NCBI GenBank assembly: GCA_016931575.1
Contig: JAFGEO010000138.1
Location: 1 to 51,003 of the forward strand
DNA from: Bacteroidales bacterium
Lineage (GTDB): Bacteria; Bacteroidota; Bacteroidia; Bacteroidales; UBA10428
Reading direction: 5' to 3'
Length of the DNA: 51,003 nt
Shown in pieces: positions 1 through 51,003 of the stretch; the stretch's first letter is position 1; the number at the start of each line of letters is the position of its first letter. Under the pieces are notes generated by a model. That model was not told where the DNA came from. It made no database searches and saw only the letters and a list, made by a program, of their open reading frames with translations. The translations under genes and the position numbers were made by a program.

Positions 1-2302
1 AAGCTTCAGCGCTCTTCATGGCAAGTGCCTGCTGATAGGCAGCTTTTGCCTGTCCGTAATCTTTAGCATCAAACAGCCGGTTGGCATCCGTAATTAAACT
101 GGCATATTTCTCTTCCTCTGCTTTTTTCTGATCTACCAGTCGCTGCTGTTCTGTAAGCTGATTTTCAATTTTTGTTATCTGCTGCCTTGGGTAGGTTTCA
201 CCGGGCTTGTAACTAAGTGCCTTCTGATACGCATTTTTTGACTCTGGAAGCCGTGATTGGGCCAAGAGCCTATCAGCATCCTGAATAGTTTGCTGATATT
301 GGGCTTCTAACTGTCGTTGCTCTTCCTGCAATCTACTGTTTTCCCTGATAATTCGATCGATCTCATTGATCTTTTGCACAGGATAAGGATCATTGGCCTT
401 CAGGGATTGGGCTTCCTGATAAGCAGTTCGAGCAGCAGTATAATCTTTAGTCGCAAATAATCCATCTGCTTTAACCACCGTTTGTCTGTATTGTTCCTCC
501 TGTTGCTGAGCGGTCAGAATCCGGTCTATTTCACTGATCCGGTTACGGGGTGCGGGTTGGGTGGGATACAAGCTTAAAGCCTGCTCATAGGCTTGTTTTG
601 ACTGCGGGTATTGCTTTGCATCAAACAGGCGGTTCCCGTCTGCCAGGTACTGTTCGTACTGACGTTGCTTGTTTTTTTCAAGAGTTTGCTGTTGCTGAGC
701 TGCAAGTTGCCGGGATTGTGCAGCCTGAATTTTGGAATTAGCCTGTGCATCGTTCGGCTTTTTCATCATGGCCTGCTTATAGGCCTCCATAGCCTGGTCA
801 TAGGCCCCTGAGGCCATCAGCTCATCTCCTTTTGAGATATCATTCTGATATGCCTTTTCCAGTGCGTTTTGTTTTTCAAGGGCAGCACCCTGTTTTGCAG
901 ATTCTGCCTTCTTCATCTGTTGTTTCAGGTAAGGATCGTTCGGGTTCAGCTGCAGTGCATTCTGGTAGGCAGTCAGGGCTCCGTCATAATCTTCCTGTGC
1001 CATCATCCTGTCTGCTTCAGCCAGGGCCTGGTCGAGCCTTTGCTGTTGCGCAGCCTGCTGCGCCATCTCGTTGGCACGCTTCTCGTCGACCACGGCCTTG
1101 TCAATCTCACCAATCTTCTGTCTGGGCAGTGCCTCGTTGGGCTTCATCATCTGTGCTCTGTTGAAATGCCTTTTGGCAGCTTCATAGTCCTTTGCCTGAA
1201 GCGCAGACTGCCCCATAGCCATTGCTTCGTTAAACGATTTATCCAGGGCTTCCTGCTGCTGGTTCTGTTGCTGCTGCTGAGCAATGAGTGAGCTGATCTC
1301 GTCCACTTTCTGGCGGGGCAACGAAGCATCAGGTTTAACAGTCATGGCCTGCTGATAGAACTGTTTGGCAGCATCATAATCTTTTCGCGCATAGGCTGCG
1401 TTAGCCTGAGCGATGAGATTAGTATAATTTCTCTCTGTTTCGGCTGCTGCCTGGCTAGCCTGTTGCTGCGTGCTGATCAGTCTGTCAATTTCATTCAGTC
1501 TGCTCTGTGCATGAGGATCAGGCTTTCGCTGCAGGGCTTCTGTGTACAGCTGCTTAGCGGCCGCATACTCTTTTTGGTCGTACAGGCGATCCGCTTCTGC
1601 AACAGCTTCCCGGAATATCTGTTCATCCTGTTTCTCCTCTCCAATCTTCTTGTAAATATCAGCCAGCTTTCGCTGTGCTGTACGGTCATCCGGATATACC
1701 TCCAGCGCTTCCTTATACTTTTGCCTCGCAGCTTCATAATCACCTTGCTGCAAAAGCTTATTGGCCTCCTCCATAGCCTCCTGGTAGGTTTCAACCTGAC
1801 AATTCTCGATGTCGATCATCATTTTTTCAATTCGTCCCCTCATATTCCTGACGTATGCCTCATCCGAGATGAAATCACCCTGATTACTGCTGTATTTAAC
1901 ACGGTCGACAGGACTATCCAGGGCTGAAGTATTTGCACCTTCACATCCCGGGAACAGGCTCATGGCAAATTCCATGGTCCATTTGCCAACGACATCACTG
2001 GGTATTTCAGTGTTAAACGCAATCTTTTTTGTCAGCAGGCCCTGCTTTGAAATTTCCACAAGGTACTCACTGTTGATATCCATCTGAAACCTGAATTCCC
2101 CTTTGCGGTTGGTATATTCTGTCTGTATCACTTTCCCGTCTTTACTAAGGGTGATCTTTGCATTCTCCACAGCAACCATATCCTGTTCAACAACCCCGAT
2201 CACATCCAGGGTGGAAACCTGTGCCCACACCTGTGAGGTTAGAAAAAATAATATCGAAAAAGAAATCAGACGAAATAATTTATTATGCAGCTTAACATCC
2301 AT
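1..2302 (-). CDS. Secreted TPR / Q-rich coiled-coil repeat protein, 3' end beyond window
   Basis: The frame is open from the ATG at 2302 to the first base of the window without a stop (767 codons seen), so the C-terminus lies outside. Residues 1-27 are a signal peptide ending VWAQ. Residues about 30-115 look like a carboxypeptidase-regulatory-like beta-sandwich (motif TNRKGEFRF). From about residue 174 there are at least ten units of 56-66 residues, each a TPR-like hairpin (typical core ADRLFDAKDYAAAKxxYxxAL, then KPND and PRQKIxEID) followed by a Q/E/A-rich coiled-coil stretch. It probably acts as a periplasmic or outer-membrane-associated scaffold. An OmpA-like domain could follow outside the window, as in some Bacteroidota TPR proteins, but that is a guess. 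It lies on the same strand as the peptidase upstream (49 bp gap). Specific role unknown. Confidence 0.85.
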   Translation of the reverse strand, partial: MDVKLHNKLFRLISFSILFFLTSQVWAQVSTLDVIGVVEQDMVAVENAKITLSKDGKVIQTEYTNRKGEFRFQMDINSEYLVEISKQGLLTKKIAFNTEIPSDVVGKWTMEFAMSLFPGCEGANTSALDSPVDRVKYSSNQGDFISDEAYVRNMRGRIEKMMIDIENCQVETYQEAMEEANKLLQQGDYEAARQKYKEALEVYPDDRTAQRKLADIYKKIGEEKQDEQIFREAVAEADRLYDQKEYAAAKQLYTEALQRKPDPHAQSRLNEIDRLISTQQQASQAAAETERNYTNLIAQANAAYARKDYDAAKQFYQQAMTVKPDASLPRQKVDEISSLIAQQQQQNQQQEALDKSFNEAMAMGQSALQAKDYEAAKRHFNRAQMMKPNEALPRQKIGEIDKAVVDEKRANEMAQQAAQQQRLDQALAEADRMMAQEDYDGALTAYQNALQLNPNDPYLKQQMKKAESAKQGAALEKQNALEKAYQNDISKGDELMASGAYDQAMEAYKQAMMKKPNDAQANSKIQAAQSRQLAAQQQQTLEKNKQRQYEQYLADGNRLFDAKQYPQSKQAYEQALSLYPTQPAPRNRISEIDRILTAQQQEEQYRQTVVKADGLFATKDYTAARTAYQEAQSLKANDPYPVQKINEIDRIIRENSRLQEEQRQLEAQYQQTIQDADRLLAQSRLPESKNAYQKALSYKPGETYPRQQITKIENQLTEQQRLVDQKKAEEEKYASLITDANRLFDAKDYGQAKAAYQQALAMKSAEA

Positions 2303-2351
2303 GTTTCCAGGTATTTATATGCTTAAATATAGTACTTTGCAATATTCCGGT

Positions 2352-4550
2352 TTAAATTTTAACAAACTTCTTTGTTACCGTATTTTCACCATAGTCAAGT
2401 TTCAGGATAAACATCCCTCTGCTAACTAATTTAGTTAATCTCAACTGTAAATTGGCCGGAGTAGGAGAATACGTTTGTTTGAAGATAAAGTTACCGTACA
2501 AATCATAAAGAGTGACAGTTACATCCTCAGTTGGTACATCTTTAAACAGAATCTGAAGGAAATCACCGGCAGGATTCGGATAAAGGGTCACCTGCTCATC
2601 CGGGAAATCACCCTTCCCCACTCCGGGCTGGGGGTAATAATCCATTACTGAGGGGCTCAGGGCCAGGGCAAGCTGAAGTTCCTGCTCACCATCATTCAGC
2701 AATTCCCAGCCATGACCGGTATTCATGACTGCCGTTCGAACTTGTGGAGCATCTACAGGGATTCCGGTATACAAGGCGAAAGTATCGGACAGCGCATTGT
2801 AAAAAATTTCGTATCCGGCATAAAAGCCCTTATTTACCTGTATCAGTGTATCCAACCTGATGTAGTTATCCATGTCCGGCTCAAGTTCAAAGGAAAAAAG
2901 ATCCTTAGAAAACAAGACCTTAGCCGGTTTGTCCCCATCATCCCATAGCTTCAAACGCAATGTTGGTGTTCCATCTTCCACTCCTGCCATGTCCTCTGTT
3001 TGGAACCAGGCTTTTGCTACCTTAAGATTCACAGCATAAACATAGTTAGTTCCCAGCAGGGGAAAATACTCTGCAAATTGAACAGATCCGAGAGAATTGT
3101 GCCCGGACACATAGCCCCATCCATTCTTTAGCTTAGGAATTCCGAGAACTGAGAGGTCCGAGAGATTGGTCAGACTGGTTGTTACGCCCGCATAGATGTC
3201 CAGATTCTCCAGCACGGTTTTCCCTGTGTTATCAGGATCGAGCCAATGTTTCAATTGTAATGATGAGTCCTCTGATCCAAGCCAGCCTTCCGAAAATTTC
3301 TGGTAACAGTCATTAATAAGATTGGAACAAACCGTGCCTCCTCCTGTCAGACTGCCTACCAGGCGGTTATTGCTATTGAATAATCCCCCTCCTGAAGAAC
3401 CATTCTCGGTGGAACCTTCTTCATAGCTCTCAACCAGCCAAAATGTCTCATCCTTATAGCCTCCAAAAGAGGTGGTTGTTGCCTCTTCAACATCATAGCT
3501 GATCTTTTTAACGTCTCCTTCAGGATGATGGATGATATAACTGCCCTGCGGAGCATCCGGTCCGGCATCCCATCCAGCATATACCGGAGTGTAATCCACA
3601 GGGGGTCTTTCAAACAATTTAAGAAGTACAAAATCCATTAATTCACCGGTACTTATGATTGTGCTGCCTGAAACAGATTTAATTTCCCCGTCGGGTCCTT
3701 CGCAGAAGGGGCTCTCATAGTCAAACGAAAAGACTGTATTATTGGCTGCATCCTCGTTCCGCACACAATGACGGGCAGTAAGAACATAGGGTGTACCATC
3801 CTCAGATGTATTATTCAGTAGAGTTCCTGTGCATCGTTTCCTGACATTTCCTTCCTCGATGACCAGTCGGCATACCGATAATTTCTGAAGCTGGTATCTT
3901 GAGATATCCAGGCAATTAATGTCGATTTCACATTCGGCCGACCAACCATAATATCCATCTTTTTCATGAGGAGGCAAATCACGTCCGGGAAATCCTATGC
4001 CTGCTGTTGCGATCGCCAGCTCACCGATGTATTCCGGCCCGCGAGCCGACTGGATCTCAATAATCAGGCTATCACCGGGAAGGGAACCAAGACTCAATAC
4101 CCGGGCTTCATTATTATTTCTGAAGGTAAAAGCGCCGAAAACTGTCCCGGCACCAGGGGAATAAACAAATATTTTCACTCCCTGATTTAATCGGTATGGT
4201 CTGAGTGTCAATCCAATCGAGGACGCGCCAGAAGCAGTGAAGCCCCTCTTCCATACGTAGGTTCCCTGTTCATTCTGATGCCAGGCCGGATCCCGGGACG
4301 GAAGAATCTCAACATGAGCGACAGCTGCAAATACATCTGCTTTATACCCATCCTGGTTTCCCTGCTCAACAAGCAGGGATTTTGCCAGAACTCCTGCGTC
4401 AGGAAGCCTGATAAATTCGGTAGCTGTCTTCTGAAATCCTTCGGCCATCAACTTACCGGGGTACTCAATTTGCCCTGGTAAAATAGCCGGGAATAGGAGG
4501 CTGACCAATGCTCCGGCAAATAAATAGCGGTATTTCTTCTCCCCTGCCAT
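2352..4550 (-). CDS. Secreted trypsin-like (S1 family) serine endopeptidase with T9SS sorting domain
   Basis: A 732-residue protein with an N-terminal hydrophobic signal segment (residues 8-26). The peptidase domain has all three catalytic residues in order: His261 in the TARHC motif, Asp306 in MDFVLLKL and Ser386 in GSSGGGLF. This resembles the lysyl-endopeptidase-like S1 proteins of Bacteroidota, with cysteines (208, 213, 227, 240, 262, 283, 408) that could form disulfides. Residues about 450-640 are a beta-rich region of unknown fold. The last ~75 residues begin LYPNPAGDF and end TKKFVKI, a type A T9SS C-terminal domain, so the enzyme is predicted to cross the outer membrane and be released or surface-anchored. 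Likely role is extracellular protein degradation. It is divergent from the gene at 4658, with a 107-bp A/T-rich promoter region between them. Confidence 0.9.
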   Translation of the reverse strand: MAGEKKYRYLFAGALVSLLFPAILPGQIEYPGKLMAEGFQKTATEFIRLPDAGVLAKSLLVEQGNQDGYKADVFAAVAHVEILPSRDPAWHQNEQGTYVWKRGFTASGASSIGLTLRPYRLNQGVKIFVYSPGAGTVFGAFTFRNNNEARVLSLGSLPGDSLIIEIQSARGPEYIGELAIATAGIGFPGRDLPPHEKDGYYGWSAECEIDINCLDISRYQLQKLSVCRLVIEEGNVRKRCTGTLLNNTSEDGTPYVLTARHCVRNEDAANNTVFSFDYESPFCEGPDGEIKSVSGSTIISTGELMDFVLLKLFERPPVDYTPVYAGWDAGPDAPQGSYIIHHPEGDVKKISYDVEEATTTSFGGYKDETFWLVESYEEGSTENGSSGGGLFNSNNRLVGSLTGGGTVCSNLINDCYQKFSEGWLGSEDSSLQLKHWLDPDNTGKTVLENLDIYAGVTTSLTNLSDLSVLGIPKLKNGWGYVSGHNSLGSVQFAEYFPLLGTNYVYAVNLKVAKAWFQTEDMAGVEDGTPTLRLKLWDDGDKPAKVLFSKDLFSFELEPDMDNYIRLDTLIQVNKGFYAGYEIFYNALSDTFALYTGIPVDAPQVRTAVMNTGHGWELLNDGEQELQLALALSPSVMDYYPQPGVGKGDFPDEQVTLYPNPAGDFLQILFKDVPTEDVTVTLYDLYGNFIFKQTYSPTPANLQLRLTKLVSRGMFILKLDYGENTVTKKFVKI

Positions 4551-4657
4551 TATTCAGATGCTTCTATCTGAGTATTGAAATCTTTTAACTCTTGAATGAT
4601 TTATAAACAACTTAAAATATAGTATACTTGTTTATTAAACGTTTTCGTTCCTAATTT

Positions 4658-5650
4658 ATGCTTGCTAAAGATTCTTCCTTAAAGATAATTCAATTCTTAC
4701 TAATGATCGGAAGTGTATTACTAACAACTTCCATCTGCTTACAAGCACGCGAGGACAGGAAGTTTTTTAACCTTAACCCTGCCATCCCTGTAAATACCCT
4801 CTTTCTGAATACCGATTACACCAGTCAGCGATCAACAAACACCTATATCATCGATGAACTGAAGCAGCCCTATCTGAACGCGGGGATCAGCTACTTTTCG
4901 AGGAAGAATTTCGATTTCTCCCTTCAGGCGGGCATGGCTTTCAACTCAGACACAGGCTATTCGGAGCCCGCTTACGAACTGGATCTTTCCGCAGGTTATA
5001 CCTTCAACCTGGGGAATTATGTTAAACTCCGCCCCGCTTACTCCCATTTTTTGTTCAGCAAAAACAGTCATGAACTCCAGTCCCTTTTTTCCGACATGCT
5101 TCAGCTTGACCTCTATTGGGCAGGCGATTATTATTACGGAGGGTTGTTCAATAGCTATCTTTTTGGAGAGAAGGATGTCTATTACAGCACGATACAAAAC
5201 GGGGTGAGCTATTATAAAGAAAAAACATCAGGCAGAAATACAAGTTTCTCCCTGGGTATTGAACTTAGTCTTAATTTCAGTGATCCGAATTACTATAACA
5301 GCATACTATGGAATTCCTGGAATGATGAAGAATTCGCCTACTGGCTGGCCAACTACCACAATGAGCTTTATGGTGGAGATGTCGAACTTGTATTTCACCA
5401 ATTTGATCTGTACGGGTATGAAAATGTAAAAGCCCGTGAAGAACAGCTGATAGCGTTGCAATACGACGGAATATTTGATCGTAGTTTCGGACTCAGCTAC
5501 ATTAACTTAAGCATACCTGTAACATTTTCACCCCGGTCATTAGGTTTTTACCTCCTTCCCACGCTGATGCTGCCCGTAAGCTCCTCCATATTTTATGACC
5601 CGGATGTACAATTTATCATGAGCCTGGGAATGTCCCTCAGCATACGTTAG
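4658..5650 (+). CDS. Predicted outer-membrane beta-barrel-like exported protein, unknown function
   Basis: 330 residues. The N-terminus has a hydrophobic segment ending ICLQA, consistent with a signal peptide. The remainder is rich in Tyr, Phe, Asn and Ser in alternating patterns, with aromatic-flanked strands, and ends SLGMSLSIR, typical of outer-membrane barrels though without a terminal Phe. No catalytic motif was recognised. A candidate -7 element TATACTTG (one mismatch to TAnnTTTG) lies about 30 nt before the start. The stop overlaps the stop of the convergent GH10 gene by 4 bp, so no terminator fits between them. The barrel assignment is inference from composition. Confidence 0.7.
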   Translation: MLAKDSSLKIIQFLLMIGSVLLTTSICLQAREDRKFFNLNPAIPVNTLFLNTDYTSQRSTNTYIIDELKQPYLNAGISYFSRKNFDFSLQAGMAFNSDTGYSEPAYELDLSAGYTFNLGNYVKLRPAYSHFLFSKNSHELQSLFSDMLQLDLYWAGDYYYGGLFNSYLFGEKDVYYSTIQNGVSYYKEKTSGRNTSFSLGIELSLNFSDPNYYNSILWNSWNDEEFAYWLANYHNELYGGDVELVFHQFDLYGYENVKAREEQLIALQYDGIFDRSFGLSYINLSIPVTFSPRSLGFYLLPTLMLPVSSSIFYDPDVQFIMSLGMSLSIR

Positions 5651-6774
5651 GGTTTTTGTTCCAAATTTTCCTGAAGTCCGCTCATAAAACCATCAAATGC
5701 CGGCTTCGGGCGGAGGTTATCATCAAACAGCAAGGGCCAGTCGAGGATATTAAAGAAGCCCCTGATCCAGGAGTATTTATCAATGAAGCCCCAAAAAGTG
5801 ATGCCATACTGTTGTTCTTCAGGGACTATGGTTCGGTACATGTGTACCAGGTTCCTGTACTTTTCACCCTGTTCCAGCTTCATGGAATCGGTAAGTTCCT
5901 GGTAAATCTGAATACCGCTGCCATACTCATCAGTATGCCGGTTGAAGATCACATCGACTTCCGAAAGGTGAATCTGCAAGCCCGTCTCAGCCCCTAATTT
6001 AAGGGCATAGGCGATGGTCTCATCGGGAATATCCATCCTGATGTGCATCTGGAAGCCCAGGCCCCCGATGGGGACGTTCTCTTTCTGAAGGTTTTTTATC
6101 ATCCGGATCACGGCATGAAGTTTGGCGGTATCCCTCTCAATATTAAAATCGTTGTAGAAGAGGACAGCATCCGGATCCGCCTCATGGGCATAGCGGAAAG
6201 CATCGGCAATATACTCCTCTCCAAGTGTATTGTACCAAAACGTCTTTCTGAATTCACCTCCTGAGGTTTCCATCCCTTCATTAACCACATCCCAGCCATC
6301 GACTTTGCCTTTATACCTGCCAACATAGCTTGTAATATACTCCCTCATGAACTGCCTTAACCATGCGCTGTCGGCACGGGCTTTTTCGATGACCCACATC
6401 GGGGTTGAGCTGTGCCATATCAGGGTATGTCCGAACAGACGCAGACCGTTTTCCCGACTGAAATCCACCAGGCTGTCTGCCAGTCCCCAGTAATATTTCC
6501 CCTCCTCAGGAGCAATAGCCCGCATCTTCATCTGGTTCCGCTCGGTAACGGAATTAAAATGCTTAAGGAAAAGCTCCTTAATAAGCGTATCACCCAGCAG
6601 GCTTTTTAGCCCTACAGCAGACCCTACAGGAAAGTCAGCCGCATCCTTAAGTGCGTCTGATTTCGGCAATATAACTGATTCCTGACCCGATTTACATCCC
6701 AGTAGTTGAATACATAGTATAGTAAACACCAGGGATCTTCCGACAAACCTAAAAGCTTTCATGCGCATATTCAT
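5647..6774 (-). CDS. GH10 endo-1,4-beta-xylanase, lipoprotein
   Basis: About 375 residues from the preferred start. It hydrolyses internal beta-1,4-xylosidic bonds in xylan by retention. The GH10 signature elements are present: GHTLIWHSSTPMW (substrate-binding His/Trp), GWDVVNEG with the acid/base Glu166, and IHLSEVDV with the nucleophile Glu272, plus a terminal WGFIDKYSW block. The first 27 residues are a lipoprotein signal with lipobox LLGC, so it is likely anchored to the outer membrane. The longest frame begins at 6813, but that start would overlap the upstream small lipoprotein gene and precede an unsuitable leader. The ATGs at 6774, 6768 and 6762 all follow the upstream stop and fit the signal peptide. 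No carbohydrate-binding module is attached, and no SusC/D pair is nearby. Confidence 0.93.
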   Translation of the reverse strand: MNMRMKAFRFVGRSLVFTILCIQLLGCKSGQESVILPKSDALKDAADFPVGSAVGLKSLLGDTLIKELFLKHFNSVTERNQMKMRAIAPEEGKYYWGLADSLVDFSRENGLRLFGHTLIWHSSTPMWVIEKARADSAWLRQFMREYITSYVGRYKGKVDGWDVVNEGMETSGGEFRKTFWYNTLGEEYIADAFRYAHEADPDAVLFYNDFNIERDTAKLHAVIRMIKNLQKENVPIGGLGFQMHIRMDIPDETIAYALKLGAETGLQIHLSEVDVIFNRHTDEYGSGIQIYQELTDSMKLEQGEKYRNLVHMYRTIVPEEQQYGITFWGFIDKYSWIRGFFNILDWPLLFDDNLRPKPAFDGFMSGLQENLEQKP

Positions 6775-6779
6775 ATTGC

Positions 6780-7004
6780 TTATTCTGACAACCATTCGTA
6801 ACTGGTGGTACACTCACCATTCTGTTCGTAATTATCCGCTATCGTTTCACATTCTCCCTCTTCAACATCGAAGATGGTAGTTGTACTCTGGTATCCTGAT
6901 TCACATGAGTACTCCACGACACAATCGCCTGTTTTCGTACAGGAAGAGAATACCATTCCTGCAAGTATCAGCGCTCCGGCCATAAAAATTCCAGGTTTCT
7001 TCAT
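6780..7004 (-). CDS. Small Cys-containing lipoprotein, unknown function
   Basis: 74 residues. The N-terminus MKKPGIFMAGALILAGM runs into lipobox FSSC (Cys22), a clear lipoprotein signal. The mature part is about 53 residues, acidic, with four further cysteines (DCVVEYSC, GECET, GECTT) that could form two disulfides. It ends 5 bp before the GH10 start at 6774, so the two are probably co-transcribed. No family was recognised; proteins of this kind are common and uncharacterised in Bacteroidota. Confidence 0.7.
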   Translation of the reverse strand: MKKPGIFMAGALILAGMVFSSCTKTGDCVVEYSCESGYQSTTTIFDVEEGECETIADNYEQNGECTTSYEWLSE

Positions 7005-7184
7005 AATCGCTCACTATGCGGATAACAAGTGCCAAAATACAATTTGTAATTGTATTTTCCTTCTGATCGGGTATTGAATTGCTGAAACTCCGCGTGAAGT
7101 ATTATGCCTTCTGCTTATTCAATCCTTGTTACGAAGCTTTTTCAGGGGTTTTCTTTTAAGTTCAGGATACCTGAAGTCGCTGCT

Positions 7185-8576
7185 TCAGCCTTCTTTGACA
7201 GCCTTCCAGCTTAATAATGGATGGTCGGCATACAGACGCAGAAACAGAATGAACCAGAAGGGAGCCGTAATATAAAACATTCTGTTATAAACACTTAACA
7301 ATGATGAGCCTGCCAGGTACACAATAAAAAAGAGTAGCAATACCTGGAATACCACCTCCAGACGGAAGAAGGCGGAGGCACTTTTAAGAATCAGTATGAT
7401 GATTGCGAAGAAGAAAAAGAGGTTATAGACAATTACCGGAATATTCCTGAACAGGATAGTGAGTCCGGGGGGCAGTCCAAAAAACAGGCGTCCGATATTC
7501 ATAAACCAGTTTGAAACATATTTTGCCGGATGCTCCTTTATGTTCTGGATGGCCATCTTCCTGAAGGCCTCATCTCTTTCCAGGGGTTTATACCGTCCAA
7601 CTATCGTGATGAAATCCCGGTGGTATGGGTGCCTGCTGAGCTGCCAACGATTTTTCCACCGTCCGTCATCGCTGGCCAGGGGTGAACTCATGGTGTAGAG
7701 GGACATTCCTCCGGAATCGGACCAGTAAAATGTTTTTCCGGTCATTCTTTCGGTATACCCCAGCCATGGGGTACAAAGGAGCATGGAGAATGAGAAGATC
7801 AATACCGCCCGAACTGCAAGCTTGCGCCGGGATGGCCAAAGGAGCAGGCCCAGGGAGATCAGGATCATGGCCAGTATCACGTAACCGAAGATAACGCGTG
7901 TCATTGCCAGGGTGGCTAAGGTAAGGGCCGAAAGCAGGATATAGTGCCAAGAAAAACTTTCTTTCCGGAAGGCTTTAATGACCAGCCAGCAGAACAAGGT
8001 AATCAGAAACCAGGAAAGGCATTCGGTAAGTATATAGGGAATAGACTGGAATACCGGAAGGTATAAACCCATAATTAGCGTAATTGCCCTGGCTCTTTTT
8101 ACAGAAGAAAAGTACCGGAAACTCTGGTATGAAAGAATCAGTGAGAAATACAACAGTACCGAATTCAGTATGCGAAGTCCCAACAATGAAACTCCCAGAT
8201 AGCGGAATGGGTAGAGAAAAAACGGGTACCCGGGGCCGTTCCACAGAAACACATCGGGAAAGGGAGGCGAGTAGTAGCCGTGCATCAGGTTATCCACATA
8301 TTGGAGATAGCGGGTCTCATCTCCTACCAGGGATGCCACGGAAAACCAGACAGCGATAAAAATATACAGAATCAAAAGCGGAAGCAACTGCACATAAAAA
8401 TCCAGACGGGAATACCAATTCAAAAAAATATTCAGTCTGGCATTCATTATTCCCTGTATGTGTGATATTCTGGCTTTCATCTGCTGAAAAAGACTCGAAA
8501 TTATCCATTGATTCTGTCTGCAGGTCCCCATTCTGATCCGGATTGCCTGTTTTGCCCGGGGGGGATCAATAATCAA
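7185..8576 (-). CDS. Multi-pass GT-C (PMT/ArnT-like, family 39-type) glycosyltransferase
   Basis: 463 residues with about nine to ten predicted membrane segments. After the first membrane segment there is an acidic periplasmic loop beginning VGDETRYLQYVDNL, followed by a region with WNGPGYPFFLYP. This is the usual position of the catalytic Asp/Glu in GT-C enzymes that move a sugar from a polyprenyl-phosphate carrier to a lipid, glycan or protein. The gene starts 4 bp after the stop of the GT2 gene, so translation may be coupled. The first ~43 residues are poorly hydrophobic and ATGs at residues 33 and 44 are alternative starts. The neighbouring GT2 probably makes the polyprenyl-phosphate sugar donor; the acceptor is not known. 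Confidence 0.85.
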   Translation of the reverse strand: MIIDPPRAKQAIRIRMGTCRQNQWIISSLFQQMKARISHIQGIMNARLNIFLNWYSRLDFYVQLLPLLILYIFIAVWFSVASLVGDETRYLQYVDNLMHGYYSPPFPDVFLWNGPGYPFFLYPFRYLGVSLLGLRILNSVLLYFSLILSYQSFRYFSSVKRARAITLIMGLYLPVFQSIPYILTECLSWFLITLFCWLVIKAFRKESFSWHYILLSALTLATLAMTRVIFGYVILAMILISLGLLLWPSRRKLAVRAVLIFSFSMLLCTPWLGYTERMTGKTFYWSDSGGMSLYTMSSPLASDDGRWKNRWQLSRHPYHRDFITIVGRYKPLERDEAFRKMAIQNIKEHPAKYVSNWFMNIGRLFFGLPPGLTILFRNIPVIVYNLFFFFAIIILILKSASAFFRLEVVFQVLLLFFIVYLAGSSLLSVYNRMFYITAPFWFILFLRLYADHPLLSWKAVKEG

Positions 8577-8580
8577 AAGT

Positions 8581-9315
8581 TTATACTTTCTTCCTTCGCG
8601 CCGTAAACATGTTATATTTCAGGATGCAGTACAATGCTCTGAATCCATCTTTCCATCCTATTTTTTTCCCTTCTTCATAGGTCCTTCCGTAATAGGATAT
8701 ACCTACTTCATAAATCCGGATATCGGGCACGCGCGATATTCTGGCGGTTACTTCCGGCTCAAAACCAAAACGTTTCTCCTTCAACGCCAAAGACTGGATG
8801 ATATCTGTTTTAAAAAGTTTGTAACAGGTTTCCATGTCGGACAGGTTCAGGTTGGTAAACATGTTGGATATGCCGGTTAAGAACCGGTTCCCGATGGTAT
8901 GCCAGAAAAACAGGATCCGGTGAGGATTGCTACCCATAAACCTTGAACCATAGACCACATCTGCAAATCCTTCAAGGACTGGTTTCAAGACATCGTTATA
9001 CTCCCTGGGGTCATATTCCAGGTCGGCATCCTGAATGATCAGATATTCGCCGGTTGCCTTACTGATCCCGGTATGGAGGGCGGCCCCTTTTCCCTGGTTT
9101 ACTTCATGTTTGAAGTACTGGATATTCAACTCGGGGTTTTCACTGATGTATTTCTGAATAGCGCCTTCTGTATCGTCTTTTGAACAATCGTTTACAATAA
9201 TCACCTCTTTAGCAATGTTGTTGACCAGGTCTACTGCTTTAACCCTGTCGAGGATCAAATGAATGGTAGGCCCCTCGTTGTATGCAGGGATAATTATTGA
9301 CAGTTTTTTAATCAT
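8581..9315 (-). CDS. GT2 glycosyltransferase, polyprenyl/dolichyl-phosphate sugar synthase type
   Basis: 244 residues from the chosen start. The N-terminus [13 protein letters not shown], the VNDCSKDDT block and the DAD motif (Asp96-Ala-Asp98, within QDADLEYDP) are those of GT2 enzymes of the DPM1/DPG type, which transfer a hexose from a nucleotide sugar to polyprenyl phosphate. The protein lacks C-terminal membrane segments. The track start at 9369 adds 18 residues not typical for the family. A perfect -7 promoter element at 9384-9391 would place the transcript start about at 9377, leaving almost no leader for 9369 but about 60 nt for 9315. This favours 9315. It forms an operon with the GT-C gene downstream. 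Confidence 0.88.
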
Positions 9316-9383
9316 TGCGCTGGATTTAAGGAGGACTTTATCTGCAAAACGGGTAAAATATTCATACATTTTGAATAACGCGA

Positions 9384-9391
9384 CAAAAATA
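9384..9391 (-). promoter_or_regulatory. Bacteroidota -7 promoter element of the GT2/GT-C operon
   Basis: On the minus strand the bases read TATTTTTG, a perfect match to the Bacteroidota -7 consensus TAnnTTTG, in an A/T-rich stretch before the GT2 gene. No good TTTG -33 box is found at the usual 19-21 nt spacing, so the promoter is only half supported. Confidence 0.45.
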
Positions 9392-9416
9392 AAGTTTTAA
9401 TTGTTTATTCCATAAT

Positions 9417-9518
9417 TTACCAAAAGCTTTCATGTTCAAACCCGGTTTTGAGGAGAAACAGCCTAGTAGGCCAATGGTCAGGATCGATAGCTTCGGTACT
9501 TACGACACGATATTGCAT
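9417..9518 (-). CDS. Possible 33-residue ORF after the TonB-receptor gene
   Basis: An ATG 3 bp beyond the TonB-receptor stop opens a 33-codon frame (starts MQYRVVSTEAIDPDHWP, ends FEHESFW). The position suggests translational coupling, and the residues look protein-like rather than random, but there is no signal, motif or homologue that I recognise. It is not PqqA-like, as it lacks the E-x3-Y pair. It could be chance or the remnant of a gene. Confidence 0.2.
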   Translation of the reverse strand: MQYRVVSTEAIDPDHWPTRLFLLKTGFEHESFW

Positions 9519-9521
9519 GGT

Positions 9522-11666
9522 TTAATCCTCATTTTTAAAGCTGAATTTCATACCTGCATAAACATACCTTGGAGTACCAGGATAGTAATATCTGGGAGGT
9601 GCCCCGTCAAAAGAAGGGGCATTAACGAGGATCATCGATGCAAAGCGGGTATTAAAAAGGTTATTCACCCCACAGTAGAGTATCAGAGAACTCGTTCTCC
9701 TAAACGAAAATTCGTACCCGAATTTTACCGATGCCAGGACATACCTGTTATACTGTCCGGTATTGGCATCGTTAAGGTATTGTTGCTGAACCCACCTTCC
9801 GTTTAGTGTCCCGAAAAATCCCCGCAGCCTGTCAAACCTGAAATTCCCTGAAATAACAGCTGCCGGCACACCAGGAAGGTAGTTGCCGGAAAAATCGTTA
9901 CCATCATCAATAAAGTCTTTAAACTTGTGTTCACCAAACTCAATTCCGAATGACAAAAAAGCTTCCGGTTTATCCTCCCGTGGCGGACCCAACAAGTAAT
10001 ACCGACCCGACAGTTCAACACCCTGGTGAAGGCTTTTTCCTAAATTCACACCGTAAAATACATCCTCAGTTTCCCGCTTGGTTACCAGCATGTTCTTAAC
10101 ATCCATCCGGTACAGCGACAAATCAGTAAAAACAATATCTTCCCATATTTCTCCCCTTACACCCACTTCCAGATTTGTTCCGCTTTCCGGTTTCAATCCG
10201 GTATTAATCCGGTAATCGGGTAAAAGAGTTTCCTCTACATCGGGGTACGAGATACCATGACCGAATGAAGCGTAAAAGCGGAAGGCCTTGCCCAGTGGGA
10301 GATTTACCCCGATAAAGGGTGATAGCACCGGCTTAAAACTGAATCGATCTGAAAGGTCTGTTGAATCAGAAAATCGGTCTTCTATGCTGTAATTCAATAA
10401 ATTATAACTTATCGCGCTTTCCAGTATTCCGGAGGTGCCAAATTGCCAGTCTCCCTTTAGAAAAATGCTCACTGGTAACCGGCTTTCTGTAAATTCAGCT
10501 GCTAATAATCCCGGCTCACCCCCCATAGTCTCATAAACTGACCAATCATAGGAATCCAGTTGTCCCTCTGCTCCGAGCCGTACGGCAAACTTCATCGACT
10601 GATACCCCAACATACTCTTAAGTGTCATGTGACTGCTATTATCGTCAAGGATATTAAAGGGGCGCGACTCATAGCCATCCTGGAGAATGACCGACAAGCT
10701 GGTTGAAAGCTGCCAATTCCGGTTAATATAGAAGGTATGACTAATTCCGGATAACAGGCGGGAATATTGCTCGAATCCTTCTACAGCCAGCCAATTGGGA
10801 GCTGCCAGTTGTGGCGAGCCAATAAACATTTCCTCGTTAAGTGAACTGGGGATCTGTGTCCGGGTGTTGATAAAATAAGCCAGCGCAGAGATCACCGACC
10901 GTTCACCGCTTAGCTTCATAACAGCAAACAGATTATGGCGGGTGTAAGCACTATTCTCACGCCAACCTCTTGAGTTCGAAAGTGCATAACCCGTTGTAAA
11001 GGTTATCCCTTTTTTAGCCATTCCCAGTAATATGAAAGGTTTCATCGTTTGATAGGGCCCGCCTTCCATTCCGGCAGTGATCGATAAGCCATTGTTGGTC
11101 TGCTGCTTTGTTCCCAACATCAGGACACCCCCCAGACCGCTGCCAAACAAGGCCGATTTGGCACCCTTCGTAAGGTACACAGAACTAATAAATGCAGGAT
11201 CCAGGTCTTCAAGCTGGGAGTAACCCTCTCCGGTTGTCAGAGGAATATCATCCAGGTAGGCCTTTATTCGGTTTGTTCCATAAGGCGTTCGCGAACCAAT
11301 ACCCCGGATGGAAATTCGTACCGTATTGAAGGTCCCTGACTGAGCTGTAATACCGGGTATTTGTCCGAGCTGATCAACCAGACTCAGGCTGCTGTTCTGC
11401 AACAGGTCAGTGCTGTTCAGAATAGCCACAGAAGAGGGAGCCAGGAATTTCTTATGATGAATAAAAGGAGCTGAAACCGAAACCGCTTCCAGTTCAACTT
11501 CAGGTATATTGAACATAAAGGTATCAGCTCTCTGATGAGGCAGAGAATCTGCAGACTGTTCGGGTATTGCTGAAACCGGACAGGAGCTAAAGAACAAATA
11601 CACTAAAACAAGTTCAAACCGAAACCAGGACATTACAGGAATTAGAGAGTTCCTACTCATTATCAA
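9522..11666 (-). CDS. TonB-dependent outer-membrane receptor, PqqU (YncD)-like
   Basis: 714 residues: signal peptide (to about residue 33), a TonB-box-like segment EVELEAVSVSA near residue 55, a plug domain (about 70-185) and a 22-strand-type barrel ending in aromatic/charged residues. It lacks the N-terminal carboxypeptidase-like domain of SusC proteins. The plug block IRGIGSRTPYG and the C-terminal block with VNA, RYYYPGTPRYVYAGM resemble, from memory, the E. coli PQQ receptor PqqU/YncD (IRGFGSRSTYG; VNESNGRYYEPSPGRNYGVGM). The start overlaps the 3' end of the PQQ-type sugar dehydrogenase gene by 14 bp, so the two are translationally coupled, which fits a role in importing PQQ. Alternatives are a siderophore or vitamin receptor; sure of the TonB class, moderately sure of the ligand. 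Confidence 0.9.
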   Translation of the reverse strand: MIMSRNSLIPVMSWFRFELVLVYLFFSSCPVSAIPEQSADSLPHQRADTFMFNIPEVELEAVSVSAPFIHHKKFLAPSSVAILNSTDLLQNSSLSLVDQLGQIPGITAQSGTFNTVRISIRGIGSRTPYGTNRIKAYLDDIPLTTGEGYSQLEDLDPAFISSVYLTKGAKSALFGSGLGGVLMLGTKQQTNNGLSITAGMEGGPYQTMKPFILLGMAKKGITFTTGYALSNSRGWRENSAYTRHNLFAVMKLSGERSVISALAYFINTRTQIPSSLNEEMFIGSPQLAAPNWLAVEGFEQYSRLLSGISHTFYINRNWQLSTSLSVILQDGYESRPFNILDDNSSHMTLKSMLGYQSMKFAVRLGAEGQLDSYDWSVYETMGGEPGLLAAEFTESRLPVSIFLKGDWQFGTSGILESAISYNLLNYSIEDRFSDSTDLSDRFSFKPVLSPFIGVNLPLGKAFRFYASFGHGISYPDVEETLLPDYRINTGLKPESGTNLEVGVRGEIWEDIVFTDLSLYRMDVKNMLVTKRETEDVFYGVNLGKSLHQGVELSGRYYLLGPPREDKPEAFLSFGIEFGEHKFKDFIDDGNDFSGNYLPGVPAAVISGNFRFDRLRGFFGTLNGRWVQQQYLNDANTGQYNRYVLASVKFGYEFSFRRTSSLILYCGVNNLFNTRFASMILVNAPSFDGAPPRYYYPGTPRYVYAGMKFSFKNED

Positions 11667-13089
11667 CCGGTATCAGCCTCAAAAGTTTACCTGGCTTTTC
11701 AACAGCAACATATATGTATCCGTCCGGACCTACCCTAACATTGCGAACCCTTCCGATCCCCTGCAGCAATTTCTCATGGCCAACCACAGCGTTATTTTCA
11801 ATCTTACAGAATTCGAGGTATTCAAAACTCAGTGAACCGATCAGCAGGCAGTTTTCCCATCCTTTGTACCGGGTACTGGTTATAAACGCCATTCCACAAG
11901 GAGCAATAGAAGGAATGTAATATTCAATAGGCTGCTCCATACCTGCAATCTCTGTAATTTTGGTAAAAATTGTCCCATCATAATTGATCCCGTAGGAAAT
12001 CACCGGCCAGCCATAGTTTTTCCCTGAATGAAGAATATTGATCTCATCGCCACCTTTCGGGCCATGCTCATGGGCCCATATCTCACCTGTTTGAGGATTC
12101 ATTGCCAAGCCCTGGATATTTCGGTGCCCATAGGTGAAAATTGACTTGTCAGCTCCCGGAGTATTAATAAAGGGGTTATCTTCCGGGATCCGGCCATCAT
12201 CATACAAACGATGAATTTTTCCATTCGAATTCTCAATGCTTTGAGGAAAATTATCCCTCCTCCCCCTGTCGCCAACAGAAAAGTATAAATAACCATCCCG
12301 GTCAAACTCAATCCGGGAGCCATAATGATGCTGGGTCTCCACGGTCGGTGTAGCTTTACAGATGATTTCCTGCTCAGTCAGCTGATTTCCATCAAGTTTA
12401 GCCCTCATAATGGCGGTATTCCCTTTACTGGCATCCTCCTCATCGTAATAGCTGTAGGAAATATATATCCAGCCATTGCTTTTATAATCGGGGTGCAACT
12501 GCAAATCCATCAATCCCCCCTGTCCTCCTGCCCTGATAGAGGGCAGTCCATGAATTTCAACCAGACCTATATCCGGGTTAAAGCGAAGCAGGCTCCCGTA
12601 TCGTTCCGTGATAAGGAGATCGCCATCGGGCAGGAACTCCAGCCCCCATGGGCTATCCATGTCGCTCAGGATAGTTTCTGCCCAAAAGGCGGTTCCTGTT
12701 TCTACGGCATGGTCGAGCGAAAAATCCTTCTTTTCCTTCCCGACAGCCATAGTTTTTGCAGCATGTTGGATATAGCCGGCAAGTGCATCGATTTCTTTTT
12801 CAGTAAAAGTCTGGCTAAAAGAGGGCATTCCCGAGACTTCCTCACCATCTCTTATCACAGCCACAATTTCAGCTTCCGAACGGGCAAACATCCAGTTGTC
12901 ATCCGCAAATTTCTCAAGCCGGTGTCCATGACACCCAGCACAGTAATTCTTGTAGTTCTGAACCACTTGCTCATCGTAATCTGTTTTCACTGTAGGTTTT
13001 AGCACTCCGCCTGTATCACGGGCAAAGTAGAATCCCAGGGAAACAAGAAGGCAGGAAAGTATTATCATGCCAGGCTTCAGGATTTTCAT
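11653..13089 (-). CDS. Cytochrome c fused to PQQ-dependent aldose (glucose/sorbosone) dehydrogenase
   Basis: 478 residues, periplasmic. Residues 1-22 are a signal or membrane anchor. Residues 40-112 are a class I cytochrome c: heme-binding CAGCH (Cys50, Cys53, His54) and a distal Met88 in SGMPSF. Residues about 136-478 are a six-bladed beta-propeller of the soluble glucose dehydrogenase/Asd family: ITERYGSL, HHYGSRIEFD with the likely catalytic His255, FSVGDRG, YGHRNIQGL, EHGPKGGDEIN and KNYGWP. The enzyme should oxidise aldose sugars with PQQ and pass electrons to its own heme and on to the respiratory chain. No pqqABCDE genes are in the window, so PQQ may come from outside through the coupled TonB receptor. 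It is divergent from prsW-like 13207. Confidence 0.9.
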   Translation of the reverse strand: MKILKPGMIILSCLLVSLGFYFARDTGGVLKPTVKTDYDEQVVQNYKNYCAGCHGHRLEKFADDNWMFARSEAEIVAVIRDGEEVSGMPSFSQTFTEKEIDALAGYIQHAAKTMAVGKEKKDFSLDHAVETGTAFWAETILSDMDSPWGLEFLPDGDLLITERYGSLLRFNPDIGLVEIHGLPSIRAGGQGGLMDLQLHPDYKSNGWIYISYSYYDEEDASKGNTAIMRAKLDGNQLTEQEIICKATPTVETQHHYGSRIEFDRDGYLYFSVGDRGRRDNFPQSIENSNGKIHRLYDDGRIPEDNPFINTPGADKSIFTYGHRNIQGLAMNPQTGEIWAHEHGPKGGDEINILHSGKNYGWPVISYGINYDGTIFTKITEIAGMEQPIEYYIPSIAPCGMAFITSTRYKGWENCLLIGSLSFEYLEFCKIENNAVVGHEKLLQGIGRVRNVRVGPDGYIYVAVEKPGKLLRLIPVDNE

Positions 13090-13206
13090 ATCACGAGGTT
13101 TTTAGAAGTGACAGAAAAGTTACAAAATGTGAGGAATATTATAAAATTGTTGTCAAAAAAGTACCGTGACGAAGAGCTATTTGCATAGTTTTTATAATTT
13201 TCACGC

Positions 13207-14283
13207 ATGAATTCTCAAATCATCCTCATTCTGTCAGCATCCCTCATCGGATTAATCTATCTTTTGATCATCAGGAATTATGACATCTATGAAAAAGAAC
13301 CCTTCTTTAAACTGCTCCTGGTGTCAGTATTTGGTGGAATTATTTCAGTAATTGCCTCACTCTTTTTATACCAATTTGTTGATGTCCAACATACTTTTGC
13401 GGATGCTATCCTGAAGATTGGCCCAATTGAGGAATTCTCGAAATTGCTGGCACTGATCATTCTTCATAAATTCATTAAGAAAGAATTCGATGAGATCGTG
13501 GATGGACTGGTATACATCGCAGCCATCGCCCTGGGTTTTTCAATCATCGAAAATATTTTTTATGCTACGGCTGCAGATAATCCTCCAGCTGTACTGGTAC
13601 AACGATCCATCTATTCTGTGCTGGGACATATCAGTTTTTCAGGTTACCTGGGACTGGCGTACTTTATCCATGTCAGGGTCAGAAAGAATATCTTCGGAAT
13701 AATCCTGGCTGTTATCCTGGCTTCACTGGCCCACGGATTATACGATGGGGTAATATTCTATGAACCACTCAATGCATTTTTCCAGGCTACCTTTATCGGA
13801 ATTCTCATCCTGCAGTTCATCCTGATTAAAGTAGTCCTGGGGTTTTCCAGCTTTAGAAAAGACCTATCTGCTGATTTATTTATGGAAAGTGAAAGGATCG
13901 TTGCCATAAGGTGTGCCATGTGCGGGAGTTCCATCCGGGAAAAGGAGATCAGGTTCTGGCATATCCACGGCGCCCGGTGCAAAAGCTGCGACAGCCTGGT
14001 GTTTCACGGCAAGAATGTCAACTCACTATTCAACTATTTCAGACCAGCTCTAAGGATCAGTAAATACATGAAATCCCTGTCGAAAAATAAGCAGATCAAA
14101 TTTCTGGATGAACAGCAAAAAATAGCTTATAACTGGCAACGCAGCACGCTAAGCGCTTCGATAACCGATCTTGCAGACTGGCTGACAGAATCCAACAGGA
14201 AGGACAGACGGCGGATCCTCAGGATTCCTGTTCTTGGTGTTCTGATCCTGCTTCTGGGGATCCGATTTCTGCGGGAGGAATAG
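13207..14283 (+). CDS. PrsW-family intramembrane metalloprotease with cytoplasmic zinc ribbon
   Basis: 358 residues with about eight membrane segments in the first 215 residues. The PrsW/CAAX-type motifs are all present: IEEFSK (Glu75, Glu76), FSIIENIFY (Glu115), GHISFSG (His141) and AHGLYD (His176). PrsW proteases cut membrane anchors, for example anti-sigma factors, so a signalling role is possible. After the membrane domain comes an unusual tail: a four-cysteine zinc ribbon (Cys236-x2-Cys239 and Cys258-x2-Cys261), a basic helical stretch and a final membrane segment (GVLILLLGIRFL). No anti-sigma gene is adjacent. The ATG start has A/T-rich upstream DNA with TATAATTTTC. Confidence 0.85.
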   Translation: MNSQIILILSASLIGLIYLLIIRNYDIYEKEPFFKLLLVSVFGGIISVIASLFLYQFVDVQHTFADAILKIGPIEEFSKLLALIILHKFIKKEFDEIVDGLVYIAAIALGFSIIENIFYATAADNPPAVLVQRSIYSVLGHISFSGYLGLAYFIHVRVRKNIFGIILAVILASLAHGLYDGVIFYEPLNAFFQATFIGILILQFILIKVVLGFSSFRKDLSADLFMESERIVAIRCAMCGSSIREKEIRFWHIHGARCKSCDSLVFHGKNVNSLFNYFRPALRISKYMKSLSKNKQIKFLDEQQKIAYNWQRSTLSASITDLADWLTESNRKDRRRILRIPVLGVLILLLGIRFLREE

Positions 14284-14374
14284 CTCAGACCATAAGGCCG
14301 ACAATTCAAAAGTTGACTAATCCCATTTTTGTATTTAACTTCAACCTTATTAATTAAGACTAATACAAACCCAA

Positions 14375-16792
14375 ATGAATATTCCTGAAAGATTGATCCT
14401 GGGACTACTAATCGTCCTGCTGGCAGGCTGCACCGAGAAACAAGAAGCAGAACCCCGCATGGAGCGCAAACAATTATTCGACTCCGGATGGAAGTTTCAG
14501 TTGGGTGACTTCCCGGAGGCCCCAACAGCAGATTTTAATGACAGCAGCTGGAGGAGCCTTGACCTGCCGCACGACTGGAGTATTGAGGGGAGCGTTGATA
14601 AGAAGAATCCAACAGGCAATGACGGAGGTTATTTTCCGGCCGGTGAGGGATGGTATCGCAAAACTTTCACTGTCCCCTCTGAATGGAAAGACAAAGAAGT
14701 ATCCGTCTATTTTGAAGGTGTGTATACCAATTCGGAGGTGTTTATCAATGGCACCTCCCTGGGAATGCGTCCTTATGGTTATTCTTCCTTTGCCTGCAAG
14801 CTTACACCCTACCTGGAATTCGGAAAAGAAAACCTGATGGCGGTACATGTGGACAATTCCATGCAGAACAACAGTCGCTGGTACACCGGCTCGGGTATCT
14901 ACAGGCATGTATGGCTCCTTGTTACGGACCAGGTTCATATAAAACACTGGGGTATTGGGATCTCAACCCCCGAAATCAGTCCCAAAGAAGCATTTGTTGA
15001 AATTAAAACCACCCTGGTAAACAGCACGAATACAAAACAAAACCTTAAGCTTTTAACAAACATTCTGGACCCAAAAGGTGCGAAGCTTAAATCGGATAGC
15101 AAGCCCGTCAGCCTGGCACCAGGAGCCGAAACGGAAGTAATTCAAAACATAAGGGTTCAGGGGCCTGCCATGTGGACGCCGGATTCCCCGGATCTTTATA
15201 AAGCAAACGTTCAGGTGATCAGGGATAAGGTGGTAATTGACCAGACAGAACAGACATTTGGCATCCGCTCAATTGAATTCAGCAGTGAAAAAGGATTTCT
15301 ATTGAACGGCAAGCCCTTCCTGCTCAATGGAGGATGCGTACATCACGACAACGGGATCCTGGGTGCAGCGGCCTATGACCGCGCAGAAGAGCGCAGGGTG
15401 GAATTGCTTAAATCAGCGGGGTTCAACGCCATGCGTACCTCTCATAATCCTCCGTCAGAAGCTTTTTTGAATGCCTGCGACCGCTTAGGCCTCCTGGTTA
15501 TGGACGAGGCATTTGACGGCTGGAAAGAAAACAAAAAGCCCTATGACTACGCTAACCATTTCGAAGAGTGGGCGGAGCGTGATTTACAGGATATGGTACT
15601 GCGCGACAGGAACCACCCTTCCATCATTATGTGGAGCATCGGCAACGAGGTCCTCGAACGCAAGTCCCCTGAGGCCGTTGAAATTACAAAGATGCTCAGG
15701 GATGCCATCCGGCAAATCGACACCACCAGACCCGTTACCTCCGCCATGACTACCTGGGACGAGGAATGGGAGATCTTTGACCCGATGATGGCTGCACATG
15801 ATGTCTGCGGATACAACTATCAGCTCTCCCGTGCTCCCTCCGATCATGAACGGGTGCCTTCCAGGATCATCGTCAACACCGAGTCGTACCCGGCAAATGC
15901 CTTCAATATCTGGAAACTGGTGTCAGAAAAAAGCTATATCATCGGTGATTTTGTCTGGACCGCCATAGACTACCTAGGCGAAGCGGGCATTGGGGCTTAT
16001 TACTATCCGGGCGAAGACGCAGACGAACACTGGCAGAGCGACCGATTCCCCTGGCATGGAGCCTATTGCGGAGATATCGACCTGACGGGTTGGAGAAAAC
16101 CCATATCGCATTACAGGAGCATGCTGTATGACGGACCTGAAAAACTGTATTTGGCCGTCCGGGAACCCAATCCCGGGAATGGAACGATCGCTCTTACCGC
16201 ATGGTCCGTATGGCCCACTCATGAAAGCTGGACCTGGCCGGGTTATGAAGGCAAAGACATCCAGGTGGAAGTATGCTCTAAATACCCCCGTGTCCGTCTC
16301 TACCTGAACGACAGCCTTATCGGTGAAAAAGCCACCGGAAAGGATGAACAATTCAAAGCCCTGTTCACCCTCCCCTACACGCCCGGCGAACTAAAAGCCG
16401 CCGGGATGGAAAATGGTGAAGTGCAAGAAACAACTATCCTGCAGACCGCCGGGGTGGCAGCAGCTATCAAACTCACTGCAGACCGCAGGGAAATCCGTGC
16501 CAACGGTCAGGACCTGTCCTTTATTACCCTTGAGATCACTGATCAGGACGGGAAGCTGGTTCCCTATGCCGATAACGTGCTGGAATTCGAAATCGCAGGA
16601 CCCGGAGTGATAGCCGGGCTCGGGAACGCCAACCTGAAAGATTCTGAATCCTATGTTGGCACTACCTGCCGGGCCTGGCAGGGCAGAGCATTGATGGTAA
16701 TAAAAAGCACGAAGTCAACAGGACAGGTTGTAGTAAACATTAAATCAGAGGGACTTAAAGATGCCCGGATAAGTATTCGTTCAAATTATTAA
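14375..16792 (+). CDS. GH2 beta-galactosidase-like lipoprotein
   Basis: 805 residues. Lipobox LLAGC (Cys19). Domain order: GH2 sugar-binding jelly roll (about 33-185), immunoglobulin-like GH2 domain (about 186-298), TIM barrel (about 300-580) with acid/base Glu425 in WSIGNE and likely nucleophile Glu503 in VNTESYP, a DUF4982-like beta domain (about 600-690) and a C-terminal invasin/Ig-like domain (KLTADRREIRANGQDL). This architecture is that of Bacteroidota exo-acting beta-galactosidases and related glycosidases (specificity could also be glucuronic or mannosidic). It probably works at the outer membrane on oligosaccharides. It is not in a visible SusCD locus, and the GH43 and GH10 genes of the window may complement it. 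Confidence 0.92.
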   Translation: MNIPERLILGLLIVLLAGCTEKQEAEPRMERKQLFDSGWKFQLGDFPEAPTADFNDSSWRSLDLPHDWSIEGSVDKKNPTGNDGGYFPAGEGWYRKTFTVPSEWKDKEVSVYFEGVYTNSEVFINGTSLGMRPYGYSSFACKLTPYLEFGKENLMAVHVDNSMQNNSRWYTGSGIYRHVWLLVTDQVHIKHWGIGISTPEISPKEAFVEIKTTLVNSTNTKQNLKLLTNILDPKGAKLKSDSKPVSLAPGAETEVIQNIRVQGPAMWTPDSPDLYKANVQVIRDKVVIDQTEQTFGIRSIEFSSEKGFLLNGKPFLLNGGCVHHDNGILGAAAYDRAEERRVELLKSAGFNAMRTSHNPPSEAFLNACDRLGLLVMDEAFDGWKENKKPYDYANHFEEWAERDLQDMVLRDRNHPSIIMWSIGNEVLERKSPEAVEITKMLRDAIRQIDTTRPVTSAMTTWDEEWEIFDPMMAAHDVCGYNYQLSRAPSDHERVPSRIIVNTESYPANAFNIWKLVSEKSYIIGDFVWTAIDYLGEAGIGAYYYPGEDADEHWQSDRFPWHGAYCGDIDLTGWRKPISHYRSMLYDGPEKLYLAVREPNPGNGTIALTAWSVWPTHESWTWPGYEGKDIQVEVCSKYPRVRLYLNDSLIGEKATGKDEQFKALFTLPYTPGELKAAGMENGEVQETTILQTAGVAAAIKLTADRREIRANGQDLSFITLEITDQDGKLVPYADNVLEFEIAGPGVIAGLGNANLKDSESYVGTTCRAWQGRALMVIKSTKSTGQVVVNIKSEGLKDARISIRSNY

Positions 16793-16871
16793 ACCTGGCA
16801 AGCACATACAATTGATGGGTAGATTTTTTTTTGTATTTTGTGGGGAATAGTCCAACTAAGAAACCGCCATC

Positions 16872-17396
16872 ATGGATAACCCGACAGAAAAACTCCAACG
16901 GCTTGATAATGGTAAATTGATCGATGTGGTTAAAAACTACCGGCAGTATGGGTATGAGGATGATATCCGAAGTGCTGCTATTGAAATCCTGGAAAGCCGG
17001 GGGATCGACAGGGCAATCTTAAACATCAGAGGGGATCTTGAAAACCGATCCTATGATGATGCAGCATACCATTATGAGGCTTTCGAAAAATTCTCCCTGG
17101 CAGCCTTTGTGCTTTATTCGATTGCGCTAATTGTCAAAATTCTTGCCCTCTTTCTTGCCGGAAGTACTGAATCCCTTCAGATTGTCGTGGTAATCATCTT
17201 TTGGATTGTCGTGATTGGTTATATTATCTCACTGATACAATCCTTTATCAGCCAGACAAAATATTACAAACTCATTGGGAAAAAGGAACGTCAACTTAGT
17301 CCGCAATTGTATTTCATTGTCGGAATGTTACTCTACATCGTCATGTTCTTTTTTTTCAGAAAGCAGGTAAAGGAAGACATCAATTTGATCAGGTAG
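16872..17396 (+). CDS. Three-TM membrane protein, unknown function
   Basis: 174 residues. The first ~70 residues are soluble, helical and charged (KLIDVVKNYRQYGYEDDIRSA), followed by three hydrophobic segments at about 75-97, 103-127 and 142-160 and a short basic/acidic tail. The soluble part resembles N-terminal helices of other small Bacteroidota membrane proteins, but no family was recognised. It is preceded by a T-rich stretch that might hold a promoter. It stands alone, with a 79-bp gap from the GH2 gene and a convergent neighbour 98 bp downstream. Confidence 0.6.
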   Translation: MDNPTEKLQRLDNGKLIDVVKNYRQYGYEDDIRSAAIEILESRGIDRAILNIRGDLENRSYDDAAYHYEAFEKFSLAAFVLYSIALIVKILALFLAGSTESLQIVVVIIFWIVVIGYIISLIQSFISQTKYYKLIGKKERQLSPQLYFIVGMLLYIVMFFFFRKQVKEDINLIR

Positions 17397-17494
17397 AGTA
17401 GATTAGTGATGCCGACTGACTTATTACCGGATTATAAAGAAGCTCCCTTAAACCTGTCTAAGGCTCGTTGTAGTTTGCCTGCCAGACATATACT

Positions 17495-19063
17495 CTACCT
17501 GTAAAACTCAGCATTTTTAATCCTATCTACCGTTTCCAGAAGCTGGCGCAATTTCCGGTCATCGATTGCCTCCAGCGTCTCATCATAGTCTGCCGACTCA
17601 TCTTCCGAATCCGAGAAGGACTCCTCCCCTTCCGTAAACTCCCCATTCTCAAAATAATAGGAAGCCGCTTCTATCCGGACCGGGCAGCAGGAATCAGGCT
17701 CCACCCACCAGTTTGTGGTGGTATTTTGGTACTCATAGCTGCTGAGCTGTCCGTTTTCAAGCGTATAGGTCGCATGGGTACTGTACATCCCCTCCGGATA
17801 GTCACCGTAGGCATAGGAGATGGAAATAACACCCAGTTTTTTGGAATAAGTAACCCAATAGCTTTCTTCGATATTCTCAATCAGGGTATCCTTCCTGTAA
17901 AGCCTCAGGTTGGTGATCTCATCGACATCAGCGACCAGTGCAGCTTCATCCCCAACAGGAACACATACCAGACAATCATCTTTTTTCCGAAGGTAGATCA
18001 CACATTCATGCACCAACTCACTTTTATTTACTTTCTCATTTTTGGTCTTCTGTTTTTTTTGCCCGACCGGCTTCTTTTTTGAGGTTGGTTTTGGCGGGTC
18101 AGGAAAAGCTACCGCTTTAGAATTTATTTCTACCTCAATAAGACGCTGGAGTAACTGGCTGCGCTGAATGATTTCACCTCCCTGTTCCACCATGCTACTC
18201 ACTTCAAAATACACAAAGGGTGACTCATAGGCAGCCTCGCTGGCAAGCTGTTCCAGGATAAAATTTTCAAGCTGGGATAAGGTGTCAAGGTGACCTTCAA
18301 TAGCCGGGAGGTTCTTGATTTCTCCAATGATCGGTTCATATCTTAATCCGGAAAGAATGGATGCTTCTTCAGTATTTATGATTCCAACCAATCTCTTCCT
18401 GTTCTCAGTATCAGGTCCCCTGTCAACAAAAACTATTGTGCGTACCAGATACTCAAGCTCCCGGACACGGCACAGCAACATATATAGCTCTATGTCAGCA
18501 AGGAGACGGGTAGCTTTTTCATCCTCCTTTTCCATTATATCTCTTGCAGAAAAATATTCGGGCTCTCCTCCGCCTACCATAAATAGCTGCTTATGTGCAA
18601 TTTGCTTATCAACAGAAGTTAAGACTGGTGCGGTATACTGATCAATCTCCCCACCGGGTATAGTCGTCCGCTCAAATTCATACATGATTAACGGATCGTC
18701 ATAGTCGGCAAATTCGTTCAGGTCCCTCATAATGTTTCCCACTGGTTCGAGCAGGGAGTCTGTCAGGTGCATTAACTCCTTTACCCCGGTAATAAGCCCT
18801 TCCTTTTCAAGAGCCCGGAGATTATGCCAATGCTGAGGCAGTTCCACATCAAGAATATGAATCAGCTTCTGTTTATAGCAGGCGTCAGGCGCCCTGTCAA
18901 TCTGCACCCAGGATTTAGTCAGGTAGTTGATTTCCTGTATGCAAGTTCGAAACTGGTAGAGCTCGAAATCTGCCTGCAGACGATCGAATTTGGAGACGGT
19001 GTCCTGCGAGAACGCACTATGGACCGAAATAAACAGTGAAAGGATGAGGATGGAGGGTTTCAT
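17495..19063 (-). CDS. Secreted protein with internal duplication, unknown function
   Basis: About 522 residues from the ATG at 19063, which begins a clean signal peptide (MKPSILILSLFISVHSAFSQ); the longer frame from 19105 adds 14 residues that would spoil it. The mature protein shows two related helical halves of about 150-160 residues: the first has DFELYQF, QIDRAPD, YDDPLIMYEFER and GGEID, and the second has DIELYML, FVDRGPD, YESPFVYFEVSS and GGEII. After these come a lysine-rich linker (KPTSKKKPVGQKKQK), a beta-rich domain (about 380-480) and a very acidic tail (GEESFSDSEDESADYDE). No enzyme motif is seen. It is likely periplasmic or surface-exposed. The family is unknown to me. Confidence 0.75.
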   Translation of the reverse strand: MKPSILILSLFISVHSAFSQDTVSKFDRLQADFELYQFRTCIQEINYLTKSWVQIDRAPDACYKQKLIHILDVELPQHWHNLRALEKEGLITGVKELMHLTDSLLEPVGNIMRDLNEFADYDDPLIMYEFERTTIPGGEIDQYTAPVLTSVDKQIAHKQLFMVGGGEPEYFSARDIMEKEDEKATRLLADIELYMLLCRVRELEYLVRTIVFVDRGPDTENRKRLVGIINTEEASILSGLRYEPIIGEIKNLPAIEGHLDTLSQLENFILEQLASEAAYESPFVYFEVSSMVEQGGEIIQRSQLLQRLIEVEINSKAVAFPDPPKPTSKKKPVGQKKQKTKNEKVNKSELVHECVIYLRKKDDCLVCVPVGDEAALVADVDEITNLRLYRKDTLIENIEESYWVTYSKKLGVISISYAYGDYPEGMYSTHATYTLENGQLSSYEYQNTTTNWWVEPDSCCPVRIEAASYYFENGEFTEGEESFSDSEDESADYDETLEAIDDRKLRQLLETVDRIKNAEFYR

Positions 19064-19180
19064 GCAAATTTTTTTTAAATATAGGAAGTTGGGGGGACGT
19101 TGCAATGGAAGGTATTACTAATTGAAAAATAACAGGAAGGCGCATGATAGGAATTTTGCCAAAGAATATGGGGCGATAGA

Positions 19181-19199
19181 GAGGCCCAAATTGGGCCTC
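19181..19199. terminator. Perfect 9-bp inverted repeat, possible terminator
   Basis: GAGGCCCAA and TTGGGCCTC are exact reverse complements around a single A. It lies between the Crp-like remnant and the secreted-protein gene, both on the minus strand, so it could stop transcription of the first or mark an operator for the second. There is no clear T run on either side (minus strand continues TCTATCGCC), so the call is uncertain. Confidence 0.35.
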
Positions 19200-19232
19200 G
19201 CTACATTTCTCTACCGTGCATACGCCTGGATA

Positions 19233-19595
19233 TCATCGATCAGTCCAGATTGATAAGCTTCCTTTACGGCGGGCCAGCATTTGGCTGTTCTCTCTCGAAA
19301 TGCCGATTACTTCAGTATCCTCGCAGGCCTGAAGGTATTCAACGGATGGACTTTTCCTGGCATAGCTCTCCAGCGAAGTAAAAATGTCATCCTCACAATG
19401 GATCCAGCTGGTAACTTCACGGCCCTCATCCAGGTGGAATTTACGAACCAGCCCTTTCTTCAGGAACCAGATCTTATTGCAGCGCTGCCCGGCAGTCAGC
19501 AGGTACTCGTTCCTCCTGAAAGCGGCAGTTTCCGCGCGCAATTCCAGCTCGCGGATTACTACTTCAGGAAGTCGCACATACCGTTCGTTATTCAT
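19233..19595 (-). pseudogene. Truncated Crp/Fnr-type cyclic-nucleotide-binding regulator
   Basis: 120 residues. Residues about 25-105 are a cNMP-binding beta-roll of the Crp/Fnr type found in Bacteroidota (FRRNEYLLTAGQRCNKIWFL, LVRKFHLDEGRE, EVIGIS). The normal family length is near 190, with a second half containing the dimer helix and helix-turn-helix. Here the protein stops at SIWTDR before any of this. In another frame the DNA continues as a plausible short segment (AVKEAYQSGLIDDIQAYAR then stop), compatible with a frameshift or join to another broken gene. With no DNA-binding domain it is probably non-functional or acts only as a partner protein. The divergent neighbour is the GH43 gene at 19717. 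Confidence 0.65.
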
Positions 19596-19716
19596 ATCAG
19601 TGCCTGCATGAATGAGGGATCCGTTTCGCCCAAAGAGATAAACTCACTTTCGGAAAGCTATAGCTATTTGCAGATTTTTAGTATATTCAGCAGCAGATAA
19701 CTCAGATACAACTACA

Positions 19717-21060
19717 ATGAAACAGAACGGAACAAGGAATCTTTTCCTTTGTCTGTTGTATGTTATGACAGCAACAGGCTTGCAGGCGCAAAATCCATTG
19801 ATCACAGACCAGTTTACGGCCGATCCTTCTGCTCGGGTCTTTGAGGGAAGGCTCTATGTTTTCCCTTCACACGATGTACCCTGCGGTCCGGGTCAGGGCT
19901 TTATAGGCTTTTGCATGCCGGATTACCATGTATTCTCCTCGGAAAATCTTACCGATTGGACAGATCACGGGGTAATCCTGAGCCAGAACCAGGTCAACTG
20001 GGTAGATTCCAACCGCTACAGCTTCTGGGCACCCGACTGCATTGAAAAAGACGGGAAATACTACTTTTACTTTCCGGCGGTGGGTAAGGATACCACACAT
20101 TATCCGGGAATGTGGGTCGGTGTGGCAGTGGCTGACAAGCCCTGGGGACCATATTCACCTGAGCCGGTACCTATGGCTGGTGTGCGGGGCATCGATCCCA
20201 ATCCCTTTATCGACAGGGATGGACAGGCATACCTCTACTGGGCGGGGCGCGGCAGCCTTGTCGTAGCAAAGCTTAGCGAAGACATGAAATCCATCGTCGG
20301 AGAACCCCGGACAGTTACGAACCTGCCGGCAGGTTTTAAGGAAGGCCCCTACCTCTTTGAGCGCAACGGAATTTACTACTTCACTTACCCCACCGTAACC
20401 AATAAAACAGAAGAACTCGCCTATGCCACAGGGGATAATCCACTCGGACCATTCAAATACCGGGGCATTATCATGGATGAATCCCCGGTGGGCTGCTGGA
20501 CCAACCACCATTCCATCCTGGAGTACAAAGGGCAGTGGTACCTCTTTTACCATCACAATGACCTTTCCCCGGATTTCGACAAGAATCGATCGATCCGTGC
20601 CGACAGCCTGTTTTTTGAAGCCGATGGCAGCATCCGGAAAGTTATACCCAGCTGGAGAGGGGTCGGCCTGAGCCCGGCTGACAGCAAAATACAGATCGAC
20701 CGGTACAGCGACATCAGCGATACCTGTGTAAGCATCGATTACCTTGATGTCAGCATAAAGTCGCTCGGCTGGTATATACAATCCGATAAGGAAAACAACT
20801 GGATACGTTACAACCAGGTTGACTTTGGCGATAAGGAATACCTGAAACTCATGGTCCGTGCATGGCCCCGGGGATCTGCGGGACTTGAGGTCCATCTGGA
20901 TAAACCGGATGGTCCATTAGTTTCCTCGCTGCTCCTGGATCCGGCTGACAACTGGCAGGAATATATGCAGGTGGCTGCGGCGCCCAAAGGAGTTCATGAT
21001 CTGTTCCTCGTACTGAAAAGTAATGAGATGGTAAAACTGGACTGGATCCGCTTTGAATAA
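19717..21060 (+). CDS. GH43-family secreted glycosidase (arabinofuranosidase/xylosidase type)
   Basis: 447 residues with a signal peptide (cleavage after GLQAQ). The N-terminal five-bladed propeller (about 27-320) carries the GH43 catalytic triad: Asp36 (TADPSARV, general base), Asp160 (GIDPNPF, pKa modulator) and Glu209 (FKEGPYLF, general acid). The C-terminal ~120 residues (SDISDTCVSIDYLDV to VKLDWIRFE) are a CBM6-like beta-sandwich. The enzyme should remove arabinose or xylose side chains, or cut galactan, by inversion, and could act with the GH10 xylanase at 5647. No transporter neighbours. The upstream region is shared with the divergent Crp-like remnant. Confidence 0.9.
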   Translation: MKQNGTRNLFLCLLYVMTATGLQAQNPLITDQFTADPSARVFEGRLYVFPSHDVPCGPGQGFIGFCMPDYHVFSSENLTDWTDHGVILSQNQVNWVDSNRYSFWAPDCIEKDGKYYFYFPAVGKDTTHYPGMWVGVAVADKPWGPYSPEPVPMAGVRGIDPNPFIDRDGQAYLYWAGRGSLVVAKLSEDMKSIVGEPRTVTNLPAGFKEGPYLFERNGIYYFTYPTVTNKTEELAYATGDNPLGPFKYRGIIMDESPVGCWTNHHSILEYKGQWYLFYHHNDLSPDFDKNRSIRADSLFFEADGSIRKVIPSWRGVGLSPADSKIQIDRYSDISDTCVSIDYLDVSIKSLGWYIQSDKENNWIRYNQVDFGDKEYLKLMVRAWPRGSAGLEVHLDKPDGPLVSSLLLDPADNWQEYMQVAAAPKGVHDLFLVLKSNEMVKLDWIRFE

Positions 21061-21104
21061 TGAACTCCCCAAAGAACTGCATACATTCCTGTTGATCACG
21101 AGGG

Positions 21105-21347
21105 TTATTTGGCATCAGGATTTCCTTCCAGGTACCGGATAAGGTAATCCTTCAATTTCGATTTCTTGCCGGATTCCTCCTCAAATTCCTTCAGTAGTTC
21201 CAGGTCGTCCTTCATTCGTTCGCGTAACCAGCTTTTTGTGAGACTTACCACCTCCCCGGTTTCCAGGTCAAGCAGCCTTGGAACCGTATTCTGCATATAG
21301 ATGCCTCCATAAGTGCCTGTAGGAATATACATATCCTCACTGCTCAT
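21105..21347 (-). CDS. Short hypothetical protein, probably N-terminally truncated
   Basis: 80 residues from the ATG at 21347: acidic/basic and helical at the C-terminus (SWLRERMKDDLELLKEFEEE). The same frame stays open upstream to 21410 and reads like protein (FAKVEDLGRYFYF joins smoothly to MSSEDMYIPTGTYGG), but there is no ATG or GTG there. This suggests the piece is the C-terminal part of a longer gene whose start was lost. No family recognised. Confidence 0.45.
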   Translation of the reverse strand: MSSEDMYIPTGTYGGIYMQNTVPRLLDLETGEVVSLTKSWLRERMKDDLELLKEFEEESGKKSKLKDYLIRYLEGNPDAK

Positions 21348-21438
21348 GAAATAGAAGTACCGTCCCAGGTCCTCTACTTTAGCAAAAGGGTTCCCTGGGA
21401 AAACTTCGGGTTATCAGCTGCCCGATTGATGTAAAAAT

Positions 21439-22011
21439 CTATTCGATATCAATATCGTATTTATGCAGGAGCCCGGACAGACCTGCCCTGGAGAACTTTG
21501 CTTTCTTCATCCTGTTTCTTTCCGGATCGATGGAGAAATTGTATGCGGTCCGGAAATCGGTTTTCTCCAGCCGGGTATTTTCAAACTGGGCACCTTCCAG
21601 GTCGCAGTCGTCAAAAATACACCCCGTCAGATCACTTTCAACCCAATCCGTCTCCTTCAGGGTGCATTTGGTAAAGGAAGTACCTTTCAGCTTTGTGGAG
21701 TAAAAGGAAGATTGTGACAACAAGCACTTGTCAAAGCTAAATGAGAGTCCAAACTCATCGCATTCCCTGAAATGCAACCCCATCAGCTTGCAATCCCTGA
21801 AGCACGTATCATGGAAGGAAGTCCGAATCAGACGTACCAGGGTCAGGTTACACCGGATAAATTCACAATCTTCGAATTTACATTCCGAAAAATCCGATTC
21901 CGAAAAATCGCAGTCCATGAAGATACATTCCTCATAGAGCGCCCTCCTCAGCGGTACACCCTTAAAATCCTGCTTTTCAAATTTTTGCTCGGTAACAAAA
22001 TCATGTTCCAT
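21439..22011 (-). CDS. Pentapeptide-repeat protein
   Basis: 190 residues made largely of A(D/N)LXX-type pentapeptide repeats with many F, L and C at the central position (CDFSESDFSECKFEDCEF, ESDLTGCIFDDCDLEGAQF), predicted to form a right-handed quadrilateral beta-helix. The C-terminal end SIDPERNRMKKAKFSRAGL with LLHKYDIDIE is the conserved capping motif of a widespread cytoplasmic YjbI-like family. Distant relatives of the fold (Qnr, MfpA) protect DNA gyrase, but nothing here shows that role. No signal peptide. It stands alone between hypothetical genes. Confidence 0.88.
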   Translation of the reverse strand: MEHDFVTEQKFEKQDFKGVPLRRALYEECIFMDCDFSESDFSECKFEDCEFIRCNLTLVRLIRTSFHDTCFRDCKLMGLHFRECDEFGLSFSFDKCLLSQSSFYSTKLKGTSFTKCTLKETDWVESDLTGCIFDDCDLEGAQFENTRLEKTDFRTAYNFSIDPERNRMKKAKFSRAGLSGLLHKYDIDIE

Positions 22012-22089
22012 GGTCAGAAATACGCTATTCGATGAAAAGATGTGAAAGTCTGGTTAAGCCTTTGGCAGGATATCATCCCGGGCCATTTA

Positions 22090-22725
22090 TTACTTCGGAG
22101 ATACCGGATCCCAGAGGCTCTCACCCGGGGGATTTTCGCCTAACATTTCCAGAGCCATAAAAATAAAATCGTTCTCCTGGATGTCTTGTGCTTTCAGATA
22201 AGCGCATAGAGCATCTTCAGCAGGTTTCATCACGGAAGTCAGATCGATCTTCCAGCCATCTGCTTCCCTGTCGAACTGAAAAAAGTATGGGGATGCCTGT
22301 CCGTTTGATTCCATGATCCCTTTCGCTGAATCTCCCGACACTTTTACATTTCCAAGTTCCAGGCCTGACACACTATTCTTTCCGATCATCCCCTGGTTGA
22401 CGGCATAGATAAACAGTGATTTACCATCCATCCTGCGCAGGAGTTCAGGGTCCACCCGGTACCGAATGGTAAGCACCATCATCCGGTCCATAAATCCCAG
22501 TTGTTCAACAGTTGTTTTATCGGCAGTGAACACCAATTCCAGCATCCTTTCATAATACCTGATTGTGGACTTGTCCACCCAATCTAAAGCCTTCTCTCCC
22601 TGTGCAGCCAGGATAGCTGATCTATAGCCTTCAAAACAGCTTCTTATATCCTGTTCATCATCCCCGGCAAACATACGGGATGAGAGAAGTAGTAGGGACA
22701 TGCAGATAATGAGTAGTTTTTTCAT
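22090..22725 (-). CDS. Exported protein, possible NTF2-like fold, unknown function
   Basis: 211 residues with signal peptide MKKLLIICMSLLLLSSRMFA. The N-terminal mature part (DIRSCFEGYRSAILAAQGEKALDW then a helix) has the look of NTF2/SnoaL-like or DUF4878-like domains, with beta strands following (PYFFQFDREADGWKIDLTSV). That WKIDL pattern is common in such domains. No catalytic residues recognisable. 40 bp separates it from the upstream minus-strand gene at 22766, so the two may be co-transcribed. Confidence 0.7.
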   Translation of the reverse strand: MKKLLIICMSLLLLSSRMFAGDDEQDIRSCFEGYRSAILAAQGEKALDWVDKSTIRYYERMLELVFTADKTTVEQLGFMDRMMVLTIRYRVDPELLRRMDGKSLFIYAVNQGMIGKNSVSGLELGNVKVSGDSAKGIMESNGQASPYFFQFDREADGWKIDLTSVMKPAEDALCAYLKAQDIQENDFIFMALEMLGENPPGESLWDPVSPK

Positions 22726-22765
22726 GTGATAATTGGTTGATAATACTTTCGATTATTTGATCCTG

Positions 22766-23200
22766 TTAATACTTACCTGCCAGAAGGGCCATTCTCTTCA
22801 GGAACAGTTCAAGGTCGTTGCTGAACACCTGTCCATTTCCAGAGATTTCTTCCTGGTTTTCAAAAACGGCAAGATGCAGTTTTTTATTTGAATTCAGGCA
22901 GATGCAGAATCCCTTAAGCCGGTCATGCCCGAAATTCATGTTCTCAAGGAAGATTTCCTTCCTGCTGATCTCCCTGATATTTTCCAGCTTAATGGCAAAA
23001 GTTTTTTTTCTGAAGCCACCGAAAAAATTTCCAAATCCCAGACGCGCCCTCTGGAACAGGATTGCATCATCAGCAATTTTGGCAACATACATAGGTACAG
23101 CGAGATATCGCCAGTTAAACAAAAGGTGCCAGCTTGCGAGACTGCTTCGTGAAAGAAGCACCAGGGATGTTTTTGGGACAGAACTGAGATCGATTTTCAA
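22766..23200 (-). CDS. Hypothetical protein, possible bacterial PH-like domain
   Basis: 144 residues without a signal peptide. Residues about 25-115 look beta-rich, with a repeated strand pattern (AILFQRARLGF, TFAIKLENIREISR, GFCICLNSNKKLHLAVFE) and a C-terminal amphipathic helix (SNDLELFLKRMALLAG). This order is that of bacterial PH-like domains, but the assignment is weak. It is cytoplasmic by prediction and shares its strand with the NTF2-like gene downstream. Confidence 0.5.
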   Translation of the reverse strand: MKIDLSSVPKTSLVLLSRSSLASWHLLFNWRYLAVPMYVAKIADDAILFQRARLGFGNFFGGFRKKTFAIKLENIREISRKEIFLENMNFGHDRLKGFCICLNSNKKLHLAVFENQEEISGNGQVFSNDLELFLKRMALLAGKY

Positions 23201-23257
23201 GGTTCGCTAAGATTAGGTTACGAGTTGCTCCGGCAGCACAAAATACAATTTTCACTT

Positions 23258-23290
23258 TTTGGAAACAAACTAAAAAGAATAATATCTTTA
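23258..23290 (+). promoter_or_regulatory. Bacteroidota promoter of the beta-helix gene
   Basis: TTTG at 23258-23261, a 21-nt spacer and TATCTTTA at 23283-23290 (one mismatch to TAnnTTTG) match the Bacteroidota housekeeping promoter. The predicted transcript start near 23297 leaves a leader of about 40 nt before the ATG at 23336. Confidence 0.5.
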
Positions 23291-23335
23291 TATCAACTTA
23301 ATCAGATTAATACTCATAACTAATTTATTTTAATT

Positions 23336-25213
23336 ATGATCAGATCCATTTTTACAATTCCTTGCAATACGAAAATCTTTGTATTGACGAGTTTGCTTAT
23401 ATGCCTGCTCCTGACTGGTCAATCCCTTGCAGGACAGCCATCCGGAGGCCCGTATGGGCCTGTTCCTCAAAAATTTAACCTGCCGGAAACTTACGGACGA
23501 TTTATTTACACGGCTCCCGATGGAAATGCAGACAGCCAGGGTATAAGCCCTGAAAGTCCCACCAGTTTGGATAATGCCGTCAAACTGGCAACGGCCGGTG
23601 ATGCAATTATCCTTCGTGGCGGAACATATCGGACCGGAAACCTGGTGTTTAACCAGGGGATTTTGTTCCAGGCCTATGACAACGAATTACCCGTCCTTAA
23701 AGGGACCTATGTTGCCAGCGATTGGAAAAACCTGGGGAACGGATTATGGACAACCCACTGGGATTACCTTTTCCCCATGGAACCTCAGGGATGGTGGCAC
23801 CGTGACAGATCGGGGAAGCAGACTCCCCTCCACCGCTTCAATAACGACATGGTATTTTTCGATGGTGAATTCCTGCAATCTGCAGCTTATGAGGGTGAAG
23901 TTAATGAAAACACATTCTACATCGATTATGAAACAGGAACTGTGTATATCGGGCAGGACCCAACCAATCACCTGGTGGAAATCACAGCTTTTGATGTAGC
24001 TATGTTACGCACGACAGATACGGTAGACGGAAAGAAACCGGATAAAGCCGGCCCTACAATCCGTGGTATCTCCTTTACCCAGTATGCCTATCGGGCTATT
24101 GAGATCGAAGGCTTCGATCCGGATGGTATATCAGCTGAAGCTGCACATGGGAAAGATGTTGTCGGGACGACGATAGAGCATTGCTCGATCTCTTACTGCT
24201 CGAGGGTGGCAGCCTATCTCCGGGGCGATAGTCTCACCATGCGACACTGTCATATCAGCCACACCAGCACAGAAGGAATTTTCCTGTTAGCCTCCTCGGA
24301 CGCACTGTTTGAGAAGAATATTTTTGAAGAAAATAACATAGAACACATCGATGGATATTACCCTGCAGCTGTCAAGATCTTCAACCAGTGTTACCGGGTA
24401 AGCTGTAATGACAACCTGATCAGGAACCTTCCCTGGTCGAATGGTATCTGGTACGATGTTGGGAATGTTGACGGCGTATTCACAAATAATTGGGTTGAAA
24501 ATGTCGGTTTCAATACGTTCACGATCAATCGGGAAAACCTGTGGCCCAGTCAGAACGGATTTTTCTTCGAAATCTCAAAAGGTATCGTATGCGCAGGAAA
24601 TGTCTTTGTGAATTGTGATCATGGGCTTATGATCCTGAACTCATCAGGAGCAAAAATCTGGAACAATACCTTTGTAAACAGCATGCTGACGATCGGGCGG
24701 ACCAATCGGAGCGCGGTGGGTGACCATTTTGACTGGCACCCCGCCACCGGACCCGATGTAGATGAACGGACAGGCCATGTGGTAAAAAATAACCTGATTG
24801 CCGCCGATCCCACATTTAAACGTCCTTTGGTCTTTATCTGGCAGGAGAATAAACTATGCGGAACGCTTAATGACCCACAGCCTGAAGGCCTGGATTTCAA
24901 TGCATATATCAGGAATGCAACAGTTCCGGGCCAGGACCTCCTGCTCTGGGGGCCTTCCGGTACCGGTTCTCCGTGTACCAAAGCCTATAAGTCCCTGGAG
25001 GAATTCCGTGCAGAAAATGAATATTTTTCGAAAAACAGCAGCGAATACCTATATCAGAATATACCGGTTTTCAAGGGTGCACACCTGAATAATTTCCACC
25101 TTTCCCAGGATAGTCCTGTCATCGGTAAAGGGACCGATATCCCGGAAAAAATCAGGAACCTGCTTCGGGAATACTCAGAAAATCCTTACGTGGGGGCATA
25201 TCCTCCGCAATAG
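23336..25213 (+). CDS. Secreted right-handed parallel beta-helix protein (pectate lyase-like)
   Basis: 625 residues. The signal peptide ends LTGQSLAGQ. Residues about 55-110 match the DUF1565-type entry (AVKLATAGDAIILRGGTYR), and residues about 230-470 show repeated beta-helix coils (GTTIEHCSISYCSRVAAYLRG, NIFEENNIEHIDGYY, NNTFVNS). This fold is shared by polysaccharide lyases, glycosidases and epimerases. No certain catalytic set can be named, though His/Asp-rich turns are present. No T9SS domain, so probably periplasmic or released otherwise. The convergent histidine-kinase gene ends 8 bp away. A role in plant or algal polysaccharide attack is inferred from the GH10, GH2 and GH43 genes in the window. 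Confidence 0.85.
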   Translation: MIRSIFTIPCNTKIFVLTSLLICLLLTGQSLAGQPSGGPYGPVPQKFNLPETYGRFIYTAPDGNADSQGISPESPTSLDNAVKLATAGDAIILRGGTYRTGNLVFNQGILFQAYDNELPVLKGTYVASDWKNLGNGLWTTHWDYLFPMEPQGWWHRDRSGKQTPLHRFNNDMVFFDGEFLQSAAYEGEVNENTFYIDYETGTVYIGQDPTNHLVEITAFDVAMLRTTDTVDGKKPDKAGPTIRGISFTQYAYRAIEIEGFDPDGISAEAAHGKDVVGTTIEHCSISYCSRVAAYLRGDSLTMRHCHISHTSTEGIFLLASSDALFEKNIFEENNIEHIDGYYPAAVKIFNQCYRVSCNDNLIRNLPWSNGIWYDVGNVDGVFTNNWVENVGFNTFTINRENLWPSQNGFFFEISKGIVCAGNVFVNCDHGLMILNSSGAKIWNNTFVNSMLTIGRTNRSAVGDHFDWHPATGPDVDERTGHVVKNNLIAADPTFKRPLVFIWQENKLCGTLNDPQPEGLDFNAYIRNATVPGQDLLLWGPSGTGSPCTKAYKSLEEFRAENEYFSKNSSEYLYQNIPVFKGAHLNNFHLSQDSPVIGKGTDIPEKIRNLLREYSENPYVGAYPPQ

Positions 25214-25221
25214 CACATTCA

Positions 25222-26898
25222 TTAATCCGCTTTCCCGCTGCAGGGGTGCGTAAAATAGAATTGGGCACCCCTGCCCGGAGTGGATTCCAGCCAGATTTTC
25301 CCTCCCAACAATTCCACAAAAGCTTTTGAAATTGTCAGTCCGAGGCCTGTGCCACCAAACAGTTCACCGATAGAATCATCTGCCTGCCTGAAACGCTCAA
25401 AGATAAGTTTCTGTTTGTCAAGGGGTATGCCAATTCCATCATCCTTAACATAAAGCCGGAAAAAGTCCCCCTTCTTTTCATAGCCAAAATCAACCCTGCC
25501 CCCATTGGCAAAACGGAGCGCATTGTTTAATAAGTTGGTAAGTATCTGCTTAAATTTGGTTTCATCCGTATATAGGTTCATCTCATCATCCGGCAGTGGA
25601 GTTTCCAGGTAAATCTTCGTATGCCGGTAAGCAATATGATTGGTATACATAGCGTACATTTCCCGCAGGATAGCATTTATGTTCACACGATGCAGGTTAA
25701 CCCGTTCCTGCTTTGTCTCCAGGGAGGAGATTGTCAGAATATTGTTAACAATGGATAAAAGCTGGTTGCTGCTGTTTGCAATGATATGACTGTATTTGGC
25801 AATTTTTTCATTCCCGTGTGTAGCATTTTGAATAAGTTGCGAGAATCCGCAAATGGCATTCATCGGTGTACGTATCTCATGCGAAAGATTTTGAAGGAAG
25901 GCTGATTTAAGCCGGTCGCTCTCTTCGGCCCTGTTTTTTGATTCCCTCAATTTTTTAGTGAGGAGCTTCTGTCTCTCTTCCGATTTCTTCATTTCAGAGA
26001 TATCCGAAATCATGGTCATGGTAATCAGGGGGGAGCCCTGTGAATCCATCAACACCCTGGAGGAAACCTGTACATTGATCTCCTTCCCTGTACGGGTAAC
26101 TGCTATTGCTTTAATATTATTAATCTCTCCGACTTCAAGAAGTTTCTGGATAAGTTGAGGATAGATATCCCGCATGTTTTCTGAAAGAAAATTTACCACA
26201 GGAGTCCCAATCACTTCTTCCAGGGTATACTCCATCTTATCAAGCCAGGCTCGGTTAACTGAAACAATATTCCCTTGAATATCAGTAGACTGAAGCATAA
26301 CCGGAGAGTTGTAATAAAGGGTTTTATAAAGAATTTCCGTTTCGCTTGCCTTTTTCTCAACTTCCTGCAATTTCTGCTCCAGTTCTTCGATCCGTTTTTT
26401 TGACCTGCTCAGGTGACCCCGGGCTACAGTATGCTCCAGAGAAAGCTGCTTACATGGCTCCTCCCGGGAGGTCCTGCGGTTAACTGTCCGGGGGGGCAAA
26501 GCAATGACATTCCCAACGGCTATAATCCCTCCAAATCCGAAGTATTCCGCCTGCAAGCGGGAAAGGTTCCAAAGTAAATCCAAAGGTTTCTCCTGCCCTA
26601 CCTCCCTCTCGCAATAGATTGAAACAGAATTGTGCTTCTCAGCCAGCAGATCGATATACTTTTGAGATTCACGCTGTTGGTCTTCCGGATGTAAAAATTC
26701 CTTAAACCATTCCTTATCCCTTAATTCATGCTGGGATTTCCCAAGCAATTTTTCAACTGAAGGATTCACATGAAGGATAATTCCATGGACATCCATAAGA
26801 ATAAAGAGTTGGGTTGTGCTATCAAACATACCGGAAAAAACCTGTACCCACCTATCAAGCTTTTCCTGTTGAATACCAGATGACTGGAGTCTTGCCAA
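25222..26898 (-). CDS. PAS-PAS sensor histidine kinase, no transmembrane segment
   Basis: 558 residues. PAS 1 about 20-130 (FILMDVHGIILHVNPSVEKL), a coiled coil about 155-190, PAS 2 about 190-305 (ILYKTLYYNSPVMLQSTD), HisKA with phospho-acceptor His340 in FLQNLSHEIRTPMN, and HATPase_c with N box (TNLLNNALRF, about 454-462), DDGIG (486-490) and GGTGLGL (515-521). It is cytoplasmic: no membrane segment or signal peptide. No receiver domain or response-regulator gene lies nearby, so it is an orphan kinase whose partner must be elsewhere. The PAS domains could sense redox, light or a small ligand; no cofactor-binding residues were certain. Confidence 0.93.
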   Translation of the reverse strand: MARLQSSGIQQEKLDRWVQVFSGMFDSTTQLFILMDVHGIILHVNPSVEKLLGKSQHELRDKEWFKEFLHPEDQQRESQKYIDLLAEKHNSVSIYCEREVGQEKPLDLLWNLSRLQAEYFGFGGIIAVGNVIALPPRTVNRRTSREEPCKQLSLEHTVARGHLSRSKKRIEELEQKLQEVEKKASETEILYKTLYYNSPVMLQSTDIQGNIVSVNRAWLDKMEYTLEEVIGTPVVNFLSENMRDIYPQLIQKLLEVGEINNIKAIAVTRTGKEINVQVSSRVLMDSQGSPLITMTMISDISEMKKSEERQKLLTKKLRESKNRAEESDRLKSAFLQNLSHEIRTPMNAICGFSQLIQNATHGNEKIAKYSHIIANSSNQLLSIVNNILTISSLETKQERVNLHRVNINAILREMYAMYTNHIAYRHTKIYLETPLPDDEMNLYTDETKFKQILTNLLNNALRFANGGRVDFGYEKKGDFFRLYVKDDGIGIPLDKQKLIFERFRQADDSIGELFGGTGLGLTISKAFVELLGGKIWLESTPGRGAQFYFTHPCSGKAD

Positions 26899-27236
26899 AA
26901 TAATCCATTTTTACCTGCAAGAATACAGAGGCCTCACCCATAATGAGATCAGTCCTCACTCATTTTCCGGTAAGAAAAAATATAGCTTCTCTTACCGGCT
27001 ATATTACGAATTGCTTATGCGCTGTTTAAGCAAATACTTTCCGGCGTTCTTCACCTCTGAAGAAAGCATAAAAAACTTGCGTAAAGCAAACAGGCATCCA
27101 TTTTTTGATTTTCTTCTATGAAGTTAATCTAAAAAATTCTTTTTTTTAACTGATTTCCCGGGCAATTATGCCCTAAGTTCCTGTGAAGGGGCAGAAAGCC
27201 CTGCCAAAAATATTTTTTCTCGCTGAATACATCCAT
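26899..27236. other. Intergenic region with two inverted repeats
   Basis: No convincing gene in these 338 bp between two minus-strand genes. It holds a perfect 9-bp-arm inverted repeat, CCGGTAAGA at 26967-26975 and TCTTACCGG at 26990-26998, and a short one, GGGCA-TAAT-TGCCC on the minus strand (27159-27172). Neither is followed by a good T run on the minus strand, so they are weak terminators for the upstream gene or regulatory structures before the kinase gene. Confidence 0.4.
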
Positions 27237-28139
27237 TTACCATTCATTAAGGTTTTCATCACCCGGTTTTAACAGTACGTTAAGTCCCCTAACGTATTCA
27301 GCGTAATAATCCATAGCTTCTTCCATCTTACCTTCTTCAATCAAGACCACCGAAGTTGATACCAAAGAGGTAAAGAGATAGTCCCACAGGGCCTGCTTTT
27401 TTGGATGTTCGTTGATATTAAATACGATGGATGGTCCCATCTCATAGTACTCCTCAATCAGCTTACTTCCCCTTTCAGAATTTTTCATATAATTATCCCT
27501 GAACGAACGAAGGGTTTCAAGCTCATGGCAATCATCCGGAAGGTTCCTGCTACGGGTACATGCACTGGTCAGAAAACAGTCCTCCAGATAATCGTAGTAA
27601 TAATAATAATCATAATAGAAATCGTCCCATGATTCAAGTTGTTTGTAGATCTGACCGTTTTTATCATAAAGAATCACGTAGTTATCCTTAATAAAGACGT
27701 GCAGGTAAATTTTCTTAAGGAAGTCTGCAGGCATATCGTATGAGCCTGTTACATTCTCCTGGTATTCAATAAGCACTAAATATTTCTTTGCTTCGGCATC
27801 GACCAGCTCACAGGATTGCATGATGTATTTTGCTTCCGACTGTCTGGTTTCATAAGTACTTTCCGCTGATTTACTGATGTAATATTTTGTTTTTATAGTC
27901 ACTGCTTTGTACTCATCGGCAGCAGTGGTAAAACTTTCAACTGCCGCTTTGTACAGGGTAAGAAAGAACTCATATTGCCCGGTCTTGTCGCTGTCAGAAA
28001 TAATGTTGAAGTAGCTGTATAACATCGGTGATGAAGTGTTCGAATCATCCTGGGCATTAAGTATTTTTGAAAAACCACCGAGAGCCAGCGTTGCCATGGC
28101 TCCTGTATTTGTCAGCTTAATAAATTTTCTACGGTCCAT
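27237..28139 (-). CDS. Exported CFI-box protein with twin-arginine-like signal, unknown function
   Basis: 300 residues. The N-terminus MDRRKFIKLTNTGAMATLALGG resembles a Tat signal (RR-x-F-I-K), cleaved near NAQD. The middle carries a tyrosine-rich acidic segment (DDFYYDYYYYYDY). Residues about 195-250 have the pattern CFLTSAC, LPDDCHELETLRSFRD and IEEYYEMGPSIV. I recognise this as the CFI-box-type C-terminal domain found on many secreted Bacteroidota and Firmicutes proteins, where a cysteine pair and an LRxFRD block are conserved. The last 50 residues are helical (possibly TPR-like). Function unknown; the Cys pair could be catalytic or an anchor. Moderately sure of the domain. Confidence 0.65.
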   Translation of the reverse strand: MDRRKFIKLTNTGAMATLALGGFSKILNAQDDSNTSSPMLYSYFNIISDSDKTGQYEFFLTLYKAAVESFTTAADEYKAVTIKTKYYISKSAESTYETRQSEAKYIMQSCELVDAEAKKYLVLIEYQENVTGSYDMPADFLKKIYLHVFIKDNYVILYDKNGQIYKQLESWDDFYYDYYYYYDYLEDCFLTSACTRSRNLPDDCHELETLRSFRDNYMKNSERGSKLIEEYYEMGPSIVFNINEHPKKQALWDYLFTSLVSTSVVLIEEGKMEEAMDYYAEYVRGLNVLLKPGDENLNEW

Positions 28140-28320
28140 ATGAGTACGGTTTGGTTAAATAATTGACAAAGAACTATCTTATCAAATGTACTAAAAATAC
28201 GTCCTCCAGATAACCGGCTATCAGAAAATAAACGAAAAGTTTTCAGCAGCAGTTTTTTACACAATCAGCTTAGTCCGGGAGAGCGGAAAATCAGGTAAAA
28301 ACAGCATATTTTAATTTTTA

Positions 28321-28352
28321 ACCGGAAAGGATACTATTCCGGTGTTTTTTTT
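28321..28352 (+). terminator. Terminator-shaped hairpin in the leader of the beta-helix lipoprotein gene
   Basis: ACCGGAA (28321-28327) and TTCCGGT (28337-28343) are exact complements with a 9-nt loop, followed by G and eight T (28345-28352). This is the shape of an intrinsic terminator, yet it lies 32 bp before the plus-strand start at 28385 and downstream of no plus-strand gene. An attenuator in the leader, or a terminator of an unseen small RNA, are the options. Confidence 0.5.
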
Positions 28353-28384
28353 GTTCATTAGCCGGAACCTATTCATTCAGAAAG

Positions 28385-29491
28385 ATGAACAAACTCAAGA
28401 TCATTTTGGCAGGACTCTGTATTTCATGCCTGCTTCTGAGTTGTGATAAACCAGAGACCAGGGCAACCATCAAGTATCATGAACCCCTGGAAAATCCTGA
28501 CCAGGGTCCGCCAGCCGGAAATCCTGATGGCACTTACCCTGTTCCGGAAGCAGCTGCTGCCGAAGATGTTTCACAACCAGACCAGGTTATCGGGAACGGC
28601 ACTCCGGAAAGCTGTACCTGTGAAGCAGTTGTTGAGGCAGTCGCCAGGGGCGGTAAAATCGTATTTGATTGCGGTCCCGATCCGATAAGCATTATCATGG
28701 ACGAGCCGGCTAAGGTCTATAATGATGTCAGTCCGGAAATCGTTATTGATGGCGGAGGCCTGATCACGCTAAGCGGGAATGGACGCTCGCGGATCCTTTA
28801 CATGAATACCTGTGACCAGGACCTGCACTGGACGACTTCACATTGCCAGGATCAGGACCACCCTCGCCTTACCGTCCAGAACCTCATCTTTGCAGATGGC
28901 AATTCAACAGCAGAACATGAGTATGATGGCGGAGGGGCTATCTGGGTCCGGGGAGGAAGGTTCAAGGTGGTTAACTGCCGCTTCTTTAATAATGTCTGCG
29001 CGGATGTCGGACCCGATGTTGGCGGGGGTGCCATCCGGGTTTTCAGCCAGTATCAAAACCTTCCGGTATACGTAACCAACAGCACTTTTGGTGGCAGGGA
29101 AGGCTATGGGAACCGCGGATCCAACGGAGGGGCACTTTCCAGTATTGGTGTTTCATGGTCGCTATACAATTGCCTGCTCTCTTACAACGAGGCAGCAGGA
29201 TACGGAGGCAATCCCTCAGAAAAAGGTACTCCGGGAGGTGGAAGCGGCGGCGCTGTCTATAATGACGGGAACACCATGACCCTGTCTCTTTACGGTTGCC
29301 GGATGGAACAGAACCGGGTAAATGCGTACGGATCGGCAATATTCTTCGTTACGAATGACCACTCCGGCAACATCATCATCGACCAGTCAGTTATACAACA
29401 TAATATCGGGGGATCCTGGTATCCGGTTTATCCACAGATATCCATGCATTCCGACACCCGGATTGATGTGAGTAATTCGACCATTGAGTAG
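28385..29491 (+). CDS. Beta-helix lipoprotein (polymorphic-outer-membrane-like repeats)
   Basis: 368 residues. Lipobox LLLSC (Cys20). A Pro/Gly-rich linker (about 25-75) is followed by a right-handed beta-helix with repeated GGGAI, GGGAIRVF, NGGALSSIG and GGAVYNDG turns, as in chlamydial-type polymorphic membrane proteins and adhesins. A likely start of the helix is the block CTCEAVVEAVARGGKIVFD. Cys pairs (CTC, CDQDLHWTTSHC) could be disulfides. Surface adhesin or carbohydrate-binding role is inferred from the fold; no catalytic residues. A hairpin with T run lies just upstream. Confidence 0.8.
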   Translation: MNKLKIILAGLCISCLLLSCDKPETRATIKYHEPLENPDQGPPAGNPDGTYPVPEAAAAEDVSQPDQVIGNGTPESCTCEAVVEAVARGGKIVFDCGPDPISIIMDEPAKVYNDVSPEIVIDGGGLITLSGNGRSRILYMNTCDQDLHWTTSHCQDQDHPRLTVQNLIFADGNSTAEHEYDGGGAIWVRGGRFKVVNCRFFNNVCADVGPDVGGGAIRVFSQYQNLPVYVTNSTFGGREGYGNRGSNGGALSSIGVSWSLYNCLLSYNEAAGYGGNPSEKGTPGGGSGGAVYNDGNTMTLSLYGCRMEQNRVNAYGSAIFFVTNDHSGNIIIDQSVIQHNIGGSWYPVYPQISMHSDTRIDVSNSTIE

Positions 29492-29492
29492 G

Positions 29493-29767
29493 TTAACTAA
29501 AATTCAACGGCACCATAAAATAATCTGCAGGGATTTCTTCGAAGGAAAAGTATGCCAGGTGGAGCCTTTCTGCTTTATCCACCAGCCTCTGCTTCCGGCT
29601 TTTCCAGTTCCTGCTCCGGAACCGGTCCCTGAAATCAGGAGAAAGGTTTTCAGGGTGGTTGTTCAACTCTTCTCAGCGTGAACCGGCACGATCCAGTAGG
29701 GAAAATATTCGGAGTTCAGGGTCAGTTTTTCATAGCAGACAGGTATTTTCAACCTGAATTCACACAA
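29493..29767 (-). pseudogene. Remnant of a decayed gene (two frames, no start)
   Basis: On the minus strand one frame reads protein-like from 29767 to a TGA at 29663-29665 (KIPVCYEKLTLNSEYFPYW, IVPVHAEKS). A second frame continues from 29672 to TAA at 29493-29495 (SPDFRDRFRSRNWKSRKQR, FSFEEIPADYFMVPLNFS). They overlap and together look like one C-terminal segment of about 90 residues broken by a frameshift. Neither frame has a start codon upstream. I do not recognise the family. The rest of the 29492-29904 gap shows no gene, only A/T-rich DNA leading to the gene at 29905. Confidence 0.4.
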
Positions 29768-29904
29768 TTATTTGAAACATTTTTTCACCGGAGACGCAAC
29801 TAACAGGGCTTTTTGGCATCTATACCTGTAAAGAATAAGGGCAACAAGAACAAGTTTGGCATTCAATTTGTTTAAACAACAGTACGACCCTTAAGAAGCA
29901 AACG

Positions 29905-30432
29905 ATGAAAACTAACAACTCCATATTGCTTACTAAAAGCAAACCCTTCTCAGGCGACGATGCCTTATATTTCAAATACCTCAATAATCAGTCATTTCGT
30001 GGGTTCTATTACGATACGGATGACAGAAGTTATGGCATTGCGCTGGAGTTCGGTAAAAATCTGAAAGGTACGCTAAACCTGTTTGCCCAGGTCATGCAAG
30101 GGAACATGAATATCATCGAATACCAGATACGATGCAATGCTTTTTCAGTGGACACTTTAGCCTATGATAAAGTCCTGATTAACAGTAAAAATTACAGCGG
30201 GAAATTACAACTTCCCAATAATGGAACGCTGGATATTCCAGAGGTACTGGAATTTTCCGTGCAGATCCTGACGCGTAATTCCGTTTATATCCGGTTTTTG
30301 AACCACGAAGCGTTCACGCCACCCATTAGCTCCTTTAAAGGGGGACTGGTCCTGGCACGAGAACACCGTGCTTCCCAAATCGAAGAAGAACCGTATTCTG
30401 TCGAATCGGACTTTTTCATTAGTAAAGCCTGA
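29905..30432 (+). CDS. Hypothetical cytoplasmic protein
   Basis: 175 residues, no signal peptide or membrane segment. Mixed beta-rich composition (GIALEFGKNLKGTLNLFAQ, IPEVLEFSVQILTRNSVY) with an acidic end. The strand pattern is reminiscent of a PilZ-like or small beta-barrel domain, but no motif supports that. It is monocistronic and ends 36 bp before a good intrinsic terminator. Confidence 0.6.
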   Translation: MKTNNSILLTKSKPFSGDDALYFKYLNNQSFRGFYYDTDDRSYGIALEFGKNLKGTLNLFAQVMQGNMNIIEYQIRCNAFSVDTLAYDKVLINSKNYSGKLQLPNNGTLDIPEVLEFSVQILTRNSVYIRFLNHEAFTPPISSFKGGLVLAREHRASQIEEEPYSVESDFFISKA

Positions 30433-30466
30433 TTTTTCTTTTTTACAGATTCTTGAAGCAAATGAG

Positions 30467-30493
30467 AAGAGACTGGTAAGGCCAGTCTCTTTT
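30467..30493 (+). terminator. Intrinsic terminator
   Basis: AAGAGACTGG pairs exactly with CCAGTCTCTT around the loop TAAGG and ends in TTTT, 35 bp after the stop of the gene at 29905. On the opposite strand the T run is weaker. Confidence 0.75.
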
Positions 30494-30592
30494 CTGCTTG
30501 TAACAGGTATAGTTTATGATGGGGATATTCTGTAAGGAGGGAATTGGCAACTATCAAAGCGGTGGGGACACTGGTCATCGTATCCCCCTTTA

Positions 30593-31330
30593 TCATCGCC
30601 CACAAAATTCTTCAAGATAAGCTTTTGCTTCCTCATCTCCCAGCTGGGCAGCTTTTTCAAGGTCCCGGCATGCTTCTCCATCCATGCCGAGATAAAAGCG
30701 GGTCAGCGAACGGTTGAAATAGTAGTCGGCCTCCCCTCCGCTCAGTTCAATGGCTTTTGAATAATCACTCAGTGCAGCGGAGTAATCCCTTTTAATAAAA
30801 TAAACATTCCCCCGGTCATAATAAACTGAAGCCTTCTCCTGCGAAAGCCTAACCGCCTGATCGAAATCGGCCATGGCCTTACCATACTTTTCCAGGTTGA
30901 ACCAGGCACTTCCCCTAACAGAGTATGCCTCACTATAGGCAGGATCAACGCTGATCAGTTTATTCATGTCCCTGATCGCCTTACGGAAGCAGAACAGTTC
31001 ATACCAGGCATTTCCCCTGTTAAACAGTGCATCAGCCTTCTGATCGCCCTGACGGATAATAAACCGATAGTGCCTGATAGCTTTTTCATACTCACCCATC
31101 GCCAGATAGGTATTTGCCAGGTGGTAACGAACTTCAGTGTCAGTTTTGTCTTTATCGCTTAAGTTCAGGAGCATTGCTTCAGCTGCCGGGTAGTCCTCCT
31201 TCTCAAAAAGCTGAATGGCTTTGGAAAGATCATCGACGGATTCCTGCCCCTTAACAGTACAAGGCCCGAGGATCAGCAAGTATGCCATAGTAATCCTGCA
31301 AATCCATTTCATCGTGTTTAGTCTCTTCAT
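30593..31330 (-). CDS. Exported TPR protein
   Basis: 245 residues with a signal peptide (cleavage after GPCTVKGQ). About five to six TPR motifs fill residues 35-240 (KAIQLFEKEDYPAAEAML, LANTYLAMGEYEKAIRHY, YYDRGNVYFIKRDYSAALS). The end EACRDLEKAAQLGDEEAKAYL is typical for Bacteroidota periplasmic TPR scaffolds. It follows the Met/Gln/Arg-rich exported protein gene with a 9-bp gap, so the pair is probably an operon. Possibly a partner in envelope assembly; nothing more specific can be said. Confidence 0.85.
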   Translation of the reverse strand: MKRLNTMKWICRITMAYLLILGPCTVKGQESVDDLSKAIQLFEKEDYPAAEAMLLNLSDKDKTDTEVRYHLANTYLAMGEYEKAIRHYRFIIRQGDQKADALFNRGNAWYELFCFRKAIRDMNKLISVDPAYSEAYSVRGSAWFNLEKYGKAMADFDQAVRLSQEKASVYYDRGNVYFIKRDYSAALSDYSKAIELSGGEADYYFNRSLTRFYLGMDGEACRDLEKAAQLGDEEAKAYLEEFCGR

Positions 31331-31339
31331 GGGTCCTTG

Positions 31340-31696
31340 TTATCTTGGTCCTCCCGGCTGATTCCTTTGATAGGATTGTCTTTGTCGCTGTTGCATCATC
31401 TGCCTTTCCGTAGCCTTTCTTGGAGCCTGCTGATGCATTTGCTGCTGACGGTTATGCCGCTGCTGGGTCATCATCCTCCGCTGTTGCAGCATCTGTCCCT
31501 TTTGCATTACAGGGCTTTTCCTGCCCTGCATCCTGAACTGGCTGGCATTCCCTTTACTGATCATGACCCTGTCGCGTGTATTCATTCGCAGAATCATTTT
31601 ATCAGTCGGTCTGAGTTTTGAAGCCTGTTTGTCCTGCGCCACAGCCATGCTCCCTACAAATCCGGTAAGTAACAGCATTAGTACAATTCGTATCAT
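31340..31696 (-). CDS. Exported Met/Gln/Arg-rich low-complexity protein
   Basis: 118 residues. Signal peptide ends GFVGSMAVAQ. The mature part is strongly basic with a run of M, Q, R and H from about residue 60 (MQKGQMLQQRRMM, RHNRQQQMHQQAPR, RQMMQQRQRQ). Such Met/His-rich exported peptides could bind metals or polyanions, but no family is recognised. It is the first gene of a probable two-gene unit with the TPR protein (9 bp apart). Confidence 0.65.
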   Translation of the reverse strand: MIRIVLMLLLTGFVGSMAVAQDKQASKLRPTDKMILRMNTRDRVMISKGNASQFRMQGRKSPVMQKGQMLQQRRMMTQQRHNRQQQMHQQAPRKATERQMMQQRQRQSYQRNQPGGPR

Positions 31697-31929
31697 GTCA
31701 ATAATTCTTAGGTTGAAATTTAATAATTAGCTCAGTATTTTCAAACTCAATCACCACATATTATGCCCGGGCTACCGGCTATATCTCTTGGATGCATGGC
31801 AGGAGAAAAGGTTTAATTCAGTTTGTCAGGTTGTTTAAATATACCTGACTCGAGGGCATCGCACCTCTACTTTCCGGCTGACCTGCACGAGATCGGTCCA
31901 TTCTGACTGTAACTTGTAACAAACTGTGA

Positions 31930-33975
<2,046 letters not shown>

Positions 33976-34011
33976 TGTGTTTACTACTTGTTAACTCTCT
34001 TGTCGACCTGC

Positions 34012-34034
34012 GCATGGATAATCCATGCTTTTTT
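34012..34034 (+). terminator. Intrinsic terminator of ligA
   Basis: GCATGG pairs with CCATGC around ATAAT (the stem extends to 8 bp with a 1-nt loop) and is followed by six T. It is 37 bp after the ligA stop and 15 bp before the next start, so the next gene's promoter must overlap this region. Confidence 0.7.
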
Positions 34035-34048
34035 CATAAACTTGCAGC

Positions 34049-34696
34049 ATGAAATTCATTGAGAATACTAAACGTCTTTTGGGAGAAAGGGCAATCCGTC
34101 AGCAGCAGAAGATGCAAAAGCGGAAACTTGCTTCCTGCAACATCCAGAATGCAAAGACAATAGGTATTCTTTTTAATGCCACCCATGCAGTGGCTTTCGA
34201 TATCGTAAAAGATCTTGTAAAGGATATGGAAGTCTATAAAGCTAATATCCTTGCATTAGGCTTTGTTGACAGCAAGCAGTTAATCGATCACTACCTGTAC
34301 CGCAAGGGCTTCGACTTTTTTACCCGGAATGAGCTGAACTGGTATGGAAAACCTACTTCTGAAAATGTTCAGGCATTTATTAAGAAACCCTTCGATATCC
34401 TCCTTGACCTAAGCCTGGATAATCCATTTCCGGTAAAATATATTGTAGCCTGTTCCTCTGCAAAATTCAAAGCCGGCAGGTACCAACCTGAACAGGAATA
34501 CCTGGATTTTATGATCGACATGGAGAAAGAAAATGCTGCCATGACCGATATCCACAAGGAACTGGCCAAAGATCAGCTTGGTGCCAGGGGCAAAAACAAG
34601 GAACTGGAGAAAATTGTAAACAAAAAGATCCAAACTGAGATTCAGATGAATTTTCTCATCAGACAACTGGTACATTACCTCTCAAAAATAAAATAA
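34049..34696 (+). CDS. DUF6913-like conserved Bacteroidota protein
   Basis: 215 residues, cytoplasmic. Basic N-terminus (RAIRQQQKMQKRKL), then an alternating alpha/beta core (IGILFNATHAVAFDIVKDL, ILALGFVD, FDILLDLSLDNPFPVKYI) and a helical C-terminus. I recognise this as the uncharacterised family often found beside dapA in Bacteroidota. The gene ends 5 bp before dapA, so they are co-transcribed. Function unknown. Confidence 0.7.
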   Translation: MKFIENTKRLLGERAIRQQQKMQKRKLASCNIQNAKTIGILFNATHAVAFDIVKDLVKDMEVYKANILALGFVDSKQLIDHYLYRKGFDFFTRNELNWYGKPTSENVQAFIKKPFDILLDLSLDNPFPVKYIVACSSAKFKAGRYQPEQEYLDFMIDMEKENAAMTDIHKELAKDQLGARGKNKELEKIVNKKIQTEIQMNFLIRQLVHYLSKIK

Positions 34697-34701
34697 GTTT
34701 T

Positions 34702-35571
34702 ATGATGGAATTTACGGGAACAGGAGTAGCCTTGGTTACTCCATTCAAAATGGATTATAGTGTTGATTTCGAAGCCCTCGACAGGGTTGTGGACCATGTG
34801 ATTGAGGGAGGCGTAGAATTCCTGGTTGCCCTAGGCACCACCGGTGAGTCAGCCACCCTGTCTGCCGATGAAAAAAAACAGCTTGTAAAAAGAATTGTCA
34901 GCAGGGCTGACGGAAAGCTCCCGGTAGTGGTCGGAATAGGCGGAAATAACACTGCAGCGGTAACGGACACGATTAAATCAACTGATTTTCAAGGCATTGC
35001 CGGTATCTTATCGGCCGCACCCCATTACAATAAACCGACACAAGAGGGAATGTACCGGCATTTTTCTGAAATTGCCAGGCATAGCCCGCGCCCGGTCATC
35101 CTGTATAATGTTCCCGGAAGAACCTGCTCAAACCTTTCTGCAGAAACGGTTTTAAGGCTTGCAAATGAGCATGACAATATTGTTGCTGTAAAAGAAGCTT
35201 CAGGTAACCTGGGTCAGATCATGCAGATCCTTAAAAATAAACCCTCTCATTTTAATGTACTTAGTGGCGACGATGCCTTAACCCTGCCTATGGTCCATCT
35301 CGGGGGAAAAGGAGTTATCTCAGTCATAGCAAATTCACACCCCAGAGATTATTCAGATATGGTCAGATCAGCTCTGAAAAGAGACTGTGGCAAAGCGAAT
35401 GAACTCCATTATCAACTCCTTGATATCATTGGAGCCCTTTTTGAAGAAGGAAGTCCTGCCGGTATTAAAGCAGCCCTCGAAATTCTTGGACTCACCAGCG
35501 ATGTTGTCAGACTTCCGCTGGTACCTGCCAGTGATAACCTGAAAGATAAGATCAGAAAGTTAATGACGTAG
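34702..35571 (+). CDS. dapA: 4-hydroxy-tetrahydrodipicolinate synthase
   Basis: 289 residues, full length. It condenses pyruvate with aspartate semialdehyde in lysine and diaminopimelate synthesis. The (beta/alpha)8 barrel carries the Schiff-base Lys164 (VAVKEASG), the catalytic Tyr135 (LYNVPGRT), and Thr46/Thr47 (LGTTGES). Tyr109 of the neighbouring subunit (APHYNKP) completes the triad. It follows the DUF6913-like gene closely, and a clear terminator follows. Confidence 0.98.
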   Translation: MMEFTGTGVALVTPFKMDYSVDFEALDRVVDHVIEGGVEFLVALGTTGESATLSADEKKQLVKRIVSRADGKLPVVVGIGGNNTAAVTDTIKSTDFQGIAGILSAAPHYNKPTQEGMYRHFSEIARHSPRPVILYNVPGRTCSNLSAETVLRLANEHDNIVAVKEASGNLGQIMQILKNKPSHFNVLSGDDALTLPMVHLGGKGVISVIANSHPRDYSDMVRSALKRDCGKANELHYQLLDIIGALFEEGSPAGIKAALEILGLTSDVVRLPLVPASDNLKDKIRKLMT

Positions 35572-35592
35572 AGTTCAACAGGAATTAACCCG

Positions 35593-35622
35593 AAGCTATC
35601 CATTTTGGATGGCTTTTTTTTT
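35593..35622 (+). terminator. Intrinsic terminator of dapA
   Basis: GCTATCCA pairs with TGGATGGC (one G-T pair) around TTT and ends in a run of nine T. It lies between convergent genes. Confidence 0.85.
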
Positions 35623-35637
35623 GCCGCAAAGATTTGC

Positions 35638-36618
35638 TTACCTGCCCTGCCCTACCAGGACTTTTCGCCGGAATATCCCCTGATCATTGTGAATCAGGAT
35701 GATGTAAACCCCTGCCTGCAGGTTCCCCACCTGAAAGGAGCAATCACGGACATCCTTAACTTCACAGATAATGGTGCCTTCCATATCCGTCAGGATAATA
35801 TCCGAAGGATGTCTTAGTCGAAGGTTAAGCTGATCGCTTGCCGGATTAGGATAGATCATTACCTGATCTTCGGAGGCACTTCCCTGGGTAAGCTGCAGGT
35901 TTGGACCAGGAACACAATCCCCGGCACGGATCATTGTTTCCGGGATTTCTTCCCAGGCCCAGTCAATCACTGTCATGCTATCCAGACCTTCCAGGGTCCT
36001 TACCCGGATCCACCCATAGTGCAGCGCCTCCCCGATATAAAAACGAATCCCAATGAATCCTTCATCCCCGAAGTTCCCAATAAACCCCGAATAGCTAAGG
36101 GTAAAAAGCTGGTTGGTCACTGTTAAGGTATAGGACATGGCCAACAGTGCCTTGAAATCAAGACTACTGGCATAATTCCAACTACCTGAATCCGGAGCGA
36201 TGGAGAATCCGCTGTCCAGATTTCTTACAACAGGTGCCTGATACTGATAGGTAACCTCCCCATTGTAGGTTGACGAGCGGAGTGTTGATATACTTGTGAT
36301 CCAACTGTTCCTGTATGCGTCGGTCCGGATATGCTGAATAGCCGCAAACCTGCTGATATACCTAAAGTGGAAAGAATTATACGTCGACGTGTTCTGAGTG
36401 CTTCCTACAATGAAGGCAAAATCGTTTTGCTGATCCGCATTCAGATCCAGCTCCACATATCCGCTGTCCAGATCGATCCCTATCTCCCGGATCCCCGAAT
36501 AATTTACCTGTGCCTCCGATTCTGCTGACAGGACAAGCAAAGCTCCTGCTGCAGATGAATAAGCCGCTAATCTGCCTGCCAATCGCAGGGGTAAGCTTCC
36601 TTTTACTCTCTCTGCCAT
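35638..36618 (-). CDS. T9SS-exported protein, tandem paralogue 1
   Basis: 326 residues. The N-terminus GRLAAYSSAAGALLVLSAESEAQ is an unusual but shared signal segment. It then has the shared beta-domain with an EF-hand-like Asp motif (DLNADQQND), the conserved HYGWIRV segment with DWAWEE, and a T9SS type A C-terminal domain (YPNPASDQLNLRL to end). It lacks the Ig-like domain present in the two other copies. Extracellular structural or adhesive role likely. It follows paralogue 2 by 18 bp on the same strand. Confidence 0.85.
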   Translation of the reverse strand: MAERVKGSLPLRLAGRLAAYSSAAGALLVLSAESEAQVNYSGIREIGIDLDSGYVELDLNADQQNDFAFIVGSTQNTSTYNSFHFRYISRFAAIQHIRTDAYRNSWITSISTLRSSTYNGEVTYQYQAPVVRNLDSGFSIAPDSGSWNYASSLDFKALLAMSYTLTVTNQLFTLSYSGFIGNFGDEGFIGIRFYIGEALHYGWIRVRTLEGLDSMTVIDWAWEEIPETMIRAGDCVPGPNLQLTQGSASEDQVMIYPNPASDQLNLRLRHPSDIILTDMEGTIICEVKDVRDCSFQVGNLQAGVYIILIHNDQGIFRRKVLVGQGR

Positions 36619-36636
36619 AGTACTCTTCCGTTTTCC

Positions 36637-37896
36637 TTATTCATGCACAATCAGAGTCCTTTGTTTAACCCACCGGCTATTTTTTATCATTATCACATAC
36701 GCACCAGGTTGAATACCAGAGATATCCAACCCGGCCGACAGGACATTTCGTTCCTTCATGAGTTCGCGCCCATTCATATCTGTGAGCAGGATATCCGATG
36801 CCTCCTCAAGTTCAACCCTGACAAACTCACTTGCCGGATTCGGGAAGATCCTCAGTTCATCGCCCCGCTGGTTATCAAGAGCTACCAGGGCATCAACATA
36901 CACCCAGCTCACACCGGCCTCATCATTGGGTGCACCAAACACATCCTCAACAGCAGCCTGATGAAGACTAAGCTCAACATCGCCAAAACTCTCAGAGATG
37001 ATATCAACAGTATACACCAGCCCCTCGGTTACCACTCTTAAATTGGATGCAGCCCCGTTTGATACACTGAAATCCCCAAGTTCAAGCCCTTCAGCAGGCT
37101 CATCAAATTTGACAATGAGCGTGGTTTTGGGATGGGGTGTGGTTTCCTCAGTCCCCAGGAAGCTCACGACAGGTCCGGCCAGATCACCACCTTCCCCTGC
37201 CAGTATCGGAACATCAGGAACAGATTCATAGGCCCAGTCCAGTACCTTAAAAGGAGTAACATGATCGCCCAGACTCACCCTGATCCAACCATAATGCAGC
37301 TCCCCACCAAAATAGAATCTCACACCCAGGAACTGCGTCTTCCCCAGAAAGCTTCCGGCCCTGGCATCCATATACATCCAATGGGAGGCGCTATCATACA
37401 TTGAAGCACTCTGTGCGAGTCCTAATATGCCATAAGCACTCGCAACTCTTGCTTGTGCCCAGTTAGATGCCGAGGATCCAATGGCAGCTTCTTCTTCCAG
37501 GTTTGAAGCAACCGGTATTGCCATCGTATTCGAGATAAGCTGGGAAAAGGTAGAATAGAAAATGGATATCGCCCCTGCCTTATACATCCAACTGTTATAA
37601 ACATTACTTCTCGGATTTAATATAAAAGCATACATCTGATCCATCCTTCTGAAGTAGCTTCCAGAGCTATACGTAGAATTTTCTCCGGCAAAGAAGAATT
37701 CAAAATCAATTACGCCATCGTTATTCATATCCACTTCCTGATGCGATTCAGGCATGTAGAAATCAAGATTTTGCAAGCCGGAATACACCACCTGTCCATA
37801 TGCCGAACCACCAACTAGTGCCAAAGCACCGGCAGAAAGAGAATATCCTGTCAATCGGGTGATCAGGCGGGGTTCGAAGGATTTATTTTTTTCCAT
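36637..37896 (-). CDS. T9SS-exported protein with Ig-like domain, tandem paralogue 2
   Basis: 419 residues. Signal segment GYSLSAGALALVGGSAYGQ, acidic Ca-binding-like loop DMNNDGVID (56-64), HYGWIRV (201-207) with DWAYES, a bacterial Ig-like domain at about 241-334 (GPVVSFLGTE, LIVKFDEPAEG, LGDFSVSNGAASN), and the T9SS domain from 349 (FPNPASEF). The Ig-like domain corresponds to the cadherin-like/Big type in which 'sorting' of strands carries the motif SNG. Secreted to the cell surface. Its 3' neighbour is paralogue 1, 18 bp away. Its promoter must lie in 37897-38058. Confidence 0.87.
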   Translation of the reverse strand: MEKNKSFEPRLITRLTGYSLSAGALALVGGSAYGQVVYSGLQNLDFYMPESHQEVDMNNDGVIDFEFFFAGENSTYSSGSYFRRMDQMYAFILNPRSNVYNSWMYKAGAISIFYSTFSQLISNTMAIPVASNLEEEAAIGSSASNWAQARVASAYGILGLAQSASMYDSASHWMYMDARAGSFLGKTQFLGVRFYFGGELHYGWIRVSLGDHVTPFKVLDWAYESVPDVPILAGEGGDLAGPVVSFLGTEETTPHPKTTLIVKFDEPAEGLELGDFSVSNGAASNLRVVTEGLVYTVDIISESFGDVELSLHQAAVEDVFGAPNDEAGVSWVYVDALVALDNQRGDELRIFPNPASEFVRVELEEASDILLTDMNGRELMKERNVLSAGLDISGIQPGAYVIMIKNSRWVKQRTLIVHE

Positions 37897-38058
37897 AATC
37901 CAGGAGATTAGTTCCAGTAATAAATCTATCGTAAAGTAAGCTTAAAACAAAATATTTGAAGGTAAAACAGCAGGTGAAACAAAAGACGTCTTTTCAAACC
38001 ATTCCAGGAAGATGTGGAAAGTCTGGTGAGATTTTGAATATTTGCCCTATAAATTTCC

Positions 38059-38093
38059 AAAAAAAAAGCCCTGATCTCTCAGGGCTTTTTTTT
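38059..38093 (-). terminator. Intrinsic terminator of paralogue 3 (bidirectional shape)
   Basis: GCCCTGA and TCAGGGC pair around four nt, flanked by about nine A on one side and eight T on the other. It immediately follows the stop of the gene ending at 38092 on the minus strand; the T run there is the A tract seen on the plus strand. Confidence 0.9.
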
Positions 38094-39339
38094 ATTCTAT
38101 TACCACACGCCGGTGGAGTACTCCATCATCGTTTTTGATTTGGACGAGGTACACCCCGGGTGAAAAATCGCTTACATTAATGTTGTGGCTGGTCACCCTT
38201 TCCTGCTGGTAAACCACAGAGCCATTCATGCTGATGAGGCTTACATCGGCCACACCGGCTAATTCAATGAACAGTTCATTATCAACAGGATTCGGATAAA
38301 TTGATATGCCTTCACCGGTATTCATATCCAGGCTAAGGTTGTAATATGTCCAGCTAATACTTGCAGCAGTTTCACTGGGATTGCCATACAGGTCAACAGC
38401 ATCACCTGCACCAACCGAAACTGTAACAACACCATAGCTGTTGCATTGGACAGAAACCTCATATTCGGAAGCAGATACCTGATTGACACCAACCGCAGTA
38501 CCATTAGTGACAGTGATATCACCACTTTGAAGTGCAGCGATATCTTCATCTGCATTTATTGTAATTGTCACGAGTTCACTGGAAGAAGAAGCTCCGACTC
38601 CGCTAAGGCTCAGAGATGGTCCGGTATTATCGCTGCCATCGCCGGTCAGGATGCCTGTATTGGCTGTAGATTCATAAGCCCAATCAATGATGTTCAGCCA
38701 GCTGCCATCACCGGCCATAGCTACCCTTAACCAGCCGTAATGCACGCTGGCACCAATATGAAAGCGGACACCAATGTAGTTGCTCTCGCCGGCAAATTCA
38801 CCCATTCCATAGTATATGAGACCTGAGGATGCTGTATAATACCAGGAATTAAGCCACCTGTAATCCAATACGCCGATGTAGTCAGCAGTTGTCACATTAC
38901 CCCAATAGGTAATGGAGCTGTCAACAGCTACATTCGAGGCCAGCGGTGCAACCATAGGCATATCTAATCCATAGGCAGTGGATTTATAATAGGTATAATA
39001 TTGAACAGACATTACACCGGTTTTGGCTACCCAACTGTTATTGTACCCATCGGTCCTGGGATTCAGTACGACCCCGACATTGAAATTGTAGTATGAGAAT
39101 GATGAGGCAGTACCACTATAAAATCCGGTACTGTACATTTCAAATCCAAAGTCACTGATGCCGTCACCGTCCAGGTCTATCTCTACATAGTCATCAGGAA
39201 GTTCAACCACGACGTTTTGAGGTCCGGAATGTATAACCTGGGCGTTGGCAGATGTTCCGATCAGTGCCAGTGCTGCGGCAGATGCTGCATATCCTGATAA
39301 TCGACGCCCAAGATCTTTGTTGAGTATAGATTTATTCAT
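38092..39339 (-). CDS. T9SS-exported protein with Ig-like domain, tandem paralogue 3
   Basis: 415 residues, same order as paralogue 2: signal segment GYAASAAALALIGTSANAQ, Asp-rich loop DLDGDGISD (55-63), HYGWLRV with DWAYES, Ig-like domain (SSSELVTITINADEDIAAL, SGDITVTNGTAVG) and a T9SS domain (YPNPVDNELFIEL, VVIE end). It ends in a strong terminator. The copies are clearly related but diverged (many substitutions), so the duplication is not recent. Likely surface-exposed, function unknown. Confidence 0.87.
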   Translation of the reverse strand: MNKSILNKDLGRRLSGYAASAAALALIGTSANAQVIHSGPQNVVVELPDDYVEIDLDGDGISDFGFEMYSTGFYSGTASSFSYYNFNVGVVLNPRTDGYNNSWVAKTGVMSVQYYTYYKSTAYGLDMPMVAPLASNVAVDSSITYWGNVTTADYIGVLDYRWLNSWYYTASSGLIYYGMGEFAGESNYIGVRFHIGASVHYGWLRVAMAGDGSWLNIIDWAYESTANTGILTGDGSDNTGPSLSLSGVGASSSSELVTITINADEDIAALQSGDITVTNGTAVGVNQVSASEYEVSVQCNSYGVVTVSVGAGDAVDLYGNPSETAASISWTYYNLSLDMNTGEGISIYPNPVDNELFIELAGVADVSLISMNGSVVYQQERVTSHNINVSDFSPGVYLVQIKNDDGVLHRRVVIE

Positions 39340-39518
39340 AAGCTTATGGTTTAAAATTCGTTTGCAAATAAATATAGCGAATCTTTCTCAGAAATTCCTG
39401 CTTTTTTATCAAAAGAATCATAAAACCAGAAAGATTAATAAAACCTGCAGCCTTCTGATACCGCATAACCAAAGGAACTGACCAGACTTTAAAAAAATAG
39501 AATCGCAGGAAATGGGTA

Positions 39519-40772
39519 CTATTTACGTTTTCCCCCGGGCCTTCCTTTTGGTCTGCCTTTCTGGTTGTCCCGTGAACGGAAGTTCCTGTTTTTATACCTG
39601 AAATTCCTTCCGGTAAGCGGATTCCACACAGGACTTTCCCCCAACTCTTCCGGAACATTCAGTTTAATAACCGAGGATTCGATCAGTTCTTCTATCCGGT
39701 GGAACTTGAACATATCATCCTCATTCACAAGTGTCAGGGCAACCCCTGTTTTGTCGGCACGGGCAGTCCTTCCAACGCGATGCACATAATCCTCTGCATC
39801 CTGTGGGACATCGTAATTTATAATGAGGTTAATATCCTTAATATCAATTCCACGGCTCATCACGTCGGTAGCTACAAGGGTACGAACCTGACGTGCCCGG
39901 AAGCGTGCCAGCACTTCCTCACGTTCCCGTTGTTCCAGGTCGGAAGATATTCCCTCCGCATTTTCACCTTTCCGGTGAAGGGCCCTGACCAGCTCATTCA
40001 CATTCTTTTTTGTAGACGTAAAGATCAGTATGCTGGTATATTCGGATTTATTACCGATAAGATTGCTTATCAGTGGTATTTTCTGTTCATTATGAGCCAG
40101 GTACACTGCCTGAAGCACTCCTTCGGCAGGCTTTGATATGGCGGTACTGATCTCGGCCGGTTCTGTCAGGATGGTCTTGGCCAGGTTCCGGATCTTTGAT
40201 GCCATAGTTGCACTGAACATCAGGGTTTGCCGCTTGGCAGGAACATGTTTCACAATCTTCATAATATCCTCATAGAAGCCGATATCCAGCATGCGATCAG
40301 CTTCGTCCAGGATCAGGTGTTCCAGTTGACTCAGGTTCACATATCCCATATTCAGGTGGGCAATCAATTTACCGGGAGTGGCTACCACAATTTCCGCCCC
40401 TTCTGTCATCACTTTTTTTTCCTGGTCCCAGCTCATTCCGTCTGTTCCGCCATAAATGGCAATTGAACTGACCGGCACAAAATAGGCAAAGCCCTGAACC
40501 TGCTGTTCGATCTGGATAGCCAGTTCACGGGTCGGAACAATGATCAGGGTATTTATCCCTTCAGTCGGGGTTTCACGATCGGCAAGCCGACTGAGTACCG
40601 GCAGCAGGAACGCTGCAGATTTCCCTGTTCCTGTCTGGGCGCAGGCAATTAGGTCTTTCCCCGCTAAAATCTCAGGCATAGCCTTGATCTGGATGGGGGT
40701 TGCTTTCTCGAAGCCCATGTATGACAAGGCTTCCAAAAGTTTTTCCTGCAAACCAAATTCTTCAAATAACAT
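39519..40772 (-). CDS. DEAD-box ATP-dependent RNA helicase (RhlE/DeaD type)
   Basis: 417 residues. Q motif (Phe6 and Gln28 region), Walker A AQTGTGKS (45-52), PTREL, DEAD (156-159), SAT (187-189) and HRVGRTAR in the C-terminal RecA domain are all present. A short basic tail (NRNFRSRDNQKGRPKGRPGGKRK-like, from about 393) may bind RNA. It probably works in ribosome or RNA remodelling, often cold-induced. It is 38 bp downstream of secA on the same strand. The exact paralogue name is not certain. Confidence 0.93.
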   Translation of the reverse strand: MLFEEFGLQEKLLEALSYMGFEKATPIQIKAMPEILAGKDLIACAQTGTGKSAAFLLPVLSRLADRETPTEGINTLIIVPTRELAIQIEQQVQGFAYFVPVSSIAIYGGTDGMSWDQEKKVMTEGAEIVVATPGKLIAHLNMGYVNLSQLEHLILDEADRMLDIGFYEDIMKIVKHVPAKRQTLMFSATMASKIRNLAKTILTEPAEISTAISKPAEGVLQAVYLAHNEQKIPLISNLIGNKSEYTSILIFTSTKKNVNELVRALHRKGENAEGISSDLEQREREEVLARFRARQVRTLVATDVMSRGIDIKDINLIINYDVPQDAEDYVHRVGRTARADKTGVALTLVNEDDMFKFHRIEELIESSVIKLNVPEELGESPVWNPLTGRNFRYKNRNFRSRDNQKGRPKGRPGGKRK

Positions 40773-40810
40773 ATATTCTAATAAAGAAGTAAAATTAAAA
40801 CCGACTCCTG

Positions 40811-43800
40811 TTAATTACCATCTGGCGCGGCATGGCCGTGACAGTTTTTGTACTTTTTGCCACTTCCGCAGGGACAAGGATCATTCCTTCCAACCTTCTT
40901 ATCGACGCGAACCGGCTGGGCCTTTTGTTGTTTTTCGCGGCTTTCTTCGGGTGGTCCCCCACGATCGAATGACGAACCAAACTCGCTCTTGCTGGCTTTC
41001 AGGTTTCCGGCAGCAGACCTCTGCTGTTCCCCCCTCTGCACCTCGCTTGAATCGCGAATGGGTATCTTTCCTTTCATCAGGATACTGATTACCTCACGGT
41101 TGATCTTGTCGATCATCGTCTGAAAGAGTTCAAAAGATTCAAACTTATAGATCAACAGCGGGTCTTTTTGCTCATAGGTTGCATTCTGAACCGATTGCTT
41201 CAGGTCGTCAAGTTCACGCAGGTGTTCCTTCCAGTTCTCATCAATAGTGATCAACGAAAGTGTCTTCTCATAGGAGCGGATCAGTTCCCTGCCCTGGGTA
41301 TTGTAATTCTTCTCCAGGTTTGTGACAATATTATAGGTTTTGGTTCCGTCGGTAATTGGAACCAGGATATTATCGTATGCCTTGGACTGGCGTTCGTAGA
41401 CGTCCTTAATGATCGGATAGGCCTGTCCCTTAATGGCTTCCGTCTTTCTGTCGTAGGCTTCCGTCACAGACTTATCAAGCATATCTACCATTTCCGAAGC
41501 ATTTAACTTGATATAATCCTGACTGCTGACGGGATTGTTGATGGAAAGGAGGCGTATGATCTCAAAATTAAATTCATCGTATTCGGTGTTCGAATAATGC
41601 TGTTCCACCAGGCTTTCACAAACATCGTACCTCATGTTGGCCACATCCACCTGGATCCGGTCGCCGTACAAGGCATTTTTACGTTTTGAATAGATCACCT
41701 CGCGCTGTGAGTTCATCACATCATCATACTCCAGGAGGCGCTTCCTGATACCGAAGTTGTTCTCTTCGACTTTCTTCTGTGCGCGCTCGATGGAACGGGT
41801 AATCATGCTATGCTGGATAACTTCTCCCTCTTTAAGCCCCATACGGTCCATCAGGGTAGCAATCCGGTCAGAACCAAAGAGTCGCATCAAATCGTCCTCA
41901 AGGGATACATAAAACTGCGATGATCCTACATCTCCCTGGCGACCGCTACGTCCGCGTAACTGGCGGTCAACGCGACGCGATTCATGCCTTTCCGTACCGA
42001 TGATTGCCAGACCACCGGCGGCCTTAACCTCTTCCGAAAGTTTAATGTCGGTACCCCTACCTGCCATGTTGGTAGCAATGGTAACGGTTCCTGATTTTCC
42101 GGCTTCGGCCACAATATCAGCTTCCCGTTGGTGCAATTTGGCATTCAGCACATTATGCCTGATGCCCTTCATTTTAAGCATCCGGCTCAGCAATTCGGAA
42201 ATTTCGACCGAGGTGGTTCCCACCAGAACGGGTCTCCCCTCACTCACCAGCTTAACAATTTCATCACTTACCGCGTTGTACTTTTCACGCTTGGTCCTGT
42301 ATATCAAGTCTTCACGGTCGTCACGAACCACCGGCCTGTTGGTAGGGATCACAACAACATCAAGCTTGTAGATGTCCCAGAATTCACCCGCCTCTGTTTC
42401 CGCGGTACCAGTCATACCTGCCAGTTTATGGTACATTCTGAAATAATTCTGTAATGTGATGGTGGCATAGGTTTGCGTAGCCGCTTCAACCTTCACATTT
42501 TCCTTCGCCTCGATGGCCTGGTGAAGTCCGTCGGAATACCGGCGGCCTTCCATGATACGACCGGTTTGTTCATCAACAATTTTAACCTTATTGTCCATCA
42601 GAACATATTCCACGTCCTTCTCAAACATGGCATAGGCTTTCAGAAGCTGGTTAACGGTATGAATGCGTTCCGATTTGATGGCATAATCCTGAATGAGCGT
42701 ATCCTTGCGCTTTAGCATCTCCTCTTCAGAAAGGTTCATACGCTCCAGCTCTGCCACTTCGCTCCCGATATCAGGCATCACAAAAAAGTCCGGATCTTCA
42801 GCACTGGTGGTGATTGTCTCAAGTCCTTTATCTGTAAGGTCCACAGAGTTCATCTTTTCATCGATCACAAAGAACAGCTCATCGGTAACCTTGTGCATAT
42901 GCTTGTTGTTCTCCTGCATGTAGAAGTTCTCCGTCTTCAACAGAAGTGCTTTGTTCCCTTCCTCACTCAGAAATTTGATGAGGGCCTTATTTTTTGGCAG
43001 CCCTTTAAATGCCTGCAGAAGTTTAAATCCTCCATCTTCTTTATTGTCTTCTGCGAGGAGCTTTTTAGATTCAGCCAGCAGTTCTGTTACCAGTTTACGC
43101 TGCTGACTGACCAGTTTCTCGACCCGGGGCTTATAATTCTCAAATTCCTGGTTTTCCCCGCGGGGAACAGGACCTGAAATGATCAGGGGTGTTCGGGCAT
43201 CATCAATCAGCACAGAATCCACCTCATCAACGATGGCATAATGGTGTTTGCGCTGCACGAGATCCTGTATGTTGATCGCCATGTTGTCACGCAGGTAATC
43301 AAAACCAAATTCGTTATTGGTTCCAAATGTGATATCTGCCTGGTATGCCTTCCGACGGTCGTTGGAGTTAGGCTGATGCCTGTCAATACAATCTACCGAT
43401 AGTCCGTGGAATTCATACAGCTGACCCATCCATTCCGAGTCACGTTTTGCCAGGTAATCGTTAACCGTAACAATATGGACACCGCGACCAGCAAGGGCAT
43501 TCAGGAATACCGGAAGGGTGGCAACAAGTGTTTTACCCTCACCGGTGGCCATCTCAGCTATCTTTCCCTGGTGGAGAACCACGCCGCCGATCAGCTGCAC
43601 ATCGTAGTGGATCATATCCCAGCTGATCTCATTTCCCCCTGCAAGCCATTTCTTGTAGTACCTGACCCTGTCGCCGTGCATTTCAATGCTGGGACGGATG
43701 GCGGCCAGGTCCCTGTCAAAACCGGTTGCTGTAACTTCCAGGTATTCATTTTCAGTGAACCTGCGTGCGGTATCCTTCACAATGGCAAAGGCCACCGGAA

Positions 43801-44125
43801 GTACTTTATTCAGGATTTCTTCAAGTTTGGTAAGGATGTTTTTTTCCGTTTTATCGATTTCGGTAAAGATCGCCTCTTTCCTGGCCATATCTTCCGTATT
43901 GTCCGCCTCTTCCTTCAGTTCAGCGATCCTGTTCTCCTCCTCCTTTATGTAGTCCCTGATCTGTAATTTAATTTCTTGCGTCTTTGCCCGCAGCTCATCG
44001 TTTGATAACCCACCGAGCTTTGCATACTCAGCTTTTATCTGGTCAACAACAGGCATGATGGCCTTAATGTCGCGATCAGATTTACTGCCTAAAAATTTGC
44101 TTAATATTTTTACGAACGTACTCAT
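40811..44125 (-). CDS. secA: Protein translocase ATPase SecA
   Basis: About 1104 residues from the ATG at 44125; the longer frame to 44152 adds nine residues foreign to the family. It drives proteins through SecYEG with ATP. Walker A (ATGEGKTL), the DEAD-like VDEVDS, the preprotein-binding region, helicase motifs (GRGTDI) and the C-terminal zinc-binding SEC-C motif ([17 protein letters not shown]) are present. It is longer than E. coli SecA (901) because of insertions in the motor domains, as usual in Bacteroidota. A Ser/Gly/Gln-rich linker precedes the zinc motif. Confidence 0.98.
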
Positions 44126-44463
44126 TAGTTGATGATATTTGACGAGGAACAAAATTAATTTAATTTATCGGAAAGCCTAGAAAAAAGACTGACAAGGACA
44201 GGAGTGGAAGGAAAAGTTATGAAGAAGGTGTAAATGCAGCGCTTAGGTTTGTGGGGATCGTTGGATCCGGGGTAGTGAGATCCGGGAATCCGGGACTTCA
44301 GGTTTATTGGTTGATGGGTGCTTTTTGGATGGGTTTATGGTTTATTGGTTGTGTTTAGGCTGATTGCCTTATTGTCTGGAAACCTATTTGCCATTAATGT
44401 CTTTCAAATAACAAAGGGTATGCCCCCGCACACCCTTCGTAACTGTATTTTTTACCGGGAAGC
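44126..44463. other. Intergenic region with degenerate GGATCC/GGTTTATTGG repeats
   Basis: No gene is seen. Bases about 44255-44355 carry low-complexity, loosely repeated words (GATCCG, GGTTTATTGG twice, GATGGG). They resemble degenerate simple repeats seen at 50617-50693 and in the dnaX linker. Confidence 0.4.
44414..44437 (-). terminator. Terminator-like hairpin after the ferritin gene
   Basis: On the minus strand AAGGGT-GTGC and GC-A-T-ACCCTT form a stem with one mismatch around GGGG, followed by TTGTTATTT. It lies 27 bp after the ferritin stop. Confidence 0.55.
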
Positions 44464-44976
44464 TTATTCGCCGGCATCTGCAGCAGCATTGGCAGCGCGA
44501 AGCGTCATAATATCCCTGTCGAAAAGGTACAGGTTTTCTTTACCTAAAAGTCTTAGCTTATCAAGAATTTCACGAACCTGGGCTTCTTCTTCAATCTGCT
44601 CGTTGACAAACCATTGAATCCAGCTTTGAGTGGTAAAATCCCGCTCGTCAATTGCCATTCCAACAATATCATTAATGGACTGCGTGATATATTCCTCATG
44701 TTTCAGTACTTCTTCAAACATCGTATGGATGTCACTATAGTCCTTTGGAGGTGCATTAAACACCGGTACAATAGCGTGACCGCCTTTCTCATTAATGTAA
44801 TGAATGAATTTCAGCATATGCAGGCGTTCCTCTTCAGCCTGGGCATAGAACCATTTGGCAATTCCGCCATATCCATTTGCTTCGGTCCAGGTTGCCATGG
44901 CAAGGTATAAATTGGAGGAATACCCCTCCTTCTCTACCTGCGCATTCAATATATCCTCAATTTTTTTCTTCAGCAT
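44464..44976 (-). CDS. ftnA: Bacterial non-heme ferritin
   Basis: 170 residues, four-helix bundle of the FtnA type that oxidises Fe(II) and stores Fe(III) in a 24-subunit shell. The ferroxidase residues match the E. coli FtnA numbering well: Glu17, Glu50, His53, Glu94, Gln127 and Glu130, with Glu126 and Glu129 also present. It is 52 bp after the icd stop on the same strand, so it may be co-transcribed or have its own promoter (TACCTTTA before the start is close to the -7 consensus). A hairpin follows. Confidence 0.96.
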   Translation of the reverse strand: MLKKKIEDILNAQVEKEGYSSNLYLAMATWTEANGYGGIAKWFYAQAEEERLHMLKFIHYINEKGGHAIVPVFNAPPKDYSDIHTMFEEVLKHEEYITQSINDIVGMAIDERDFTTQSWIQWFVNEQIEEEAQVREILDKLRLLGKENLYLFDRDIMTLRAANAAADAGE

Positions 44977-45028
44977 ATTGTTTCTTTTTAGTTGTTACAA
45001 TTCTGTTTGCTTATAAAGGTAGTGAATT

Positions 45029-46255
45029 CTACATATTGGAGATTATTTCATCTCCGAATTCAGAACATTTCAGGAGTGTGGCCCCATCCATCAGACGTTC
45101 AAAATCGTAGGTTACCCTCTTCTTTAAGATGGCACCCTGAAGACCTTTAACAATAAGGTCGGCAGCTTCCTGCCAGCCCAGGTACTCAAGCATCATAACT
45201 CCCGAAAGGATTACCGAACCAGGGTTCACCTTATCCAGGTTTGCATATTTTGGAGCAGTACCGTGCGTAGCCTCAAAAATAGCGTGGCCAGTAACGTAAT
45301 TTATGTTGGCCCCGGGTGCGATACCGATACCTCCAACGATTGCGGCAAGCGCATCAGAAATGTAGTCGCCGTTCAGGTTCAGGGTAGCAATTACAGAATA
45401 TTCTTTTGGACGTGTCAGGATCTGCTGGAGAAAAGCATCCGCTATGACATCCTTTATCACGATCTTTTTCCCGGAAACCGGATTCGTGAGTGTGCACCAG
45501 GGTCCGCCGTCCAGCTCAACAGCCCCGAACTCCTCCCTTGCCAGTTCATATCCCCAGTCGCGGAAGGCACCCTCGGTAAATTTCATGATGTTCCCTTTAT
45601 GAACAAATGTTACAGAGGGAAGATCGTGCTGAATGGTATAATTGATGGCTGCCCGTATCAGTCGTTGCGTACCCTCCTTTGAAACAGGTTTGATCCCAAT
45701 GGAAGTGCTCTCGGGGAACCGGATCTTCTTAACCTCCATCTCTTTTCTCAGAAAGTCGACAATTTTTTTCGCTTCGGCAGTTCCGTTCATCCATTCGATC
45801 CCGGCATAAATATCTTCTGAATTTTCACGGAAAATAACCATATCCGTTGTGGTTGGATCCTTCACCGGGGAAGGCACTCCTTCGTAATAACGAACGGGAC
45901 GCTGGCACACATACAGGTCAAGAAGTTGGCGGAGAGCAACGTTGAGTGAGCGTATCCCTCCACCGACAGGAGTGGTCAGTGGTCCCTTGATAGCCACAAG
46001 AAATTTATCAATTGTATCCAGGGTTGCCTGGGGCAGCCATTCACCCGACTGATTGTAAGCTTTCTCACCGGCAAAAACCTCCTTCCAGACGATCTTCTTC
46101 TTACCTCCAAAAGCTTTTTCTACTGCGGCATCCAAAACGCGTACTGAAGCAGCCCAGATATCTGGTCCTGTTCCATCTCCTTCAATGAAGGGGATTACCG
46201 GGAAATCAGGTACATTCAAAAATCCATTGCTAATCGTAATTTTTTGACCTTCCAT
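45029..46255 (-). CDS. icd: NADP-dependent isocitrate dehydrogenase
   Basis: About 408 residues from the ATG at 46255 ([11 protein letters not shown]); the longer frame to 46303 adds an unlikely leader. It converts isocitrate to 2-oxoglutarate and CO2 in the TCA cycle. [12 protein letters not shown], the substrate-binding [13 protein letters not shown] (with the Ser phosphorylated in E. coli), and [17 protein letters not shown] are conserved. The length suits the homodimeric NADP enzyme of bacteria. Confidence 0.95.
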
Positions 46256-46492
46256 AATAGTATTATAATTTATAATGTCCAAACAAATGAAAACAGTGTG
46301 CAAAAATAGGCAAAACCGCCATGAGATACAAACCGACAGCGCTCAGCAATCACTAAACCTAATACAGGGAAATATGATTTCATATATATTGACCATCCCT
46401 GATTCCAAGAACAAACAAAAAAACAGGCAAAATGTTGATATGTGGCTCATCTTAACGTGAAGATTTTCATTCACATCCCGCCAGGGTTACGG

Positions 46493-47221
46493 CTAATCAA
46501 AATCCAGGTTAAATTCCTGACGCAGTTTTTGGAGGGCAGGATTCTTTTCGATCATGTGCTTCAGCTTATCCAGGTCGGTGTAGTGTTTGGTGATGGAACT
46601 GCTTTCTATATCAAGGATCGTCTCTTCAAATTCCAGCAGGCTGTTTTGCAGATTCTCCTTAAGGTATGCCAGCAGGGGTATCTTGTAGTTTTGTCTGAAC
46701 TCTGCCAGCAAAGCATTGTTTCGGAAAGAAATTCCGATGCTTAGTCCGTCGTCCTGAAGCTCAGGCTGCTGGCTGCTCAGTGCAAGGTAAACACGTGGTG
46801 AATTTTGTTTCCACCGTTCTATATAATTTTTCCACAGGCGATCAAGCTCCTCTTTTGAAACCGGGGGCTGTTCCTCGATTTCAATAATCTCTTCAACCTC
46901 CTCCGGAAGGTTTTCAGTATCCCGGGGCTGGTCGCTGCCCGGGCGTGTTTTCCCCAGTGCGCTAAGGGCATCTTTTATGGAGGGGGTACCCGAAACGGAA
47001 GATTGCGATTTGAAGGGTATTGAGGGTTTGGGCGCCGGGTTCTGAATTCCGGATTCCTGAGCCTGGATTCTGGAGTCTGGATTCTGGATTCTGGATTCTG
47101 GATTCTGGATTCTGGATTCTGGATTCTGGTTACTGGATTCTGGAGTCTGTATTCTGGATTCTGTATTCTGATTACTGGGTGCTTCAATGCCCAGGTCAAG
47201 GATTCCTGATTCTTCTACCCT
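46493..47221 (-). CDS. dnaX: DnaX tau-specific C-terminal region, in another frame than the gamma part
   Basis: Downstream of the A11 run, the frame reached by deleting one A (or adding two) stays open for about 242 codons to TAG at 46493. It encodes a hydrophilic linker of NPESRIQ-type heptads, a KPSIPFKSQSSVSGTPSIK stretch, an acidic region, and a conserved tail (KEELDRLWKNYIERWK, SPRVYLALSSQQPELQDDG, LIEKNPALQKLRQEFNLDFD-like). The tail fits the tau domain V of Bacteroidota DnaX, which binds the polymerase alpha subunit. No start codon of its own fits, so expression needs slippage at the A run or the frameshift is an assembly error. The 73-codon ORF ending here is part of it. Confidence 0.75.
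   Translation of the reverse strand, partial: RVEESGILDLGIEAPSNQNTESRIQTPESSNQNPESRIQNPESRIQNPDSRIQAQESGIQNPAPKPSIPFKSQSSVSGTPSIKDALSALGKTRPGSDQPRDTENLPEEVEEIIEIEEQPPVSKEELDRLWKNYIERWKQNSPRVYLALSSQQPELQDDGLSIGISFRNNALLAEFRQNYKIPLLAYLKENLQNSLLEFEETILDIESSSITKHYTDLDKLKHMIEKNPALQKLRQEFNLDFD
47065..47176. repeat. 7-nt tandem repeat (GGATTCT)16 inside the dnaX tau linker
   Basis: Sixteen contiguous heptamers; ten are exactly GGATTCT, with seven exact ones in a row at 47079-47127, and the others differ by one or two bases (GGAGTCT, GGTTACT, GTATTCT, GATTACT). Since 7 is not a multiple of 3, all three frames read the same NPESRIQ-type heptapeptide on the minus strand. Confidence 0.95.
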
Positions 47222-48332
47222 ATTTTTTTTTTTGACTCTGGTTGCAGAGCTTTATCAGGGCAAGTTCGACATGCAGGCGATGATTTTTGCTTGATTTGAA
47301 ATTTATATCGCATTCGTTACTGATCTCCAGCCAATCAAACAAGAGTTGTTCCGGACATTTTGCAGCCTGTTCCCGGTAGCGGGCTTTTATGGAATCGCCA
47401 ACTTCCAGCAACTGCAGGGTGTGTTCAGCCTTGCAGACCAGCAGATCACGGAAATGCCGGCTAAGACTATTCACAAAATTCTGCGAATCAAAGCCTTTGG
47501 TCAGGATCTGATCAAACAGCAGGAGCGTATCAGGAACCTGGTTCCCCATAAAATTTTCTGTAAGCTGGAAGAAATAATCATAGTCCAGTACATTCAGGTT
47601 CTCAATCACTTTCTGATAGGTGATTTTTCCTTCTGAAAAGCTGACGATCTGGTCAAAAACCGAAAGGGCATCCCGCATGGCACCATCTGCCTTTTGTGCA
47701 ATGATACCAAGGCCTTCCTTCTCATATTCAACAGATTCCTTTTTCGCAATACTTTCCAGGAATTCTACCGTATCATCCACCTTTATCCGGTTGAAATCAA
47801 ATATCTGGCAGCGGGATAAAATGGTTGGCAAAATCTTATGCTTTTCCGTGGTGGCCATAATGAAAATGGCATGCCGGGGCGGTTCCTCGAGGGTTTTCAG
47901 AAAAGCGTTGAAAGCCGCCTGTGACAACATATGAACCTCGTCAATAATGTACACACTGTATCGCCCAACCTGGGGGGGTATCCTTACTTTATCGATCAGC
48001 AGGCGAATATCTTCCACAGAATTGTTTGATGCGGCATCCAGTTCATGAATGTTATAGGATTTGTTCTGTGCAAAATCGCGACATGAATCGCAGACATTAC
48101 AGGCTTCAAACTGTTCCGTCAAAGAATTGCAATTGATGGTTTTGGCAAAAATCCGGGCACAGGTAGTTTTACCGACCCCGCGCGGACCACAAAATAAATA
48201 CGCCTGTGCCAACTGGCGATTCTTAATGGCTGCCTTTAAAGTGGCTGTAATGCTTTTTTGCCCGATAACACTTTCAAAGGTCACCGGCCTGTATTTTCTT
48301 GCAGATACTATAAATTCAGTGTGCTGATCCAT
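47220..48332 (-). CDS. dnaX: DNA polymerase III subunit gamma (gamma/tau), ends at A11 run
   Basis: 370 residues from the ATG at 48332 (MDQHTEFIVSARKYRPVTF); a longer frame to 48407 adds a non-conserved leader. It is the clamp-loader ATPase of the DNA polymerase III holoenzyme. Walker A GPRGVGKTT (49-57), zinc module with Cys68, Cys78, Cys81, Cys84, Walker B DEVH (131-134) and sensor 1 SRC (173-175) are intact. Domain III follows (about 240-360). The protein ends QSQKKK at the A11 run, so the zero frame gives only the gamma form. The tau extension lies in another frame (46493-47221). The window's dnaX is therefore an interrupted gene or a two-product gene. Confidence 0.95.
   Translation of the reverse strand: MDQHTEFIVSARKYRPVTFESVIGQKSITATLKAAIKNRQLAQAYLFCGPRGVGKTTCARIFAKTINCNSLTEQFEACNVCDSCRDFAQNKSYNIHELDAASNNSVEDIRLLIDKVRIPPQVGRYSVYIIDEVHMLSQAAFNAFLKTLEEPPRHAIFIMATTEKHKILPTILSRCQIFDFNRIKVDDTVEFLESIAKKESVEYEKEGLGIIAQKADGAMRDALSVFDQIVSFSEGKITYQKVIENLNVLDYDYFFQLTENFMGNQVPDTLLLFDQILTKGFDSQNFVNSLSRHFRDLLVCKAEHTLQLLEVGDSIKARYREQAAKCPEQLLFDWLEISNECDINFKSSKNHRLHVELALIKLCNQSQKKK
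47223..47233 (-). promoter_or_regulatory. A11 slippage site of dnaX
   Basis: Eleven A on the minus strand, read as CAA-AAA-AAA-AAA and directly followed by stop TAG (47220-47222). The A run is long enough for transcriptional slippage of RNA polymerase, as in Thermus dnaX (A9). Confidence 0.75.
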
Positions 48333-48466
48333 TGAGGCAAAGATAGGCATTAATCTTTCGCTCATGAAGCATTGTTGAAAACTCCTGGAAACAAGACCTG
48401 CCAACATGGCAATTTCATCAGATTATATCCGTTATTACCAGATAGCATAAAGATATAAGCTGACCA

Positions 48467-48489
48467 TTATCAACAGCTTAGGTTGATAA
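48467..48489. promoter_or_regulatory. Operator-like palindrome between dnaX and the HTH gene
   Basis: TTATCAAC (48467-48474) and GTTGATAA (48482-48489) are exact complements around AGCTTAG, in the 290-bp region between divergent dnaX and the HTH protein gene. The rest of this gap shows no gene. A binding site for that HTH protein is a possibility only. Confidence 0.4.
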
Positions 48490-48624
48490 AAATCAGTGTT
48501 TATATTCCATAATCTCATGTCTTTTAAGAGAAATTTATTATTTTCGTAATCCACAAAGCCTGAAAACCGTTATGAATAATAATCAGGCAGAGACTACAAC
48601 TAACAACACCTAAACCAACAAGTG

Positions 48625-49200
48625 ATGAAAATTGAATCATACGACAATGTGATTAAGTGGTCGTATAAACTGGCAAAGACATGGGTACAGGAGAACCTGG
48701 TGCCCAAGGGGGTCAATTCTTCACGAAAATTTGATCACTACAAAAAAAAAGGCGAATACCTGCCGCGCAACTTCCCCAGGAAACCTGACGAGTATTTTAA
48801 GAAGAAAAATGTCTGGCCCGGCTGGCCTGATTTTTTTGGTAAGACAGCTGAGAACAGTGATAAATCTTACCTTAATTTCGGGGATGCGTCCAGATTGTGT
48901 CAGCAAAAAGGACTCAGAAATTCCATTGAATACCGGACCTGGACCAACCGTCCCGTAAACCTGCCCGCAAGACCCGATCAGTTTTACAGGGAAGAATGGA
49001 AAGGATGGAAGGAATTTCTGGGGAACAACTATGACATTCCCGAGAAAAAGATCGTATCGAAACTAAGTGCCGCTGATGTCCGGATCATTAAGCACCAGCT
49101 TGACATGGGAATTCCCGGAGCTGTCCTTGCCCGGACCTTTGGAGTTTCCGAAATGCAGATCAGCAGGATCAAACATGGGGAGAACTGGACGAAGGTTTAG
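48625..49200 (+). CDS. Integrase-repeat domain protein with C-terminal helix-turn-helix
   Basis: 191 residues from the ATG at 48625 (GTG at 48622 is one codon earlier). Two to three units of the phage-integrase-repeat type: PRNFPRKPDEYFKKKNVWPGWPDFFG, shortened here to LPRNFPRKPDEYF and GWPDFFG, and LRNSIEYRTW with LPARPDQFYREEWKGWKEFLG split as ARPDQFYREEW and GWKEFLG. These GW-x-DFLG repeats also occur beside tyrosine recombinases and as DNA-associated domains in algae. Residues about 155-190 form a resolvase/sigma-like HTH (GAVLARTFGVSEMQISRIK). No integrase catalytic core. It probably binds DNA. An upstream TATTTTCG resembles a -7 box. Confidence 0.7.
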   Translation: MKIESYDNVIKWSYKLAKTWVQENLVPKGVNSSRKFDHYKKKGEYLPRNFPRKPDEYFKKKNVWPGWPDFFGKTAENSDKSYLNFGDASRLCQQKGLRNSIEYRTWTNRPVNLPARPDQFYREEWKGWKEFLGNNYDIPEKKIVSKLSAADVRIIKHQLDMGIPGAVLARTFGVSEMQISRIKHGENWTKV

Positions 49201-49315
49201 CCCGGATCCCCGAGAAAGAACAAATCAGTGAGTGCCTGCAAATCATTGCAGCAGTTAGGGTTGTAACAAATTTCTAGCCTCTCTTCGACCCGATTTGCAT
49301 GCAAGAACTTCAGGA

Positions 49316-49355
49316 TTTTACTGATCTGATGACTGAAGTCATCAGATCAGTAAAA
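49316..49355. repeat. Perfect 40-bp palindrome, 19-bp arms, 2-nt loop
   Basis: TTTTACTGATCTGATGACT (49316-49334) and its exact reverse complement (49337-49355) flank GA. It lies 116 bp after the HTH gene stop and 40 bp before the rpsF -33 box. The remainder of 49201-49460 holds no gene. Confidence 0.95.
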
Positions 49356-49395
49356 CCTTCTCAACGATCCTGACCTAACTTTCCCTTCCTAATTC

Positions 49396-49426
49396 TTTGA
49401 TCTAATGAAAAAAAACAATACTTTTG
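49396..49426 (+). promoter_or_regulatory. Promoter of the rpsF-rpsR-rplI operon
   Basis: TTTG (49396-49399), a 19-nt spacer and TACTTTTG (49419-49426) match the Bacteroidota consensus exactly. Transcription should start near 49432, giving a leader of about 28 nt. Confidence 0.8.
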
Positions 49427-49460
49427 CGCTTCAATTTTTTAAACACAATTTATTTAAATT

Positions 49461-49811
49461 ATGAAGAACAGATACGAAACCGTTTTCATTGCAACTCCCG
49501 TTTTGTCTGAAGCTCAGATGAAGGAAGCGGTTGATAAGTTCAAGGATCTTATCCAGACCAAAGACGGGGCGATTGTGCATGAAGAGAATTGGGGGCTGAA
49601 AAAACTGGCTTACCCGATTCAGAAGAAATCTACCGGATTCTATTATTTAATTGAATTCGAAGCTGAAGGTTCCCTGATTGAAACTCTGGAAACCGAGTAC
49701 AGGCGTGATGAACGAATTATTCGATTCCTTACCTTCAAGATGGACAAGTATTCTATCGCATACGCCGAAAAGAAACGTAGTCAGAAATCAGAAAAAGTAG
49801 TGGAGGAATAA
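49461..49811 (+). CDS. rpsF: 30S ribosomal protein S6
   Basis: 116 residues: N-terminus [17 protein letters not shown] and the [13 protein letters not shown] block are those of S6. S6 pairs with S18 on the small-subunit platform. First gene of the S6-S18-L9 operon, 3 bp before rpsR. A short acidic/basic tail ([13 protein letters not shown]) extends the usual length a little. Confidence 0.98.
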
Positions 49812-49814
49812 GTC

Positions 49815-50090
49815 ATGGCCGTAACACAAAGTCAATCAGAAATCAGATATCTTACCCCGCCGACAATCGAAACCAAGAAGAAAAAGTATTGTCGATTCAA
49901 GAAGAACAGAATTAAATATGTTGATTATAAGGATCCTGAGTTCCTGAAAAAGTTCCTCAACGAGCAGGGTAAAATTTTACCACGACGTATCACCGGCACC
50001 TCGCTGAAATTTCAGCGTAAAGTTGCCAATGCAATTAAAAGGGCACGTCATCTGGCCTTGCTGCCTTATGTTACCGATATGTTGAAATAA
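49815..50090 (+). CDS. rpsR: 30S ribosomal protein S18
   Basis: 91 residues: [20 protein letters not shown] and [18 protein letters not shown] with [10 protein letters not shown] are classic S18 sequence. It sits between rpsF (3-bp gap) and rplI (15-bp gap). Confidence 0.98.
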
Positions 50091-50105
50091 TCAAAAAACA
50101 GAACG

Positions 50106-50552
50106 ATGGAAATTATATTAACACAAGATCTTCAGAACCTCGGTTACAAAGACGATATTATCACGGTTAAAGACGGTTATGCAAGGAATTACCTGATCCC
50201 AAAAGGATATGCAATCAATGCAACCGCTTCCGCCAAGAAAATCCATGCTGAGAATCTGAAGCAGCGAGCACATAAAGAAGAAAAAGTAAAAGAGGAAGCT
50301 GAAAAGATAGCAGGAAGCCTGAAAGCTGTCAGCCTGACTATCGGAGCCAAAGCCAGTACCAAGGGCAAGATTTTCGGATCTGTCAATACCATTCAGATTG
50401 CTGAAGCCCTTAAAGAAAAAGGATTTGACATCGATCGCAAAATCATCTCTATAAAAGAAGAACTGATTAAAGAAGTTGGAAAATACACTGCAAAAGTTCG
50501 TCTTCATAAAGAAGTACAGGTCGAAGTTCCTTTCGAAATTGTTGCTGAGTAA
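50106..50552 (+). CDS. rplI: 50S ribosomal protein L9
   Basis: 148 residues: the N-terminal 23S-binding domain MEIILTQDLQNLGYKDDI and NYLIPKGYA, the long connecting helix and the C-terminal domain are all present. It ends the operon and is followed by a strong terminator. Confidence 0.98.
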   Translation: MEIILTQDLQNLGYKDDIITVKDGYARNYLIPKGYAINATASAKKIHAENLKQRAHKEEKVKEEAEKIAGSLKAVSLTIGAKASTKGKIFGSVNTIQIAEALKEKGFDIDRKIISIKEELIKEVGKYTAKVRLHKEVQVEVPFEIVAE

Positions 50553-50573
50553 TAGTTAGCATAAAGGATATAG

Positions 50574-50602
50574 AAAGCCTCCGATTCCGGGGGCTTTTTT
50601 TT
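50574..50602 (+). terminator. Intrinsic terminator of the rpsF operon
   Basis: GCCTCCG pairs with CGGGGGC (one T-G pair) around ATTC and is followed by eight T. It lies 22 bp after the rplI stop. Confidence 0.9.
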
Positions 50603-50616
50603 AGGTTTTCAGAGTA

Positions 50617-50693
50617 ACGGGTAATCAGGTTATTGCGTCATCAGGTAGACAGGTTATTGGGTAATCAGGTTGTCAGGTTACCCGGTGGCTGAG
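50617..50693. repeat. Degenerate simple-repeat tract
   Basis: GGGTAATCAGGTT occurs twice exactly, 40 bp apart (50619 and 50659), with related words CATCAGGTAGACAGGTTATT and CAGGTTGTCAGGTTACC between and after. Looks like degenerate tandem duplication. Confidence 0.75.
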
Positions 50694-50853
50694 CTTATAG
50701 AAGCCGGGACTGGGCCATTTGAAGAAAAAAGAGTGTAATGGTACCATTCACAAAACTAAAGTTCACGATACACGACACCATATTCCCTTCACAATTCACT
50801 ATACTCCTCTCTGAAATTCAACCCTTTATGATGCTTCTCCTGATTACAGAACA

Positions 50854-50961
50854 CCCCTACGGGGCTTGCTCCTGCCTTTGTGCTATGCACTAAAGGCCGG
50901 ATACCCCTACGGGGCAGCCTGTAGGCCAAATATCCCCCAGATGCAACATGCCCCGTAGGGG
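50854..50961. repeat. REP-like element with three CCCC-TAC/GTA-GGGG hairpins
   Basis: CCCCTACGGGG at 50854-50864 and 50904-50914, and the reverse complement CCCCGTAGGGG at 50951-50961. Between the first two, GCCTTTGTGC-TAT-GCAC-T-AAAGGC forms another hairpin (50874-50897). The stretch to the window end shows no gene. Confidence 0.8.
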
Positions 50962-51003
50962 TACCCCGTCTGTACACCAACCTCCAACCTATCCCAAATG
51001 CCC

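Follow-up and report, generated by a model that had tools for sequence, protein, structure and literature searches.

A dnaX gene with gamma in the zero frame, an A11 run and an adjoining RNA hairpin in a Bacteroidales genome: a candidate for transcriptional slippage

The dnaX gene and its A11 junction

The window analyzed here is a 51,003-nucleotide stretch of DNA (positions 1 to 51,003 of contig JAFGEO010000138.1, GenBank assembly GCA_016931575.1, Bacteroidales bacterium). Its minus strand carries a dnaX gene whose gamma-like part and tau-specific tail lie in different reading frames on the two sides of a run of 11 A's. The features of the locus are as follows.

47220..48332, minus strand: dnaX zero-frame open reading frame (ORF), gamma-like product (Pfam DNA_pol3_delta2 and DNA_pol3_gamma3; NF011531, TIGR02397)
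47234..47250, minus strand: RNA hairpin GCUCUG-CAAC-CAGAGU plus one C, lying immediately 5' of the A11; candidate stimulator of slippage
47223..47233, minus strand: A11 run, proposed slippage site (from the sequence; an A9-A13 run is present in 199 of 310 junctions)
47220..47222, minus strand: gamma stop TAG in the zero frame, immediately 3' of the A11 (from the sequence)
46493..47222, minus strand: tau-specific tail, 243 open codons after one A is lost (or two are gained), matching NF011531 positions 391-613
47040..47170, minus strand: 7-bp tandem repeat in the tau linker, about 19 copies

The minus-strand junction reads GAGTC, then A11, then TAG (in frame, CAA AAA AAA AAA TAG), and the gamma-sized zero-frame product ends in CNQSQKKK; a first-pass annotation made from the letters alone had described the run, the TAG and a QSQKKK end. 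That annotation had also noted that removal of one A gives a frame open for about 240 codons into a tau-like tail, and that the third frame closes within three codons. Both were recovered: the tau frame is open for 243 codons and stops at 46493, and the third frame is closed two codons on. The N-terminal ORF corresponds to positions 2-365 of the NCBIfam model NF011531 (PRK14971, gamma/tau, 614 positions) and scores 702.6 bits by itself against a cut-off of 685, while the tail corresponds to positions 391-613; judged by these matches, ORF and tail are colinear parts of one gamma/tau protein. Pfam gave no domain match in the tau tail, and the aligned tails of relatives share a common C-terminal domain. 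The zero-frame ORF is 395 aa long when taken back to the ATG at 48407. Because homologs begin to align only at about residue 23-30 of this ORF, the ATG at 48332, which matches the end coordinate of the first-pass annotation, appears the likelier start and by arithmetic would give a gamma of 370 aa and a tau of about 612 aa. No second dnaX was found, a single place in this 98%-complete genome scoring above the TIGR02397 cut-off. Runs of at least 11 A's are rare, with 5 distinct places in the 4.82-Mb genome. The 7-bp repeat unit in the linker encodes an identical heptapeptide in any frame, and any change in copy number not divisible by three would alter the downstream frame.

Transcriptional slippage at A9 has been described for dnaX of Thermus thermophilus (PMC1088944, PMC5009743), an orthologous gene that likewise has poly(A) between gamma and the tau tail and two products. 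The window shares with Thermus-type genes a run of at least nine A's (A11) at the junction and nearby stops in both non-tau frames; its zero-frame product is gamma, whereas that of Thermus is tau. The first-pass annotation had called this arrangement reversed, and gamma is indeed the unshifted product here, but the arrangement is not new. Antonov 2013 (PMC3711429) reported 17 two-ORF dnaX genes from 12 genera that need recoding to make tau, 12 of them with poly(A) (nine with A10), and a 2016 review (PMC5009743) mentions such reversed genes; the window holds a further variant. It resembles those genes in needing recoding for the longer subunit and in having poly(A) at the junction. All 17 are reported as -1 shifts, which in our reading means that the mRNA gains an A. 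The window instead reaches tau with one A fewer or two more, the one-more form occurring in 40 of the relatives surveyed below. The accessible portions of Antonov 2013 do not describe the upstream hairpin, the drifting phase or the breadth within the Bacteroidales found here; the hairpin and the drift also lay beyond what the first-pass annotation had seen.

Run, phase and stops among related dnaX genes

Nine genomes of the genus were searched and gave eight readable junctions from seven genomes; in G002 the contig ends before the junction, and G008 yielded no strong match. All eight junctions have A10 or A11, and in seven the run lies within 19-22 nt of one reference point, the divergent copy L011 having it at 40 nt. 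Five genomes (G000, G001, G004, G006 and G007) have A11, a zero-frame stop directly after it and a tau frame reached by losing one A, although in G007 (L009) the tau tail leaves the contig end after 122 open codons. G003 has A11 with tau in frame, and G005 has A10 with tau one A more away, plus a divergent in-frame copy. The two dnaX copies of G005 (L004 and L011) thus differ in phase; the listed contamination of this genome is 8%, and the pair probably reflects a mixed bin. In other genera of the family, A9-A11 stands at the same place with tau in frame in 13 of 13 fetched junctions, and the ancestral dnaX of the family was probably of the Thermus type.

The first-pass annotation had regarded a homopolymer error as the main alternative and had proposed a comparison of dnaX in close relatives. 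According to that alternative, the true run would be A10 and tau would lie in one continuous frame. A11 is a difficult homopolymer, the window's genome is a draft of 168 contigs, and single-base run errors may be present in individual relatives. However, because four other genomes of the genus share the A11, the zero-frame stop and the tau phase, sequencing error is, on these sequences, an insufficient account of the window's layout. Even A10 would leave a Thermus-type gene with early stops in both other frames. Error is also opposed by the wider survey, in which 63 dnaX genes proved to be out of frame, all of them with a run of at least nine A's, against none of 111 run-less genes. We reject it as the main alternative and consider it highly improbable.

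For that survey, an order-wide search covered 198 genomes, 187 of which had a match; junctions were drawn from among the matches listed, apart from the last 18 and G065, as 28 new loci and 100 regions. Of 80 named loci taken, 69 were kept, 19 of these bearing names of other orders by our own sorting. A run was scored where at least nine A's stood in the interval from -30 to +130 nt relative to a point close to where domain III ends. This first set comprised 215 junctions, 130 with such a run and 85 without, from which two run-bearing genes were then dropped. A second set of 97 junctions, 71 with a run, came from four families picked for holding a loss-of-one-A gene (52 of 54 matching genomes were fetched in one family search and 30 of 56 in another); its sequences are new but not independent of the first set, its 11 loss-of-one-A genes being in part relatives of the 12 found there. 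Rows left out were 16 duplicates (10 and 6); L008, L009, L060, L098, L229 and L286, with at most 400 nt downstream; L088, whose frame changes at several places; and L094, whose tail leaves the frame at a second run, A8, behind its A10. L094 (G074) is an out-of-frame dnaX whose frame change is not at its run of at least nine A's, and the change at A8 may mark another slip site or an error in the sequence. In G313 (C45:60410-61676), dnaX matched in two pieces split near query residue 200, reflecting either an insertion or a frameshift within the ATPase part.

The pooled sets hold 310 distinct junctions, mostly from the window's order, and in 199 of them an A9-A13 run lies close to where gamma domain III ends (A9 in 14, A10 in 124, A11 in 54, A12 in 4 and A13 in 3). 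Elsewhere in first-set genes, no run of at least nine A's occurred over 64.5 kb of upstream sequence, and 8 such runs were counted over 130 kb of tail. Of the run-bearing genes, 136 have tau in frame, 40 require an extra A and 23 require one A fewer, so that 63 of 199 are out of frame; all 111 run-less genes are in frame (Fisher 1.2e-14, uncorrected for relatedness). Among the loci with a run is L199 of Carboxylicivirga sediminis JR1, whose A10 leaves tau one A away. The runs start unevenly over the three codon positions (23, 133 and 43), with the second position dominating (133 of 199).

Parsimony on a FastTree phylogeny built from all 310 gamma parts gave 33 phase changes among run-bearing genes compared with 54-63 for shuffled labels, showing that relatives tend to share phase; run presence changed 47 times on the same tree. 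For the first set, FastTree gave 25 phase and 31 run-presence changes, and a quick IQ-TREE run gave 24 and 28, respectively. Phase nevertheless differs between two sister species, L046, which has A12 and reaches tau by losing an A, and L293, whose A11 leaves tau in frame; the two are 98% alike over the 60 nt 5' of the run and show no difference over the 24 nt 3' of it. The 7-bp repeat of the tau linker was considered as a driver of the frame change and set aside, as it was not seen in the tails of L003, L006 and L007, which have the same phase; the phase therefore arises at the run itself.

Both non-tau frames are closed within 9 codons in 190 of the 199 run-bearing genes, the nine exceptions running on for 11 to 61 codons (121 of 128 were closed in the first set). 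At control positions 45-300 nt downstream in first-set genes the mean was 21%, with 31% the highest of 2000 draws, and the corresponding values were 31% at 300-450 nt downstream and 14% in run-less genes. In the window the non-tau frames stop after 0 and 2 codons. Because early stops are this much more frequent than at control positions, termination of gamma looks to be under selection whatever the phase.

It might also be that tau has been lost or is phase variable in the DNA, so that cells with A11 make gamma only. Long runs mutate fast, and sister species stand one A apart. Out-of-frame tails nevertheless keep the conserved C-terminal domain, and over the last 100 codons of L002 and L003 the differences are fewest at second positions (39, 28 and 63 at the three positions). 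Together with the lack of a second dnaX above the TIGR02397 cut-off in the genome, and with the early stops in both other frames, which suggest that both products are wanted, these points make a loss of tau very doubtful.

A hairpin directly upstream of the run

Hairpins were scored with their 3' arm ending 0-3 nt before the run. The window has a modest 6-bp stem of -5.8 kcal/mol, compared with a mean of -2.0 for synonymous shuffles, of which it reaches only the 10th percentile; it is also kept in the sister genome L003. The excess was evident across the survey. Among 129 cluster representatives of run-bearing genes, the mean was -4.22 kcal/mol, compared with -2.10 for shuffled sequences, -1.80 upstream and -2.07 in no-run genes (p of 3e-10, 3e-9 and 5e-7, respectively), and with -2.22 after synonymous-codon randomization (p 1.4e-9). 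Folding was on average most stable when the 3' arm stopped 0-2 nt short of the run; past about 6 nt the mean energy lay near baseline. In family f42, with 21 distinct in-register stems, 71% of cells were paired compared with 65% after shuffling (1 of 500 shuffles as high), and 11 cells were changed on both sides compared with 5.3 (0 of 500 as high), slid versions being lower; with four in-register rows omitted, the remaining 17 stems gave 8 such cells compared with 3.8 (1 of 500).

In the first set, all 12 loss-of-one-A genes had a hairpin at or below a threshold of -3 kcal/mol, as did 52% of the in-frame and 43% of the gain-of-one-A genes (four controls, 23-27%); the second set gave 11 of 11, 77% and 67%, respectively (three controls, 23-31%). 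Pooled, the counts are 23 of 23, 83 of 136 and 20 of 40, and the hairpins are not specific to genes that depend on deletion. The 23 loss-of-one-A genes fall into 14 clusters, some of them mixed with other phases, and the hairpins of L006 and L007 are marginal (-3.1 and -3.2 kcal/mol). With each cluster given the phase of its first member, the threshold was reached by 9 of 9 loss-of-one-A representatives and 61 of 120 others (Fisher p 0.004). In phylogenetically independent pairs the link between hairpin and phase was not significant, informative pairs being too few, and it never ran the opposite way. The open-access literature searched yielded no paper whose title or abstract describes slippage at a Bacteroidota dnaX together with a hairpin next to the run, and the accessible portions of the Thermus dnaX papers (PMC1088944, PMC5009743) make no mention of such a hairpin. 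A hairpin abutting the dnaX run is a new observation here.

Hairpins adjacent to runs at which transcription slips are known from transposase genes. In Roseiflexus IS630 (U5C5) a 5'-adjacent stem-loop promotes forward realignment, that is, base loss (PMC5009743), and in IS1447 a stem-loop adjacent to A9 is accompanied by about 16% slippage each way, with no visible change when the adjacent codon was altered (PMC6211511). The window resembles both in having an RNA hairpin, here a modest stem, directly 5' of (or overlapping) the run and a productive mRNA, here a proposed one, that is one nucleotide short (for IS1447 as read from its A8 positive control). Unlike those transposase genes, dnaX belongs to the replisome and is present in single copy, and its run is longer. 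Because IS1447 slips about equally both ways, a strong directional effect of the hairpin is disfavored, and by analogy the hairpin need not impose the direction of slippage. Insertion was reported to be at least twice as efficient as deletion on A7-A11 (PMC6260861). Since insertions outdo deletions on such runs, a stimulator would be useful where deletion is needed, and a deletion-dependent design plausibly needs such help.

Transcriptional slippage and ribosomal recoding as routes to tau

The RNA:DNA hybrid in RNA polymerase is 9-10 bp long, and the A9-A13 runs are about this length. This length, shifts in both directions, run starts in every codon position and a hairpin that borders the run upstream point to RNA polymerase as the agent of the frame change. 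From the observed anatomy and its conservation, the phase variation, the hairpin excess and the early stops, we infer slippage in the cell, its ratio, and the role and direction of the hairpin. The interpretation that we favor, with a probability of roughly four in five, is that the window's dnaX yields two clamp-loader subunits through transcriptional slippage at the A11, as the first-pass annotation had proposed for tau. RNA polymerase would produce mRNAs with more or fewer A's: those with 11 A's (11 ± 3n) would give gamma, terminating at the TAG just 3' of the run, those with 10 (or 13) would give tau, and those with 12 would meet a stop two codons on and give a gamma-like protein. The nascent-RNA hairpin would stop a single base short of the run and so border an all-rA:dT hybrid on its upstream side, a placement like that in an intrinsic terminator with A replacing U. 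It would probably raise slippage and may favor the forward realignment that loses one A.

Ribosomal recoding is the other route to be weighed. In this case, a faithful A11 mRNA would be read by a ribosome that either makes a +1 frameshift, aided by the upstream hairpin, or slides on the poly(A). With E. coli 70S ribosomes, a hairpin placed upstream stimulates frameshifting in the +1 direction and attenuates it in the -1 direction, the +1 effect in that system occurring only without RF2 (PMC6321510), and sliding was robust on A11 in the PURE system (PMC4363877). A zero-frame stop stands directly 3' of the run in 13 of the 23 loss-of-one-A genes, but it is missing there in the other 10. Little sliding was reported on A9 or A10 (PMC4363877), the lengths of 138 of the 199 runs here, and 40 genes need a shift in the opposite direction. 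A ribosome would, moreover, need just two slippery codons, yet none of the 111 genes lacking a run of at least nine A's is out of frame.

In E. coli, dnaX uses -1 ribosomal frameshifting at A_AAA_AAG with an upstream Shine-Dalgarno (SD)-like element and a downstream stem-loop. The gene and its two products are the same as in the window, but the signals are absent: a T instead of AAG follows the run, no SD-like motif was seen by inspection in the 20 nt upstream of the run, and no downstream structure was found (fold z 0.40). A -1 frameshift would miss tau and enter the third frame, which is closed after 2 codons. In aggregate there is also little structure downstream of the run (mean MFE -9.1, compared with -8.6 further downstream), and SD-like motifs are rare (8 of 128 run-bearing genes and 2 of 85 no-run genes). 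On these grounds we regard recoding by the ribosome as unlikely, though less so than sequencing error or loss of tau.

Slippage by RNA polymerase would also bear on the drift of phase. Because the run would mix all frames, the phase of tau at the DNA level may be nearly neutral and could have shifted repeatedly, whereas selection would tend to keep the run, the hairpin and the stops in both non-tau frames. We are somewhat inclined toward a broader view, namely, that Bacteroidales dnaX is frame indifferent: a terminator-like hairpin together with A9-A13 would make the polymerase realign efficiently both ways, phase would drift by single A's, selection would act on the run, often on the hairpin and on the stops in both other frames, and the deletion-dependent forms would lean most on the hairpin. 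If that is true, hairpin-assisted polymerase slippage operates in a housekeeping replication gene.

Standard annotation would probably label out-of-frame dnaX genes, such as the 63 of 199 found here, as broken, and none of the 17 frameshifts of Antonov 2013 was annotated in RefSeq (PMC3711429). The pattern described here suggests instead that they are working genes for two clamp-loader subunits. It amounts to a natural slippage experiment, with one gene, runs of A9-A13, three phases, varied hairpins and sister species one A apart. Two questions thereby become open to direct test. One is whether, in a housekeeping gene, slippage by RNA polymerase takes its efficiency or its direction from a nascent-RNA hairpin; the other is whether Bacteroidota need gamma. 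Among the hairpins of the survey, three in-frame dnaX genes, L248 (Rufibacter hautae), L252 and L106, carry 10-bp stems abutting A10, at -14.6 to -16.2 kcal/mol.
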